The position numbers and the translations under genes are program-made. From Kalmusia sp. IMI 367209 (lineage: Eukaryota; Ascomycota; Dothideomycetes; Pleosporales; Didymosphaeriaceae), in NCBI GenBank assembly GCA_027946365.1, contig JAPEUQ010000024.1:310001-374000 (forward strand): DNA of 64,000 nucleotides, written 5' to 3'. Below are positions 1-64,000 of this stretch, one piece after another (the first letter of the stretch is position 1; every line of letters starts with the position of its first letter). The notes under the pieces were generated by a model that was not told the DNA's origin, made no database searches, and worked only from the letters and a program-made list of their open reading frames with translations.

Positions 1-331
1 CATCTAAATCTGCCTTGCATAAATCAGAACCAAAGCTCTCGATGATTGTAATGAAGAAAGGTGGTATGATAGATTTATACTCGCATGGTGCCTGAAGTAA
101 AGCTTTTGCAATCTCTCGAGCATTTGGTTAGACGTAACCTGTGGCATAGGACTTGCTCAAATGGCGAGGGACACAGCATACGTCGAGCCACTCTAGATCC
201 GTACAAGATACTTGAATCGTATCTTGACTTTCGACACATCATTTTAAACACATATACTTCGTTTGAATTATAAGTTAAGATATACATACGAAACATTACG
301 TAGGAATCATCACGAGCGCATACTCAGGCTT
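1..331. other. 3' flank, no gene seen
   Basis: AT-rich sequence downstream of the beta-glucosidase stop. Short open frames here show no recognisable protein. It probably holds the 3' UTR and terminator of that gene. Confidence 0.5.
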
Positions 332-3300
332 CTAAACTGGACTCGCCTGCCCACCTGTGCATGTTGTCGCCTTCGTTCCACACCTCAGCTTCAGCGTATC
401 CGAGCTATCGCCGATCCATATCCCGTAATCTCCCGCCACGTCCGGAACGATCCAGTTCTGGCTCACGACATCCCACACGCTGAGGTCCTTGCGCGTGACG
501 CGCAGCTGCACCGTCTGACTCTCGCCTGCGGCCAGCTCCTTGGTCTTCTCGAAGTCGCGCAGCTGGATGATCGGCGTGTCGAAGGAGATTCCCGAAGGAT
601 ACTGTACGTAGAGCTGTGCGACTGCTTTCCCGGCCGTCTTGCCGGTGTTGGTGACTGTCACTGAGATGTCGTAGGCGACGTCGAAAAGAGCTGGGTTGCC
701 GCCTTGTGCGCCGCCTGCTGCGACACCGGGTTTTTGCACATTGGAATAGCCGGCAGGATAAGGATATTTCGTAGTCGAGTTGCCAATCTTAGCGGCGTTG
801 TCGGCATCCGACTTGTCTAGCCAAGAGTACTCGTACCGCCAGATACGGTTGAAGTTGTCGGGCCAGTAAGCCTCTGATGCTGGAGGAATCTTGGTAGAGT
901 AGGTAGGGGTGTTGCCTTTTGCGGGGCGTGCGGGTGGTGTGGAGGTCAATTGTGTCACCGGACTGATTGTCGCATTAGAGAAGGAGAAGGTTGTGTAGCT
1001 GAGTCCGTGGCCGAAGGCGTAGCGTGGTGTAATGCCTTCCTTATTAAAGTGTCGGTAGTCGATGTAGAGACCTTCTGTGAAGGTATCTTGCGGCTGGCCT
1101 AATTGGAAGCCAACCTATAAAAATTGAATATTTATTAGCAAAAGGAATAGTCGCATACATCATTAAGGTTGCTACGTACCAAGGATACACTGGCAGGGTA
1201 GTCATCCTCCGACTTGGGAACTGTGTACGGAAGATGGCCTGACGGTGACACATCGCCATATAGAACTTGCATCAAACTGTCACCAGCTTCCTGGCCAGGC
1301 AAATGTGCGAAGAGTACCTTTGTTTCGAGTTAGATTGATACGTGAATTTACGCTCATCATACGTACAGCTTTGACGGAGGGCAAATCATGCCATTGTTCC
1401 AATAGGACTGGGCCCACAGTATGCACGATGACAACGACGTTGGAGTACTTGGCAGCAACGTCCTTGACAAGATTGTCGCCATTATGCCAAAGATTAAGCT
1501 TCGAGCTGTCCCGATCTCCAGGATTGTTCTCCACGGTGATGTAGTTCTCACCAGAGTCTGCCGTAACGAAGACAAGAGCAATGTCGTCCGCTGAAGGATT
1601 CGAATTCGAAGGAAAAGAGTCGCTGTTGAAGAAGGTGTACTTCGCACCACGAGACTTGAGACCATCGATAGGCGAGTCTATGTAAGGATAACGAGCGGAT
1701 CCACTCCCCCAGCCCATGCCAAGGGTGCCCTTGTTGCACCCTTGATCAGCGCAGGCGTTGATCCCATCGGGGTTCTTCTCTGCATCTGTCCCAAACACTT
1801 TCAATGTCGCGTTGATAGACAAGGGTAAGGTGCCGTTAGCATTTTTCAGGAGCGTGATGGCATCTCGAGCAACTTCTTTTGCCACCACTGCGTGATCGCC
1901 TTGGACGTCAACGAACTCATTTACCACGCCACTTGGAGAAATCAAAGCTCCTGGGTAAAGTGGTCTATATGATTCAGTATTAGCTGTCGTTCTAGAAAAT
2001 TTTGTGGAAATCATCATTTTGGATGGGAGGAACATAATGGTGTGTGGATTACGACGGTTCACTTACCCTTCGCGATCCTGTGTATTCGTGGAGAAGTTGG
2101 GCTCTGGATAATCCTGATCTTGTCCCATCTGATAGTATGCTGCTAGAATCCGGGTAACAGAGTCGTCCAATCGGTCAACAGGAACCGACCCGTTCAAGAC
2201 AGATCTTGTGTATTCATACATCCAGTAAGATGCTCCGGTAGCAAGAGGGATAGTATGAATATCACCAGGCATAGACATGTCGAGCCCAGCTAAAGCGGAA
2301 GGCACCCCTGAAATTTGGGCCAACCAGTCCGACATTACGAAGCCTTGGAAACCGAGCTCGTCTTTGAGTATGTTGTTGATGAGATAGCTGTTTTGCGAGC
2401 ATGCTGATCCGTTGACCTGCGATTATCAGCGATGCAGTCCAAATGCCTTATGCAACTCAGGATGATGGCAATGGAGTCAGGCTGCTTCTCCAGATATCAC
2501 GTTACCTCCACTCGGTTGACACCGGTCACTCTCGTATCCGTATAACCGAAATTGGAGAAATTTGAGGCAAGTGAAGGGTTTGACATACCGCGTTGTAAGC
2601 TATCATAGCCGCGCCAACTCCAGATCGAATACCCTCAGCAAACGGCCATGCATAAAGCTCATGCAACGCCCTGTCGTCGATATTGGAAGAGATGCCATCT
2701 TGCACAAGGTTGTACATTCGATACATCTCCTGCTCGTTACCGATGAAGTGCTTGATCGTTGCAATAACGCCCTTGCTCTGGACACCCTCAACAGTCAAAG
2801 CCGCACCATAAGCTTGAAGAACAGGATCCGATCCAAATCCCTCCCAATTCCTTCCCCCTCGAGGTTTTCTGCCGAGAGGTCCTACGGAAGGTCCCAGGTA
2901 AACATTGATTCCTTTCCCTCGGAACTCCTCCCCAATTGCTTCTCCACGACGCCGCATGAGGTCTTTATCAAAGGTGGCGCCGATCGTGATACCAGCTGGA
3001 AACGCCGTGTTGTGATCGGTGTTACGGACTCCCAAGGGACCATCTTGCAGACAGAGCTGAGGTATGCCGGCACGTAAAGCGCTTCCCGTATTTCCCACAC
3101 ACCGGCCCATGTATATGCCTGTGCCCGCTGTCAAGTTGGTCTTTTCAGCCAAAGTCAAGTTCGCCACGAGTTGCGACGCTTTTCGATAACTGTCGCTCCA
3201 TTCGGAAACCCAGCCGCCATGAGGGGCAGGATACGCTGGAGCAGCGACATAGCCAGGTGGAACAGCTACGCGTTTGTCGATGGCTGCACCCGCCGCCAGT

Positions 3301-3332
3301 GACGATAAGGACAGTAGGATAGCCGTTATCAT
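332..3332 (-). CDS. Secreted GH3 beta-glucosidase
   Basis: Glycoside hydrolase family 3 beta-glucosidase, expected to release glucose from cellobiose and other beta-glucosides outside the cell. Exons in coding order are 3332-2589, 2416-2067, 1964-1367, 1317-1180 and 1114-332, giving 870 aa, close to the usual 860 or so. The Met at 3332 was chosen because it starts a signal peptide ([16 protein letters not shown]), followed by a Lys-Arg that could be a Kex2 site; an in-frame Met further upstream gives no signal. The catalytic nucleophile is Asp278 in GFVMSDW. The second GH3 domain starts near [12 protein letters not shown], and the C-terminal third is a fibronectin III-like domain ([19 protein letters not shown]). 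All junctions restore family-conserved sequence, for example [13 protein letters not shown]. It stands alone, with no linked transporter or regulator. Assignment is firm; substrate preference is inferred. Confidence 0.95.
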
Positions 3333-4518
3333 CGTGATAAAGGTCAACCTCGGCACCAAGGAAACGATGAACAAATATGAGGCAAAGGGCCGTACCGCAA
3401 GCCTGCTGATAGTGGGTGGAGAAATTGAGCGACTTATACGGATACCCATGGTAATGCTAAGAACGGAGAAAAACACCTTTTGGAACGAGGCTGCTACGCT
3501 AACATGATTTTGTTATTTGGATAGACGCGAGATTCTGGGCATTGAACCGAAAACAAAAGTACTAAGGGAGGCATGACCGGGTAAGTGTTATGGGTAACCA
3601 CGTTCGGTACGAGCCTTGACCCATCGTGGACAGGCTATATGACGAGGCATCGCCTCGCAGCTGCTACGACACTTGGGACCTCATGAGGATGCACAGAATA
3701 CGAGAGAGAGAGGGGCTCTGATTGCGCCTAGCCATCGAACTCCTCGGTTGAGATCGTGCGTCAGTGCTTCGTTGGTCCTGTTGGACGCGCAAACATACGC
3801 GCCAGGGGGGCCAACGGCCCGGTTCATGCGGGGGCAGGGGAAACACCTTGCTTCGAGCACCAAGTTCGGACCAAATGACGATTTCGTTGTGTGTCCGTCA
3901 TGGTCGCCGTGCGAGGGGTCACGAGGTACCAAGAGCGCATCGCAGGGGTGTCTAAAAATCAATGAAGATCACCGAGGTCGAAGCGCTAGGCTGTCAATGC
4001 TGTTCCTGACGATCAAGGTCGCACGTGAAAGGTTACCCCGTGTATCGATCGGCGTACCCTCTTGTTACCGAGATGAGGCTCTAAAGCTGGCAAGGCATGA
4101 AGTCAAAAGACAGCGTGTGCACGCACCCTCGCTAGGAACGATACGCTTTTCGCGGCCCGACCGCTTTCGCATAACGATTCACGATCAATTAGGGGGCCGG
4201 GGATTGGTTGATCTTCATTTCCCGATCAGCCTCCTTTCCTTCCAAAAACTGCTCTGCCCAAGGATTGCCGTTGGGAGAAGTCCTCGTGTTGTGAAATATT
4301 CCAGGTATTCGGTATGACGTGGCCGATCGAGAAGTCAAGGGTTTGAGGACGTTGCGCGAACAGCACATGCAGCATATAATACGAGTTCAATAGATGGGAC
4401 GTCCAATGTAGGCCAAGTCACCCCAAGATGATCAATGCACACGGAGAGTTTCTAGGCTTGCGTCTGATGACTGTATATACACATACTCTAGACAATATCT
4501 ACTATCACATGGCACGTG
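3333..4518. other. Intergenic, beta-glucosidase promoter and sirtuin 3' side
   Basis: About 1.2 kb between the beta-glucosidase start and the sirtuin stop. A 214-codon open frame on the plus strand (3673-4317) has no recognisable domain and unlikely composition, so I do not call it. No repeat was seen. Confidence 0.5.
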
Positions 4519-5720
4519 CTACCTCTTGTTCTGTTCTAATATCTTGACAACTTGCGGCAACAATACGTCTGCACTCTCGCTACATCGCACCGCTTCCCTC
4601 CCCGTATTTGTGTCGGGTACATCAGCGAAAAATGTCTCTTCGCCGCGCACTCCCCCAATATTCAAGATAGCAATGGGCATCCCAAGCTCCTTCGCATGTT
4701 TGACAAGCCGCCATGCAGAGTACGTGGCCAAACTACTCCCGACTACGAGTATTCGCGATGCAGCGTTCACCGCCTGCTCGGCTGCGATCTTCCTCTCGTG
4801 GGGGATGCTCTCCCCGAACATGACTACACTGGGCTTCAACACGCCGCCTGTGCTGCCTTCTCTCCAGGCTCCGTCGTGGTCCACGCCCACGCCTTGCACG
4901 CCCTTGTCCAAGCAGGATGGACAGGCAGGGTATCTGAAGGTCGTATACGGTGCGCCGGGGATGTCGACGTCGCCGTCAGGATTGGACTTCAAGCCGCGCT
5001 TTCTACGCTCGACAGGGTTCTCTGTGTCTAGGGCGCCCGTAGCCAGCATCTCTTGCAGGAAGGCGGCCCATGCAGGATTCAATCGCGCGAGATCGGACTG
5101 AAAGTCGTTGCGAGAATACGAGTTATTGCAGGTCAAGCAGGTCAGCGTGCGGAGGTAACCGTGGAGCTCGATGGTGGGTAGGGAAGGATGCGCCTTTGGG
5201 TGGAATGAGTCGACGTCTGATGCAGTGTCAGCTATTTTCGTTCGATGCTTCCATCCTAGGCTTCTCCAGACATACTCTGCGTGATCACGCTCCCCACGAC
5301 TCCCAGCTCCCCGAGCCTCCCCACCGCCCGGTGCCCCGCATTTGGCTTTGCTTTCAGCAAGTTCGTCCAGCCCAAGAACGACCTCGCCCAGTAGCGTTTC
5401 CGGGCCTCGTGGTTCTCGCAAAACTCGTTGTAGTAGATGGGCCGATACGTCTTGTTCAGCGTGTAGGTCCCATTCGTGCCTCGATAGTCGGCCAATCCAG
5501 AGGCGACCGATATGCCTGCTCCAGTCAGGAGAAGCGTCCTGGCACCAGCACCCTCATGCTCAGGTTGGGATGAAGACGATTGTTTGGGCCGAGCGGCGAG
5601 GAAGTCTGCGAGTGCAGCGATAGCGCCAGAGGCTGTGCCTGCGCTCGCCGGGATTATGCGCGGCGCTGGGAGAGGAGAGGTGTACGGGATGCGCAGGAGA
5701 GGGGCACGAACAGGTGGCAT
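4519..5720 (-). CDS. Class II (SIRT4-like) sirtuin, probably mitochondrial
   Basis: NAD+-dependent protein deacylase or ADP-ribosyltransferase of the Sir2 family. Exons 5720-5276 and 5216-4519 encode 380 aa; the 59-bp intron splits the Asn codon of the TQNVD motif. The NAD-binding motif TGAGIS (66-71), the Q-N-V-D loop (around 148-151), catalytic His167 in ELHG, and two zinc Cys pairs (LTCLTC and PACPSC) are all present. The long spacing between the Cys pairs and the VGSS and NIGG segments fit class II (SIRT4-like) rather than HST2-type enzymes. The N-terminus (MPPVRAPLLRIPYTSPLPAP) is basic and lacks acidic residues, which suggests mitochondrial import. That, and the subclass, are inferences; the Sir2 family itself is certain. 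Confidence 0.92.
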
Positions 5721-7142
5721 TGCTCGGACGCTGTCTCCATGGTCCAGGTGAGCCGAGAGGACGGATAAGGGCAGGCGAATGGAGGCGGAGCAAAAAAAAT
5801 GTACGATGGTTAGGTCATCGACTGCAGCCGGTCGTTGAGTACGGGCTAGCTAGACCGGACCTGGACGTAGCCGGGGACCGTGCGCCCACGCAGCCGCAAC
5901 GAGCCGCGATCGTGGGGTGCGTGATGGAGTGTGAGACACTATTTTTAGCGCGGGGTTCGCACTGAGGCACGGGTGTCTCTACCCATCCACAGTGCGCATG
6001 TGTATGCACGATTTTATTGATTTTGTGTGCTTGGGGACAGAAGGACCAGGACATGGGAAGGGTCTGACAGGTGTATGGGGTCAGAGGAGGCTTTGCTGAT
6101 GGACCGCGCAGCGAAGCCTCCTGTTGTGCGACTTGATCATGGTTGCATCGTTGGTCTGACGAGAGGACCACGGCGGCCATCTTGACCGGTGATTAGGGTT
6201 GCCTTGTTCGGGACTTGTTTGCGAAACGTGGTGAGCATGCAGGTACGACGTCCAATGTAGCGTCTTAGGTCATCTTTGATGTCATTGTGGTCAAGTAACG
6301 CTGCTCTCATTGAGCTTCGGCAGAAGGACTGGTACTGGAGGGCATCAACTTGCTCAACGCCTCCAAGGTACAGCTTGTGGTTGAACAAGGCTGGCACAAG
6401 TCCATCGATTTCTAAGCTCGACAACGCATCGTACCAGGCAGCGAGGGAAATGTGCATAAGCAATCCTTATTCACTAAGCGCCACACTAAAAGATTGTCCA
6501 CCCGTCCTCTTCCTCCGTAGCGTAGCCTCGTAGCCTTGGGTATCTCCCATCCAGATGATCAATCAAGCACAATCGTAATGCAAAAGACAAACCCAAAAAA
6601 CACAGCCTCTCCAATGCAGGTCATGCTAGTGGAAAGTAAAGAGATAAGGAATATAACAATTTGAATGACAGAAAGAGATAAGGAAAGCTAGGAAATGTAG
6701 ATACAGAAATCTAAATGCGCTCCGGCGCCCTGTCCTGCCTGCCTGAAGAATATCTCTTAACGATAGTGATGCGAGACGCCGAATATGCCCCCAATCCAAT
6801 GTTATGCGTGCGTCTCGTCGTCAAAAAAAAAGCGAATGTCCATTTTGTTCCCAACCTCATTACAATCCTGCGAAATAGATGACCGAGCAAAGGAGATATA
6901 AAGGGATAAGGAGAAAGGGAGAAAACCTAGCCCAACTTCTAGGTGTTTGTATGAAAGTAAGGACGGAATCCAGTTTTACCATATGCTGGGTTCCTCCGTA
7001 AGAAGGAGTGGTGATGGTGGTACAAGGTATATCCGGAGCGATCGTGAGGTCGTGAAAATCGACAGAGAACAGAGTAATAAAAGGAAGCCGAAGCTAAAGA
7101 AATAGGAAACAGGAAATGGATCGAGCAAAATCGAGGTGACGC
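5721..7142. other. Intergenic region with Myb gene 3' UTR
   Basis: About 1.4 kb. The right half (6550-7140) is A-rich with poly-A-like runs and probably contains the 3' UTR of the Myb gene. A 108-codon minus-strand frame at 6137-6463 has protein-like composition but no domain I recognise and no supporting splice context, so it is not called. Confidence 0.45.
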
Positions 7143-7911
7143 TCAGTGCTGCGGTGTATACGCAGAGGTGTAGCCCATGGAATGCTGTCCCATGGGCTGC
7201 TGGATGAGTGGCTGCTGAAGAATCGAATGGATAGAGGGAACCCTCGTCTGGCCAGGGTAGCCCGAAGACTGCTGGTATCCTAGAGGAATCTGGTTGGAAG
7301 CGTCGGTCAGAACTGGCGAAGGGTTCTCGTTCGGGTCTTCGTCCAGGTCAGAAATGGCTACTCCGCTGTCATCATGATGGGTGTCGTATGTACCCTGCTT
7401 CCTCTGTGCCTGACGGTGCGCTTGCGTGAGGTTCTTCAATCCCTTCTCCATGCACTGTGCAAAAGGTCAGCGAGGGTGGGTGGTTGCACAGATAGGAAAT
7501 CACCACGTCTTTCATTGCAAGGGAGATTGAGGTACGCTTCTGACATACCTTTTGTTCAACAAGCTGCCACTTTTCACCTACTTTGGCGCCCAGGATGCGC
7601 CACATCTCACTTCGAACCTCCATGTATGCTTCGGCCAAAACATCTAGCCTGACCCCATCCCACTGCTCTGCGTTCTGCTTCTCCATCAAGCGCTCATGCC
7701 TCTTACGGCAGGCATTTGCAGACTTGGACGGGAAATGCTTGGGAGAGATTTGATTCCAGTTCAGCCCTTGAGCACGCGCCTTTATCAGGGTATCGTCATC
7801 ACTCTGAGACCACGAGGAGCTTCGCACCCCACCTCCCGCAGCCGATGCAGTAGAGACGGAGTTGCGATGGGATGACGAGGCCTTCTCAATCTTCGGCATA
7901 CTGAGGATCAT
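7143..7911 (-). CDS. Myb/SANT DNA-binding protein
   Basis: Small nuclear protein, probably DNA-binding. Exons 7911-7549 and 7454-7143 give 224 aa; the 94-bp intron joins VEQK to CMEKGLKN. Residues about 30-80 form a Myb/SANT-like helix bundle (SWSQSDDDTLIKARAQGLNW, then CRKRHERLME), in which spaced Trp residues and a basic third helix are typical. The second half is low-complexity and rich in Gln and Pro (QQPLIQQPMGQ). A second Met lies four codons in (7899), so the exact start is uncertain. The upstream 300 bp is C/T-rich on the sense strand, as in many fungal promoters. Target genes are unknown. Confidence 0.8.
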
Positions 7912-9006
7912 CGAGAAAGACGGGAACGAGGGAAGAATTGAGAGACGGATGGGAGGGGAAGACTGGGGAATGGGAGGGAGTATGACCGAGGCTGAAGCGA
8001 GAGGAGAGGTGAATTATGATTAGGGTAGAGAGGAACGAAAGTGATGCTGGAAAGAAAGGGAGAAGACAGTCGGACAGCAAAGGAAAACGAAGGAATAGGA
8101 GCTTGTGTAGTTAGGGTTGGGTATCTGAAGAGCCCCCATGCTAGGCCATGGCGCGTCGACTTTATACCAGAGCCGCAGCCGTTACGTCCATCTAAACAAA
8201 GGCCACACAGGCCGCCCGGAGAATTATCTGACACAGGGATCCGTTAGAGTAATCGCCAGATGATGGTGAAACTGCGGTCATGGCATCGGCGCCTCTCCCA
8301 AAACGCGTGGAGAGGTCGAAAAGCTGGTCGCCAGGGCGTCTGAGCCGTTCCCCTTCCGGAACAAGGGAGCGATCCGGGGGAACAAGAAGCGCCTGTTTGA
8401 GGATACTTTCTTCTGCGGCTGGTGCACCTATTCTAAAAATGCGCAGTGGGTGCAGCGTGAGGGTGGTCGGCGCTTAGTCGCGCAGCGAGCTGATAGGGTC
8501 GTTAAGGACGGACCTGGCGGCCAGGACAGGGGATGGTGCAATATTCGGTAGGGCTGAGCATCTGCAGCAGCGCGGACCTGCAGCGAAAAGGCACGTCTTG
8601 GGCGTTGCGTCGTGCGTCGTGCGTCGTAAGCAAGCCGTTCTGGAAGGGCATGCAGGTGTAGGTAAGTGAGAAGCGCTCGGGAAGCGCAACGTGGGACGCT
8701 GGGACGCTGGGACGCTGGAAGAGCAGACAGAACAGATAGAGCAGACGGCACGACCGACGGCGGGCAGGGACAAAAACAACCGTCGACGGGCGCAATGCCT
8801 CGTCGCCTTGTCGCCTTGCTAAGCGCACAGCGACCGAGTTGGAGCGAGCGGTTGTTTCGAAACAGATCGGATCGTCGGCCGTGGAGACGGGCGCGACCTC
8901 GTCGACGACCGCGCCGCACGTGCTTCGAATCACGACGCAATAGCAAGCGCTTGGGAACAGTGGAGCAGTAGTGGAACAGACAGCTGCCCAGATGTGGAGA
9001 CACACA

Positions 9007-9038
<32 letters not shown>

Positions 9039-9521
9039 GAGACACATACACACACATACACACACTCAATACAAGGTACGCTTCCCCTCCGCAGCACTTT
9101 CCTGTGCCGTCCAACATGGTTTGCCGTTCGTTGCCTGCTTTTGCGTGGCCAAGCCCCGTCTCTGCAGGAATAACCACAGCGAGCCCTGACGGCGAGTCTA
9201 TCGATTGCATCGCACGCGGCAACGCTATTCTAAGCTCCGGGTGTGTCTCCACGCGGGCGTATCCGAGCCAGTGAATATTCCAGGAACGCGGCCATGGCCT
9301 TCGTGGTTGGGTGCCGGCTCCCGCCCGTGTCAGTCATCTGTCATCTCACGCAGCCGTTCGCGCACCCCCTCGCCAAAAACAAAGCACGACATAGCCTCAC
9401 TCAAGCCTCGCTATCGGCATCCGAGCCCGCACAATCGATAAAAAGACGCATGCTGAGACATAATTATGGTGATGACTATGGACCTGCAGGAGATCTCCCG
9501 CCTGACAAATGATGTGGACAC
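7912..9521. other. Intergenic with simple repeats
   Basis: About 1.6 kb. It holds the promoter and leader of the Myb gene, an (8-bp)x3 tandem GGGACGCT at about 8693-8717, a TGCGTCGT-type triplet repeat near 8605-8627, and a CT/CA microsatellite (listed separately). The long open frames across 8428-9252 simply translate the microsatellite and are not genes. Confidence 0.6.
9001..9066. repeat. (CT)n/(CA)n compound microsatellite
   Basis: A run of CT dinucleotides (about 9008-9027) flanked by CA dinucleotides with GA and TA interruptions. It lies in the intergenic region between the Myb gene and the oxidase gene and would be length-variable between strains. Confidence 0.95.
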
Positions 9522-11254
9522 CTACGGCTTCCAACCGCCTGTTCGGCTGGCAAAGAACCCAGACGGATCGTACTCGTCGCGCACACTGCGCGCAAAATCC
9601 GCAGTGCGAAGCCGGCCAAAATAGTCCTGACGATAATAGGCATCGTTTGCAAATAGCGGCAGGTACGCTTGCGGCAGCTTGCCGCTGCCTGTGAATTGGT
9701 CAACCAGCTCCTTGGACCCAGTGTACAGCTTCTGCGTCGCCGCATCCATTCGCTCGCTGTCCGTCGGCAACAGCCACGAGAAGTCGAACTCGAGGACGAT
9801 GCGGTCGATATCGTCGTCCAGATCGATCAGGTCACCACCAGCCTCCTTCGCCTTGCGAGCAAGCCTCTTAGGGATCGGCTGCCAGGCGATCGATCCAATG
9901 ACTCCTGATACATCCAATACCGACTCGCTCGTGTTACGCCAATTGTCATAGAGCGCACCCAGAAAATCGGCGCTGATGTCGACGCTCGGCAACGGGATCG
10001 TCTCGGTCGTGATGGAGTAGATCTCTGTTTTAATCACTCCAAAATTGTTATACGACAATAGGTCGTAGTAGCTGCGGGACTTGGTATCATCCGAGATGTG
10101 CGAAATGGCAGTGAAGTTGTCGAAAACACCGGCAGGAGGGGTAGGTCCATCGTAGAACAGGAACATGATCCAGGTGTCGATGACACCGAGGCCGGCCAAT
10201 TCGGCGGTCATGATCTGGAACGCGAGGTCAGTGTCTCTGCATCAATCGGCGCACCCGGTATTGCCTTACAATCGCAGCCTTGTCGTCTGGGTAGTACTCG
10301 GTGAAGTCGCGGACGGCGGCCAGGATTTGAGGAGTCTTGTCTGCAGTGAAGACGATGTTACCACCCCAGATCTGCCCTTGTGGATGCGCTTTCATGGTAT
10401 ACGCCGTCACAATACCGTAATTATTGATGCCACCCTTTAGCGCCTTCCACAGGTCTGCATTCTCCGACTCTGAAGCTGTCACAATCGACGCATTCGCCAA
10501 TACGACCTCATACTCCACGATATTGTTGGCAACCCAGCCATACTGTGTAGACACTAAAATAGCGGATACAAAGTCAGTCTAAGTCAAACGAGCGGTGGAT
10601 AGGGTATCTTGCGTACGGAAACTTAGTCCACCGCCCAGCACAAGGCTACATCTGCGTCAGCCAAAAATTCTTTCCAAATAGCCAATGATTCGTATGCAAA
10701 CTCACCCACCAACCCCTACGTCCCCGATCCTCCCACCCACGACCGTGACTCCCGTTCCATCCAAAGCCCCAATGACATCCTCCCAATCGTTTCCGGGGCC
10801 GACCCTCACAACCCCCTTCCCCGCATCATATATGACCTCATTTAGCTCCCGCGTAGAGATCAGGGGTCCGCCATCGATACTCGCGAAGCCTTGATTTGGA
10901 TTGTGCCCCCCAGATTTGACAACAAAGGTCTCATTGTTCTGGTTGAGGATGCGCACGATGGCGGCGACTTCTTCGGCGGTCGTGGGGTAGAGCTGGCAGG
11001 AGGGTTTGAGCGCGCCGCAGGCTGTGGACCAGTAGTTGGACTGTTCGGCTGGAGCAAAAGGTCAGTACATGATACGGATAGCGAAGAGTTGGAAGAAAAA
11101 GGAAAAGAGGAATCGTACTCGCATAGCCAACATCGATCTGCTTCTTGATACTGATGGCTGTTGTGTCTGCTACGCTCGAGCACGTGTCCGCGGCCACACC
11201 TATCACCCACGCTACGATGGCTGCGCCAACGGCGTTGAGACGTATATTAGGCAT
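9522..11254 (-). CDS. Secreted BBE-like FAD-linked oxidase
   Basis: FAD-dependent oxidoreductase of the vanillyl-alcohol-oxidase/berberine-bridge-enzyme-like group. Exons 11254-11119, 11048-10706, 10645-10617 (29 bp), 10553-10270 and 10214-9522 give 494 aa; a Met three codons upstream (11263) is also possible. A signal peptide (MPNIRLNAVGAAIVAWVIGV) points to secretion. The FAD_binding_4 region has KSGGHNPNQG, whose His is the usual covalent flavin site. The second site expected in bicovalent enzymes is not a Cys here (GGRIGDVGVGG), so the flavin is probably attached once. The C-terminus has RDEYDPSGFF, as in BBE domains. Such enzymes oxidise sugars or secondary metabolites; the substrate cannot be told. 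Intron 3 (10554-10616) is introner-like. Confidence 0.88.
10554..10616 (-). mobile_element. Introner-like intron (short, degenerate)
   Basis: A 63-bp intron of the oxidase gene. In sense direction it begins GTACGCAAG and ends with ACTTAGACTGACTTTG followed by TATCCGCTATTTTAG. Both ends match the introns at 45208-45338 and 57242-57377, and its 3' end resembles that at 20040-20162. It lacks their middle part, so it looks like an internally deleted copy. Confidence 0.6.
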
Positions 11255-12812
11255 TACGAGCAAAAAAAATCTTTAACCTGCAACGAAACAAAGAAAAATA
11301 TTAGAAGCGCACACAGCACACGCACGTCCTTTTCTCTAACTACGGAGAGAGCTCAGCACGTTATATAACCATCCTATATCATCGTCGCGATCCTCCTTGC
11401 AAAAGGATCTCGCTTCCTGAGCTCGGTCCCAATACGCGCTCGTAGGATGCCGGAGCCGAGCTCCAAGCTCAGACGACAAGAACAAAAACCGCTGACATCT
11501 GAAAGCCCGCGTCCATGTACCGACCGCAAAAGCAGGTACCCCACCGTACCCACCGTAAACATGGCTGCACGCGAGCGCAACTTCTACCCAATCCAGCCGC
11601 ATGATGAGCAACTTAGCGAGCGGGAGTCCCGCCGAGACCAGGTTCGGAAACCAGGTCTGGCTTGCTTCCACGGTATGGATACGTTAGTTGCTTCCGTGCT
11701 CGCATGAGCGCGCGTGCAAAGTAGATAACTCGCCATGGGCACGGCTAACAGCAGGTGTGTGTGTGTGGACCTCCGAAGTATTGGTTCCATCCCCCTTTAT
11801 TAACACCCAACGTGCAGTCGACGTCATGGTCAACAGGGCACACATCGCTACGGATCCCATCGGATCGTAAGATGAAGATGTACACCTCGAGGGGCCACGG
11901 CGGGTAATTGAGAGGCGCTAGCCCCGTAAGGGGGCTTCTGCTCGTATTGCTCAAGACTCTGCCTAAATCGCATCAGCACCGGTGTCGAACAGCGAAAGAG
12001 TCATGAGGCGACTTGTTCAGAGATCCATTCATTACGTAGTGTCGTAGCAACGCAGCTCCATCGCTGCTATCAATAGACCCCATATCGTTCGTCTTTCCAC
12101 CCCCATCAACCCACCCTTTCCGTACCATGCCTTCTTCCCTCCTGCTCCTCTCCTCCCAAGTCATCGTACTAGAAACAAGGGGGCGCCACCTCTCGTGACG
12201 CTTTTTGATACCGGAAGAAAACCAAAAATTCGCACGTGGTAAATGTCGCGGTCCCATTCCATCTTTTGCTCCCACTTGCTGAAAAAAACACCAAAGAGCC
12301 CCACGCTAGTACAGAGACCACCACCCAACGAGGGTGTCATTAGACGGTCATTCGTGACAAGATCCGCCCGCTCAGGCTCACGTTCCCAAAAAATGGTAGA
12401 CTACTTCCGCCCAAACAGCGGAACACAAGCAACAGAAAGTCGAACGACTGCACGCGAATGTTCGTTGACCGATGCTCAAAGAGGAAGATGCGAAATATGT
12501 ATCCGACAAGAGGTGACCAATGAAGCAAGAAAAGAATTTACCACGTGAGAACCACCGAAGGCCGCGGTCAACGAATAGACCAGTAAAAAGTACATTGATG
12601 GGAGCGTTTCGTTGCTTCCGTCACGTCATGCGTATGTCCAAAGGAATTTTTTATGAAAAGTCTTGCGCAGAATGGGAAGGCGATTGCGAAGATGTAAGTT
12701 TGCTTTTGCGTGCGGTGCGTTCGAAAGTAGTACGTGGATATCGCTAAGTTAATGTCGGTCGAATGTGGGTAACGAGGGTTCATGAAATGAGTAATGAGAA
12801 ATCCGCCTTGTA
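11255..12812. other. Intergenic, no gene seen
   Basis: About 1.5 kb between the oxidase start and the phosphodiesterase stop. It contains the oxidase promoter and a short TG run near 11757. Open frames on both strands are short and unrecognised. Confidence 0.5.
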
Positions 12813-15800
12813 TCATTCATCACTGTTCAGTGATCGCCCCGGATCGCTGGTAGGTAACTGGGAAGAGCTTCCGTGACTGGAAAGCTGTTTCTCTTGGTCG
12901 GTGGCTTTCCCAGATCTTCGTCTGAAGAAGCTCTTAAGCTTTCCGGTCCGACTACTCCGGCCAGGACTAACCGCGGTAGGAGAGTTCCCGTCTAGAGTTG
13001 AATTCGTTGGTGTAGGGTCCAGCATCGCGTCGTGCTGCTGGTTTGAAGTTTCGTAAGCTCCGTTTCGATGATCGCGTTGTCGCCGGGGCCGCCACCATTC
13101 GCTGCGTCGGTGTGAGTCGCGCGAGCCATCAGATCTAGACATGTTGCTGTCGTTGCTGATCTTATTGGACTCCCATTTCTGCATTTTTGAGCCATCAAAG
13201 TTCCCATTCACGGCTGTGGAGAGATCTACCTCAGAGTGGCTTTGCGACGAGGGATGAGGAACTGGAAACAAATTTGTTGCTGAATCAAAGTCAGGACCAA
13301 CGCCTAAAGACCGGGAGGAACGGTAGAATAGGGTATCTTGCGGGCTTGGAATCTTACCCTGACTGCGTCGAGCCGGCGAGGGTGCCGTTACCGGTCTCGC
13401 GTCCTTTTCCTTCTTCGGCGACGACTTAGTCATTGTGTCCTTGCGGTTTCCCGCTGGAGGGGTCAATTGTGCTAAAGAGGTTTGATCAGGTTCAGTTTCC
13501 GCTGTTTCCGTTGCACCTTGTGTTTGGGTCACGAGAATGGCCGTCAAGCTGGCATCGCCACTCCCTCGTCGCGATTGACTTTGATTCTCTCGAGAACGAA
13601 GCCCAGCAACACCAACACCAGAAGAGCGTCGCGATCCCTTGTCCACGCCCGACGATCGTCGTGAGTTTGATAAAACGCCTACACCGTGGAAGGAACCTGC
13701 AGAACCACGCCGGCCTGTTTCATCTGAATCCAGCGCCCATGTCGAATTCTGCACAGTTCGGCCAAGTTGGGAGGGTGGCAGCGCAGCCGAATTAGGAGTT
13801 CTTGAGCTTAGAGGCCCTCCTGAAAAGGGACTTGGCGTTGGATCGGCAGCGAAGGATGGGGAAAGGAGGCCAAGGGAGAGGTTCGGGTGCTTCTTCTGCT
13901 TGTCCTTCTCGTCACTTATCTTCTTCTCCCAAATCGACTTGTTCATCAAGATCTCATCCAACGCGTAGCGCATCGCAGGAAGTATGTCGGCAACGGCTTC
14001 GAAAAGAGGCCTTGCGAATATGTTCATAAATCCGATTTGTGACTCCCCAAGCTTGATCATATCGTCGCGCACGGGTGGGCCACCGAATAAGCAGGATGGG
14101 ATCTGCAATTCTTGTTCCATTACGCCCTGATTGCTGAACTCGTCGGTCAATATATTAGCCCATCGAGCGGCTGTTTGGAATTTTCGCGCCTTCTAAGTGT
14201 CAACGACGTATTGGCGAGAATCCAAAGGATACTTACGACATTGCTGATATCAGCACACTTGATTAGCAGACCACAAGCCAGGTCTTTATATTCCTCGCGA
14301 ATCTTGACGTTCCAACCATCGATCATGCCTTGGTCGTGTCCAAGCTTCTCTTGTAGGTTCCCAAGATCGCTCATGTATTTGAAATGTAATCCCATATCTG
14401 TGGCAAGGATACTATTAATCATCAGCTTCCTCATCGCTGAATCCGAAAAAGCTCTAGGCCAGTAGCGCCGCAGGATTTGCGAATAAGCAGCACAATGGAA
14501 TGATTCGAGGACGGAACGGTCGTTATAAAGTTGCGCTAAAGGAGCGTTGAGTGCGACTAGAAAGGCATTGTTGACACCCGGGTGCCCAACATCGTGTCCG
14601 ATCGCGGATACGAGGAGTGTGAGCGCGTCGAAAGGCTTCAGAAGCTGCGCTATCGGCGACTCTGCCGCGGGCTGATCCCGCGGGGCATCTGTGGGATACC
14701 AAGGTAGCGTGCCTATTTGTACCAGAAAATGGAATAGAGCCTGGAGAACATCGACCACGTGACGGAAGTTATGATAGAGTACGAATTCGTTGTATGCTGT
14801 GCGACTGGCGAGAAGGAAGACGGTGAGCTCATCTAAGGCGCATTAGTCATTGATCAGGTATTGAAGCATTTCAGATTCACAAACCGTCAGTCATGCCCCA
14901 TTGTTCCACTTCAGGCATTTGAAGTGCATGCTTTAGCATGAGTAAAGCACCGTACAGAAGCTCGTCGTCGGTGAAGTCGTGTGCAGAAAATGCCCAGGTA
15001 CCGATCGCCCTTGCAATGACTTCTTTTCGATCCTCTTCAACGAAGATATCCCTGCAATCGTGAGTGCCATGCGAATTTTTCATTCGTAAAGGGACATACT
15101 TTGAATTTAGGGAATCGCCGACAGTTTCTGGGTTACAGATCCCGCCCATCAAGCTCGACACCATAGCTTCGCGCAGATATGCGTAAGGCTTTTGATCGTT
15201 AACGCCAACCCAGCTCAGTTTTCTGTTTCTCTTGGTGGTCAGGAAGCTTGCCTCTTCCCGCGTGACCTCTTTATGCACCCGATACGCGTGTATCACCAGA
15301 CCATGCACACTATCTTTTTGAGAGAGGACTCGACAGAACATCAACAGCGCCGGCATCGAGGTATTTGATAAGGCGCCCGGAATCCATGAGCACCTGCGAG
15401 CCTTGTACGTTTGGCGAGGACAGTGAATTCGAACCCCATTCGCGATCCAGGCCGCTTAATATTACAACAGGAATGACTAGCTTGGAGAAATTCTTCGAGG
15501 CGATTTCGGACGATATGTGGGTCAACAGATGTGTGCCATAGATGTCATCGGGCTCTCCCGTATCAACTCGGATGATGCGTGTGGTGGTGGGCGAAGGGGT
15601 TCGGGGTTCGCGCGACAGCCGCCTGAGGCGCTGCTCCTCGTCATAGGGAACATCTAGCAGGACGATGGTAGGAACGTTGTCCTTTGTGGATTCGAGGAGC
15701 TGCGATATCTTGGCGAGACATGATCCGCCGGAACCGCATACATGGACTGAACACCTGCGTCAGTTTGCGACACGGCAATTTGGGGGGGAGGTGGGGGGTT

Positions 15801-16020
15801 GGAAGCGCAGCGCGTACCTTCATTGAACGTGGAGAGAATACTTTCGACATTTGTGTGCACCTCTTGCGGTGTCGGAGCCTTCCCTAGGCCGAAGTAACCC
15901 GGGGGGCACGTTGCCTGTGGTTGTGCGCGCAACGAGCGAGCTGGACAGCGTCTCCCGTCGCACATGTTCGTCGTTGGCGCGGCGGTCAATGTATATGACG
16001 TTGCAGGCGCCATGCTCCAT
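12813..16020 (-). CDS. cAMP phosphodiesterase with two apparent +1 frameshifts
   Basis: Class I 3',5'-cyclic-nucleotide phosphodiesterase, the fungal high-affinity cAMP-degrading type (PDE2/PdeH-like). Inferred exons: 16020-15818, 15746-15100, 15051-14885, 14832-14237 and 14192-12813. The HD catalytic core is clear: HNFRHVVD, GHDVGHPGVNN and KCADISNV. The N-terminal half resembles the receiver-like domain of fungal enzymes (DVPYDEEQRLRRL, GAVDVLSSPLSK). The C-terminal 300 residues or so are Ser/Pro-rich and disordered. The frame breaks twice: in a six-base run at 15901-15906, after the Met at 16020 (MEHGACNVIYIDRRA), and in a five-base run at 15315-15319, after SSPLSK. Removing one base at each gives 996 aa. 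An alternative start at 16013 avoids the first break only. Sequencing error is more likely than a pseudogene, since eIF3a shows the same defect. Confidence 0.88.
15052..15099 (-). other. In-frame 48-bp phosphodiesterase intron
   Basis: An intron with GTATGT donor and GCAG acceptor whose length is a multiple of three and which has no in-frame stop. Retention would add 16 residues without breaking the protein. Splicing is preferred because KD|IFVEEDRKE follows smoothly, but isoforms are possible. Confidence 0.6.
15315..15319. other. Apparent +1 frameshift in a T/A run
   Basis: Five T on the plus strand (five A in coding sense). With four, the coding frame runs SSPLSK into DSVHGLVIHAYRVHKE, as expected for fungal phosphodiesterases. 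With five, it hits a stop two codons later. No plausible intron bypasses it. Confidence 0.75.
15901..15906. other. Apparent +1 frameshift in a G/C run
   Basis: Six G on the plus strand (six C in coding sense) in the first phosphodiesterase exon. With five, the frame begun at the Met at 16020 continues through GNVPPGYFGLGKAPTPQEV. With six, it runs out of frame and ends at 15820. Confidence 0.6.
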
Positions 16021-16172
16021 CTTCTCCACTCTTCGTGCAGCGACCGGCGAGGTCTGGTCTCTGCGATTCGTGGAGCCTCCCGCTCAGTCGGGAGGGTGTC
16101 AATGTCGGTCGCAAAATGGGCGGTGGGCGGTCGCGACGGCAGCGTGGGAGTGTGCGAGGGTGGCCCGGGTCA

Positions 16173-16214
16173 GAGGGCGGCGGGCGGTGGGCGGTGGGCG
16201 GTGGGCGTGGGTGG
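16173..16214 (+). repeat. G-rich GGGCGGT repeat, possible G-quadruplex
   Basis: Five to six GGG runs spaced by CGGT or CGGC, about 150-190 bp upstream of the phosphodiesterase start. The G-rich strand is opposite the coding sense. The pattern fits a G4 motif; folding is inferred. Confidence 0.6.
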
Positions 16215-17062
16215 TATGTATGCCCGGCGCTGGAGTCGATTGAGACGGTCGTGAAGTGACAAGCGGAGGTTCGATGGCTGCGAGCGCCAATCGCCGTCAG
16301 CGTGGGGAAGACAAGTCGTCGGGCACGGTATTGCACCGGGTCTTTGGTCTAGCCTGAAACGACGACGTTCCCAGGAGGGCCCGGTGGCTTGATTGGGGAG
16401 CTGGGGCCACACCGAGCGATGCGCTGCGTGGAATGTTGTTTTGGCGCGGCCGTTAGAATGCGCCGGCAGCAACCACGAGCGACGGGGAGGCGCGACGACA
16501 GATCGCGGCGGGCAGCGAGGGCGCAAGAGCTCGTCGCAAGCCCCTGAGCACTCACGGGCGCTGGCGGGCGTGATGCCGCCGGTGCAACGTTTCGCTGGAG
16601 GAGGTCGGGACGGGTGACTCGGCCGGCTGGCTGTGAAGAAGGGAGGCGACAGCAACGGGACGGCGACGCGCAGGAGGGTGGTCAAGGCCGCAAGCCGAAG
16701 CGCGCTCGCAGCAAACGTGGGTTCAGCAGCCTCTTCGGCAGCATCGGTCGTGGAGGCGAGACTGCGAACTGGACGGGCAGGGCGTCGAGGCCGATGCACC
16801 GTGTGAGGTGGAGGGGATTGAAACGGTTAGGCGTGAAGGTGGAGATGGCTGCTCTCATTGGCGCCGGACGCAGTGCGCAAAGGGTTAAGCGTCAGAAGGT
16901 CATGTCCTTCGAGAAGGTCTGCATTACGAGCGCATTGCCGCGTGTCATTGGCCGTGCGGCGCAAAGCTTGTGGGTCCGCCGCCTCGGTCGTTCTTCTGAT
17001 GAGCCCCTACAGCCCTTCCTCGCCACTCCTAGAACCTACCTCGACGGGGGCTGCGCGCCAGA

Positions 17063-17092
17063 CCATCGCCATCGCCATCGCCATCGCCATCG
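17063..17092. repeat. (CCATCG)x5 hexamer tandem repeat
   Basis: Five perfect copies of CCATCG in intergenic DNA, without association to a called gene. Confidence 0.95.
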
Positions 17093-19122
17093 CTTGCTGC
17101 CGATCCATCCAGCGCAGATCCAGCTACGCCTCATTCCCTACGAGAGGCGGACGAGGGGCCGACAAAAGCTCTCCTGCCCGCCCGCCCCTTGCGCCATGCT
17201 CGTGATACCGTCCGATCTAGGGGACATTGGTGCAGCACCGTACCTATGCCAGCCAGGCTTCGCGGCGAGCCGTCGCGTATGAATCTACGTGTATATCTTG
17301 CATTGCGACTATGTATCCATCCAGCAAATCCAACTTATATTCCGGCCTATTCATAGCCGCCTCTAGGGTCCGAACAGGCAGGTCGAGTGGCAGGATCCTC
17401 CGCCGCCCGCTCGCGGCAGATTAACCACGTAAGCAACAACGTTCGCGAACCCCACACAACACCTGAGCTTCCCTTCGCGAAAGACAGACAAGCAAGCGAC
17501 AAGCACCAGACTTTCTCGGCGGCAAGCCCCAGGATCAGGGGCTGTCGACACGCCTGCGGTGGCGAGTATCTCGGCCGTAAGCGCCAATGAGACTCCGAGC
17601 TGCGCTTTTTTGCCTGGTGTCACGCACGGGATTTCGCAATTCATCGGCAACGATGGGCGTGCGCACAGGACGGGTCGATCGTCGTCTGGTCAGCTGGATA
17701 CCCTGGTCCCATTCCCGACGAGGAAGGGACTTGCTGGCTGATTGGCACATATCATCTGCCTCGTCCCAGATCCTGGATACTTTCGGCTGTTTGTCTCGAA
17801 GAGAGTACTCTGCGAACAATAGCGCGCCCAGAGTTCAGCCGGGCCGGGATCGACTCTATTGCAGTGCATCAATCCCCGTGGACGTAGTTTAGCAAAACAA
17901 TTTATATGCCTATTGGCAGGACTCTTGATATTTGGACGCTTTTACCATTCGGCAGGACTCCCGCCTTAATGGACAGGTGACCTTAAACTTTTGCAACACG
18001 AGGTCGCCTACAGGTGAATTCAGAAAATAGGAACCAATGGCCGAGTAACATCGCCGTCGATTGATGATAATGATAAAACTTCTTCTCTTGAATCGCATAG
18101 ATGGAATCAACATCTTGCGACCGACTGTTTGCAACATGTTACATGTCTCTATGATCACAATGGATGAATTCCTATGTCAATAAATGCTCCCAGGGCACGG
18201 TTAGCGGACAAAAGTTCGACCGTTTGTAGTTTTCCTTGGACCCCTGTTAATCGTTGCGCACTACCCCTCTACGCAAGGGTCCAAGAATGATGCGCAGACA
18301 TTGAACCCAATGAGTCCAAGCATAAAAGCCGCTTGATGGAACCCTTGGGAGGAGAAGCTCGAGACGCACTCGTAATGGATTTTCCTTTTGCCACTGGTGC
18401 AGCTACGTCGTGGACCTGCGATCTGAATATTACACTGCATCAATTGGCTGAACGCTGGTGGCCCACCATTGTTTCAACAACCTGGTGTCAATGCCCTAAA
18501 AGAACCATGGCGCCCTGACGAAATCTGGTTCAAATGGACTGGACTAGGATTGTTCACATTGCCGTCCGTTATTTGACATGCTCTAACATTCCCATCAAAA
18601 AATGGTTCTTGATATCCATGGGAGCGCACTGCCATCCATGGTTTGAACAATAACCTACGACTTCTATCCCACCCCATCGCGGATTCCCTCAACATCAGCG
18701 AAATTTAGAGAAAGTAACATAACGTATCGTTTCAAGTGTTTCACCTCTAGCTGACGCAGCCTTGGAATTGCATACGAGTGACCTGTGCAATTTTAGTATA
18801 CCGAAAACAAAAGTCAGGATACACATTATGGTTCGAGTTCGAAGAAAACCATGACACATTGCAAGCGATGATTCGTGTAACCAAGAATATCCTAGGAGTT
18901 ATCTTCGAATAGTTACATTTACCCATATCCTGCGAGTGAAATCTTCGCAACAATACATATGACGCGTAGACAACTCAGCATGCGCTCGAACATCTCTTCT
19001 CGTGCTTACATTATACATTAACAATCATATCCCAAAGAGATGACGTGAACCACGCCTGGCCATTCGCAATGTGCATTTGTCAAGGTCCTCAACCGCCGCT
19101 TCAGCTCTTGGTACCTCTAAGT

Positions 19123-20652
19123 TCAAAAGAAGATGCCAGCCATATCGTAGTCGGAATGCGAAGGAAGGTCAAGCTGTGGTTTGAGACCGTCAGCTCCATG
19201 TTGGTTTTTCACGGCGCCAGTGCGGGTGTTGAAGGACATGTGGTGACCATAGAGCTTCTTCAGTACGACCCCGGGTAGTACTCTGACCATGTACTCTTCC
19301 AAAGACTCTTCCATCTCTTGGGCCAGACCATTGAAGTCGATGCCACGTAAGGTTGCTTTGGATAGTTTGGGCCACTCTCCACCATCATCGATAGCTTTTA
19401 GTACGTAGCGTAAGAAATCGACACCCATCGCCCCCGTGTCCGTATCTGAATACATCATGAAGTCGAAATACTCTGCGCCAGGCGATGGCCCATTTTCGAG
19501 GCTTGGAACATAATCGAGACATATCGCCCGCTGTTCTAAAATGACCTCCTCGACTGTGTTGCGGAAAAATTTAAGGATCGATGCCCACTGATTCAGTTCC
19601 GCGATACGGTGTTCCCTGTCTTCGCGATACTCGAAGTCTTCTTCCTCTGCAAGGTCGGGGAGGGTCTCACGGGCTCCGGGTTTGCACAAAAGTAGATGCG
19701 TGAGTGACCGAAGTGGCGGCATGGTATCTGTGGAGAACCATATGGGTCCCTGCGGAGCAGTGTAGATTGTGTAGACAAAATCCTCGTCGTAATTGGTGTA
19801 TTCCTCACTCGGACCACCTTCCCAAATTCGGGGCTCTTCAAGGATGCCGAGATCAAGGCTTGCAAGGTGGTCGGCAGAAGCTTTGCAAAGCGCGGTGACG
19901 AACTCGGATGGAATGTATCCACGTAGTCGAACGTTGCGGACTTTCCTGGCAGCAGGTGCTAGAATGCCAATCGGACGTGGAGGGAATTTGGTCAAATGGT
20001 TGGAGTCTTTGTCAGACTCGCCAATAACCTCGACAGTGCCTGGAACAGCGGGTACCCAGTTAGTGTAAGTCAAGAAGGTGGGGGTACCATATGTCTAGCC
20101 AAGTGAAAAAACAGCCTTTCTCTCTCAACGAAACATCCACTTGGTACCTGGGCCCTGCATACCAAGGTGGGGTAGAGACAGTATTGCATTCCAGATTGAA
20201 GGCGGCGACTTGTGTGTCACCGTAATGCAAACATGACGGACGTTAGGTGCTAGGTTTTGCCACGCCCGCGATGTACCTGCCGTACTGTACAGCTGCCGGA
20301 TAACATCGCCAAACTTGGCATTGCGACGATCAAACTCGGCGTCGCTGCCTGAAGGTGTCCTGTAAGACCACTCGTCTCGCAGCTCATCGTCCAGATATCG
20401 CCGAGAAAGGCTCTTTTGAATAGCTAAGCCGAACTGTTGGTGGTGAGCGTCCTTGCGGTGTAGTTCGACGCTTCGCCATAGCGTTGCCTGAGCGAAAGTG
20501 CAGAGCCTCTTCGAGGTTCTAGCAAGCTTTGTAAGGTCGTTGGGTTGTAGCAAATTGGTGACTTCAGCCACCTACGAGAGTCAGCGGGTAGGGAGTAAGT
20601 GGGTGTCGTGTTTTCATACCATTTCAGCCGGGATTGTGTCCAGGGACGCCAT
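19123..20652 (-). CDS. F-box protein
   Basis: Probable substrate-recognition subunit of an SCF ubiquitin ligase. Exons 20652-20620, 20571-20163 and 20039-19123 encode 452 aa. The N-terminus (LDTIPAEMVAEVTNLLQPND, then LTKLARTSKRLCTFAQATLW) is a typical fungal F-box. The rest has spaced Leu and short LRR-like segments (LASLDLGIL, LTHLLLCKP) but no clear repeat family. Intron 2 (20040-20162) was placed so that SLPHLG runs directly into TVEVIGESD. A cut at the nearer AG (acceptor G at 20091) would need a different phase and does not work. That intron is one of the introner-like copies. Targets are unknown. Confidence 0.8.
20040..20162 (-). mobile_element. Introner-like intron in F-box gene
   Basis: A 123-bp intron. 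In sense direction it starts GTATGCAGGGCCCAGGTACC, then has AAGTGGATG, CGTTGAGAGAGAAAG and TTTTTTCACTTGGC, and ends with ACTTACACTAAC, GGGTACCCGCTG and TTCCAG. It aligns along most of its length with the bZIP intron at 45208-45338, although the two host genes are unrelated. Confidence 0.8.
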
Positions 20653-21046
20653 CCTAGCGAGAGATCTGGCCGCGGGACTGTTCACAGTGTGTGATAGGGA
20701 AGACGAAGGGAAGATGGGTACCTTATATGCCAATTTCATTTACGTCACGGTTGGTGTTTTGAGGAAAGTGCATAGAAGAGCGAGAACCCATGCGTTCTTT
20801 CCACGTCAAAAGGCTGCATTACAAAGACAGAAGCAGCATGCATCTAGATCATATGATAGGAAATGCTTGCTATCCTGCAATATCAGTCGTCTGAATTTTA
20901 TGTTGGTATATCCATCACATGCAACGCTGACCGTTCATTCCGTGCACGCCGCCACAATGCCAAAGTACCACCCTTCCATGAACGCTAATGAGCCCGAAGT
21001 AAGAACAAATGGAAGCACCTCAATATATTCTCCTACTCATTCCTCA
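20653..21046. other. Intergenic, F-box promoter and LOS1 3' side
   Basis: About 390 bp between the F-box start and the LOS1 stop. Nothing else was recognised. Confidence 0.5.
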
Positions 21047-24000
21047 TCAACCTCGGGCTGAATCTATGAACTGGGCAAAGAATGTCCGCCACTCCTTTTC
21101 CTTCTTCACTCCTTCGAAGGCGCCCCCAAGAGTTTGTAGGTATCGATCCACCATGTCCTCATTTACGCCCATACCTGTGAGGTCCGTCTTTAGCCGCTCG
21201 ACATACGGTTCACCGACCTTCTTTACGATCTCTGACTGCAGATTTGCGGCCTCGTAAAGGACTTGCTTTGCTTGCGCATCTTTCGAGTTGAAACCAGGGG
21301 ATGCTGGAATGGACCACACCAGCGGTGAGAAGCGCTCGATTACATAGTTCTCAAATCCAGGAATAGGTGTTTGTGAAGTGACTGGCGAAATCGAGGTACC
21401 ATTGGCACCAGGCCCAATTTTGTCCGGTCCGCTCCACACAGTCGTCATGCGAATTAACACTGATAGAGCCAGACGAGCTGTTGGATAGTCCGATGTGTCC
21501 CTTGCGAACGTATCGATTGATGTGATGATAGTGTCAAAGGTTGCCTGATTGGCTTCACTTACGAAGACAGATCCGAGCCCGTGGCTAAGGACAACAGATA
21601 TGAAGTTGAGGTACTCACGGCGGAGCTCCTGCAGCTGTATCTCGTCATCTGTACCTGATGGTGAAACTGCTAAAGCGGTGAAGATGCGCTGGAGTAGGGG
21701 CGTGAGGACTGTATCAAGTATACCAGCAATCTCCACCTTGAAGGTGAAGATGACTTGGCCGAGGACTTTCATAAAAGTGGAAATCTCATCCATAGAGGAA
21801 CTGAGTGACAAGAGTCCTTCGATCCACGATGGAATTTCTTGTAGAAGTCGCGAGCCAAGTACAGCGATCATACGCGAGAAGGCAAAACGGGCTGCGTAAC
21901 GAATCATGCTCGACGTATTAAGAGATTTCAAAGCGATGAGGATGGCTTCTGATGCCTTGGCAAATTCATCCGAGACTTCGCTACGTGGGAGCTCGCTGTT
22001 GCTTGATGGAACCCAGTCCGAGTATCCGCGCGCGAGCGTCCCAATAGCCATGATGATGTGATGGATCTGCAGGATTGAGCGTTCATCGCCATTCTGTGCT
22101 TGTGACAATGTTCGCTCCAAGTCAGCAAAAAGCGGACTCATGATCGTCTGCGCATAGAGCTTCTTATTCTCCGCCGAGACTGTGCTGGAGGACGCAATGC
22201 ATCCGACCGCTTCAAAGAGGTAAAGCTGAGAGTTGAACAGTGCATCCGCAGACTGGTCCTCTTCGTCGGAGGACATATCATCTCCAGAGTCTTCTGGCAA
22301 CTCGGCTTTGATGGTTAAGAGGTCACCAATGGCTTGGATAATGTCGTACGAGACGTTACCAAGCTGTGCTCGGAGATGTCTGACCAAGCGCTGGAATAGA
22401 TACCATGATCTTGAGCGGACTTTGACATGAGTGTGATGGGTGAGGCGGACAAAGTTCTCCAGTACTTTCGGGACCATATGCGGGTTTTGTTCGAAGAATT
22501 GGTAGTAGCGAACGCAAATTTCCATGTATTGTAGCTGAATGGCAGGGTGGGGATAGTTTGCTAAGTCTGAAACATGTTAGAGCATCATTGTCAGTTGGAA
22601 AAGCGAGACTTACCCGAGTCCAGCATGCTGGACATCATCCCCACTAACCGCTGCGCAGCCACGGAAGATGGCTCACGTTTAGCGTACAGTCCAGAATTAC
22701 GCATGGCTAATTCCCCAAATAGGTACATCTCATAGAGCGCAAGGTCCAAATCCCGCCAATCTAGAGATGATGGACCGCCCGTAGAAAGCTGATTAAAGGT
22801 ATCGCCTACTACGCGACCGAGAGTCTCAATGTAGAAGTTTTCGTCGATTGCTGCTACTGTTTGTTGCAAAACATGGAGTCGCTTTCGAAGATCTTGAAAT
22901 TCAGCCTCGTCAGTCTGCTCACCCTCTTCGCCCCACGAAACTGCCTCGTCATACTTCATCTTTGCAATGATAGCTTCGAGAACAGGAGGAAGAATGGCTG
23001 CATATTGGGATGGCAACGACCCAGTCTTCTTCTGTAGCTTGCGGAAGAAAGTGAGAAGATCAGTCAAGGAAGGAATGACAGTCGAGCAGACTTCGTCGTA
23101 CTGATCGGCAAAGAATCGTAAGAGGTAGGGCGTGAATACTTGGAGCAATCCGTCGGCCCGCTGGCGGGTCTGTTCGTCCACTGTATCGTTTTCAAGTATT
23201 TTGACAATATCGAATACTATGTTATTGACTAGTTTCGCGACAGTTTCGGCAAGATCATTATCATACGCGGGCGTCCTCTGATCGGCAAGAGCGGGACTGC
23301 TGATGAGTTGGCCCACAACGGAGGCAAGATTGAGGAATTCAATCAGTTGGATTTTGTCAGCAGGGCCCATCTTCTTGCCCACAATCTCCGAGAATGTGTC
23401 AATCGCGGCATCACGCGCCCGTCCCTCTAGACTTTCTGGGGATGAGATACCCTGCTGGCCGGCCATCTGCAAGAAGATCATGATCATACTCTCATTCACA
23501 ACAAGAGAGATGTCGATCCAGCTGACCCAGCGACCGATGGTCCTTAAACACATCTCTATGAGACCCAAGTCTGTTTCCCTCCACTTCGCGAGGATTTCTT
23601 GCCACGATAATGAGATCTTCTGAGCATCTCGTTGACGGATCAAGTCTTTCAACTCTGTATTCCTTTTTTTCTCATCTTCCGGCCTTGCCACCAGAACGTC
23701 TGCGATCTCGTCATGAACTTGAGCTAGCATGCGAAGGTATAGAATTGTGGAGGTGTAGTTGACACTGCCAATGGTTGCTTGGTCGCCGGCTAGAGCTCGG
23801 AAATCGTCGAAGAAGGATTGCCATGAAGACGGGTACAACGCCACGAACAGATAGGTCATGGTCTGCATCAGCTTATTCTGTATGTGACTCGTATCTGTCG
23901 CCGTGGTGCCAGGTGCAAATTCCTCGCGGATATATGCCATAAGTGTGTCTTTGATGTATGATAAGCTCTGGTTGTCCAACCGATGCTCCTGGACGGCATT

Positions 24001-24249
24001 GTTTACGAAGTCTAGGGCGGTATGTCGAGTGATTTCGGACAAGCGTGGATCGCGTGTGAACAGAGCAAGACCCGCCTGCCATGCGGAGCCTTCTGTGCGC
24101 AACTGATTGATGTATTCTATGGCCTGGCCGCGCAGCTGCTGGCTCGAGAGGGGATCGGACGCGATCTGAATGGCATTTTGGACCTAGCAGAACATTTAAT
24201 TGAGACCGAGTCCGGCAGCAAGGCTTGTATAACGCACCTGGTCCTCCAT
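21047..24249 (-). CDS. LOS1: tRNA exportin (exportin-T/LOS1)
   Basis: Importin-beta superfamily exportin that carries mature tRNA out of the nucleus with RanGTP. Exons 24249-24238 (a 12-bp start exon, MEDQ), 24183-22614 and 22566-21047 give 1033 aa, within the fungal range. The N-terminal region has the exportin/Xpo1-like domain (WQSFFDDFRAL, then SWIDISLVVNESMIMIF). The central segment VRLTHHTHVKVRSRSWYLFQ is characteristic of exportin-T. Helical HEAT-type repeats extend to the C-terminus. The first intron is 54 bp with GTGCGT donor and CTAG acceptor; the second is 47 bp. Identification rests on overall similarity to LOS1/Xpo-t proteins and is firm. It lies within 10 kb of RPB6, TFIIIA and QRI7, all linked to tRNA or Pol III functions, probably by chance. 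Confidence 0.92.
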
Positions 24250-25040
24250 TTCCACCACCGTCTCAGATGCAGGGTAATCTTATAATTCAGGCTAGGTGCT
24301 ACAAATCTTAAAAGTGTAAAGCAACCGAGACAGTGGCGTGGTAAGAGCAATCCGTGAAGCTACCGAGCCATAGCTGCCTGCATAGTGGGAGCGTGACGGG
24401 CGGTGACAGCGGAGCGCGGGGCAGCAGTCGGCGTGCCGTGGTGGGGTAAATAAATCACGTCGCAGGCAGTTAGAGATGGACGATAGGCTTGGACGCTGCA
24501 GTGAATGTTGTCAGAAGCAGAAACAATTTTGTGGGCTTTGTTCGCGTGACGTGGTTAGGCAGAACGACGGCTCAATGAATGGAATTGCATGTGTGCTTGT
24601 CTTGGCGGCGGCGGGATGTGGAACCTGCACGTAAACCCAACAATAACTTCCGCCAATGCACACGTGCCAATAGAGCCTTCGAAAATGCCGATAATACTAG
24701 GTATCCCAAAGGTGAAATTTGTCAATCTAGTCCTCAGAACTCGCTGATTCGATCTTCGCGGTCGCTAAATCAGCGTTCACAATCTACACGCCATAGTGTC
24801 ATGAATTTCACTGAGGAAATCGTGATTATTATATCCGCACATGCCGATCGATTAGAGAGCTCATATCTCTGATTTGTGACTAAGTTTCCGCCCTATAGTG
24901 GCACCCGACTCCTTAAATAATTTGTACATTAATGCTGATAGAGAAGCACGATTTGCTCGACAGCTTAAAGCTTGCCCCTTGTACCGGAATCGCTTCTGTA
25001 GCGTTTAGTACATGACGACTAAACGAACGCAGCCGACCTA
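24250..25040. other. Intergenic, LOS1 promoter
   Basis: About 790 bp between the LOS1 start and the hydrolase stop. No gene or repeat recognised. Confidence 0.5.
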
Positions 25041-26061
25041 CTATATGCCTAAGTGCTTCGCCGCCCACGCGATATGATCATCTGCGAAAGTCGCCATGAA
25101 GTAATAGCTGTGGTCGTAGTCGGGCTGCATCCGAAGATTGATACCCTTGTCGTTGCCCGCCGCCTTTGCCGCCTCGATGAAATTCTCGGGGAGGAGCTGC
25201 TTTTGCTTGTAGAAGTTGTCGCCGGTGCCCTGCTTTCGTTAGTTTCTCCTCTTGAGGCTTCCAGGTAGCAGAGATTGACGTACCACATCAATAAGTATAT
25301 CTAGCGGGCCCTTCCATTGCTTCACGAGCTCGGTCGCGTCATGCTCCTTCCACTTCTGCTGCTGATCCTCGCCGAAGTAGCCCTTGAAGGCTTTCTGCCC
25401 CCAGGGTGCGTTAATGGGATTGGTGATCGGCGCAAAGGCGGAGACGGACTTATATTTCCCGGGATTCTTGAGGAACTGCGGTTTGTCAGTCTGGATATTT
25501 AGTAGAAGTGCGAGCAGCATACAAGTGTTAGGGCACCGTGACCACCCATACTGTGACCCGTGATGCTAACTCGGCTACCGTCAAGCTCCTTGAAAGATGC
25601 GAACAAAGCTTCTGGTAGCTCCTTGGTGATGTACGAGTACATATTGTAGCCCTTGGTCCATGGCTCTTTAGTTGCGTCCACATAGAAGCCGGCACCGGAG
25701 CCGAAATCATATGCATCATCCTCACCCTCGATCTTCAAACCTCCTATTGACGTGATTGGGTTAGTAAGAAAACAAACGCTACTAACATGATTGACGTACG
25801 TGGGCTGGTGTCGGGGTACACGATCGCAATGCCCTTCTCGCTAGCGCCGTGCTGGAAGAAGCCTTTCTCGGAGCAATTGTCACCCGTGCAAGTCAATCCA
25901 GAGAGGTAGAATAATACAGGGACCTTTGCACCAGACTTTAAGGCTTGTGGAGGAAGATAAAGGTTGAGGGCCATATCTGTGTTGGTGCTTGAGGACTGGT
26001 GCTTAAGTTTTAACAGCTTGCCCCTGAAGGAGGCAATGGTCGCAGTCGTCTCGAAAGACAT
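25041..26061 (-). CDS. S-formylglutathione hydrolase
   Basis: Esterase D family enzyme that hydrolyses S-formylglutathione to formate and glutathione, the second step of formaldehyde detoxification. Exons 26061-25800, 25743-25523, 25475-25284 and 25229-25041 encode 287 aa, the usual size. The alpha/beta-hydrolase nucleophile elbow GHSMGGHG and the conserved blocks [39 protein letters not shown] and [10 protein letters not shown] are present; the last carries the catalytic His. The stop at 25041-25043 follows KHLGI. Introns are 45-57 bp. The start (MSFETTATI) was chosen over an in-frame upstream Met because it matches family length. The formaldehyde dehydrogenase partner is not nearby. Confidence 0.95.
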
Positions 26062-26476
26062 GGTGATTGCAGAGCGAAGGGCACGGTAGAGATGCGTGAT
26101 TGCGGTGGAGGAGTGCTTGGTTAAATTGTTGGAGGACTTGGGGTATTGTCTGCTTTTGTTTGGAGCTGCTACATGACGTTGGGGCACGTTAAACCACGCT
26201 GCGGGGCAGTTTTCCCCTCTGTTGCTGCCCCACCATGCCTAAAACAGGGTAAGTATTCCATGCCTCACTGACATCGGATCCGCTTCAGGGCCCGCTAAAT
26301 GCGCCCAAGAATGAGTAAATTCGGTCTTGATTCGGAGGGTATGTGTTAATGATCGCTGAGACGCCATTCGCCGAGCATGCCCCGTTTTACCTCCCTGGAA
26401 ACTCCACGCAAAATGCAAACTATGTCCATCCCACCCTATGTCAGGAGCTCTACGTCAAGAACTCACGTCAAAAGCT
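26062..26476. other. Intergenic, FGH promoter
   Basis: About 415 bp between the hydrolase start and the RPB6 stop. Several AGCTC/GAGCT motifs occur at 26450-26490, near the RPB6 3' end. No gene is seen. Confidence 0.5.
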
Positions 26477-27158
26477 CTAAGTTAAGAGCTCCTCGCATGT
26501 CCAGTCCTCATAGCTGCACGGCATCAGCACTGCTCTATTACACATTCCGCGATTAACTTACAATCCATCAGGAAGATAGCGGCGCACGACCAGGGGGATC
26601 TTTTTTTCGCGCAGCTCTTTCTGCGCAATCTCTAGAGGATCCGTCATACCTTCAACATCAATGAGGACGGGCGCGTTGCCACTGTTCTGTGTCAGTCTCA
26701 TCATATCCATGTCCATAATTTTTCAACAATCTCGCCTACCTAATCTGCAAAGCCCGTGTTCCCAGTATGCGCGCCTTCTCATACTTGGTCATGTATGGTG
26801 TTGTCGAGCGTTGGTCGTTGGGCACCCTCTTGGACTTCTCCGCTGCTACGGTGTTCTTTTGCGATGATTTAGCTGCCGCAGCCGCGCTGGGATCCCCACT
26901 CTCGACGATATTGTCCTGGGTTTCATTGATGGTCTCCGGATCCTCCTGTTGGCCCTCGCCATCGGCGCCATCGTCCTCGTAAATATCGGGCTCTGCCTCC
27001 TCATCGTAAACATCTACCTCTCTGTGAGAACGATTTAGTTAGCTTTAGACCTCGCCATCTGACGCGAATGTGTGCGAGCATTATGGGATGACATGAAGTG
27101 TGGAACCATACTCGTTGTAGCCTCCCTCATCGTAGCCGTCTCCTCCATAGTCAGACAT
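26477..27158 (-). CDS. RPO26: RNA polymerase I/II/III shared subunit RPB6 (RPABC2)
   Basis: Small subunit common to nuclear RNA polymerases I, II and III. Exons 27158-27112, 27021-26740, 26681-26562 and a 37-bp last exon 26513-26477 give 161 aa. The acidic N-terminal half ([13 protein letters not shown]) is followed by the conserved core [20 protein letters not shown], then [20 protein letters not shown] and RYLPDGF|YEDW near the end, where the last intron falls. The very short terminal exon restores the invariant YEDW motif. The gene is head to head with the TFIIIA gene, with 293 bp between start codons, so the two may share a promoter. Assignment is essentially certain. Confidence 0.97.
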
Positions 27159-27451
27159 GGTCGCAAGCGCTACTGTAAAAGCACTTGAGTAGAATCCGGA
27201 CTCGCGATCGAGTTCGAGGGTCGATAGCTAACGCGAGCGGTGACAGGTGGGAGGGCGTGGTGGGATGCGCTGGCTGTCTTCAAAGAAAGATCGCGGCCAG
27301 AAAAGAGAAGCTGCGACCTGCTTGCTTGCGGGCTACTAGTATGGTCTTGGCGAACTTTTGGCTTGGCGCTGGCGATTTTTAGTGTGCGTCTCTAGAAGCT
27401 CGACCGCAACTGCAAAGTGCGCTTACATCTGACGAATTTCCACGTCTCGCC
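27159..27451. promoter_or_regulatory. Shared RPB6/TFIIIA intergenic promoter
   Basis: A 293-bp gap between two divergent start codons, too short for two fully separate promoters. No clear TATA box was seen. Co-regulation of a polymerase subunit and TFIIIA is an inference from geometry. Confidence 0.5.
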
Positions 27452-29188
27452 ATGGCTACCAAACGCAAAGCTGCGGGCCTAATGGAAATACCCACGAAGA
27501 AGTCCCGTAGGGCCATCCCTTCACTTGTCAAGTGCAGATCGGCCATCGACACCGTCACAGACGACGCATCCGACGCCGAGGTCGGTTCACTTTCAGACAG
27601 CCCAGACGACCGTATTATAAATTACACCGACAACGGCAAGAAACGGGCGGATAGTGAGGCCAAGAGGACGTGGAATTACGTTTGCGATTTCCAGGGCTGC
27701 GGCCAGCGCTTCAACCGCCCTTGTCGTCTGGAAGCTCACATGCGAAGCCACAGCAAGGAGCGTCCGTTCGTCTGCCCGCATGACGACTGCGATAAGACCT
27801 TCCCTCGTAAAGACCATCTCCAGCGGCACTTGAAGCACTCCCATGCTGAACCTGAGCGGAATTTCGCGTGCGATTGGGAAGGCTGCGGCAAGACCTTCAC
27901 TTCGAACGGTCGGCTACAACGACACAAGGAGGTGCACGATTCCAAGTTCTACTGCACTGGCTTTCCGCCCTGCAAGGAGCCGTTCAGGAAGCAGAAGACG
28001 CTCGACGCGCACATCAAGACGGTGCATCTGGAAACGAAGGCATACCCATGCACACATGTCAACCCCGACACTGGAGAGCAATGTATGCATGGCTATCAGA
28101 CGGAGAATGGACTTCGCAGACACGTAGCCAAGGTCCACGGTGACAAAGAAGAGCGTCGTTACTTCTGCATTGCCTGCCCCATGCCTGGCACCAAGTACGA
28201 GACGACCCAAAACGTCGATGGAGACACATTTCAAGTACCCAAAGAGCCGCTCTCATTCTCTACCGCTGCAGAACTGCAAGCCCATGATCGAGAAGCCCAT
28301 CCACCGACTTGTTCCGTATGTGGCCAGGTCTTCAAGAGGCAGGACACTCTGAATAGCCATTTTCAGGCACTGCATAGAGATCCAGCGGACCAGCAGCTAT
28401 TCCAATGTCCTTACCAGGAATGCGGCAAAAGCTTCAACAGGAAGAGTAATCTCCATGTACACATCACGCACGTGCATGAGAACCAGAAACACTTCGTGTG
28501 TTCCCTAGATGCAATGCAAAAGTCTAAGCATCCCGACCTCAGTAGCTGGAACGGTGAGAATGCCTGCGACAAGCAGTTCAAGACGAAATCGGCACTTGAG
28601 CAGCATGTTCGGACACATCATCTCGGTCTACAGAATCGTAAAGCTACCCGGCAGCTTGCGAAAGCAAGGAAGAGACTTATCCCCGATCCTTCCGCGCTCA
28701 CTCTTCTCACGGGCGTTGGTTACGAGGAAGGGCGACCGATTACCTGCTTGCTCAACAATTGCCTTCATCGTTTCGCAAGGGATCGCGATCTCAAACGACA
28801 TATGGTAACTCAACACGGCTACACCGATGCTGACTGCCAAACGGCTATCCTCGAACGTGACGCTGAGAACGGAGGCCAGTTCTGGATCGGTGGTTTGGAA
28901 GACTACGACCCTTTCTCTACGAGTGGCTCTACCGATCCTAGCTTGCCGCAGACACCGATGACGTACTTTGACGATCAGGCTATGCACGTGGTCGACGGTG
29001 GCTTCAATAAAATGAATGATCATAATCCCTTCAACATCGATCCGGCCCTTGTGGACGTAAACATGCTAGATTTCAACGATACGGAGATAGACCTGAGTGG
29101 TTTCACGGCTGGAATCGATCAACACGGCGAGTCACAGCTGGATCTGTTGGCTCCAGTCAAACAATACAACGCGCATATGCACGACTAA
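27452..29188 (+). CDS. Transcription factor IIIA (C2H2 zinc fingers)
   Basis: Single-exon gene of 578 aa for a multi-finger C2H2 protein of the TFIIIA type, which binds the 5S rRNA gene internal control region and recruits TFIIIC and Pol III. About nine to ten fingers run from residue 70 to about 460. Examples are YVCDFQGCGQRF...HMRSH, FVCPHDDCDKTF...HLKHSH, FACDWEGCGKTF...HKEVH, PTCSVCGQVF...HFQALH and FQCPYQECGKSF...HITHVH. Several linkers are irregular, and one central finger (FCIACPMPG region) is expanded, as in fungal TFIIIA. A basic N-terminus (KRKAAGLMEIPTKKSRR) may be a nuclear signal. The C-terminal 100 residues are acidic. The start lies in a good context (GCCATGG). A generic C2H2 regulator is the less likely alternative. 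Confidence 0.85.
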   Translation: MATKRKAAGLMEIPTKKSRRAIPSLVKCRSAIDTVTDDASDAEVGSLSDSPDDRIINYTDNGKKRADSEAKRTWNYVCDFQGCGQRFNRPCRLEAHMRSHSKERPFVCPHDDCDKTFPRKDHLQRHLKHSHAEPERNFACDWEGCGKTFTSNGRLQRHKEVHDSKFYCTGFPPCKEPFRKQKTLDAHIKTVHLETKAYPCTHVNPDTGEQCMHGYQTENGLRRHVAKVHGDKEERRYFCIACPMPGTKYETTQNVDGDTFQVPKEPLSFSTAAELQAHDREAHPPTCSVCGQVFKRQDTLNSHFQALHRDPADQQLFQCPYQECGKSFNRKSNLHVHITHVHENQKHFVCSLDAMQKSKHPDLSSWNGENACDKQFKTKSALEQHVRTHHLGLQNRKATRQLAKARKRLIPDPSALTLLTGVGYEEGRPITCLLNNCLHRFARDRDLKRHMVTQHGYTDADCQTAILERDAENGGQFWIGGLEDYDPFSTSGSTDPSLPQTPMTYFDDQAMHVVDGGFNKMNDHNPFNIDPALVDVNMLDFNDTEIDLSGFTAGIDQHGESQLDLLAPVKQYNAHMHD

Positions 29189-29429
29189 AGGCTTGTCGTG
29201 CTCCATGCATGGTGGATGACTTCATGCAGCATTGATCAGTGCTGTGTATAATGAGGTATCAGGTGTATAGAGGGCTTTGCGACTATATTTCATCACTTTA
29301 GATACCCAAGCAGCGAATACCCAAAATCGGTATGACATAGTTCATGCTTCTTATTCAATGATTCGTTTCGTGCGCTCAGCGTTATTTAATGCAGACTAAT
29401 AATACACTTATTCAACAGTCTATGCACTA

Positions 29430-32081
29430 TCACTCCAACGCCCTGCCCTCAAGCCCCAACCCCGCGCCCAAACTCTGAACCTGGCCCTCACCCTCACCCT
29501 CATCCTCATCATCTCCCACATAATCCTCGGCCCCCGCATCCGCATCAGCCCCTCCATCATAGCGTCTTCCTGCATCACCAAAGTCAGCCAGCGCCTCACC
29601 ATCGTCAGACTCATCATCTACAAAGACCCGACTCTGTCTCCGCATCTCCTTCAGAAAACTCCCACCCCGGTTCGGCGACGTCACGCCCGAGTGCAGCGCA
29701 TTCTGCGAGGGTCGAAGCTCGAACATGGAGTTCGGACGGTGACTCGCGTGTGGCGAGGCGGCTGGAGGAGAGGCGGACTGCTTTGGACGTGGTCGAGCGC
29801 GTGGTTTGGAGAGCGGTGTTGCAGCGTTCGGTTCTTTGGGGGAGAGCGAGGACCACCATCCTGAGAGACGCTTGCTGAGTGAAGGACTTCCTGGTACGGT
29901 TGGCTTGTCAGATTGCTTGTTGGAAAAACTTGTGGTAAGATGTATGGGGACTTTCTTTTGCTTCGTTGAGAAGGAGAAGCCTAGGGGGAGGTCGACAGGT
30001 GATCCGGGACGGGAGAGACCGGCGGAGGAAGAGGATTCAGAGCCAGAGAGGGGATATGGCGCGGCGATTTCAGATCGGTCGTCCTTTGAACGCTTTAGGA
30101 TGGATTGGAGGTCGTCTTCTGAAAGTACCGAAACTAGGGCACCGTCCTGACCATTTCTGGGGCGGAACTGTCGGCGGCCTTGCTGTATAACACGTTCCAA
30201 TTTGGCACGATTAGCGACAAACTTGAGCTTGGGAAATGTGCACAGTTGCCCGACGTGAATCATGCGTGCTAGACGCTCTGGGTTCGGGTCGGTGAGTATG
30301 TAGCGGAAATCGGATGGTATAGTCTTAGGCCAGATGGTTATCGTGCCGCTGAACCGCTGCAGCCAGATCTCGCTCCAGTCTTGACCGAGAGGTCTAGGAA
30401 GCAGTTCTAGATGACGCAGGACTTTCAACCACTTGTTGAGGTCCAGCTTTATGTACTGCTCCAGCGCAGATCCAATGAAGCCTCCTCGCCATCCACGCCC
30501 ACGCCGATGTGTAACTGGTCGGCCCACACTCCCACGAGAGGAAAAGAAGAATATATTGATATGAGGGTTGACTTGACTCACGATGGAGAAGCGAACGTTG
30601 AAATGCAGATTGAGAGCCTTGAGGGGAATGTCCGTCCGCAAACTACCGTCTTTCCATTTGTGACCGAAGGAGTAGGGAGCAAGTGTTCCATCCTTGTTCT
30701 TCTTCATCAGTACCACGGGGTTGAGAATTCCAGGAACTGCAGCAGATGCAAGAACTGCTGACCAAATGACACAATCGGGTGCCGTCAGGTAATTAGCAAG
30801 AATGGTTGGTGAGTGAGGATCAGACGGAACACAAGATACGTTGAGTATACGGCCAGTCCTCTGATATCCTTCTCTAAAAGTCATGCTTCCTCTTGTAAAC
30901 CACGCACAGCGTTTCGCCCAGTCGACACTGTCAAACCTAGCTCCTGTAAGGCGCCACCTCGTAAACCAGACCCAAAAGCTGTCGTGGCATGCTGTAATCC
31001 GATTCGCGAGCGCAGGAACCAGCAATTTCTTCAACTCGTCGTCGGTTCGAGTACCCAACAAGGCTGCAACAAGTGCTCCGCCCGAAGTTCCTGTAATGAC
31101 CTCAGGCATCAGACCTGCGTCTAGAAGAGCTTTTGCGACACCAAAATGGTAGTAGGCGAAGGTAGCTCCTCCGGAAAGACATAGGGCGGTGCGACCGAAG
31201 TTTGTACTGAGATGTTTGAACATGGCCCTCTTGTTCTCCTGACTGAGCTTTGGGGAGTTTAGAAGGAACGTCAGTGATCTTTCCGACTCATCGATAAAGT
31301 CCTGAACTAAGTTCTTGGAACCATAGTAGGTCTCACTGTATAGCCTGGGGTTTTCAAAACCCACGAAGTTGTTCTTGATGCAGGCCTCCAGTAGACTCCG
31401 TAGCTCATCTACCGCCTTCGGTTGATCCGCTCCGGTCGCGTTGATATTCTTTCCCTCCTCCGCCTCAGCTCGTTGGCGCAGCTTGACCATCTGTTGGTGA
31501 ACCCGCTGCACCGTCTTGCTGTCGTAATATGCATAATCGGGCCTTGCTTTCCACACGTCGTTGCCCAGGTATGTGTCCAGCTCTTTTGCGCCTTTTATCC
31601 AATCTTCATATGACGTTGCGTCCTGTAACTGTCGCCGCAACCTTTGCCTCCGGCCGCGCCATGTTATCGAGTGCTCGTACAGGTAGATGTAGAAGCGAGT
31701 AAGCACGTAGCCAATGCTCAAGAAGAGGAGCCACCCAAACACGAGGATGAGTAGCGGGTACTTGAGCACCTCGTAGAAGATGCCCTCTCGCGTCTCGTCC
31801 TTGCCTCGGCGCGGTGGCCTCTTAGACTTCTTCCGCCGCCGCACACGCTGATGCACCGGTCTCCAGTCATTCAGCGCTGTGATAAACTTTCGTGGCTCAG
31901 GCTGGGGGCCGGTGAGGTCTTCGGTTGAGGGGGAAGTTTCTGGGGCCTGCAGTGCTTTTGCGAACTCGGCGATGTCTTCGTTGCTTATGAAGTCGTTGTC
32001 AAAGTCAGGCAGGAGGGTCGTATCGAAGCCGTCTTTAGAATCGGGCTGCGGCCCGTCGGTCTCAGTCTTGACGTCAGCCAT
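29430..32081 (-). CDS. Patatin-like phospholipase/triacylglycerol lipase
   Basis: Single-exon gene of 883 aa. The Met at 32081 (MADVKTE) was chosen because no ATG context supports the longer frame. An N-terminal DUF3336-like region contains a hydrophobic hairpin around residues 120-150 (PLLILVFGWLLFLSIGYVL) for membrane or lipid-droplet association. The patatin domain has the oxyanion box CLSGGATFAYYHFG, the nucleophile elbow GTSGG and the catalytic Asp in WKDGSL. The tail of about 250 residues is Ser/Pro-rich and ends in an acidic stretch. The family includes yeast TGL3/4/5 lipases and related phospholipases, so a role in neutral-lipid turnover is likely but inferred. It is divergent from QRI7, with 299 bp between starts. 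Confidence 0.9.
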   Translation of the reverse strand: MADVKTETDGPQPDSKDGFDTTLLPDFDNDFISNEDIAEFAKALQAPETSPSTEDLTGPQPEPRKFITALNDWRPVHQRVRRRKKSKRPPRRGKDETREGIFYEVLKYPLLILVFGWLLFLSIGYVLTRFYIYLYEHSITWRGRRQRLRRQLQDATSYEDWIKGAKELDTYLGNDVWKARPDYAYYDSKTVQRVHQQMVKLRQRAEAEEGKNINATGADQPKAVDELRSLLEACIKNNFVGFENPRLYSETYYGSKNLVQDFIDESERSLTFLLNSPKLSQENKRAMFKHLSTNFGRTALCLSGGATFAYYHFGVAKALLDAGLMPEVITGTSGGALVAALLGTRTDDELKKLLVPALANRITACHDSFWVWFTRWRLTGARFDSVDWAKRCAWFTRGSMTFREGYQRTGRILNVSCVPSDPHSPTILANYLTAPDCVIWSAVLASAAVPGILNPVVLMKKNKDGTLAPYSFGHKWKDGSLRTDIPLKALNLHFNVRFSIVSQVNPHINIFFFSSRGSVGRPVTHRRGRGWRGGFIGSALEQYIKLDLNKWLKVLRHLELLPRPLGQDWSEIWLQRFSGTITIWPKTIPSDFRYILTDPNPERLARMIHVGQLCTFPKLKFVANRAKLERVIQQGRRQFRPRNGQDGALVSVLSEDDLQSILKRSKDDRSEIAAPYPLSGSESSSSAGLSRPGSPVDLPLGFSFSTKQKKVPIHLTTSFSNKQSDKPTVPGSPSLSKRLSGWWSSLSPKEPNAATPLSKPRARPRPKQSASPPAASPHASHRPNSMFELRPSQNALHSGVTSPNRGGSFLKEMRRQSRVFVDDESDDGEALADFGDAGRRYDGGADADAGAEDYVGDDEDEGEGEGQVQSLGAGLGLEGRALE

Positions 32082-32380
32082 AGGAATAGTTGTGTAAAGC
32101 AGACGGCATGGTTGTGACGGGTTGTAGAATGCCGTCTTGTAAGTGAGCAGCGAGGTCCCGCGCTCTGTCGGGGCAGCGCGGTACGTCACAGGCTCATTCA
32201 ACCCTTGCAGCACGGGCCGCAGCCAGGGTCCACGGCTTCATCCCATTCACTGTCTGCACGCGACCTCTCATGCGTTGTTCCCAGCTACACGTGAAAATGC
32301 CATAGTCCAGCCAGATATCACTGGTCTCTCCACATTTCGCACATTGATCCACTTCCTCGCCTTCTTTGTTGCGGCAGTCG

Positions 32381-33894
32381 ATGCGCGTACGCCCGCTTGC
32401 CATCCATGGCGCCTCCCGCCGAGTCGTCTCCAGACCGCGCCTACGATGTCTCATGACCCTAGCCATCGAAACTTCATGTGACGATACCTCGGTAGCAGTC
32501 CTCGAAAGTCAACCCAATGCGAGGTTGGGCAAAACAGCAGCTCGGTTGCACTTCCACAAGAAAGTCACTGCGAACAATGCTGCCTTCAATGGCGTCCATC
32601 CGCTGGCCGCCTTGGAGTCACATCAGGAGAATCTTGCAAGCCTTGTGAGCGAAGCAATTAACCACCTGCCGGAGAAAAGAAGCCCAGATTTCATATCGGT
32701 GACACGAGGCCCAGGGATGCGCTCGAACTTGTTCACTGGGCTTGATACAGCGAAAGGTCTTGCTGTGGCATGGCAAGTAGGGAGCACTCTCGTGATCGCA
32801 TTAAAAGGAAGCATGCTCATATATTCCATTCGCAGATACCTCTAGTCGGAGTACATCATATGCAAGCCCATGCACTCACACCTCGCCTGGTGGCCGCCCT
32901 CGAAACCTCTGGCCACCTACCTCAATTGTGGCAAAACACACATACCGGAGGCGCTACCATTCGAGCCGAGCCCGAGTTTCCATTTCTCTCCGTGCTCGCT
33001 TCCGGCGGGCACACGCTTATTATACACTCTGCCACCCTTACCGGTCACAAAGTTTTGGGAAGCACGAGCGATGTCGCAGTTGGAGAATGCTTAGACAAGA
33101 TTGCCCGTGCTGTATTACCGGTTGACGAATTGCAGAAAGCAGGCGATACCATGTATGGCGCGCTTCTTGAGAACTTCGCCTTCTCGAAGAATAATGTTCC
33201 CCGACCTCGCGAGGCATTGTCTTCCGAACTTAGACGTCAAACCCAATCTACCGTCCTTTTCGAAAAGAACAGCGCTAGAGGATACCGTATGAAGTACGAG
33301 TCGCACTATACATATCAAGTTCCGAAAAATAATGAGGATGCGCTGCAGCGGAATATGTCCCGATGGGGATGGGCCTTCAACCAACCACTAGCCAAAGCAA
33401 GCGGTGGACTGAAGAACAAGAGCCTCGAAATGAGCTTTTCGGGTTTGATGACAGCCGTTGAGCGTGCTGTGCGTTATCAGCGTGATCAACCGTCCGGCAA
33501 GCTGACGAAAATAGAACGCTCGCCTAAAGATATTAGCCTAGAGGAACGAAGAGACATGGCCCAGTTCTCCATGCGCGCAGCCTTCGAACACGTTGCCGCA
33601 CGCGTCGTACTTGCGTTACAACACACTCCTGTGTCGACTGTTGTCATGGCTGGAGGTGTCGCTGCCAACTCATATCTTCGCTATATTCTTGCTAGCACGC
33701 TCTGCGCCCATGGATACGATGACATGCAAGTCGTCTTTCCTCCACCTAAGCTATGTTCAGACAATGCGGCGATGATTGCTTGGGCTGGGACGGAGATGTA
33801 TCAAGCTGGTATTACCAACCCGCTCACTATACGTGCTGTTCGCAAATGGCCACTCGATCAATTACTCTCTCCACCACTTGAGAAAACCACCTGA
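32381..33894 (+). CDS. QRI7: Mitochondrial tRNA N6-threonylcarbamoyladenosine transferase QRI7
   Basis: Kae1/TsaD-family enzyme that makes the t6A37 modification of ANN-decoding tRNAs in mitochondria. Exons 32381-32776 and 32836-33894 encode 484 aa, longer than yeast Qri7 because of inserts. The start MRVRPLAIHGASRRVVSRPR gives a basic, acid-free presequence for mitochondrial import. The core begins MTLAIETSCDDTSVAVLES. The metal/ATP motifs are GVHHMQAHALTPRL (His pair) and, later, SGLMTAVERAVRYQ and VVMAGGVAANSYLR, with SDNAAMIAWAG near the end. The 59-bp intron joins VAWQ to IPLVGVHH in phase 0. Conservation identifies it as the organellar rather than the KEOPS paralogue; the presequence supports this. 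Confidence 0.94.
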
Positions 33895-35017
33895 AGAGCT
33901 CCATCAGGACAAAAGTCCGGAGATGCAACATGAATCAAGTTACCTCAATATGCATAATACATATGGGGACTGTTCATACCTAGAAATGCAGATGCTATGG
34001 CCAGATCCTTGGACTCGAATGGCCACATACCGGTTGTCCATTATTCGCATAATGTCTAGACGAATAGTCTGAGATCGCGTATTACCCCAGAACATAGAAT
34101 ACGAACATCAATCTGAGTAGCTGGATCAGACCTACTCTTGTACGCGAACCCCCGCGTTAGTCGTGGTTCAGTCAATGGATCCCACCCGCAGATGCACGTA
34201 TTCGTCTATGGAAGCATTGATCACAACCATCATAATTAGTGGGACTTTATGGACCGCAATCGTAGTTTGAGACTATTCATGCTCATGTATGTCTCTTTGC
34301 ATGAGCGACTTGCCCGGTTTGGCAGCTTCTCCTTGTTGCAAACCTTACTGAGGCTGCGTGACAGCTGAAGACCACGTTCTATCGGCTTCTAGACCGATCA
34401 GTAGCTATGGACTACAGACAAAGAAAGTATAGAGCTCGCAATGCAGTGCGCCCCCCGATCTGACCCTGCAGTATGTAAGGGCTCGCCAACGCTTTACCCA
34501 TGTCACGACATCGCTCGGCTGGAGCCGGATCGCCCGTGCGGCCTCGTTAAATATACAGCAATATACGTATACAACCATTACTTTATTCTTCCAATCTTCC
34601 CACCCGTGTCATCGAATCAGTTTCTAGTTTTGTTCTCGTCATCAGGATGCAATGCTAATTATAGGTTTTCCAATCATGCCACAGTCAAGCATTATCGTGG
34701 CTCTCCCTTAGCAAGCTTTCCTAGGGTGCAGCTCGAGATGCACCGCTGGAACTAGAACCTGGAACAGAAGACGCTTGCCTCTCCACGGTCCGCAAACGCA
34801 AATTTTCAATTTGTGACACGTGAAGAGAGTCTAGAGGTACGACAACGAGAGTTGGGCACGTCGTATCTTTCATTTGTTGTATAGTACTTAGGTTGTATGA
34901 CCGGGCGAGAGCGATGATTGAACGTCATATAACACCGATAACTCTCGCTGGTTCCAAGACTATGTCGACCAGCGCTCACTTCCCATCCCAGGAGCAAGTT
35001 CGACTGGGCAGCTTCTC
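33895..35017. other. Intergenic, upstream of the repeat-protein gene
   Basis: About 1.1 kb. No gene recognised; short frames such as 34441-34755 have no features of a real protein. The last 400 bp should hold the promoter of the repeat-protein gene. Confidence 0.5.
34817..34822. promoter_or_regulatory. CACGTG E-box upstream of repeat-protein gene
   Basis: Palindromic CACGTG about 195 bp upstream of the start codon at 35018. It could bind bHLH factors such as Pho4/NUC-1 types. A six-base match alone is weak evidence. Confidence 0.3.
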
Positions 35018-36907
35018 ATGATGGCACCTTCACGGAACACCGTGCTTGCTCTGCTAAGCCTTGTCGCTAGGTAAGCCACCCTGGCATCTAGTCAGTTTAA
35101 CGCCTATATTTACATTGGTAGCATTCGAGCACTTCCTGCTGCTCTGCCCGAGCCTGAGGCTCAAATCGGCCTTCCGCACACATATTCAATAAGTTGGGAT
35201 GCTCCGCAACCTGTTACTACCGATGACCCCGAAGAGCCACAATCCCCTGCCCCAACGCCCAGCGACCAGATCTCCCTCGGTAAACCTTCAGCTACCATCA
35301 GCTGGGACGGCAGCCCAGTTCCCACAGATGATCCCGAACCCGAAGATCCAGGGTACCCAGACGATCCAGAAGAACCGGGGCTTTCTCAGCCATCTCCAAC
35401 CAATATTATCAGCCTTAATCCACCCAGCTTCTCCGTCTCTTGGGATGGACCTCAGCCACCAAAGACTACGAAGAAGCCATGGCCACCACGACCTACGAAG
35501 AAGACTTCAACGAAGGGTTATGTGAGTGCAACAGTCAGCTGGAATCAAGCCCAGGGAAATGCACCTTCACAACCAACGAACATCATTAGCCTTAATCCTC
35601 CCAGTTACTCGATCTCTTGGGACGGACCTAAGCCACCTAAAACTACGAAGAAGCCGCAACCACCAAAACCTACGAAGAAGACTTCAACGAAGGGTCACGT
35701 GAGTGCTACGATCAGCTGGGGCAAGAGACAATTGATCCCATCTTATTCAATCTCTTGGGACGGTCCTCAACCCCCGCAACCCACCAAGAATCCATGGCCA
35801 TGGTGGCCACCAAGGCCATCGCCATCAGCGTACACTTCGACAAACGGCTATGTGAGCGCTTCTGTTAGCTGGGGCAAGAGGCAGGAAGATGAGGACCCAG
35901 AGCCCACCGAGTTCCCTGGCTTTCCTGAGGACCCCGACTTCCCTGAAGATCCCGAAGAGCCAGGAGGTCCCATCAGCTTTCCCTCCTTTCCTGTACCTAC
36001 GCCTCCGAACAGCATTGGAATCCAACCCCCATCTGTATCCTTCAGCTGGGGCAAGAGACAGGAAGATGAGCCTGAGCCGACTGACTTCCCCGAGCCCGAG
36101 GATCCAGAAGACCCAGCAGACCCAATTGGCTCACCTGTTGGCCCTCAACCTACACCCCCGAACTCCATCGGCATACAGCCCCCTCACGTCTCGTTCAGCT
36201 GGGGCAAGCGTGAAGAAGCTGCTGCTGCTACTCCTCCACCATCGATCGGTTTAGACAAGCCGACGAATTCAATCAAGTGGCCGCAGCCCCCTAAGAGTAC
36301 AAGCAAAGCGTGGATCTCATGGGGTAAGCGACAAGATGACGGCGATCCCACAGAAGTCTTCCCTCCCGCTCCGACACACAGCGACCAGATCACTTTCGTC
36401 CCACCAACTGCGTCTATCTCTTGGGGCAAGCGTGATGCCGAAGCTCAGGCACCAACCTACGGTCTAGGTTTTCCAACCTTCTCCTTTAACTTCCCCGGTC
36501 TACCTAGATCCTCTGCGTATATCAGCTGGGGCAAGCGCGATGATGACGCACCAGAACACCACACAACTTTCCTGACACACAAGACTCGTCCCACAGCCAC
36601 CACCATCTACACACCAACGCCTGTTTCTAGCTCATGTCCTACCGTAACGAAGACAATTGTGCCACCGTGTGTTCCACCAGTGTGCCCGCACGATCTTGTC
36701 AGCTGTAAGGTAGGAGAGGCGAAGGAGCTGGAGGAGGTAAAGGAAAGGCAGATTGAGAAGACGTTTGTTACGATTACGACGGTGGCGAAGCCGACCTGGA
36801 AGCCAACACCGACTAGCGAGGTGTGCTCAGCTGTAACGAAGACCTTGTATTTGGGATGTCCGACCTACACTTGTGTACCGGGAACGGAGTGCGGGCTGAG
36901 GGCATAG
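35018..36907 (+). CDS. Secreted Kex2-type repeat peptide precursor with WGKR sites
   Basis: No named family is recognised. Exons 35018-35070 and 35122-36907 encode 612 aa (a second Met follows at codon 2). Signal peptide: NTVLALLSLVASIRA. The body is rich in Pro, Thr, Asp and Glu and holds 13 copies of a core S/T/W/Y/F-x-S-W. The first six lack processing residues (SISWDAPQ, TISWDGSP, SVSWDGPQ, TVSWNQAQ and similar), or nearly so. Seven end in W-G-K-R, with Trp at residues 217, 268, 327, 378, 418, 452 and 487. Lys-Arg is the Kex2 cleavage signal, and the following QEDE, EEAA, DAEA and DDDA resemble the trimming spacers of yeast alpha-factor. A Gly before Lys-Arg is the amidation signal in animal neuropeptides. 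The last 100 residues carry eight Cys. It fits the class of fungal Kex2-processed repeat proteins. No cyclising DUF3328 enzyme is nearby. Confidence 0.85.
35390..35719 (+). repeat. 177-bp in-frame tandem duplication inside the repeat precursor
   Basis: The stretch ending at the Trp codon at 35540 is repeated with an exact offset of 177 bp (59 codons), ending at the Trp codon at 35717. Both copies encode NIISLNPPS, SWDGP, PPKTTKKP and KKTSTKG. The first ends SWNQAQ; the second ends SWGKRQ. A shorter diverged third copy ends at 35870. Confidence 0.85.
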
Positions 36908-37407
36908 GGTGGTAGATAAGAATGATACCAGCAGGGTCTGTGGGGAATGTCTTTTGATTTTGGTATTTGTTTCATTCTGGGCTATTCTTTAGCTAGCTAG
37001 TAGCGACACTCGCTGGAAGTGGATTTCATTGTTTCTATGTTCTCTCGAAGCTGATGAAGTGCCGCGATATACCGTTGCCGTCATGTTTCTGCCGTGTAAT
37101 CATTCGTCATTCCTAACCACAACTAGTGCACAGCTCACACCAAAATTCAACGCACTGTACGAGAGACTAATAATACGACGCTCGATAGTAGACGAAACAA
37201 ATCAGTCTCCATTACCCGGAAAATCATCATCCGTACATGCATGTTCGTGGAAGCGTTGCAAGGAACAGGGTATTACTTTAGCCTAGGCGGTCAACATGAA
37301 TCACATGTTAGAACACCGTGGGCTAGCACTATTATCTCCATCTCTTGATACAGCGAGGCGTACGCTGCTGGGCGCTCTCCTCGCATGAAGGTGAAATGCA
37401 GAAGGTC
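36908..37407. other. Convergent 3' region
   Basis: About 500 bp between two converging stop codons. It is AT-rich, as expected for two terminators. No gene seen. Confidence 0.5.
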
Positions 37408-39313
37408 TTATGTGGCTTCGCTCTTTGGGGTAGTCCCGCGTCGCTCAAGCTTCTTGGGCTTTTTCTTGGGCTTGGGGGGCTCTTCAGGCTTCGCATCGTC
37501 CTGTTTAGGTGCCTTCTCGGTAGGTTTCGCAATTTCTACCTTCCCTTGCTGTTCTGATGATTTTTCACGCTTTGCGCCTGCCTTCTTTGGCTCTTCTTCA
37601 GGCAGCGCCGACTCAGGCGGATCATCATCCTCATCCGCTTTCTTCGCAGATTTCTTCACCGCAGCAGGCTTCTGCGGTCCACCTCTCAGCCCCGGCATAC
37701 CCGTAGCCTTCTTATTTTCGCCGCCATCCTTCTTCGTAATCAGTTTCTTCGGCGTACTTTTCCGATTCTTGAGCGAAGATGTCGACGCAGATAGATCCTC
37801 CCCGGCTTCCTCAACCATGAAGTTGGCAGCCATGCACCTCCCCCCATTCTGCGGACCAATCTCATTCGGACAAGAGCTCAGTACGACAACCATGTCACGC
37901 TCAGCTCTGAATCTCACATAGCTCCGTTTTTTACTCTTTGGCTCTTCGACTTTCAGCGTCACGCCTTTAGCACCTGTACCTTCGGTTTGCGCACCCGTGT
38001 CGAGTTGCAGATGAGCGTTCATGAAAAGGTGCAGCGGTGTGGGTGCGATGTTGACTGTGATGTCTGCACCGACGGCTTTAGTCCCTTTAAGGCCGGCTTT
38101 CTCGTTTAGCTCGCGAAGAGCGAGGACGAGATTCTCGGCGCAGCTACCGTGCTCAGCGGGCTTGTCGGCGCCGAGGGCTGCGTACATGTTTGCGTCGCAG
38201 GCTGCGGTCAACGTATCGTGTGCACCTGTTGATGTGTCTTCTACGAGTGTCATAAGGGGGTTGCGGAGGTTAGTGAGGAGGGTATCGTTTATTTCAGGAA
38301 CGAGATGGTTCGTAGCGGCGCGGGTGTGGGGTAAGGAGAGATACTCCATGGGAGGCTGGTCGTTTTTGTAAGGATTTATTTTCGTGTAAGCATTATAGGC
38401 AGCATAGAGGGAGGAGGCTGTGCCAGAGCCGCTGGCCGCTGTAGCACCAAAGTCAGATAATCATTCTTAACGATTGATCAATAACCATTGATGACATACC
38501 AGCTAGAGTACCTGCACCCACAGGTGTCTTTGAGAAGTCGTACAGCTGCTCTGCGTAGCTTTTATTCGGATCCCAACTATTACTAGACTTGAATGCGCTC
38601 ACTACTCCTTGCGTATTCGGCATCTGTATATTTGGTACGTAGCTGGAAAACCCTTTGCCAGTTGGTAGGTATGAAGACCATTTCTTCGACTCTGCCTCGT
38701 TCTGTTCCTTCTCCGTTGTCTTGTCTGCCTTAGCTTGAGCATTCGACTTGTTTTGAGCCTGGTTTTGATTTTTAGAACGGTAAGGAATGGCAGGGAGGTA
38801 AGAGGACCACGTTCGCTTCCCCGGTTTCGCGCTGGTGGATGTTTCGTCTGTAGATACGTTGGGGGCTTGCTCGGGAGGATCTTCTGCATCATCCATTACT
38901 TTTTCATGCTCTTTCATTTTCTCCGCTTTCGTATCAGCCATACCCGTATTCTCAGCCTTCTCAGGATCTTTCTTGTCCCCATCTGCTTTCGATGCCTCCT
39001 CTTCCTCATTGCGCTCCTCCTCCTTGCTACCGCCATTGTCCCCAATATTGTCTTTCGCATCAACGCTAGCATCTGCCTGCGTACCTTCCTCTTTCCCCTT
39101 CTCCAACTCCTCCTTCAACTCATCCACCTTCTCTTCCATCATATCACACTCTTCCTCCTCGTTCTCCCCCTCTTCTGGCGGCGAACTTAATCCAAAAGCC
39201 CACGTACTAACAACCTGCTTTCCATACGTGTTTATGATCTTGATCGTCCTCCCCCTCGGCACAAAAGTCGCTACACCATGCCGTGCAGGAATCGTTTGTA
39301 ATTCACCCGACAT
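37408..39313 (-). CDS. DUF1989 (urea carboxylase-associated-like) protein
   Basis: Exons 39313-38500 and 38438-37408 give 614 aa. The DUF1989 fold is split by a long insert. The first part is QTIPARHGVATFVPRGRTIK and INTYGKQVVSTWAF. Then come about 170 residues of Glu/Lys-rich and Ser/Tyr-rich sequence with SSYLP repeated. The second part is YLSLPHTRAATNHLVPEIND, EDTSTGAHDTLTAACD, HGSCAENLVLAL and PLHLFMN. The His, Cys and Asp residues in HDTL..ACD and HGSC probably bind metal. A Lys/Pro-rich tail follows. The family is associated with urea and amide metabolism in bacteria; the role of the large fungal form is unknown. The frame stays open upstream of 39313, but no ATG occurs there, so the start at MSGELQTIPARHG is preferred. 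Confidence 0.8.
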
Positions 39314-39775
39314 ATCTTGCGCCGCGAAGTCGTCCTCTCCCGATTGCTGTGCTTTTGCTTTACGTTGTTTCTCGACAGCGGAAAGCACAGTGACGAGGGC
39401 TAGAGAGGCGACAGCGCGGCGGTTAGGCAGTTTGAACTTTGAGGCCGCCGTTTTGCCGATATTCGATTGTGGTAACGTGCAGCTGAATATGCGATACGTA
39501 GGAAGGGGTATCAGAAGTGATTAGTGCAAGGATACAATGCGTGAAATAGGTTGTCGCAGTGTTGTGCAGTCTACGCTGGAAAGAACATTTGACGATCGAT
39601 TTCCAGGCTTTGTTAACCGTAGATGACGTAGTGTCATCGCGGCACGGCAGACACGTTCTGGCCAACCGTTACACGGCGAGAATGCATGGAAGGCTTGCCT
39701 AGTGATGCGAACGATCGTCATAATTGTAGTGTAGTGCTAGCGTCATAATACAGGATGATCTCTTCCCTGATTCGA

Positions 39776-39787
39776 TGAGTCACGTGA
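39776..39787. promoter_or_regulatory. Overlapping TGAGTCA and CACGTG site
   Basis: TGAGTCACGTGA merges a Gcn4/AP-1-type bZIP site with an E-box, about 465 bp upstream of the DUF1989-like start. A function is only suggested by the match. Confidence 0.3.
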
Positions 39788-39960
39788 TTATAGACCATTC
39801 ACTCGCTCTTGTTAAAACCTAAAAGTAGAAGTAGAAAATGAACGATGTTCGAGATGACAGTTTGATATCGAAGAAATTCCTTGACAAAACTTGAAAGTAA
39901 CAGGAGAGCTTCGGAAAGCCCTTTGACGATTGGGAACAATGTTTCTTCTACCAACCTTGT

Positions 39961-40139
39961 ACCGTAAACTCTTGCCCATAGGCTCCATAACTAGCGCAAT
40001 TCAACTAGTCTCCTTTAGCTTAGTGAGCATCCGATGGCGTTGAGATGATTTGCTGAACGCTGTGTTCTGGACTCTGACCATACTGAAGGAAGCTAGTAGA
40101 CTGCGCTAGTCATGGAGCCCATGGGCAAGAGTTTACGGT
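39961..40139. mobile_element. Foldback MITE-like element (179 bp)
   Basis: The left end (39961-40007) and the reverse complement of the right end (40094-40139) are nearly identical over about 46 bp, both starting ACCGTAAACTCTTGCCCAT. Weaker similarity extends inward to about 60 bp. A TGT triplet abuts each end, a possible 3-bp target duplication. There is no coding capacity. Between the arms, two of the differences are G-to-A in the left arm, at sites that are CpA-to-TpA on the other strand, as repeat-induced point mutation would give. Confidence 0.75.
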
Positions 40140-41206
40140 TGTCTCGAGTAAATGAAATAAATCAGCTAGAGCTGACGAGGTAGTGATAGATGACGAGAAG
40201 TGTAGGACCCTTTCACAATGTTGTGGACGATTTGATATGTGACAATAACATCAAGCCAGCTTTGTAGCGTAGCGCCACGTCGATAATGATTGGTCGATCA
40301 GGCTGCACTTACGAACAAGTCCAATGCCAGCAAACTATAATGGTGGGAGACAAGCCTTTGAGAGTCGACGAGATTTAAAGTGCTTTCGAGACACACGCTA
40401 TACTCTAGTCGCTATGTCGAGATTCTCCGGCCTATGTGCGAATTTTCCGCTCGCAAGGTCTTGCCTCACCATCTGAGATTACTTTGTTTTACTCGTTCAG
40501 GATCCGGTCGCTGCGGATTAAATCTGATAACGTAAAATTGAAGTGTTTCTGAGGCCTGAGTGTGTATGATGTCCTAGGATAAGCTGCATCTAGAACTTGT
40601 CCTCCTCATGATGGTACATGAGTCAACACGAGGGCTCTGTTGAGTCGAGGCGTGGCTGAACATCATCAATTGCCGGCTGCCGCACGCTAGACTATATACC
40701 GAGTCAGGTAGCATAGATAACTGAAGTGCCAAAAGCCTGTAGTTGAAACACACCATCAAGGTCACGCGTGAAACGATCGCCACAGGGATATATTCACTCA
40801 CGTCCAGCGCTGAAACTATTCTTTTCTCTCCGTTGTCTACCCTTTAGACATTCCGCACTTCGCAACACATTATACGGTTCAGATGACTCCCCGCAGTCAT
40901 GCGGAGCTCTCCAATATATTTTAAATTCGCTATGCCGGCATATGTACTTACGGTAGGGCGAAATTCTCCGTCTCGGTATCTCACACCCTGAAATAATCCT
41001 GTTTCCACCATTGAGATTGGACAACGCTAGCAACATTTCTCCATGAATACCGAAATTTCGGGAGGTACCAGCCAGCGACCCACCTTCACGTCCCTATTTC
41101 TCAAGATGGTAAACTATATGTAGTGGCTATTTGCCCATAGATTCTGCTTATCCAGCCACGATCTCGGTTTGATCTCTCGCTTTTTATCCTCTCCGGGTCC
41201 GTCAAG

Positions 41207-42227
41207 ATGCGTTCATCTATCGTTGCGTCCTTATTGTCGGTGGCTGCTACCGTTTACGGATATGCCGATCCTTTGGCTTGTAGCGGTACCTGCACCAACG
41301 CCCACGACCCTGCACTTATTCGTCGCGACTCCGATGGAAGGTACTACCGTTTCTCTACTGGAGGGAAGATTGCCATCCACAGCGCGCAGACTATCAATGG
41401 TCCTTGGACATACCTAGGCGCTGCGATTCCCGCAGGCTCAAAAATAAATCTGGCTGGCAAAGATGATCTTTGGGTATGTTTCCCTACACACCCTCACACT
41501 AAGCATGGACTAAACAAGATGCACATAGGCCCCCGATGTATCCAAGTTCGGCGACACATACTACCTCTTCTATTCCGTCTCTACTTTCGGCTCTCAAGCG
41601 TCCGCCATCGGAGTCGCCACGTCTACCAATCTCGACACATGGACAGATCATGGTGCCACAGGTATCAGCTCCAAATCTGGCAGCGCCTACAATGCCATTG
41701 ACCCCGCGGCTTACTGGGATGGCACCAACATTGTGATGTCCTTCGGCTCGTTCTGGGGAGACATCTACTCCGTCAAGATGAACAACCCACCTCTTACCGT
41801 CGCCAGCGGCGCGACTTCTACCCGCATCGCGTATAAGCCCTCAGGCTCCCACGCACAGGAAGGTTCCTTCCTCGCAAAGAATGGCAACTACCACTACCTC
41901 TTCTTCTCAGTTGGCCAGTGCTGCGGCTATGATTCGAGCAAGCCCGCTGCTGGGGGCGAGTATAAGATTCAGGTTTGTCGTTCAACAAGTGCGACAGGGG
42001 GATTCGTCGACAAGGCGGGTGTCAGCTGCACGAATGGTGGAGGAACCACGGTTCTCGAGAGCCATGGCTGGGTATATGGACCCGGTGGCCAGGGTGTATA
42101 CTATGATCCTACGCTGGGTCCGGTGCTTTACTACCATTATGTTGATACACGAATTGGGTATGCTGATGGCCAGAAGAAGTTCGGTATGAACAAGATCGAT
42201 TTCTCGAGTGGATGGCCGGTTGTATAA
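41207..42227 (+). CDS. GH43 endo-1,5-alpha-L-arabinanase
   Basis: Secreted five-blade beta-propeller enzyme that cleaves alpha-1,5-arabinan of pectin. Exons 41207-41473 and 41529-42227 encode 321 aa, the normal length. A signal peptide ([18 protein letters not shown]) is followed by NAHDPALI, whose Asp is the general base. The intron joins DDLW to [16 protein letters not shown]. The second Asp lies in [13 protein letters not shown], and the acid Glu in AQEGSFL. Blade sequences such as [13 protein letters not shown] and [20 protein letters not shown] fit arabinanases rather than GH43 xylosidases. The enoyl-CoA hydratase gene follows on the same strand after 378 bp; no functional link is evident. 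Confidence 0.94.
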
Positions 42228-42605
42228 AAAACCGTCACAGAGACATCTGAAAGGTGTTTCATTTTTAGTGCAATTCTTGTATATATTTCAGCATGAAGAA
42301 GTTTACCTTATTGTTGTCTAGGAGAACGGTGAAGCAAACAAACCGGACGCTAGGTTGAGTGTGAATGAACGCTCCCTATCCAACCGATCTTACGTAATCC
42401 GGAGCAGCACTTGAGTAATCCGGGGTAAAGTAGATGAACCTCGGTCCAGCTCCCCACGCGAGTTGCGCGTGTGCTTATCCTCACCTCACCACTACGCCAT
42501 GTAATCCTTCAGCAACGGTCTGGCAATTGCTCCCAGGCCTAGAAAACTCAAAAAGCGTCTCCAATCTCACATCTAGTACCTCCACCATCCTGACCGCCGC
42601 CCACA
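42228..42605. other. Intergenic between arabinanase and hydratase genes
   Basis: About 380 bp; 3' UTR of one gene and promoter of the next. The last 60 bp is C-rich, typical of a fungal leader. Confidence 0.5.
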
Positions 42606-43573
42606 ATGACGACAATCAAACCTGCCACCACACCTCCTCCCACATCCCACGTCCTTCTCACCTACCCCGCGCCCTACGTCCTTCTTGTAACTATCAACCG
42701 AGAACGCCAGATGAACAGCATCTCCTGGGCAGGTCACGCTGAATTGGGCCAAGTCTTTGACTGGTTTGACCGCGAGCCCAACCTCCGCGTTGCTATCATC
42801 ACAGGGGCAGGCAAGAAGGCATTTTGCGCAGGACAAGACTTGATCGAGCTGGGTAAAATAAGGTCGGGTGTGATAGAGAGGGATGTCACGAAGCAGAGAC
42901 ATCCGCTAAGTGGGTTCGGTGGGCTGAGTAGGAGGGGTGGAAAGAAGCCGGTTATTGCGGCGGTGAACGGGTTTGCATTGGGTGGAGGGTTTGAGATCGT
43001 GTTGGGATGGTGAGTGTTATTTCTCCTGATACAAGACCACCTGACGCTGGGGTCAAAGGTGGAATGAACGTGGCACAAGCACGCTACCACTCCTGAGGCC
43101 AGGCTGAGAACGTGCTGACGCTTCGACATAGTGATATGGTCGTGGCCTCTCCCACCGCTACCTTCGGACTCCCTGAAGCCCTGCGTGGGATTTTTGCCGC
43201 TGCAGGTGGCCCAGCACGCCTCGTCCGCAACGTTGGCCTCCCCATCGCCTCGGAAATGGCCTTGACCGGTCGTCCTATTACCGCGCAGCGAGCAAAAGAA
43301 CTCAACCTCGTCAATCGCATATCACCCTCACAAGACACTGTCGTCGATGAAGCGCTGAAACTGGCGAATGAGATAGCAGCTATCAGTCCGGATGCTGCCA
43401 TTGTGACGAGGGCGGCATTGAAAGAGGCCTGGGAGCATGGTAGTGTGGAGAGGGCGACACAGTTGACGATCGCGAGGTATGAGACGGAGTTAAATACTGG
43501 GGAGAATGCGTTGGAGGGATTGAAAGCGTTTGCGGAGAAGAGGAAGCCCGAGTGGAAGCCGAGTAAATTGTGA
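42606..43573 (+). CDS. Enoyl-CoA hydratase/isomerase family protein
   Basis: Crotonase-fold enzyme acting on acyl-CoA thioesters. Exons 42606-43009 and 43132-43573 encode 281 aa. Conserved elements are ITGAGKKAFCAGQDL, which supplies the first oxyanion-hole residue, and AAVNGFALGGGFEIVLG|CD, with the second oxyanion Gly and a catalytic Glu, followed by FGLPEALRGI with the second Glu. The 122-bp intron splits the Cys of the GCD motif. No clear peroxisomal targeting tripeptide ends the protein (SKL appears as PSKL), although this C-terminal Ser-Lys-Leu is itself the classic PTS1, so peroxisomal location is likely. The exact substrate (beta-oxidation, carnitinyl-CoA or other) cannot be told. Confidence 0.9.
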
Positions 43574-44430
43574 ATGGCCTAGGACCTTACAACAACTCTC
43601 GTCTTGACGAAAACAAAAACTGAAACTCTGCGTGATGTTGTAGTCTTATTCAGTCCAAGCCCCACTCATCAGGCGTAACTCTGCGATGCCCCTTAACAGT
43701 GCGTGAATTATTGAATCAAAATACCTTAATTACTACGAAGCTTGTAGGGAATCGGCGCCTACCACCATGACCCAGGGTAACATGCTAAAAACGTGGTGAA
43801 TCGAAAAGAGAAAAAAAAATACCCTTTTGATCATCTCGTTTACCTGCTATGCTTCTGCATATCTATTCTGTTGTGCTTCCGTTATCACTATGATAGGCAA
43901 CTCCGCATTTGGTTATGTAGGCTATATGTTTGCCATCTGAACCTTGTCATCAACAGCTTAACCATAGAAGAAAACCTCGCGAACACAGTGACTATACCCT
44001 TCCTGTCACCCACCATTTCCCGAAAATTACCGGACATCCGCCATCCGATACCAACCAGGAGCCTCGTCATACCGCACAAGAGCACGCGCCCTCGGTACGA
44101 AACTCAAATGCTGTATTGCAGCTTCGAATAGCCTATGAGAACGCACCGCTAGCGCTCGGTTGGCGTGCACATTGAAGATCGCATCCGCACCCCACTTCGT
44201 TCCCCGCATTTTGCCTTGAGATTCCGGGGCCGTAGCGTAGGATGGAGATGCAAAGGCAACGTTCCTCGGCAGGTGGTAAATACCTCGTGGAGGTGGATAT
44301 TAGGGGTAGGGTGGTCCAGAATGGCGGGTGATAAGTTTCGAGTCGAGTAGTTCGATACTTTGTTCTCGACCTTTGTCAACGAGGCTATTGGTCTGAAATA
44401 TACCTACCTTGTTTATAATAGGAAATAGCA
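43574..44430. other. Intergenic, bZIP promoter
   Basis: About 860 bp. No gene is supported; the frame at 43793-44131 starts at GTG and has no domain. Confidence 0.5.
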
Positions 44431-46336
44431 ATGGTAAACCGTCGAACTAATAGCGATGCGTCGACCCCGCTGCAGTCCGTTGCGCCTGTGGTCAAGCGCA
44501 AACGACGCGCTTCTTGTTTAGGTGAACAGGAGAGGAGAGAGAGGAAGAGAGCGATTGATCGCGAGGCACAACGGTCGTTACGAGAGAAAACCAAGACCCA
44601 TATCGCAGAGCTTGAACGCACCATTGAGATCCTTAGAAGTCAGGACAGCAATGGGGCGACAGCGAGTTTACTTTCGGAGATTGAGGGTCTGAGAGCGGAG
44701 AATGAGAGGTTGAAAGATGTTATCGACGGAGTAAGGAGTGTTGTTGGGGGAGAGATATTTGGGAGAACGGCGCTAGCTTCCACAAATTCAGCAGTCCACG
44801 TTGGGGGAACAGCGGAGGAGAGCTTAGGAGGTACTGTCATGCAAACATCTTCGGGCCTCTTCAAGAAAGTGCGAAGATAACTGACTGAACGGTAGGTCAC
44901 CACTCCCCCTGCCTACGAAGAGAATCGACCTCATACTCGCAAGCCGATATCAAACCACAACCACCACCAACGCCACCTTCCCAGACCACGCCCCCACGTC
45001 AGTCATTGAATGCATTCGAGTTCAGCTCGCCAGTACCGACAACATCTCGTACTGTTGATCTAGACGGTATGAACGTCATGCCTATCGACCACCTGACCAC
45101 CGATACCGAGACAACACTGGATCTCAACCTCGCTCTCGACAATGTGGAAGACACCAGTCCTAACTCTCTTCTATCCCGGCCCGATAGTCCCGCAACCGCA
45201 GCCTTTGGTGCGCAAGGCCCAGGTACAAAGTGGATGCGTCTTCGTTGAACGAGAAAGTCTTCTTTTTCGCTTGACTGAGTCACCCAGTACCTATTCCTAT
45301 ATGTTCAACTTATACTGACTTTTTACCCGCTGATTTAGCTCCCTTCATCCACGAAATATTCGGTCCCACCTGGCGCTGCCCCTCCCCTATCATCCTACAC
45401 ATCGACAACCCTCCTTCGCAACCCGCAGCCTCAAACGCAATTTGCCCCGTTTGGCGGAAAAGCAACGAACTCTTCGGCAAGATCTTTTCGTGTCGACCAC
45501 CATCAGGTAATTCAATTTCATTAGACTACGGCGTCGAGGCGGGGATGCTATACCGAGGTATTAAAGACGGGTGGGATACTTTTAACGAGTGGATGCAGAG
45601 TCCTGTGCTCCAAATTTTGAAGGCTGTGGATCGGTTCTTGTTTGTGAACGCGGGAAGGATGGAGAGGTTGGCTGCGGCATATAAGAGTTTCAAGTTGCTG
45701 AAGGTAAACACGCCCCTGTTCAATCTACATCCCCTACCCCAGCATACAGTTTCAGGAATACGGTCCGAAGGCCGTTTATGTGCGTATTTTGCTGCCGAGC
45801 ATAATCCTAGCTACAATCAGTCTTGGAACCCTTCATCCTGGTTCTGTAGTAACTAACAATTGAAATCAGTACTATCTTAATCCCACCAAAGACGAACTCG
45901 CGAAAGTGCCTGTATGGCTTCGACCCAGGTACTTTCTCCCTCTTTCCATTTCCCTTCCTTTTCCATACCTTTAGTCCTTCCGGAATACTAACACTAGCGT
46001 GTGACCAGTCCCTCCCAATCCTCCACAACACACCCCATTGCCATTGACTTCTTCGCTTGGCGCCCCCTCCGCGACCGCCTGGTGCATCACCACAGCACCA
46101 TCTTCCGCACATCCACCCTGTCCAAAGCATATGCAAACCACCTACGCTTCGATTGGCCTTTTAGCTTTCAAGACACCTTCTACTATGATGAGGTCATGCA
46201 GGCATATTATCCGAGCCCGCTGTTTGAAAAGTATCATGGGGATGTGAAGTATTGGACTGTGGACGAGGGATTCTTCGAGGAGGGGCTGGAGGAGATGAGG
46301 GGGGATATTGACGGGGTTGGGGAAGGTATGGGATAA
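44431..46336 (+). CDS. bZIP transcription factor with DUF3425-like domain
   Basis: Exons 44431-44830, 44896-45207, 45339-45703, 45870-45928 and 46009-46336 encode 487 aa. The basic region ERKRAIDREAQRSLREKTK (about residues 36-55) is the fungal REAQRxxR type and runs into a leucine-zipper-like heptad stretch (HIAELERTIEILRSQ). A Pro/Thr-rich linker follows. The C-terminal half (IHEIFGPTWRCPSP, LKAVDRFLFVN, LRPSPSQSSTTHPIAIDFFA, WRPLRDRL) matches the DUF3425 region often fused to fungal bZIPs. Such factors regulate stress, secondary metabolism or development; the targets are unknown. Intron 2 is introner-like. Intron 1 was placed on a GTACTG donor and a CTGAC branch site, because it joins the two open frames without stops. 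Confidence 0.85.
45208..45338 (+). mobile_element. Introner-like intron in bZIP gene
   Basis: A 131-bp intron starting GTGCGCAAGGCCCAGGTAC, then AAAGTGGATG, CGTTGAACGAGAAAG and TTTTTCGCTTGAC, and ending ACTTATACTGACTTTTTACC and CGCTGATTTAG. It aligns closely with the F-box intron (20040-20162) and, at both ends, with those at 57242-57377 and 10554-10616. Confidence 0.8.
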
Positions 46337-47573
46337 GGTTTGAGATGTTGCGTGACCGAATTATTTTGAAGAGTGATAAATAATACAGGTTCGCTCAATA
46401 CTCTGCCTGGAGTAAAGTTTCTTATAGCGACTTAGCCCTCGACGTACATGATGTCGATGTATGTTGCTCTGAGACTTTTGATTGAGGTGATTTTGATTCC
46501 ACGCGCATCTCCCTGCCTTTTCCAACGTCGACAACTTTCTCGTCTCCCCTCCCAGTCGCGTATTTCCTTCTAGACTCTCCGCCACATCACGCCACCTACG
46601 TTCCAAATACGTAGAAGTCGTCTTTCTATCTTCGAGACCCACTTGTTCTTGCACGTTCGTTTTTTAAAGTTTCGCCCTTTCTCGGAAATTACCACCAAAG
46701 CAGAATTCCACTCTGGACAATACTACAGAGCACAGGTGAGCTTTACATTGTTTACATTGTATGCGCACTGATATAGCTTAGTACGTTATACTACATTTTG
46801 CACGACAGTCGCTTTGGCATGTGTGTTGAGCCTCGTACGACTAACCTCAATTACACTATGTACTCAGGAGCGCTCACTGCCGTACGCTGCTGCACGGCAT
46901 TAGGCGATCATCAGCAATGCCCGCACGCGAACACGAGATCAGGAACAGATCACTCCCAATCATAGAGTCGCGTTAGTCAGTATTCATTTCAAGTAGTCTA
47001 AAGCCACTGCCTTGCCCCACGCACTCCACGCAAAGCCTTGCCATCGTGACCATTTGCACTTATGCCAGCTTCCCAGACCAGCTAGGCAGTGCCCGCCCAG
47101 ATGCACACCAACGTTTTATTGTCAACAAGCCGCGGGACACCTCATAAACCCACAATAGTCACGTGATGCTACCATGATTCCAAGGACCAATCATTTTCAT
47201 GCATCGTGCCACGAGTCTCCCTAGCCCGCATCTCACCCACGCCCCCACCCCGTCTATGTGAAAAAACCTTTCGTGACCCTTGACCCAGTCCAGTAGTCGC
47301 ATGAATTTTTCCAGGATGTGTAGGAGCCGACCCAACGCCGCGGGACAGCGCGGGCATGCAAGAAAATTGGCTTGGGGGTAGCTCGGAAAAAAGCGCAGCT
47401 GCCAACTCGTCGCATGTGCTGTTGTACGGCACCCGAAGATGGGAGGAATGGGACCTTGCATGCTCGTAATGAATTATCAAAGCTGACAGGTTGCGCCGTA
47501 AGGTATGCTGTTGCAGGATGCTAGACATTAACACTGCGAGAATAAAACAAAGCAAACTCTTGCGTCGTGCCCT
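46337..47573. other. Convergent intergenic region
   Basis: About 1.2 kb between the bZIP and bHLH stop codons. No gene or repeat was recognised. A CACGTG lies at about 47160, but downstream of both genes. Confidence 0.5.
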
Positions 47574-49683
47574 TCAGGTGCCGTTCTCTTCTGTCGATTG
47601 CAACGCAGTATCTGCATTGGACGCTGCTCCAGACGAGCTGCATCGTCTCAGAGCAGCCAACTCCTTTCGTAACGCTTCCACCTCTTGGTCTTTTTGATCT
47701 AGGAGTCTGTCCTTTTCCGAGCACTGTTTTTGGAGAGCTTTGATGTAATCGATAGCGGATTCTACCTTTGCGGCTTTGGAGTTGTTTGACTGCGCAGCAG
47801 TCATAATCTCAGGGCTCTTGCTTTCTTTAGCACCCAGCTGCGGAGAAGGTAGAAGAGCTTGCATTTCTTGCAAGGCTGTATTGATGCGATTCCGGCGACC
47901 TTGTTCGGCGATCTTGTGCGAGGTACGTTTTGAAGTCAGATTTGTGGAGAGCGATGTCGGGTATGAGACACCGGGGACCACTGTGCCATCCAAAATGTTC
48001 TGATAATTAGACTTGGAAGCAAGCAGAAGGGCATGAGTTTCGTCGGAAACAGCTGCTGTATGTCAGTATAGAATTGCGATCGAGACTTTGATAACTCACA
48101 GCCATCGGGAAGCAGTGGCTTGATACTAGGGGAGATCTTGGGCCGCAGAGCAGGGCTGACGAGAGTTGACGTGACACTGTTCCTTTTCTTGGATGAGCGA
48201 GCAGACTTGGGGTCCGCTTTCTTGTTAGTTCCTGGAAGAAATGCCGGGCTAGTGGGCGAGGAGACAGCACTGAGCATTGGACTAGGATTTGGCTTTCCTG
48301 ACTGTGCAGAAGCTCCTGACGGTGTACACAGCGGTCCAAGCTTGGGCGTCTTCCGTGCAGATAAACGTGGCGTCTCCTGATCAGTGTCTTCAATCCCTGT
48401 GTCAATTCGTGATAGCTGCGGTCTGTCCAGAGACGCCTCTGGTAACGTCAGATCATCCAGTGTGGGAGCATCAGGCGCATCATCGAAAGTAGGCGAAGGG
48501 TGTATGCGCATCAAAGATGCTGGTGTTGCAGGCACAACACCTTGACCAGCACCCTGCGTATTTTCTGCATTCATAGCAGGAGACTGATTCACAGAGGTTG
48601 GTTTAGGCGGAGGGCCCATGTCCGATAATGGCCCTGGGGAAATAGAGTCTGACTCTGAGCTCTCACGGCTGCGGTGTAGGTCGGCTCCGCTAGAGGATGG
48701 GCGATGCGCGCGTTCTTCCTCTAACAAGTCGGTCACTTCTTTGGGAGGGATAAGCGACGACACGGTAGCCTTTCGCCGTCCAGGTTTCACAATTGGTGAC
48801 TGGCGTACACGTGTGGGGCCAGCAGAATATCGCGGGGCACTCCTCTTGTTTGCACTCCTGAGCTTCCTGCCCTGGCTGGGCTGGCCCATGGCGGGCTCCT
48901 CCAACATGTCCATGTCTATATCAACAGGGGAGGCGCCCGTCGAGCTACCAGAGGTCGCGCCATAATGAGTGGAGTGGGCTTGCGCATGTGGATAGTTTTG
49001 CGCATTCAGGGCTGGCGATGTGAGTGGGCTGAAATATGCGCCTGGAACTGTAGTCATTTCATGCACTTGAAAACGGGCATCGTGGGGCGTCACGGCAGGG
49101 GAGACAAGCGGGGTGAAGGTCTGCGGCATAGTCAGCGACATAGCACAAATTGCAGGCAGGTGGACTCTCGACATACTGCATCTTCCTTGCGCATCTGGTA
49201 GCGCTGCTCGAACATGGCCTGCTGCGCATCCATCTGCTGAAGGTAGCGCGCCGGGTCGCCATGCAGCTCGATGCTGTTCGGCGTGGGAGGTACTGCTGCG
49301 TGCGGACGATACATCTGCTCAGGCGCCTGGCTGAAGGCGGGTACGTTGTGCTGCTGGTAGGGCATGCTGAACTCGAAGAAGCCGGCGCCTTGCTGCGGCA
49401 TTCCGTGACCGTGGCCGTGGCCCTCCATGTGCTGGCGCGGCTGCGGTGCGTTGGGAGTGCCATTGCGGTGGTGCTGTTCCTGGGCGATCTGCGGGCTGAA
49501 GGGGTTGTGGAGGTGCTGCACGTCGAGTTCGTCGGCAAGCTGCTCCAGCTGGCCGGAGTGGGATGCGCCGTTGGCAAACTCGGAGAAGTCCAGGTCAAAG
49601 TCCAGCAGGTTGGAGAAGTCGTGATCGGTGCCGGCCATGGGGTCCCATGCTGGAGGGGCGCCCGTGGTGTCGTTCATGCTCAT
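47574..49683 (-). CDS. bHLH transcription factor, NUC-1/Pho4 type
   Basis: Probable activator of phosphate-starvation genes, like Neurospora NUC-1. Exons 49683-49177, 49120-48100 and 48055-47574 encode 669 aa. The long N-terminal part is low-complexity, with a His/Gly/Gln-rich stretch (HMEGHGHGHGMPQQ) and Ser/Pro-rich segments. The C-terminal DNA-binding part has the conserved lead-in LLLASKSNYQNILDG and SYPTSLSTNLTSKRTSHKIA, a basic region HKIAEQGRRNRIN with the His-Glu-Arg pattern that reads CACGTG, a loop, and helix 2 (KAAKVESAIDYIKALQKQ). A coiled coil and a Thr/Ser-rich end follow. The second intron splits the codon after LLPDG. The phosphate role is inferred from family resemblance. Confidence 0.87.
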
Positions 49684-51288
49684 GCTACAAGGCGATGACG
49701 GCGGCTGGCGACCCTTGAGGCCCAGAGCAGGTGGGAAGTGTCAATCAATTTTCTCGTGCTGAATTGGTGGGGCTAGCGGAATGGCTCCGAGGGCGAACCG
49801 TGGACGCGCGCAAAAACCCGATCCCGCGCTGGACATCAACGGTGAATGTAAAGGCGGCAGCACAGTATCGGCCGCCTGGCACGCGCTCTCCGTATGGGGG
49901 GAAAAGAGAGAGAGGAGAGAGGAAGTCAGAGGTCAAGCAGACGTCCACGGCGGCCAGCATCGCGCAACCCCTGCCGCGGCCTACCCCACGAACTTAGCAA
50001 CGATAAGACGCCCACTCTGTCCGAAAGCCAGCACCGCCGCTGGCCTTGCGCCAGCAGTCATCAGGTGCACCAGGGCGTGTGGCGCTCGTCTCCAGAGGCA
50101 CCCTTGGTTTAAGCTCCTCTGTGCTCACCACCATCAGTGCTATGCCTTGCCTGTGAACACATGGCTGTCTCTACCCACGGGTTCAGCGGCCGGGCGTCTG
50201 CTCCGATCAGGCTGCGCTACTGTTCCAACCAGCTAGCGCGTCTCGATGCCCATACACCTCGGGCGTAGCCTCTCATAGTGAGATGGCAGCTCGTATCCGA
50301 AAACGCAGACCGCGAAGACTACCGTTGACTCGCATCCGTCAAAAGCGCAACTGAAACTGACACCTGCATCAGATGGTCCACGTCCGTCTCCCACTGCTCA
50401 CGGTCAGCAAACAATCTGCCGGCACGGCCTGGTCATATGCTGCTCGCCATGCCTGGGTGTCTCGCAAGTGACTTAAATGTCCTCCACGTATGAGGATTCG
50501 TCGTCTCCGGCATTCCGCATTGCTGTGGCCGAGCCCTCGCAGAGATGCAAGGCCAATCACCGCCGCCCCCGCACCGCAGATGAGGCCTGCTTGCGCGAAC
50601 GGACGCCAAGGCCATGCCACGCCATCTGGGGCCTCTTGCGTTTGCCCTCGATCCCGTTATTGGCGCTGCAGGAGGCCAGTGGACGGGACAGCCGTTCGCT
50701 CGGTGCGTAGTCGTGTTGCTTCGCCAGTCGTGCAACCACCTCCATGCTTATTACATGTAAGGCGTTCCGATAGCCTTTTGGTTGGCTTCGCTGAAGAGTT
50801 GCGCGCCCCGGCAATACGCTGTCGGATGCAATCTCGCCTAGCTGGCAAATTGAAGCTGACAAGGCGTCCCCGACCTTCCTCTCCCAGATAGCGACAAGTG
50901 ACATGCATGAAACAGAACCAAGAAAATGCATGGAAACATGGCAAAACGAGCCTCGACAGGCGGCGCACGATAACATTGATCGGAGTAGCAGTGGCGGCGC
51001 GATGAATTAGAACTCTTGCTTTTGTCTCATACTGTGAAATACCTGGCAAGGCTGAAGTCGACTAAACACACCCAGAAGCTGATCCCCGCTGCGCTGCAAA
51101 GGCAGGCAGTAACGCTTTCTCGTAATTTACACATTGCTGAAAGTACATGGTCGGTCCTCCAAAATGGCCGCGGGACCACCATGGGTATTATCCACCGCCG
51201 TCCCCAAAAAGGTATATGAAAACTGTGCCGTGAAAGGCTCCGCATGAAACGCCGTTGCTGGACATGACACCCGCCATCTTCTCGTCGT
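49684..51288. other. Intergenic, bHLH promoter and G gamma 3' side
   Basis: About 1.6 kb, GC-rich. No gene supported; frames on both strands are shadow-like. It must include the promoter of the bHLH gene. Confidence 0.5.
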
Positions 51289-51680
51289 TTACATTACAAT
51301 GCAGCAGCCGTTGCTCTGCTGGGGCGCGTAGGGGTCGTCCCGCTTGTCGATCTGTGTCTGTCAGCCATGTTGATGTCAGTGAGCGAGAGGGCAGGCACGC
51401 ACCGTTCCCCATCGCGACGGTACCATCCAATCCTTGGGTTCCTTGTCTGTGAATGCAATCAAGCTGCGCGTGCGGTCAGTCCCAAGTGCCGTCTGAGATG
51501 GCAATCGACGGCGTCTTACTCAATAGCGGCTTCCGATACGGGTATCCGACGGCGCTCCAAATCCTCGCGTAGGCGCTGATTTAATTCGGTGAGACGGCGC
51601 AGTTTGAGCTCGGCCATGCTCTGCTTCTTGCTCTTTCCATCGCCGCCGGTGCGGATCTCGTAGGGTGCAGCGGCCATCAT
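51289..51680 (-). CDS. Heterotrimeric G protein gamma subunit
   Basis: Small membrane-anchored subunit that pairs with G beta in pheromone, nutrient and cAMP signalling. Exons 51680-51520, 51463-51403 and 51351-51289 encode 94 aa (93 from the second Met). The N-terminal helix GKSKKQSMAELKLRRLTELN and LREDLERRRIPVSEAAI is the G-gamma-like coiled coil. The middle has DWMVPSRWGT|IDKRDDPYAP, a strongly conserved block. The end QQSNGCCIVM is a CaaX box (C-I-V-M) for prenylation, with a preceding Cys for palmitoylation. Introns are 56 and 51 bp. For intron 2 the second AG was chosen, because it keeps the usual spacing W-G-x-x-D-K. The gene is too short and split to appear as one long open frame. 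It is head to head with eIF3a. Confidence 0.92.
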
Positions 51681-52411
51681 GGTGGGCAATGGGTAGTCGC
51701 GGGGTGCGAGAGGCTAAGAATGCGAAAGAAGAGACGTCAGTGCCGTTAGGGCCGTGGAGCGATGGAGCAGCGTGCGATGGTGATGCGTGGTGTGCTCGCG
51801 AGATGGTGCGACGTTCGTGCGTTGCGGCAGAGGACGTGCCAGCGACGGCAGAGGCGGGTAAGGAGCGGCGGGATGTGAGAGCGACTTGCGGGCCCGAGAC
51901 CGTCACAGCGACGAGAGCAGGCTTCGGCTGCGGAGAGGCAGAGACGACGAGGGCAACGCTGTGCTGGAGAGAGGAGCGTGGGCGCGGACGGATAGGGGAG
52001 GGAATGAAGCTTTGACGAGTGTCGGGCAGCGTGCTAGGCCGCATCCAGCAGCGACGATCAAGGTGCGCCTGCTTATTTCACCGCTCGCACCGTCGGCGAC
52101 TGTACTGAGGCCGCTGCAGCACACCGCTTGTCGAATGTCCAAAGCAGCCCCTACGGATTCGTGTCGCCTGAGTACGTGGCAGACGGCAGCGAAAAAGTGG
52201 CTGCCTTGCGTGTGTGTGTATGTGTGGGACATCTAAAGCACTGGAGTCAGACGCTGCACGTGACCCACCCCGCCCAGGCGAAGGGCTAAAATATCGCCTG
52301 CACCACTTTGTGATTTTCGAGCCTCTGAACAACCCCCAGCAGCGTCGCTGAGCCCGCTTCGAAGCCCAATAGCGACATCGCAGTCGAACCTGCGATTCCA
52401 GCCTGCCCAGC
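51681..52411. promoter_or_regulatory. Divergent G gamma/eIF3a promoter region
   Basis: About 730 bp between divergent starts. It is GC-rich and includes a CACGTG near 52257, about 155 bp upstream of eIF3a. No gene is recognised; the long minus-strand frame at 51520-52044 overlaps the G gamma exon in another frame. Confidence 0.45.
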
Positions 52412-55400
52412 ATGGCGCCGCCGCCGCACAGCAAGCCTGAGAACACTCTGTCCGTTCATTGTGCTGCCGCGTATGCCTGCATCGTTGCTAACGGCTCTCT
52501 AGCAAACGCGCCCAAGAACTGATCGGAGTGCAGCAGCCCCAGGCCGCCCTGCAGCTCCTTCACGAACATGTCATCTCCAAGCGCACACGCAACAGCCCCA
52601 TCGCCTCGCTCGAGCCGGTGATGATCCTGTTCGTCGAACTATGCGTCGACCTCAGGAAGGGCAAGCTCGCCAAAGACGGCCTCTATCAATACAAGAACAC
52701 CGCACAAAACACGAATGTTGGCACGATCGAGGTATGAATAAGTCAGCGGCAAGGCAAACCAATGGGGCTAATGTCAGGCAGGTTGTCTTCAAGCGCTTCA
52801 TCGAGCTGGCAGAGAAGAAGGTTACGGATGCTCAGGAGAAAGCCGCTGAGGTGCACAAGGCCAACGAGGGCCCCTCTGACTCCGCCGATGAGCAGGCTGA
52901 ATCCAAGGCTGTAGACGATCTCGAGGCCTCCGAGACACCCGAGTCGATTCTCCTCTCCACCGTTTCTGGTGAACAGTCAAAGGACCGCACCGACCGAGCC
53001 ATTGTCACGCCATGGCTGAAGTTCCTGTGGGAGACGTACCGCACGGTGCTGGATATCTTCAAGAATAACGCTCGTCTCGAGATCATGTACCAGTCCACTG
53101 CCCTCCAGGCCTTCCAGTTCTGCCAAAACTATACCCGTAAGACTGAATTCCGCCGTCTGTGCGAGCTTCTGCGCAATCACCTTCAGAATGCTGCCAAATT
53201 TTCGTCCCAGATGCACGCCATCAACCTATCCGACCCAGACACCCTCCAGCGTCACCTTGATACGCGCTTCCAACAGCTGGATGTTGCAGTTAAGCTTGAG
53301 CTGTGGCAAGAGGCTTTCCGTAGCGTCGAGGACATTCACACGCTGCTCACCTTGAGCAAGCGTCCCGCAAAGAACAACATGATGGCCAATTACTTCAAGC
53401 ATCTCACCGAGATCTTTCTCCGTAGCGAGAATTACCTTTTCCATGCTGCGGCATGGAGCCGTTACTACAACCTCTTGCGGCAATCCGCTGCCGCAGTTGC
53501 TGCAGGGCAGTCGAAGAAGGATAACCCTCCTGTGACCGAGGCCGACATTGTGAACACAGCGTCCTTTGTCCTTCTATCCGCCCTCTCGATTCCAGTCATC
53601 AGCACTTCTCGATCAAGAGGGGCGCTAGTGGATGTGGATGAGGCCAGGAAGAACAAGAACTCCCGTCTCACTAACCTTCTCGGCATGTCACAGGCTCCTA
53701 CACGTGCTATCTTGTTCAAAGATGCCCTTAGCAAAGGACTTCTGAAGCGCGCACGCCCTGAGATTCGGGACCTATACAATATCCTGGAAGTTGATTTCCA
53801 TCCTCTTTCGATTTGCCAGAAGATCTCGCCAATTCTAGAGCAGATCGGCGCTGATGAGGCCATGAAGATATACATTGGACCTCTGCAACAGGTCATTCTT
53901 ACCCGCCTGTTCCAGCAGCTATCCCAGGTTTACGACTCAGTTGAGATCAGCTTCGTACTTAACCTGGCGCAGTTCCCTGAATCATTTAAGGTCACCAGTG
54001 GCACAATTGAAAAGTTCATCATGAACGGGTGCAAGAAGGGTGACTTGGCCATCCGTATCGATCATGCCGCTGGTGTTCTCACCTTTGACTCTGATGTCTT
54101 CTCCTCTGCCAAAGCCATGCATCCTGGCTCAGGTGCAGGCTCTGCGGAGAGTGAAGGGCGATCTGTCCAGCGCCTTCAGAGCACGCCGGCTGAGATTGTC
54201 CGGTCTCAACTGACACGTCTCGCAAAGTCGCTTTTTGTTACCTGTCAGTATGTTGATCCAGAGTTCAATGCCGAGAGGCAAAAGGCCAAGGAAGCTGCTC
54301 TCCTCCGAACCAAGCAAGGCGCGGAGCAGGAACACCGTGAAACCCTCGCTCGCCGTGAGGTTATTTCACAGAAGAAGGAAGCGGCCTTAAAGGCACAGCA
54401 GATGAAGGAGAGCGAAGAACAGACCAAGCGAGCCCTCCGTATTCAACAAGCGAAAGAAGAAGAGAGCCGCCGTCTTGCTGAGGAACAGCGCCAGCGAGCC
54501 CAACAACGCATCAAGGCAGAGCAAGAACGGGTCCAGCGTGAGGAGCTTGAGAAGCAACTGAAAGAACTCAAAGAGACTGTGCAAGTCGAACTTGATATTC
54601 CCGAGGATATCACAGAGCTTGACTCTACACGCATCCGTGCCATGAAGCTAGCTGCTCTTGAGAAGGAGAAAAACCAACTGGGCGAGCAGCTGCGTATTGC
54701 TGGCAAGCGAATCGATCACCTTGAACGTGCGTACCGCAAGGAAGAGATTAAGCATCTTAAGGACGATTACGAACTACAAATGAAGGAGGATGAAGCCGCA
54801 TATGAGAAGGCAAAGCAAGAAGAGCTCAAAGAGGCTGCGCAAAAACACAAGGAAGACGTTGCACTCAAGCATCGCCTGTCGAGGCTAGTTCCATCCTATC
54901 AAACTTTCGTTACCGATGTTAAGCAAGCACGGAAAGCGGAATTCGAGAAGCGGAGCAGGATCGCACAAAAGGAGCTTGAACAGAAGAAGGCCAAGCGTGT
55001 TCAAGAGATCAAGGAGCGGATCGCCAAGGAGAAGCGCGAGCGGGGAAGAGGCTGAGAGACGAGAAAGGGAAGAGCAAGAGAGGGAAGAAGCCGAGCGGGA
55101 AGCCAAAGAGAAGGCAGAGGCGGAGAAGCGCGAGAAGCTCTTGGCAGAAAAAGCAGCACGAGATGCAGAGAGGGCGTATGTACAATTCCATCATTGTGCT
55201 TCACTTCCACTAACATATTTCTAGGGAACTCGCCGAGAAGGCTCGTCTCCAGCGGCAACGAGAAGAGGAGGCAGAGGCAAGACGCGCTGCGAAGAAATCT
55301 GGAGCTGCGGCGCCCGAACCTTTCTCCCGCGAACAACCCCGCGAACAACCCACACCCTCTGCTGGTGGACCTCCTAGACTTGCTCTTGCAGGTGGCAAGC

Positions 55401-55855
55401 CATCATGGCGCGAACGCGAGGCCATGAAGGCCGCTGGTCAAGCCCCTTCTGCTCCCGAGGCTGCCGCTCCCGCTCCCGCACCTGCAGCATCCGAAGCAGA
55501 GCCACCTAAACGGTCTGGCTACGTTCCTCCTGCCCTTCGTCGCGGTGCCGAAGGAAGCCCCGCTGGTGGATGGCGCGAACGTGAAGGTAGCGGACGCGGA
55601 CCGCCAGCTGGTCGTACTGAATCCCCCGCTGCTCCTTCTGGCCGTTATGAACCGCCTAGCCGTGGCCGCTTCGGCGACGATAAAGGCAGGACAGGGTCTC
55701 CTGCTTCGGGAAGTGGTTACGTGCCTCCTGCTCGACGTGCCCCACAAGATGCTCCCCGAGATGGTGAGAGGGAGCGCGATTCGCGTCCTGCCCCGTCGCA
55801 AGCTCCTAGCGATGGCAAGTACAGGCCCGGTGCCTTCAGGAGAACCCAACAGTAA
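52412..55855 (+). CDS. TIF32: Translation initiation factor eIF3 subunit a, with one apparent +1 frameshift
   Basis: Largest scaffold subunit of eIF3, essential for ribosome recruitment. Exons 52412-52449, 52503-52731, 52782-55175 and 55225-55855. The N-terminus [19 protein letters not shown] and [20 protein letters not shown] are highly conserved. The PCI domain lies in the middle (about residues 340-510). It is followed by a long charged coiled coil ([20 protein letters not shown]) and a Gly/Arg/Pro-rich tail ending [12 protein letters not shown]. The frame breaks in a four-G run at 55042-55045: one G fewer continues the coiled coil as [14 protein letters not shown] and gives 1096 aa in total. 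As the gene is expected to be essential, a sequencing or assembly error is the likely cause. Intron 1 has an unusual GTCCGT donor, and intron 2 is 50 bp. Confidence 0.93.
55042..55045 (+). other. Apparent +1 frameshift in a G run
   Basis: GGGG in the eIF3a coiled coil. With GGG, the charged repeat continues across the site; with four G the frame stops at GGC TGA seven bases later. No splice signals explain it. Confidence 0.8.
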
Positions 55856-56618
55856 GTGTGCTCAACATGGGGTGCGTTGGATGATGGCAATTGTTTTCAG
55901 CATGCGGGTGTGGGTTTGATATGCTGTGCATGATATAATGTCGGTACAGCGAGACTTTTCGTAACACGTGGACGGTGGGTTTGGTAAATAAAGCGAACGA
56001 AGAGATGGTTAAGTTGAGTCCGAGGAGTCTTACTATCTTCCATTTTCATGTCTGAGAGCCATTTTTGTCTGGCCTTAGACAATTAGGTGGCTATGTAGCA
56101 TCATGCCGTAATTCATGCCAGCTATCAGAAAAGTTCAATATTGAGAACCTCTAGATGCGGGATCTTTCATTGTGTCTAAATGTAGTGAATTGTTTCTCGT
56201 AAACCCCTATATGAGAGTTTCTATTATGATGTAGAGTTGTTGCCTCCTATTGAATCGTGCGAGATGCAGCAGTCTCTCGTTTGTGCGGTCTCAATACATA
56301 TTCCAGACGTCCGCTGTCCTCCAGGTTACCTCATGCTTACGTATGTATCTTTATCTGTCATTATGTGCCTTCATTTGAATCTTTATGTACTTGCAAAGAC
56401 GCCCCTTGACTTTGCAGCGAGGATTAAGAAGATCTGCATTGCGGCTTCTACGTTTTCAGTTTATCATTCTATACCAACTATGAAAGCTTCATACTGAATA
56501 CTTCTCACAGAGATTTCGCATTTGATAATAGTCAAGATAGAGAAAAGGTTAATGAATGTGATGATGCAATCGAGCTAATGAGTCAAGACGAACTTTTCAG
56601 AGACGTAAAGGTATCCAC
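55856..56618. other. Convergent intergenic region
   Basis: About 760 bp between the eIF3a and SDR stop codons, AT-rich. No gene is seen. Confidence 0.5.
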
Positions 56619-57678
56619 CTACTTCTTCAAAAAGCCAATGCTTGCCAACTGCGCCTCCCCGCTTGTACTATTGCTCACAGTGCTCAACTCTTCCAGTTCC
56701 CGAAGCCCCTGCTCGAGCGCCATCTTCTGCATCCCCCAACTATCGCTCCCCAGCGGCAACCTCAGCGGACCATCCCCACCCTTCTTGATATACTCGTACA
56801 GCACCTCCACCACGCGCTCTGGCTCAGCCCAATTCTGCGTCGCCTCGGGCGATTCCTTGTACGCCAGCAGCTGGTTCGTAGGCGTCTTCGGATCCTTGTA
56901 CACGTCCAAGCGAGCAGACGTATCGAACCCGCTCGTGCTCGTCTCCGCATACCGTGTCTTCACGCCCCCGGGCTCGACGCAGAGAAAGCGGATATTCCAA
57001 TCCTCCGGCATTTCCTTGGCGAGCCCCTCTGTGAAGCCCTCAAGCGCGAACTTGGATGCGTGGTAGAACGTATTACCAGCGAACGCTAGTCGTCCGCCCA
57101 TACTCGTGATCTGGACTATCAGACCTCCTTTCCCGCCCGTGGTGGGATTGTGCTCGCGTAGGATGGGGAGCACGAGCTGGGTGACTCGCACTGCGCCCCA
57201 GAAGTTGGCCTCCATGACGGCGCGCGCTTGCTCCATGTTCACTAAAGTGGTAGGTACAAAGTCAGTGTAAGTTTAGATAGGGAGGTTAGGTACCCGTTGC
57301 GTCTAAGGCCAAGTGAAAATGAAAGTCTTCATCGCTTGACGGGAGAAACGTTCACGTAGTAAAAGGGCCTTGCGTACTGGTTTCGGTGTCGCCCATGATC
57401 CCGTAGCCTGCGTTGTTAACGAGGACATCGATTCGGCCAAATTTCTGGAGCGTGGAAGCCAGTGCCGCTTCGATTGAGGGGTCGGAGGTCACATCTAGGG
57501 CCAGCTTCAGGACATTAGGGCCGTCTGGGAGCGAGGAGAGAGAGGAGGGCTTGCGTGCGGTGGCGACGACGCGAGAGGTTGTGTTGGTGAGGAGGTGCGA
57601 AGAGAGGGCGTAGCCGATGCCAGAGGAGCAGCCTGTGATGAACCAGACGGCGTCTGAGGGGAGAGTGTATGGTGCCAT
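56619..57678 (-). CDS. Short-chain dehydrogenase/reductase
   Basis: NAD(P)-dependent oxidoreductase of the classical SDR family. Exons 57678-57378 and 57241-56619 encode 307 aa. Rossmann motif ITGCSSGIGYA, the NNAGYG motif, the active-site Ser in QITSMGGRLAF, and the catalytic YHASK (Y-x3-K) are all present. The C-terminal region (GGVKTRYAETS and following) resembles fungal enzymes annotated as 1-acylglycerone-phosphate or 17-beta-hydroxysteroid-like reductases. The substrate is unknown. The Met at 57678 was chosen because MAPYTLPSDAVWFITG gives the usual distance to the Rossmann fold; the frame upstream reads like leader sequence. Its single intron, 57242-57377, is introner-like. Confidence 0.9.
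57242..57377 (-). mobile_element. Introner-like intron in SDR gene
   Basis: A 136-bp intron starting GTACGCAAGGCCC, with ATTTTCACTTGGCC in the middle and GGGTACC after it, and ending AACTTACACTGACTTTGTAC and CTACCACTTTAG. The order of motifs matches the bZIP and F-box introns. Confidence 0.75.
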
Positions 57679-58622
57679 CGTGCTGGGGAAGAATAAGAGT
57701 AGCTTAGATTCCACGCAAAGGCAAGATTGAAAAGTTGAAGGCGGTTCTTTCCTTGAGGGCAGACCGACGTTGTCGAGGCACAGTCTCGATATCAAGGTAC
57801 TAAGGCGGACGTTGTCTGAACCAGCGAGTTGATGTATTGATGTGGCTGTCGTCGACACTGATGTCCTTCATTCCCACCGTCCGCCCATTCTTCTTATATC
57901 GCCCTCACCCATCCGACCTCGCACCAAAAATTGAAAAAATGCAACTACATCTCAATGCCACAAATGACGGCATCCTCAGCTTATCTCCGGACACGACTTG
58001 GACCAGCCACGCTGATCCAGCCCAGAGATACACCAGTAGCCGCATGGGGAAATTGAAAAATTCCTGAATGCGTGTAACGTAACAGCATGCTGGACCAGCT
58101 TGTGAGTCGCCGTTGAGAGCGTCGAGCTGAGTAAGCGAGTAGGAGACCAATCAGGACCGAGACGGACGAACCACGCTCGCTCGGCGGCGTTAACGGGGGA
58201 CGGCGATCGGATAACGGTGGGCAAGCCTCGTCTCGTAGAATTCACTTCGTGAATTAAGGCAATATATCGCGAGAAGCTTGGATGGTAATTGGGTCATGTT
58301 ATGTTTGGACCGAATGCTTTAGTGCGACTTTCCTAAAAGCCGTGAGGTGAATATCAACAGGCTATTCTAGCGGTGATTGTTTTCCTAAAAGATTCTTCGC
58401 ATCTTGTTTTGGGCTATGGTTTGATTTGTATGTACTGACAGCTCTGTCTCTTCACATTTTTATGGTATCCCATTGACAAGACTATACGAAAGCTAATGCG
58501 CTTCATAGGCCCAAGCAGGACTGAGTTTTCAATTCAAGGACAAGTATGATACCCGTGATTTAAGGCATATCAGTGACACTCATCTCGTACACCGGATTAG
58601 CTCCTACCTGCTCTCACACCCT
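57679..58622. other. Intergenic, SDR promoter and xylulokinase 3' side
   Basis: About 940 bp. It contains a small perfect hairpin, AATTCAC-TTC-GTGAATT, at 58239-58255. No gene is recognised. Confidence 0.5.
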
Positions 58623-60537
58623 TCAACTCACCTTTCCCCCTGCATTCTCCTCCCTCAGACTCCCCTGTCCCTTCTCTTCAATCGCCTTCTTCTCCACTTC
58701 TTCGAACCCACTCAGCGCCTCTCCATACCTCTCCCATACCCCCTTCCTGTAACCCTCACAAATCTTCTTCACAAAGCTCTCCTCATTCCACCTCTTCTCC
58801 AAAAAGTCTTCAAACTTCTCGTCCGTCTGCCTCTGCACGCCCCACGCAGCCTTATACGCCGCGCCCAGCGCGCAAGCATTACCGCCAATATCGAGCTTGA
58901 ACACACCCTCTGAGCCGCCGAGGACTTCACCAGCGAGCTCGGCAATGGCGTTGTTCGCTGCGCCGCCGCCAACCATGTAGATGCGGCGCGGTTGCGGGGG
59001 CAGGTTGCCTTGCGGTTCGACGAGGGCTTGAGAGCGCAGGCGGAGGGAGAGGAACTGCGATTCGAGGATTGCTCGCGCGTCTGCTTGCGGGATGGGCCAT
59101 GTCTTGTCTTCTGTCTTGCCTTGGGCGCCTGGGGGTGGGACGGCGGAAAGCGTCTTGTTCTTGTAGAGGAAGCGCCATGTGCCTTCTTTGACGTTGGGTA
59201 CGATTTCTGGGCGGGGGAAGAAAAGGCCGAGACGCATTGGGTCGTTCGACGGATCCTGTTGACCGAGTACAGGGGTACTGGTTGCTGTCTCGTTGAAGAG
59301 GTCCCATGTCTTTGCGGTTCCTGACGAGTGTTCGTTGATAGCGTCCCGGATGTGTTCGCGTGCTAGACCACCGTTTTTGTAGCAGAGCATGAACATGTAC
59401 AGCCCTGCAGTTGTAGGATGGTTCAAGAAGTGATACGCTGGATCGGGCTTGTACTGCGGTGTCGACATGAGGAAGGTGGTCGATGTGCCGAGTGAGACAA
59501 TGGCATCGGAGGAGCGGAGCGGGAGAGCGAGAATGGTCGAAGGGTTATCGCCTGTAAATGCGATGACCTGGGCAGTTTCTGGGAAGCCATACCGCTTGAC
59601 GAAGTATGGCGAGATCGTGCCAAAGCTGCTGCCCCCATCCTCTGGTACTTCGCCCAATTTGGACTTTAGATTATCAACGCCTTCTTCGCCAGCAGCGAGC
59701 GCGAGGCAATCGTCGTTCCACTTCCCATTCCTGATATCCCACAAGTTTGCACCACAGACATCGCTTATGTCCATCGGAGCCACCTTGCCCAAGAATATCG
59801 ACGCCAGAAAAGACGACACGAGCGATATGCGGGACGTCGCCTTGTATGCTTCGGGGTACTTCTTATGGAAGCGAAGAATCTGCGGGCCACTAAAGCGCTG
59901 TAAGAATGGGTCAGTGATCTCCCTTTTCCATCCAAGCTCCGTGAACATACATGATGGGCCTTGCTCCCCGTAGCCTCCGCCAAATCCTCCGGAGTGCCTA
60001 GCTTCGCATCGAACTTCTCGCATTGCTCCTGCGTACTTGCATCTTGCCAGTTCGGACTGAATGGATGACTGAACGCACCCTTCCTCTCTCCTTTGGCGCC
60101 GCCCTCCAACTGCTCTAGCAGCGTCTTCCCTGAATCCAGCCCGCCCATTATGCTCTCTGCATCCTTACTCCAAAACACAGTGCCATGCTGCATGCCCGCA
60201 CCCGAGATTCCCTGGACCTTGGAGAAATCTGCGCCCTGCTCTTTCAATCGCTGCAGCACGAGCTCGATGGCTTCGAGGAACATGGCCACAGGCGCGAACA
60301 CCTCGCCCTCGTTGGGGTTGGTGAGCACACCTTTCTCAATGCCATATTTGGCTAGATCAGCATCGAAGTCGACTTTCGCCTCGTGTACAAGCTTGAGGTC
60401 TGACTTGACGATGATTCCTGCGATGCCGCCGCGGCGCGTCAGTGTCTGCCAAAGTCATGGCGGGGTAGCTTTGGAGGGGCAGACCCACCCTTGAGTTGCT
60501 GAGTGCTCAGGTCGAAGCCCAGGAACTGGTCAGCCAT
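58623..60537 (-). CDS. Xylulokinase
   Basis: FGGY-family sugar kinase that phosphorylates D-xylulose to D-xylulose 5-phosphate, the entry of xylose and arabinose carbon into the pentose phosphate pathway. Exons 60537-60489, 60417-59951 and 59897-58623 encode 596 aa, typical for fungal enzymes. The N-terminus [20 protein letters not shown] has the ATP/phosphate-binding start. Others are [28 protein letters not shown], and [14 protein letters not shown], which carries the catalytic Asp region. Near the end [14 protein letters not shown] and [15 protein letters not shown] form the C-terminal nucleotide-binding part. The first intron is 71 bp and the second 53 bp. The nearest sugar-related gene in the window is the arabinanase, 16 kb away. 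Confidence 0.95.
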
Positions 60538-61042
60538 GGTCGAAATGTGTTGGTGTTGTTGTTGTTCGCAGGAGATGGAGGTGGTTCCAAGATCGACAAG
60601 CCATTTAAATGGGGACCGTGTTCTGGAGGCTGAAGTCTGTCGCGCGTTCTCTCCGACTCCGAGCAAATGCGACTAAGATGCTAGCCCTACGGTGCCCCAC
60701 GGTGACGCTACACAGAAACCACAAATTTGCCGGTCGTGCCTGCAGAGATGCTCGTGTGCCATTGGGTGCGGATAAATACACGGATTGCCATATCAAGCTC
60801 GTGTATTAATTTTCCGTCTCTTCTGTAAAGGTAGTACTGGCAGGTTAGTGAACTGCTACACACTCAAGGGCTCGTAATAAAGTGGACCGGACAGGAAGAA
60901 CACGAGGACTGTGAAACCAAATGAATATCAATTCGAGGTGTTTACCGGACCACCTAGCCAAGTAAACAGGGGAATCGTCTGTATCCAGAGTGAACGCCAT
61001 GCCCAAGATGTGATGCTCCTTATGCTAATCTATAATACACAT
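60538..61042. other. Intergenic, xylulokinase promoter
   Basis: About 505 bp upstream of xylulokinase and downstream of the transporter gene. I looked for XlnR-type GGCTAA sites and saw none that were convincing. Confidence 0.45.
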
Positions 61043-62592
61043 CTACTTCCTCTTTCTCGCGCCCCCGCTTTCCTCCTTGTGGTTATGATCATGGTCATGA
61101 TCATTTTCGTGGTCGGTTTCAGACTCCGGCGATAGGTTTGCGCTCTCGCCCGGGTTGATGAACTCGTCCAAAAAGTCGGGTTGGTCTGCAGTGTTGGATA
61201 CGAACCGCACCCTAACTTTCTTCACCCCTCGTACCTTGGCTCCTACCCGCTCGCGCAGCAGGTTCTCAATTCCTCGCGTCTGTTCGACGCTATATGTTCC
61301 GGGTACGCCGAGCTCTACGTCCATCAAATAGTTCTGCCCAGACTTGACGCCCTGGACGTGACGCACTGTGATCTCGTTGGAGGATCCAGCGTTGATGTCG
61401 GCCAGTGCTTTGGTGGCCGCCTTTCGCACGTTGTCTCGCATTTCCTGCTCTACGCCGACGTCTGCCAGCTCAAAAAGCGCCGCTGATGTGTTACCTACAC
61501 CAGCTTGGATGACCATCAACGAGATGACCAAACCGCCGACCGGGTCCAGCCAGGCGGCATTTTGCAGCACGTTCGACCCCGCGATCATGAGGAGAGCAAC
61601 GAAGGCGGTGAGAGAATCCACCCGGTGGTGATATGCGTTGGAAGCGAGGACGGACGATTTGCGCTCCTTGGCAATTTTGAGTGCTGCATATTGGATTAGC
61701 TGTGTTCAAGCTCGTGATTGATTGCAGCCGTACTTGCGCGGTACAGCCATTCCTTGATGATGATGGATCCTCCAGCAAGCCATGCCGCGTTGATGTTGGG
61801 TCCCATGGTCTCAACGCCGTGGTGGTGGCCGTGACTATGCGGGAGCAGACCCCATTGCGCGGCAAGCTCTGCAGCCTCGGGGAAGAACTGCTGTGCGAGG
61901 GCAACCAGGGCGGCCCATCCCATCATCAATCCTCCTCCAAGCAGTATGCCACTGACGCCAAGGGAACCCAAACTCTCGATCTTTCCGTATCCGCTCGGAA
62001 ACCGTTCCGAAGGGGGCTTCAGCGACCACGAAACCGTTGCCAGCGTCATGATGTCGCTGACGAGGTCGGTGAGACTGTGGATGGCGTCGGCGATGAGTGC
62101 TGCTCATTGTTAGCACACGGGCAATGCTGGCGACGCGCAGTACTTGCCCTGGCTGTGGAAGACGTAGCCACCAGCGCCCTTGGCCACGGCCATGCCCAGG
62201 TTGACGTACAGGCCGATGCGGGTGATGCGCACGCCCGCATCGTTCTTGTTCTTGGACACGAGATAGGAATTGTCGTGGTGATGGTGGTGGTGGTGGTGGT
62301 GCGAATGGCCGCCGTGGCTGCGCGTCTGGGTCTGCGTTTGGCTCATGGCGGAAGGGGCTGTGTGTCGTGTGCGGTGGACGGTTGAAGACCAATTGAGGAG
62401 GCAGGCGTTATATGAAGGGCCTTGAGCAGACTGTGTGCGGAGGACACGCAATTGCCGGGCTATCGACGGGCCCCAGCGCTGAAGGGTTGCAGCTGACGAC
62501 GGCGCGAAGGTGAGAGGTGGCCCGGACTGGCAGACGCGGCGGCGGAGCTGGCTAATAACAGGCAAGCCATTTCTGCGGTGGTGCAGAAACAT
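61043..62592 (-). CDS. Mitochondrial CDF metal transporter (MMT type)
   Basis: Cation diffusion facilitator, probably a mitochondrial iron/zinc exporter related to yeast MMT1/MMT2. Exons 62592-62148, 62099-61734 and 61683-61043 encode 483 aa. The Arg-rich N-terminus (MFLHHRRNGLPVISQLRRRV) suits mitochondrial import; further in-frame Mets lie upstream at 62718 and downstream at 62345, so the start is uncertain. A poly-His stretch (HGGHSHHHHHHHHHD) precedes the first membrane helix. Metal-site motifs are DAIHSLTDLVSD (HxxxD) and YHHRVDSLTA (HxxxD) in two helices. The cytosolic-type C-terminal domain and a His/Asp-rich end (DHENDHDHDHNHKE) follow. Intron 1 has a GC donor (GCAAGT), which restores the conserved SQALIADA. 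Confidence 0.88.
62100..62147 (-). other. GC-AG intron of MMT gene
   Basis: A 48-bp intron with GCAAGT donor and GCAG acceptor, one of the few non-GT introns in the window. It is supported by the exact restoration of the conserved HSQALIADAIHSL junction. Confidence 0.7.
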
Positions 62593-63339
62593 GGGCGGTA
62601 CGGCGAGGCGAGCGGTGGGTGACGCGAATCCTGAGCTGCAGAGTGCCAGAGCCGTTGCCGTTCGTGCTCGCTGCCCTCGAGCCCTTTTGGCGGGTGCTCC
62701 CGGCCGCCATCTTAGCATGTCGAGCTACAGCGTGCATCATCGTGCACCCGCTCCGTTTCCACGCGGCCCACGCCGCGGCCAATTGCCATCTGCTTATTAC
62801 ACCAGTTCACTCTTCCACTCTTGCACTCACGCCCATTTGCCCGCTTACGTCTGGTCTCGCCTTGCTCTCTTCCAGCTGGACGTTCCGTCTGCACTTGTGG
62901 CCATTGCATACCACATGCGTGCCACCCATCCCCGTCTGTCGCACGTTTCACCACCGCTCAGGACGCTTGGAAACGCGCGTACAGCGAAGAAACATGCAGA
63001 GTTAGTATACTTCTACGTCACCCCCTGACACATTTTTCATCAAGGCTGCACCGACTTTGGCAGGCCATATCCACCAACGAGGCTGTGCGTTATGCTTACC
63101 TTTGATTCACGCGGAAACGCCTTGCTCTTTCAAGGAACAGTTTTGCGACGGAACAGCTGATGCGCGGAGTGACCAACCATGCTCACGCTATTTACAGCCA
63201 GAGCACAGGATGTTGAAGCCTGTTCTACTATTGTATTATGTATCCCAGGGTAACCAGGCTCATTACGTCGTCGAATTTCCTTTTATTATTATTATAGGCA
63301 TAAATCGTCGCAGCAGGAACAGATCTCCAGCATATCGGC
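62593..63339. other. Intergenic, transporter promoter and leader
   Basis: About 750 bp between the transporter and the hydrolase stop. The first 126 bp (to 62718) are in frame with the transporter and could be coding if the upstream Met is used. No other gene is seen. Confidence 0.5.
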
Positions 63340-64000
63340 TCATAGCTTAGGCTTGGTCCCATCCACCTGCACCGGATCTTCTGAGCGAGCCAGTATCCAG
63401 TTGGCTACATCGTCCACAAAGACTTCCTTTTCGGGACTGGGTTCATCGTGCACTATCTAGGTCAGTCACGTACGGTACGCACAACGTCCAAACAACTTAC
63501 GTCGGTGGAAGCAGCCTGCATATGTCTTGAACTCTTTGTCTTTGACTTGCAATCTATCCGCAAGAGCTTTAGAAGCGTGATAGTTAGTGATGCCGTCCTT
63601 GTCACCGTGTCCTATCCACACCCTGGTCACTCCGCCCTCGCCCGCAGTGTCGCCAATCTTGACCTTTCCGCTAGCCAGATCAGCAGTCCGATCGAGCATA
63701 CCAGCGAGTCCTTGCAGAGTGCCGGTATCGTGGCACAGGTCATCCTCCAGAAACTGCTTCTGCACTGCGGGATCCCTCGTAACGAGCGTCACATCGAGGG
63801 CATTGACTAGTTGTCGGTGTGGCAGAACTTTGCCAGCTAGTCGGCCGAAGAACACAGTGATTTGCGATGGCTTGGACTCTGGGCTGAAGTCGACGAAGGG
63901 CGATTCTAGGAGGAAGCCGCGGATGTGCTTGCGGATCTCTTCGGGCCCAGTAGACATGTACAATAGAACTTCACCGCCACCCATGGAGTGGCCCATGAGG
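63340..64000 (-). CDS. Alpha/beta hydrolase, monoacylglycerol lipase-like (partial)
   Basis: The 5' part lies beyond the right edge of the window. Visible exons are 63501-64000 and 63340-63452. The nucleophile elbow GHSMGGGEVLLY is near the edge. VWIGHGDKDGITNY carries the acid, and AGCFHR|LHDEPSPEKEVF the catalytic His. The C-terminus ends VDGTKPKL. This is the serine-aminopeptidase S33/Hydrolase_4 type, to which fungal monoacylglycerol lipases such as Yju3 belong. The 48-bp intron has GTAAGT and ATAG ends and splits the Leu codon before HDEPS. About 205 residues are visible. Confidence 0.88.

Follow-up and report, generated by a model that had tools for sequence, protein, structure and literature searches.

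The window, a stretch of 64,000 nucleotides from Kalmusia sp. IMI 367209, holds a precursor gene at positions 35018-36907 of the + strand that contains one intron and encodes 612 amino acids (aa). The spliced product was 100% identical to the uncharacterised or hypothetical protein N0V90_013484 of Kalmusia sp. IMI 367209 (611 aa; P0001), whose annotated form begins at the second Met. Its N-terminus, like that of a compact paralog elsewhere in the genome, is hydrophobic and was read by eye as an apparent signal peptide, and a Pfam scan of the frame matched no family. The features of the gene are as follows.

35018..35070, + strand: exon 1, with two Met codons and most of the putative secretion signal MMAPSRNTVLALLSLVA..., the signal read by eye
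35071..35121, + strand: intron of 51 bases, GTAAGC...TTGGTAG (GT...AG), whose removal gives an uninterrupted 612-aa frame
35122..36907, + strand: exon 2, the remaining precursor and the stop codon
35132..35722, + strand: N-terminal piece, residues 22-218, 197 aa, the mature start being assumed to follow residue 21
35714..35728, + strand: predicted cleavage site 1, S-W-G-K-R, W217
35867..35881, + strand: predicted cleavage site 2, S-W-G-K-R, W268
36044..36058, + strand: predicted cleavage site 3, S-W-G-K-R, W327, core NSIGIQPPSVSFSW
36197..36211, + strand: predicted cleavage site 4, S-W-G-K-R, W378, core NSIGIQPPHVSFSW
36317..36331, + strand: predicted cleavage site 5, S-W-G-K-R, W418
36419..36433, + strand: predicted cleavage site 6, S-W-G-K-R, W452, core DQITFVPPTASISW, with a Ste13-type D-A-E-A directly after it
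36524..36538, + strand: predicted cleavage site 7, S-W-G-K-R, W487
36539..36907, + strand: C-terminal piece, residues 491-612, and the stop codon, with all eight Cys of the protein and no Pfam match

The seven Trp-Gly-Lys-Arg ends reported in the initial annotation are real: exactly seven WGKR sites are present, with W at residues 217, 268, 327, 378, 418, 452, and 487, and the 612-aa protein has no KR or RR pair beyond them. The residues that follow sites 1-7 are QLIP, QEDE, QEDE, EEAA, QDDG, DAEA, and DDDA. The pattern W.KR, found seven times in the query, occurred at most twice in any of 20,000 shuffles, and shuffling residues 22-612 as many times gave SW a mean of 2.1 and a maximum of 8 occurrences. 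The protein does contain 13 xSW motifs, the number previously given for S-x-S-W cores; only eight are strict SxSW, with three TxSW and two that have W or Y in first place. Nor is SxSW the repeated unit, which starts well upstream of it as a core some 14 residues long, roughly [DN]xIx[LI]xxP[ST]xx[IV]xW (e.g. NSIGIQPPSVSFSW and DQITFVPPTASISW, aligned on Trp), and in whose end Ser/Thr alternates with hydrophobic residues up to the Trp. Some copies, such as KTSTKGHVSATISW, retain only the last part of this core. The SW copies that lack a cleavage site are each followed by D or N, five of them preceding the first site and one lying later; the N-terminal piece thus holds six SW copies, the sixth of which leads into the first WGKR, and its linkers contain KK. 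The Arg codons at sites 1-7 are AGA, AGG, AGA, CGT, CGA, CGT, and CGC (five kinds), and the Ser codons at the seven sites are AGC in five cases, TCA, and TCT; since the codons of the seven copies differ, the amino acids of the motif have been kept despite divergence of the DNA. A search of the whole genome with the WGKR DNA pattern was uninformative (92 matches forward and 86 in reverse, compared with 62 and 77 for the reversed control).

Seven sites would divide the precursor into eight fragments, of which seven end in xSWG and some carry a fuller core, in number and repetition like the fragments of a Kex2-processed repeat protein (KEP), a class in which four or more fragments between KR or RR sites are expected, at least three of them sharing a similar motif. 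The release of short SW peptides, as had been proposed, does not fit the spacing of the sites: 197 residues precede the first site, 122 follow the last, and the six peptides between are, in order, 49, 57, 49, 38, 32, and 33 residues long. Calculated as free acids, these six would have monoisotopic masses of 5453.621, 6163.764, 5228.369, 4043.079, 3408.579, and 3550.683 Da; pyroglutamate formation would take 17.03 Da from those that begin with Gln, and a Trp-amide in place of Trp-Gly would take off 58.01 Da. Two of the six have a strongly acidic front half (net charges -13 and -11), and the others have net charges of 0, -2, -4, and -2. An AlphaFold2 model of the 611-aa precursor was mostly disordered (mean pLDDT 45.2, with 460 of 611 residues below 50); ten-residue blocks averaging above pLDDT 70 were confined to the Cys-rich tail, and short, low-confidence strands were placed at the cores preceding sites 3 and 4. 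Disorder, layout, and conserved sites are what would be expected of a peptide precursor, cleavage itself being predicted.

Relatives were sought in protein searches that scored the approximately 8,000 candidates sharing the most words, and the family sizes given here are lower bounds. At least 25 long-family proteins were found, including the query's own P0001, and the named genera among them are Kalmusia, Karstenula, Didymosphaeria, Paraphaeosphaeria, Paraconiothyrium, Bimuria, Melanomma, Neocucurbitaria, Byssothecium, Periconia, Lophiotrema, and Delitschia, all of which we take to be Pleosporales. One member belongs to Paraphaeosphaeria minitans, a fungus used against other fungi. Over the 25 relatives, Pfam gave one weak match only, between a single member and a disordered PT repeat.

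Across the 25 long proteins, P0001 included, 171 of 209 [KR]R pairs stand immediately after W-x, against 0.97 expected by shuffling, and a Trp lies within four residues upstream of 182 of the 209; the counted sequences share ancestry, and these counts are of non-independent events. The residue between the Trp and the pair at the 171 sites is G in 139, N in 10, D in 9, A in 4, Y in 4, V in 2, S in 2, and H in 1. Among the 11 closest sequences, again with P0001, mean column identity is 0.994 for Lys-Arg, 0.971 for Trp, 0.838 for Gly, 0.858 for the 13 residues before the site, 0.821 for the C-terminal tail, and 0.818 for the rest. Homologues that keep the rest of the protein while losing the KR pairs had been named as grounds for abandoning the processing hypothesis, and the reverse was seen (0.994 for Lys-Arg vs 0.818 for the rest). 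The pair is kept at sites 1-7 in 13, 24, 20, 23, 24, 21, and 19 of the 25 sequences, and its absence is due to alignment gaps in 12, 1, 4, 1, 1, 0, and 6 sequences, respectively. The pairs are thus tied to Trp, an unusually strict predicted cleavage signature.

In the 24 relatives other than P0001, Trp contexts with a hydrophobic residue at -2 number 311, of which 172 stand before a dibasic site and 139 do not. Both the putatively cleaved and the uncut contexts show the core, the commonest residue at -4 being Ala in the former and Tyr in the latter; with 139 of 311 contexts lacking KR, the core is therefore conserved also at places where cutting would not be predicted. In the same 24 relatives, 15 of 175 sites lead straight into a run of at least two X-Ala dipeptides, compared with 0.64% of 11,786 background positions, an enrichment of about 13-fold. 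Six of these 15 ladders represent one orthologous site in close relatives and so are not independent; the others are found in P0007, P0012 (three), P0013, P0018, P0021, and P0025 (two).

A compact paralog with two exons lies elsewhere in the same genome, at G000:C27:1315809-1316600; it too starts with an apparent signal peptide and contains nine of these cores, and our genome search found one gene each of the long and the compact type. The two match weakly (best E 5.7e-4 in one direction and 8.3e-5 in the other). The copies of the compact paralog, such as TPPTFELGPPSTEIGW, are closely spaced and are followed by GKR, GKEKR, GKDKR, or SKR, and the last copy ends ...TWGKH at the stop codon. Named relatives of the compact paralog come from Alternaria, Bipolaris, Boeremia, Stemphylium, and Ascochyta, and a compact Alternaria relative is predicted to be wholly disordered (mean pLDDT 32.3). 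The C-termini of 27 compact proteins, some of them partial at the start, comprise 14 Trp-Ser, seven WGKE, one each of WG, WGK, WGKQ, and WGERD, and two others, among which P0034 was counted in spite of its doubtful end; P0037 and P0055, which look like pieces of long-family proteins, and the partial or doubtful P0038, P0056, and P0057 were left out of the compact counts. The 14 proteins that end in Trp-Ser have eight different sets of last 12 residues, and the named ones belong to Alternaria and Bipolaris. At 27 of 87 compact-family sites, the Gly is replaced by S, D, N, E, or T.

Alignment of the long and compact family profiles with hhalign gave a probability of 99.1, the E-value calling for caution with profiles that are repetitive and Pro-rich, and the compact profile recovered the long-family protein P0011 at E 9.1e-6. 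A score matrix was built from 98 compact cores only, chosen for Pro at -6 and a hydrophobic residue at -2 and with the Trp itself left out, and its threshold was set at the 99th percentile of the non-Trp windows of the query alone. In the 24 long relatives, 96 of the 172 contexts with Trp before KR scored above this threshold, as did 75 of the 256 remaining Trp contexts; in the query, four of the seven cleavage-site contexts did. From the profile alignment and the score-matrix passes, we take the core common to the two families to be real, several of the query copies having evidently drifted from it.

The gene model, the sites and their conservation, the synonymous codon changes, and the compact paralog with the same core are the observations from which we infer cleavage, trimming, and secretion. 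We estimate at roughly 80% the probability that the gene encodes a KEP whose products are linear peptides ending in a free Trp-Gly. That this is a secreted, Kex2-type repeat precursor, as first suggested, is well supported by the tie between KR and Trp across relatives, the Lys-Arg columns, which are better conserved than the other classes compared among the 11 closest sequences, and the variation of the Arg codons. The signal peptide would direct the precursor into the secretory pathway, where the Kex2 protease would cut after the seven Lys-Arg pairs and a Kex1-type carboxypeptidase would strip the Lys-Arg to expose a free carboxyl at a ...Ser-Trp-Gly end. After site 6 the query reads DAEAQ, and here, as at additional sites in certain relatives, the X-Ala ladder could be trimmed back to the Gln by a Ste13-type dipeptidyl peptidase; such ladders are of the type that Ste13 removes from alpha-factor. 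The expected products are six linear peptides of 32-57 residues that would close with a beta-patterned core followed by Trp-Gly (the two with an acidic front half among them), as well as the 197-residue N-terminal piece, also ending in Trp-Gly, and the 122-residue, Cys-rich C-terminal piece. The genome has one Kex2-type P-domain match, two full-length DPPIV_N matches, and 29 S10 carboxypeptidase matches, the last two being counts for the whole families to which Ste13 and Kex1 orthologues would belong.

Several observations sit uneasily with the KEP interpretation. Six of the 13 SW copies in the query carry no dibasic site. The relatives have their 139 uncut Trp contexts among 311, and just 8 of the query's 20 Trp contexts, four of its seven cleavage-site contexts among them, exceed the compact-core threshold.

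Other fates of the precursor are far less probable. Were Gly-Lys-Arg a true amidation signal, in the style of animal neuropeptide precursors, which likewise have Gly-Lys-Arg after the peptide, the products would end in Trp-amide, and Gly does precede Lys-Arg at all seven query sites and dominates among the long-family relatives (139 of 171). That Gly is not obligatory, however: its column identity of 0.838 is near the 0.818 of the rest and well below the 0.994 of Lys-Arg in the 11 closest sequences, 32 of the 171 sites in the long family have N, D, A, Y, V, S, or H in its place, and it is replaced at nearly a third of those in the compact family. The 14 of 27 compact proteins that end exactly in Trp-Ser at the stop codon could not be amidated by a Gly-dependent route. 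For the peptidylglycine monooxygenase-like gene that the initial annotation had proposed looking for, no match to the domains PF03712 and PF01082 was found in the genome, although the control genomes were equally silent, and the amidating enzyme is reported to be missing throughout fungi in the portion of PMC6529398 available to us. The variability of the Gly, the Trp-Ser termini, the want of an enzyme match, and that report led us to drop the neuropeptide comparison; neuropeptide-like amidation of this precursor is unlikely on sequence grounds, and we regard Trp-amide products as very improbable. We give equally little credence to a dikaritin-type RiPP, whose cores would be cyclised by UstYa-type oxidases. 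Dikaritin precursors (ustiloxin, phomopsin) share the signal peptide and Kex2-bounded repeats, and the genome has 102 UstYa (DUF3328) matches, of which several may fall in one gene; among the matches listed, however, none lies on the gene's contig (C17), which is why this identity was dropped, and the nearest to the compact paralog is about 62 kb away. The protein also lacks EDY, which the available text of PMC6339444 gives as part of the ustiloxin and phomopsin core, and neither a RiPP enzyme nor any other peptide-modifying enzyme was found among the 19 neighbouring ORFs scanned (of 64 ORFs of 160 aa or more listed for the window, a total that counts the precursor's frame). This neighbourhood looks ordinary, with an exportin-T, a C2H2 zinc-finger protein, a patatin, a TsaD homologue, a DUF1989 protein, a GH43 protein, and several ORFs without a match. 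A third alternative, that the repeats and KR pairs belong to an unprocessed protein of the wall or matrix, could accommodate the uncut SW copies, the Pro/Glu-rich spacers, and the conserved Cys-rich tail; it is improbable given that 171 of 209 [KR]R pairs follow the Trp core, that no other class of columns compared is as well conserved as Lys-Arg, and that X-Ala ladders are enriched directly after the pairs.

An identity with the ascomycete alpha-pheromone precursor was likewise dropped. The two are alike in their Kex2 sites and in the X-Ala ladders of some copies, and the compact paralog ends at its last copy as such precursors do; the core is mismatched, however, the protein has no PYG, the peptides predicted to be released have no Cys, and those of the long form are long and variable. 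The Dothideomycete alpha-pheromone patterns given in the available text of PMC6339444 are PYG[LM]P[IV]G or a two-Cys core, and the remark that the Cys-containing pheromone motif is absent stands, there being no Cys before residue 523. A whole-genome search with the PYG.P.G DNA pattern failed to reveal the alpha-pheromone gene of this fungus; its one match, dismissed as chance, lies in a different frame inside a long ORF that looks sugar-transporter-like by eye.

Among known systems, the KEPs as described in the portions of PMC6339444 and PMC7329392 available to us are the class that this precursor resembles, with its apparent signal peptide, more than four KR-bounded fragments, and a repeated motif before each site, membership being judged here on these features and outside the published pipeline with its 15% length filter. 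No DUF3328 gene lies on this contig among the matches listed, and in the same text of PMC7329392 such a gene is not nearby in 78% of KEPs. The motifs that the available text of PMC6339444 gives, DADAATXYV[A/V]D, YVW[G/A][G/S], SPPHKT, QKLKVD, and XSDW, are unlike the present core. The family may be unnamed among the 838 KEP types of PMC7329392, to judge from a comparison made with the available text; type G-9, for example, is described there as occurring in Bipolaris, Ascochyta, Alternaria, and Stemphylium and as lacking a linked DUF3328 gene. In the text available from PMC9769878, basidiomycete KEP peptides that end in Trp (AADW) were detected by mass spectrometry, many peptides start with a pyroglutamate at an N-terminal Gln, Ste13 motifs are present, and the deletion of six KEP genes had no apparent effect on Coprinopsis cinerea in the conditions used. 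These basidiomycete precursors resemble ours in the Trp end and the Ste13 motifs and differ in having another core and, in that text, peptides that end at the Trp itself. The earlier statement that no known fungal type uses this core agrees with our literature search by motif strings of the core, in which titles and the beginnings of abstracts yielded no paper on a fungal precursor; the KEP class itself is known, however, and some basidiomycete KEP peptides end in Trp. The class is known, then, and the present family appears to be undescribed.

The function of the KEP that we propose can be approached through its layout. Ustilago maydis, whose Rep1 has the closest layout that we found in the printed sources available, belongs to a different phylum. 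According to the available text of PMC4617103, Rep1 has 652 aa and yields ten amphipathic peptides 35-53 aa long and a larger one of 228 aa, and its peptides form surface-active, amyloid-like fibrils. The two precursors are alike in total length (652 vs 612 aa), in the lengths of the released peptides, in having one large piece, and in their imperfect repeats, and they differ in that Rep1 has about ten peptides and ours six of 32-57 aa with pieces of 197 and 122 aa. We tentatively suggest, by analogy with the Rep1 repellents, that the same cleavage may yield surface or surface-active peptides that would assemble into beta-rich fibrils coating the hyphae. The alternation of Ser/Thr with hydrophobic residues at the end of the core, the strongly acidic front half of two of the six peptides, and the retention of the pattern by copies that vary, uncut copies among them, are in keeping with such a role; against it, the likeness to Rep1 is one of layout only, the peptides of the compact paralog are shorter and more uniform, and the strands at the cores are predicted at low confidence. 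A less probable version of the KEP interpretation would make the products a secreted signal, a pheromone or hormone system beside the alpha-pheromone with a receptor reading the Trp end. It draws on the Ste13-type ladders, the conserved C-terminal Trp, the compact paralog, which is alpha-factor-like and whose last copy stops at the processing point, the finding of one gene of each type in the genome, and the presence of a STE2-type receptor gene, though the latter is expected for an ordinary pheromone; copies in the long family, however, differ within one protein more strongly than would be expected of a hormone, and many of them are uncut. The variety of the copies, the amphipathic pattern, and the kept uncut copies favour a structural role for the long protein, and a signalling role is favoured by the X-Ala ladders and by the compact paralog. 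Most of the remaining probability would go to other kinds of interaction with the surroundings.

It is also conceivable, if doubtful, that Pleosporales possess a peptide system beside the alpha-pheromone in which long and compact paralogous precursors would supply peptides sharing one Trp-ended core to a common target or for co-assembly at the hyphal surface. The long precursor of such a pair has acidic spacers and a Cys-rich tail, and the other is compact and alpha-factor-like.

KEPs are widespread, and few have a known product. The family described here presents two precursor layouts that share one core, together with a strict predicted cleavage signature, and it illustrates that Gly-Lys-Arg is not in itself a sign of amidation when it occurs in a fungal precursor. 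With a member in P. minitans, the masses of the products and the phenotype of a deletion are testable.

Window 36539-36907: Cys-rich C-terminal tail of the long precursor
Window 37408-39520, minus strand: two adjoining ORFs, each matching DUF1989, probably one spliced gene
L012 1483-2274 (genome G000, contig C27, 1315809-1316600): compact paralogous precursor gene
G000, contig C1, 3183042-3183928, and L019: STE2-type receptor gene and search for the alpha-pheromone gene

The Cys-rich tail, for which Pfam holds no family, is common to the long relatives and is the sole part of the long precursor with a confident predicted structure, the modeled ten-residue block means being 77-88 (pLDDT) at residues 531-550 and 591-610 of its database record, P0001. 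The compact paralog bears nine Trp-ended cores; after several of them the residues are unusually spaced, as GK(E/D)KR, and its last copy ends in WGKH at the stop codon.

In the long-family relatives P0012, P0013, P0015, and P0025, dibasic sites are followed by ladders of X-Ala or X-Pro that are longer than those of the window gene (P0025 has five X-Ala pairs in an unbroken row), and these proteins resemble alpha-factor more than the window gene does. A whole-genome search with the Pleosporales alpha-pheromone pattern did not locate the alpha-pheromone gene, though the STE2-type receptor gene is present, because the single match was apparently due to chance.

The UstYa (DUF3328) family had 102 matches across the genome, counted exon by exon and therefore representing fewer genes; none of the matches listed falls on the window's contig, C17, and they suggest many dikaritin-type or related clusters elsewhere in this genome.
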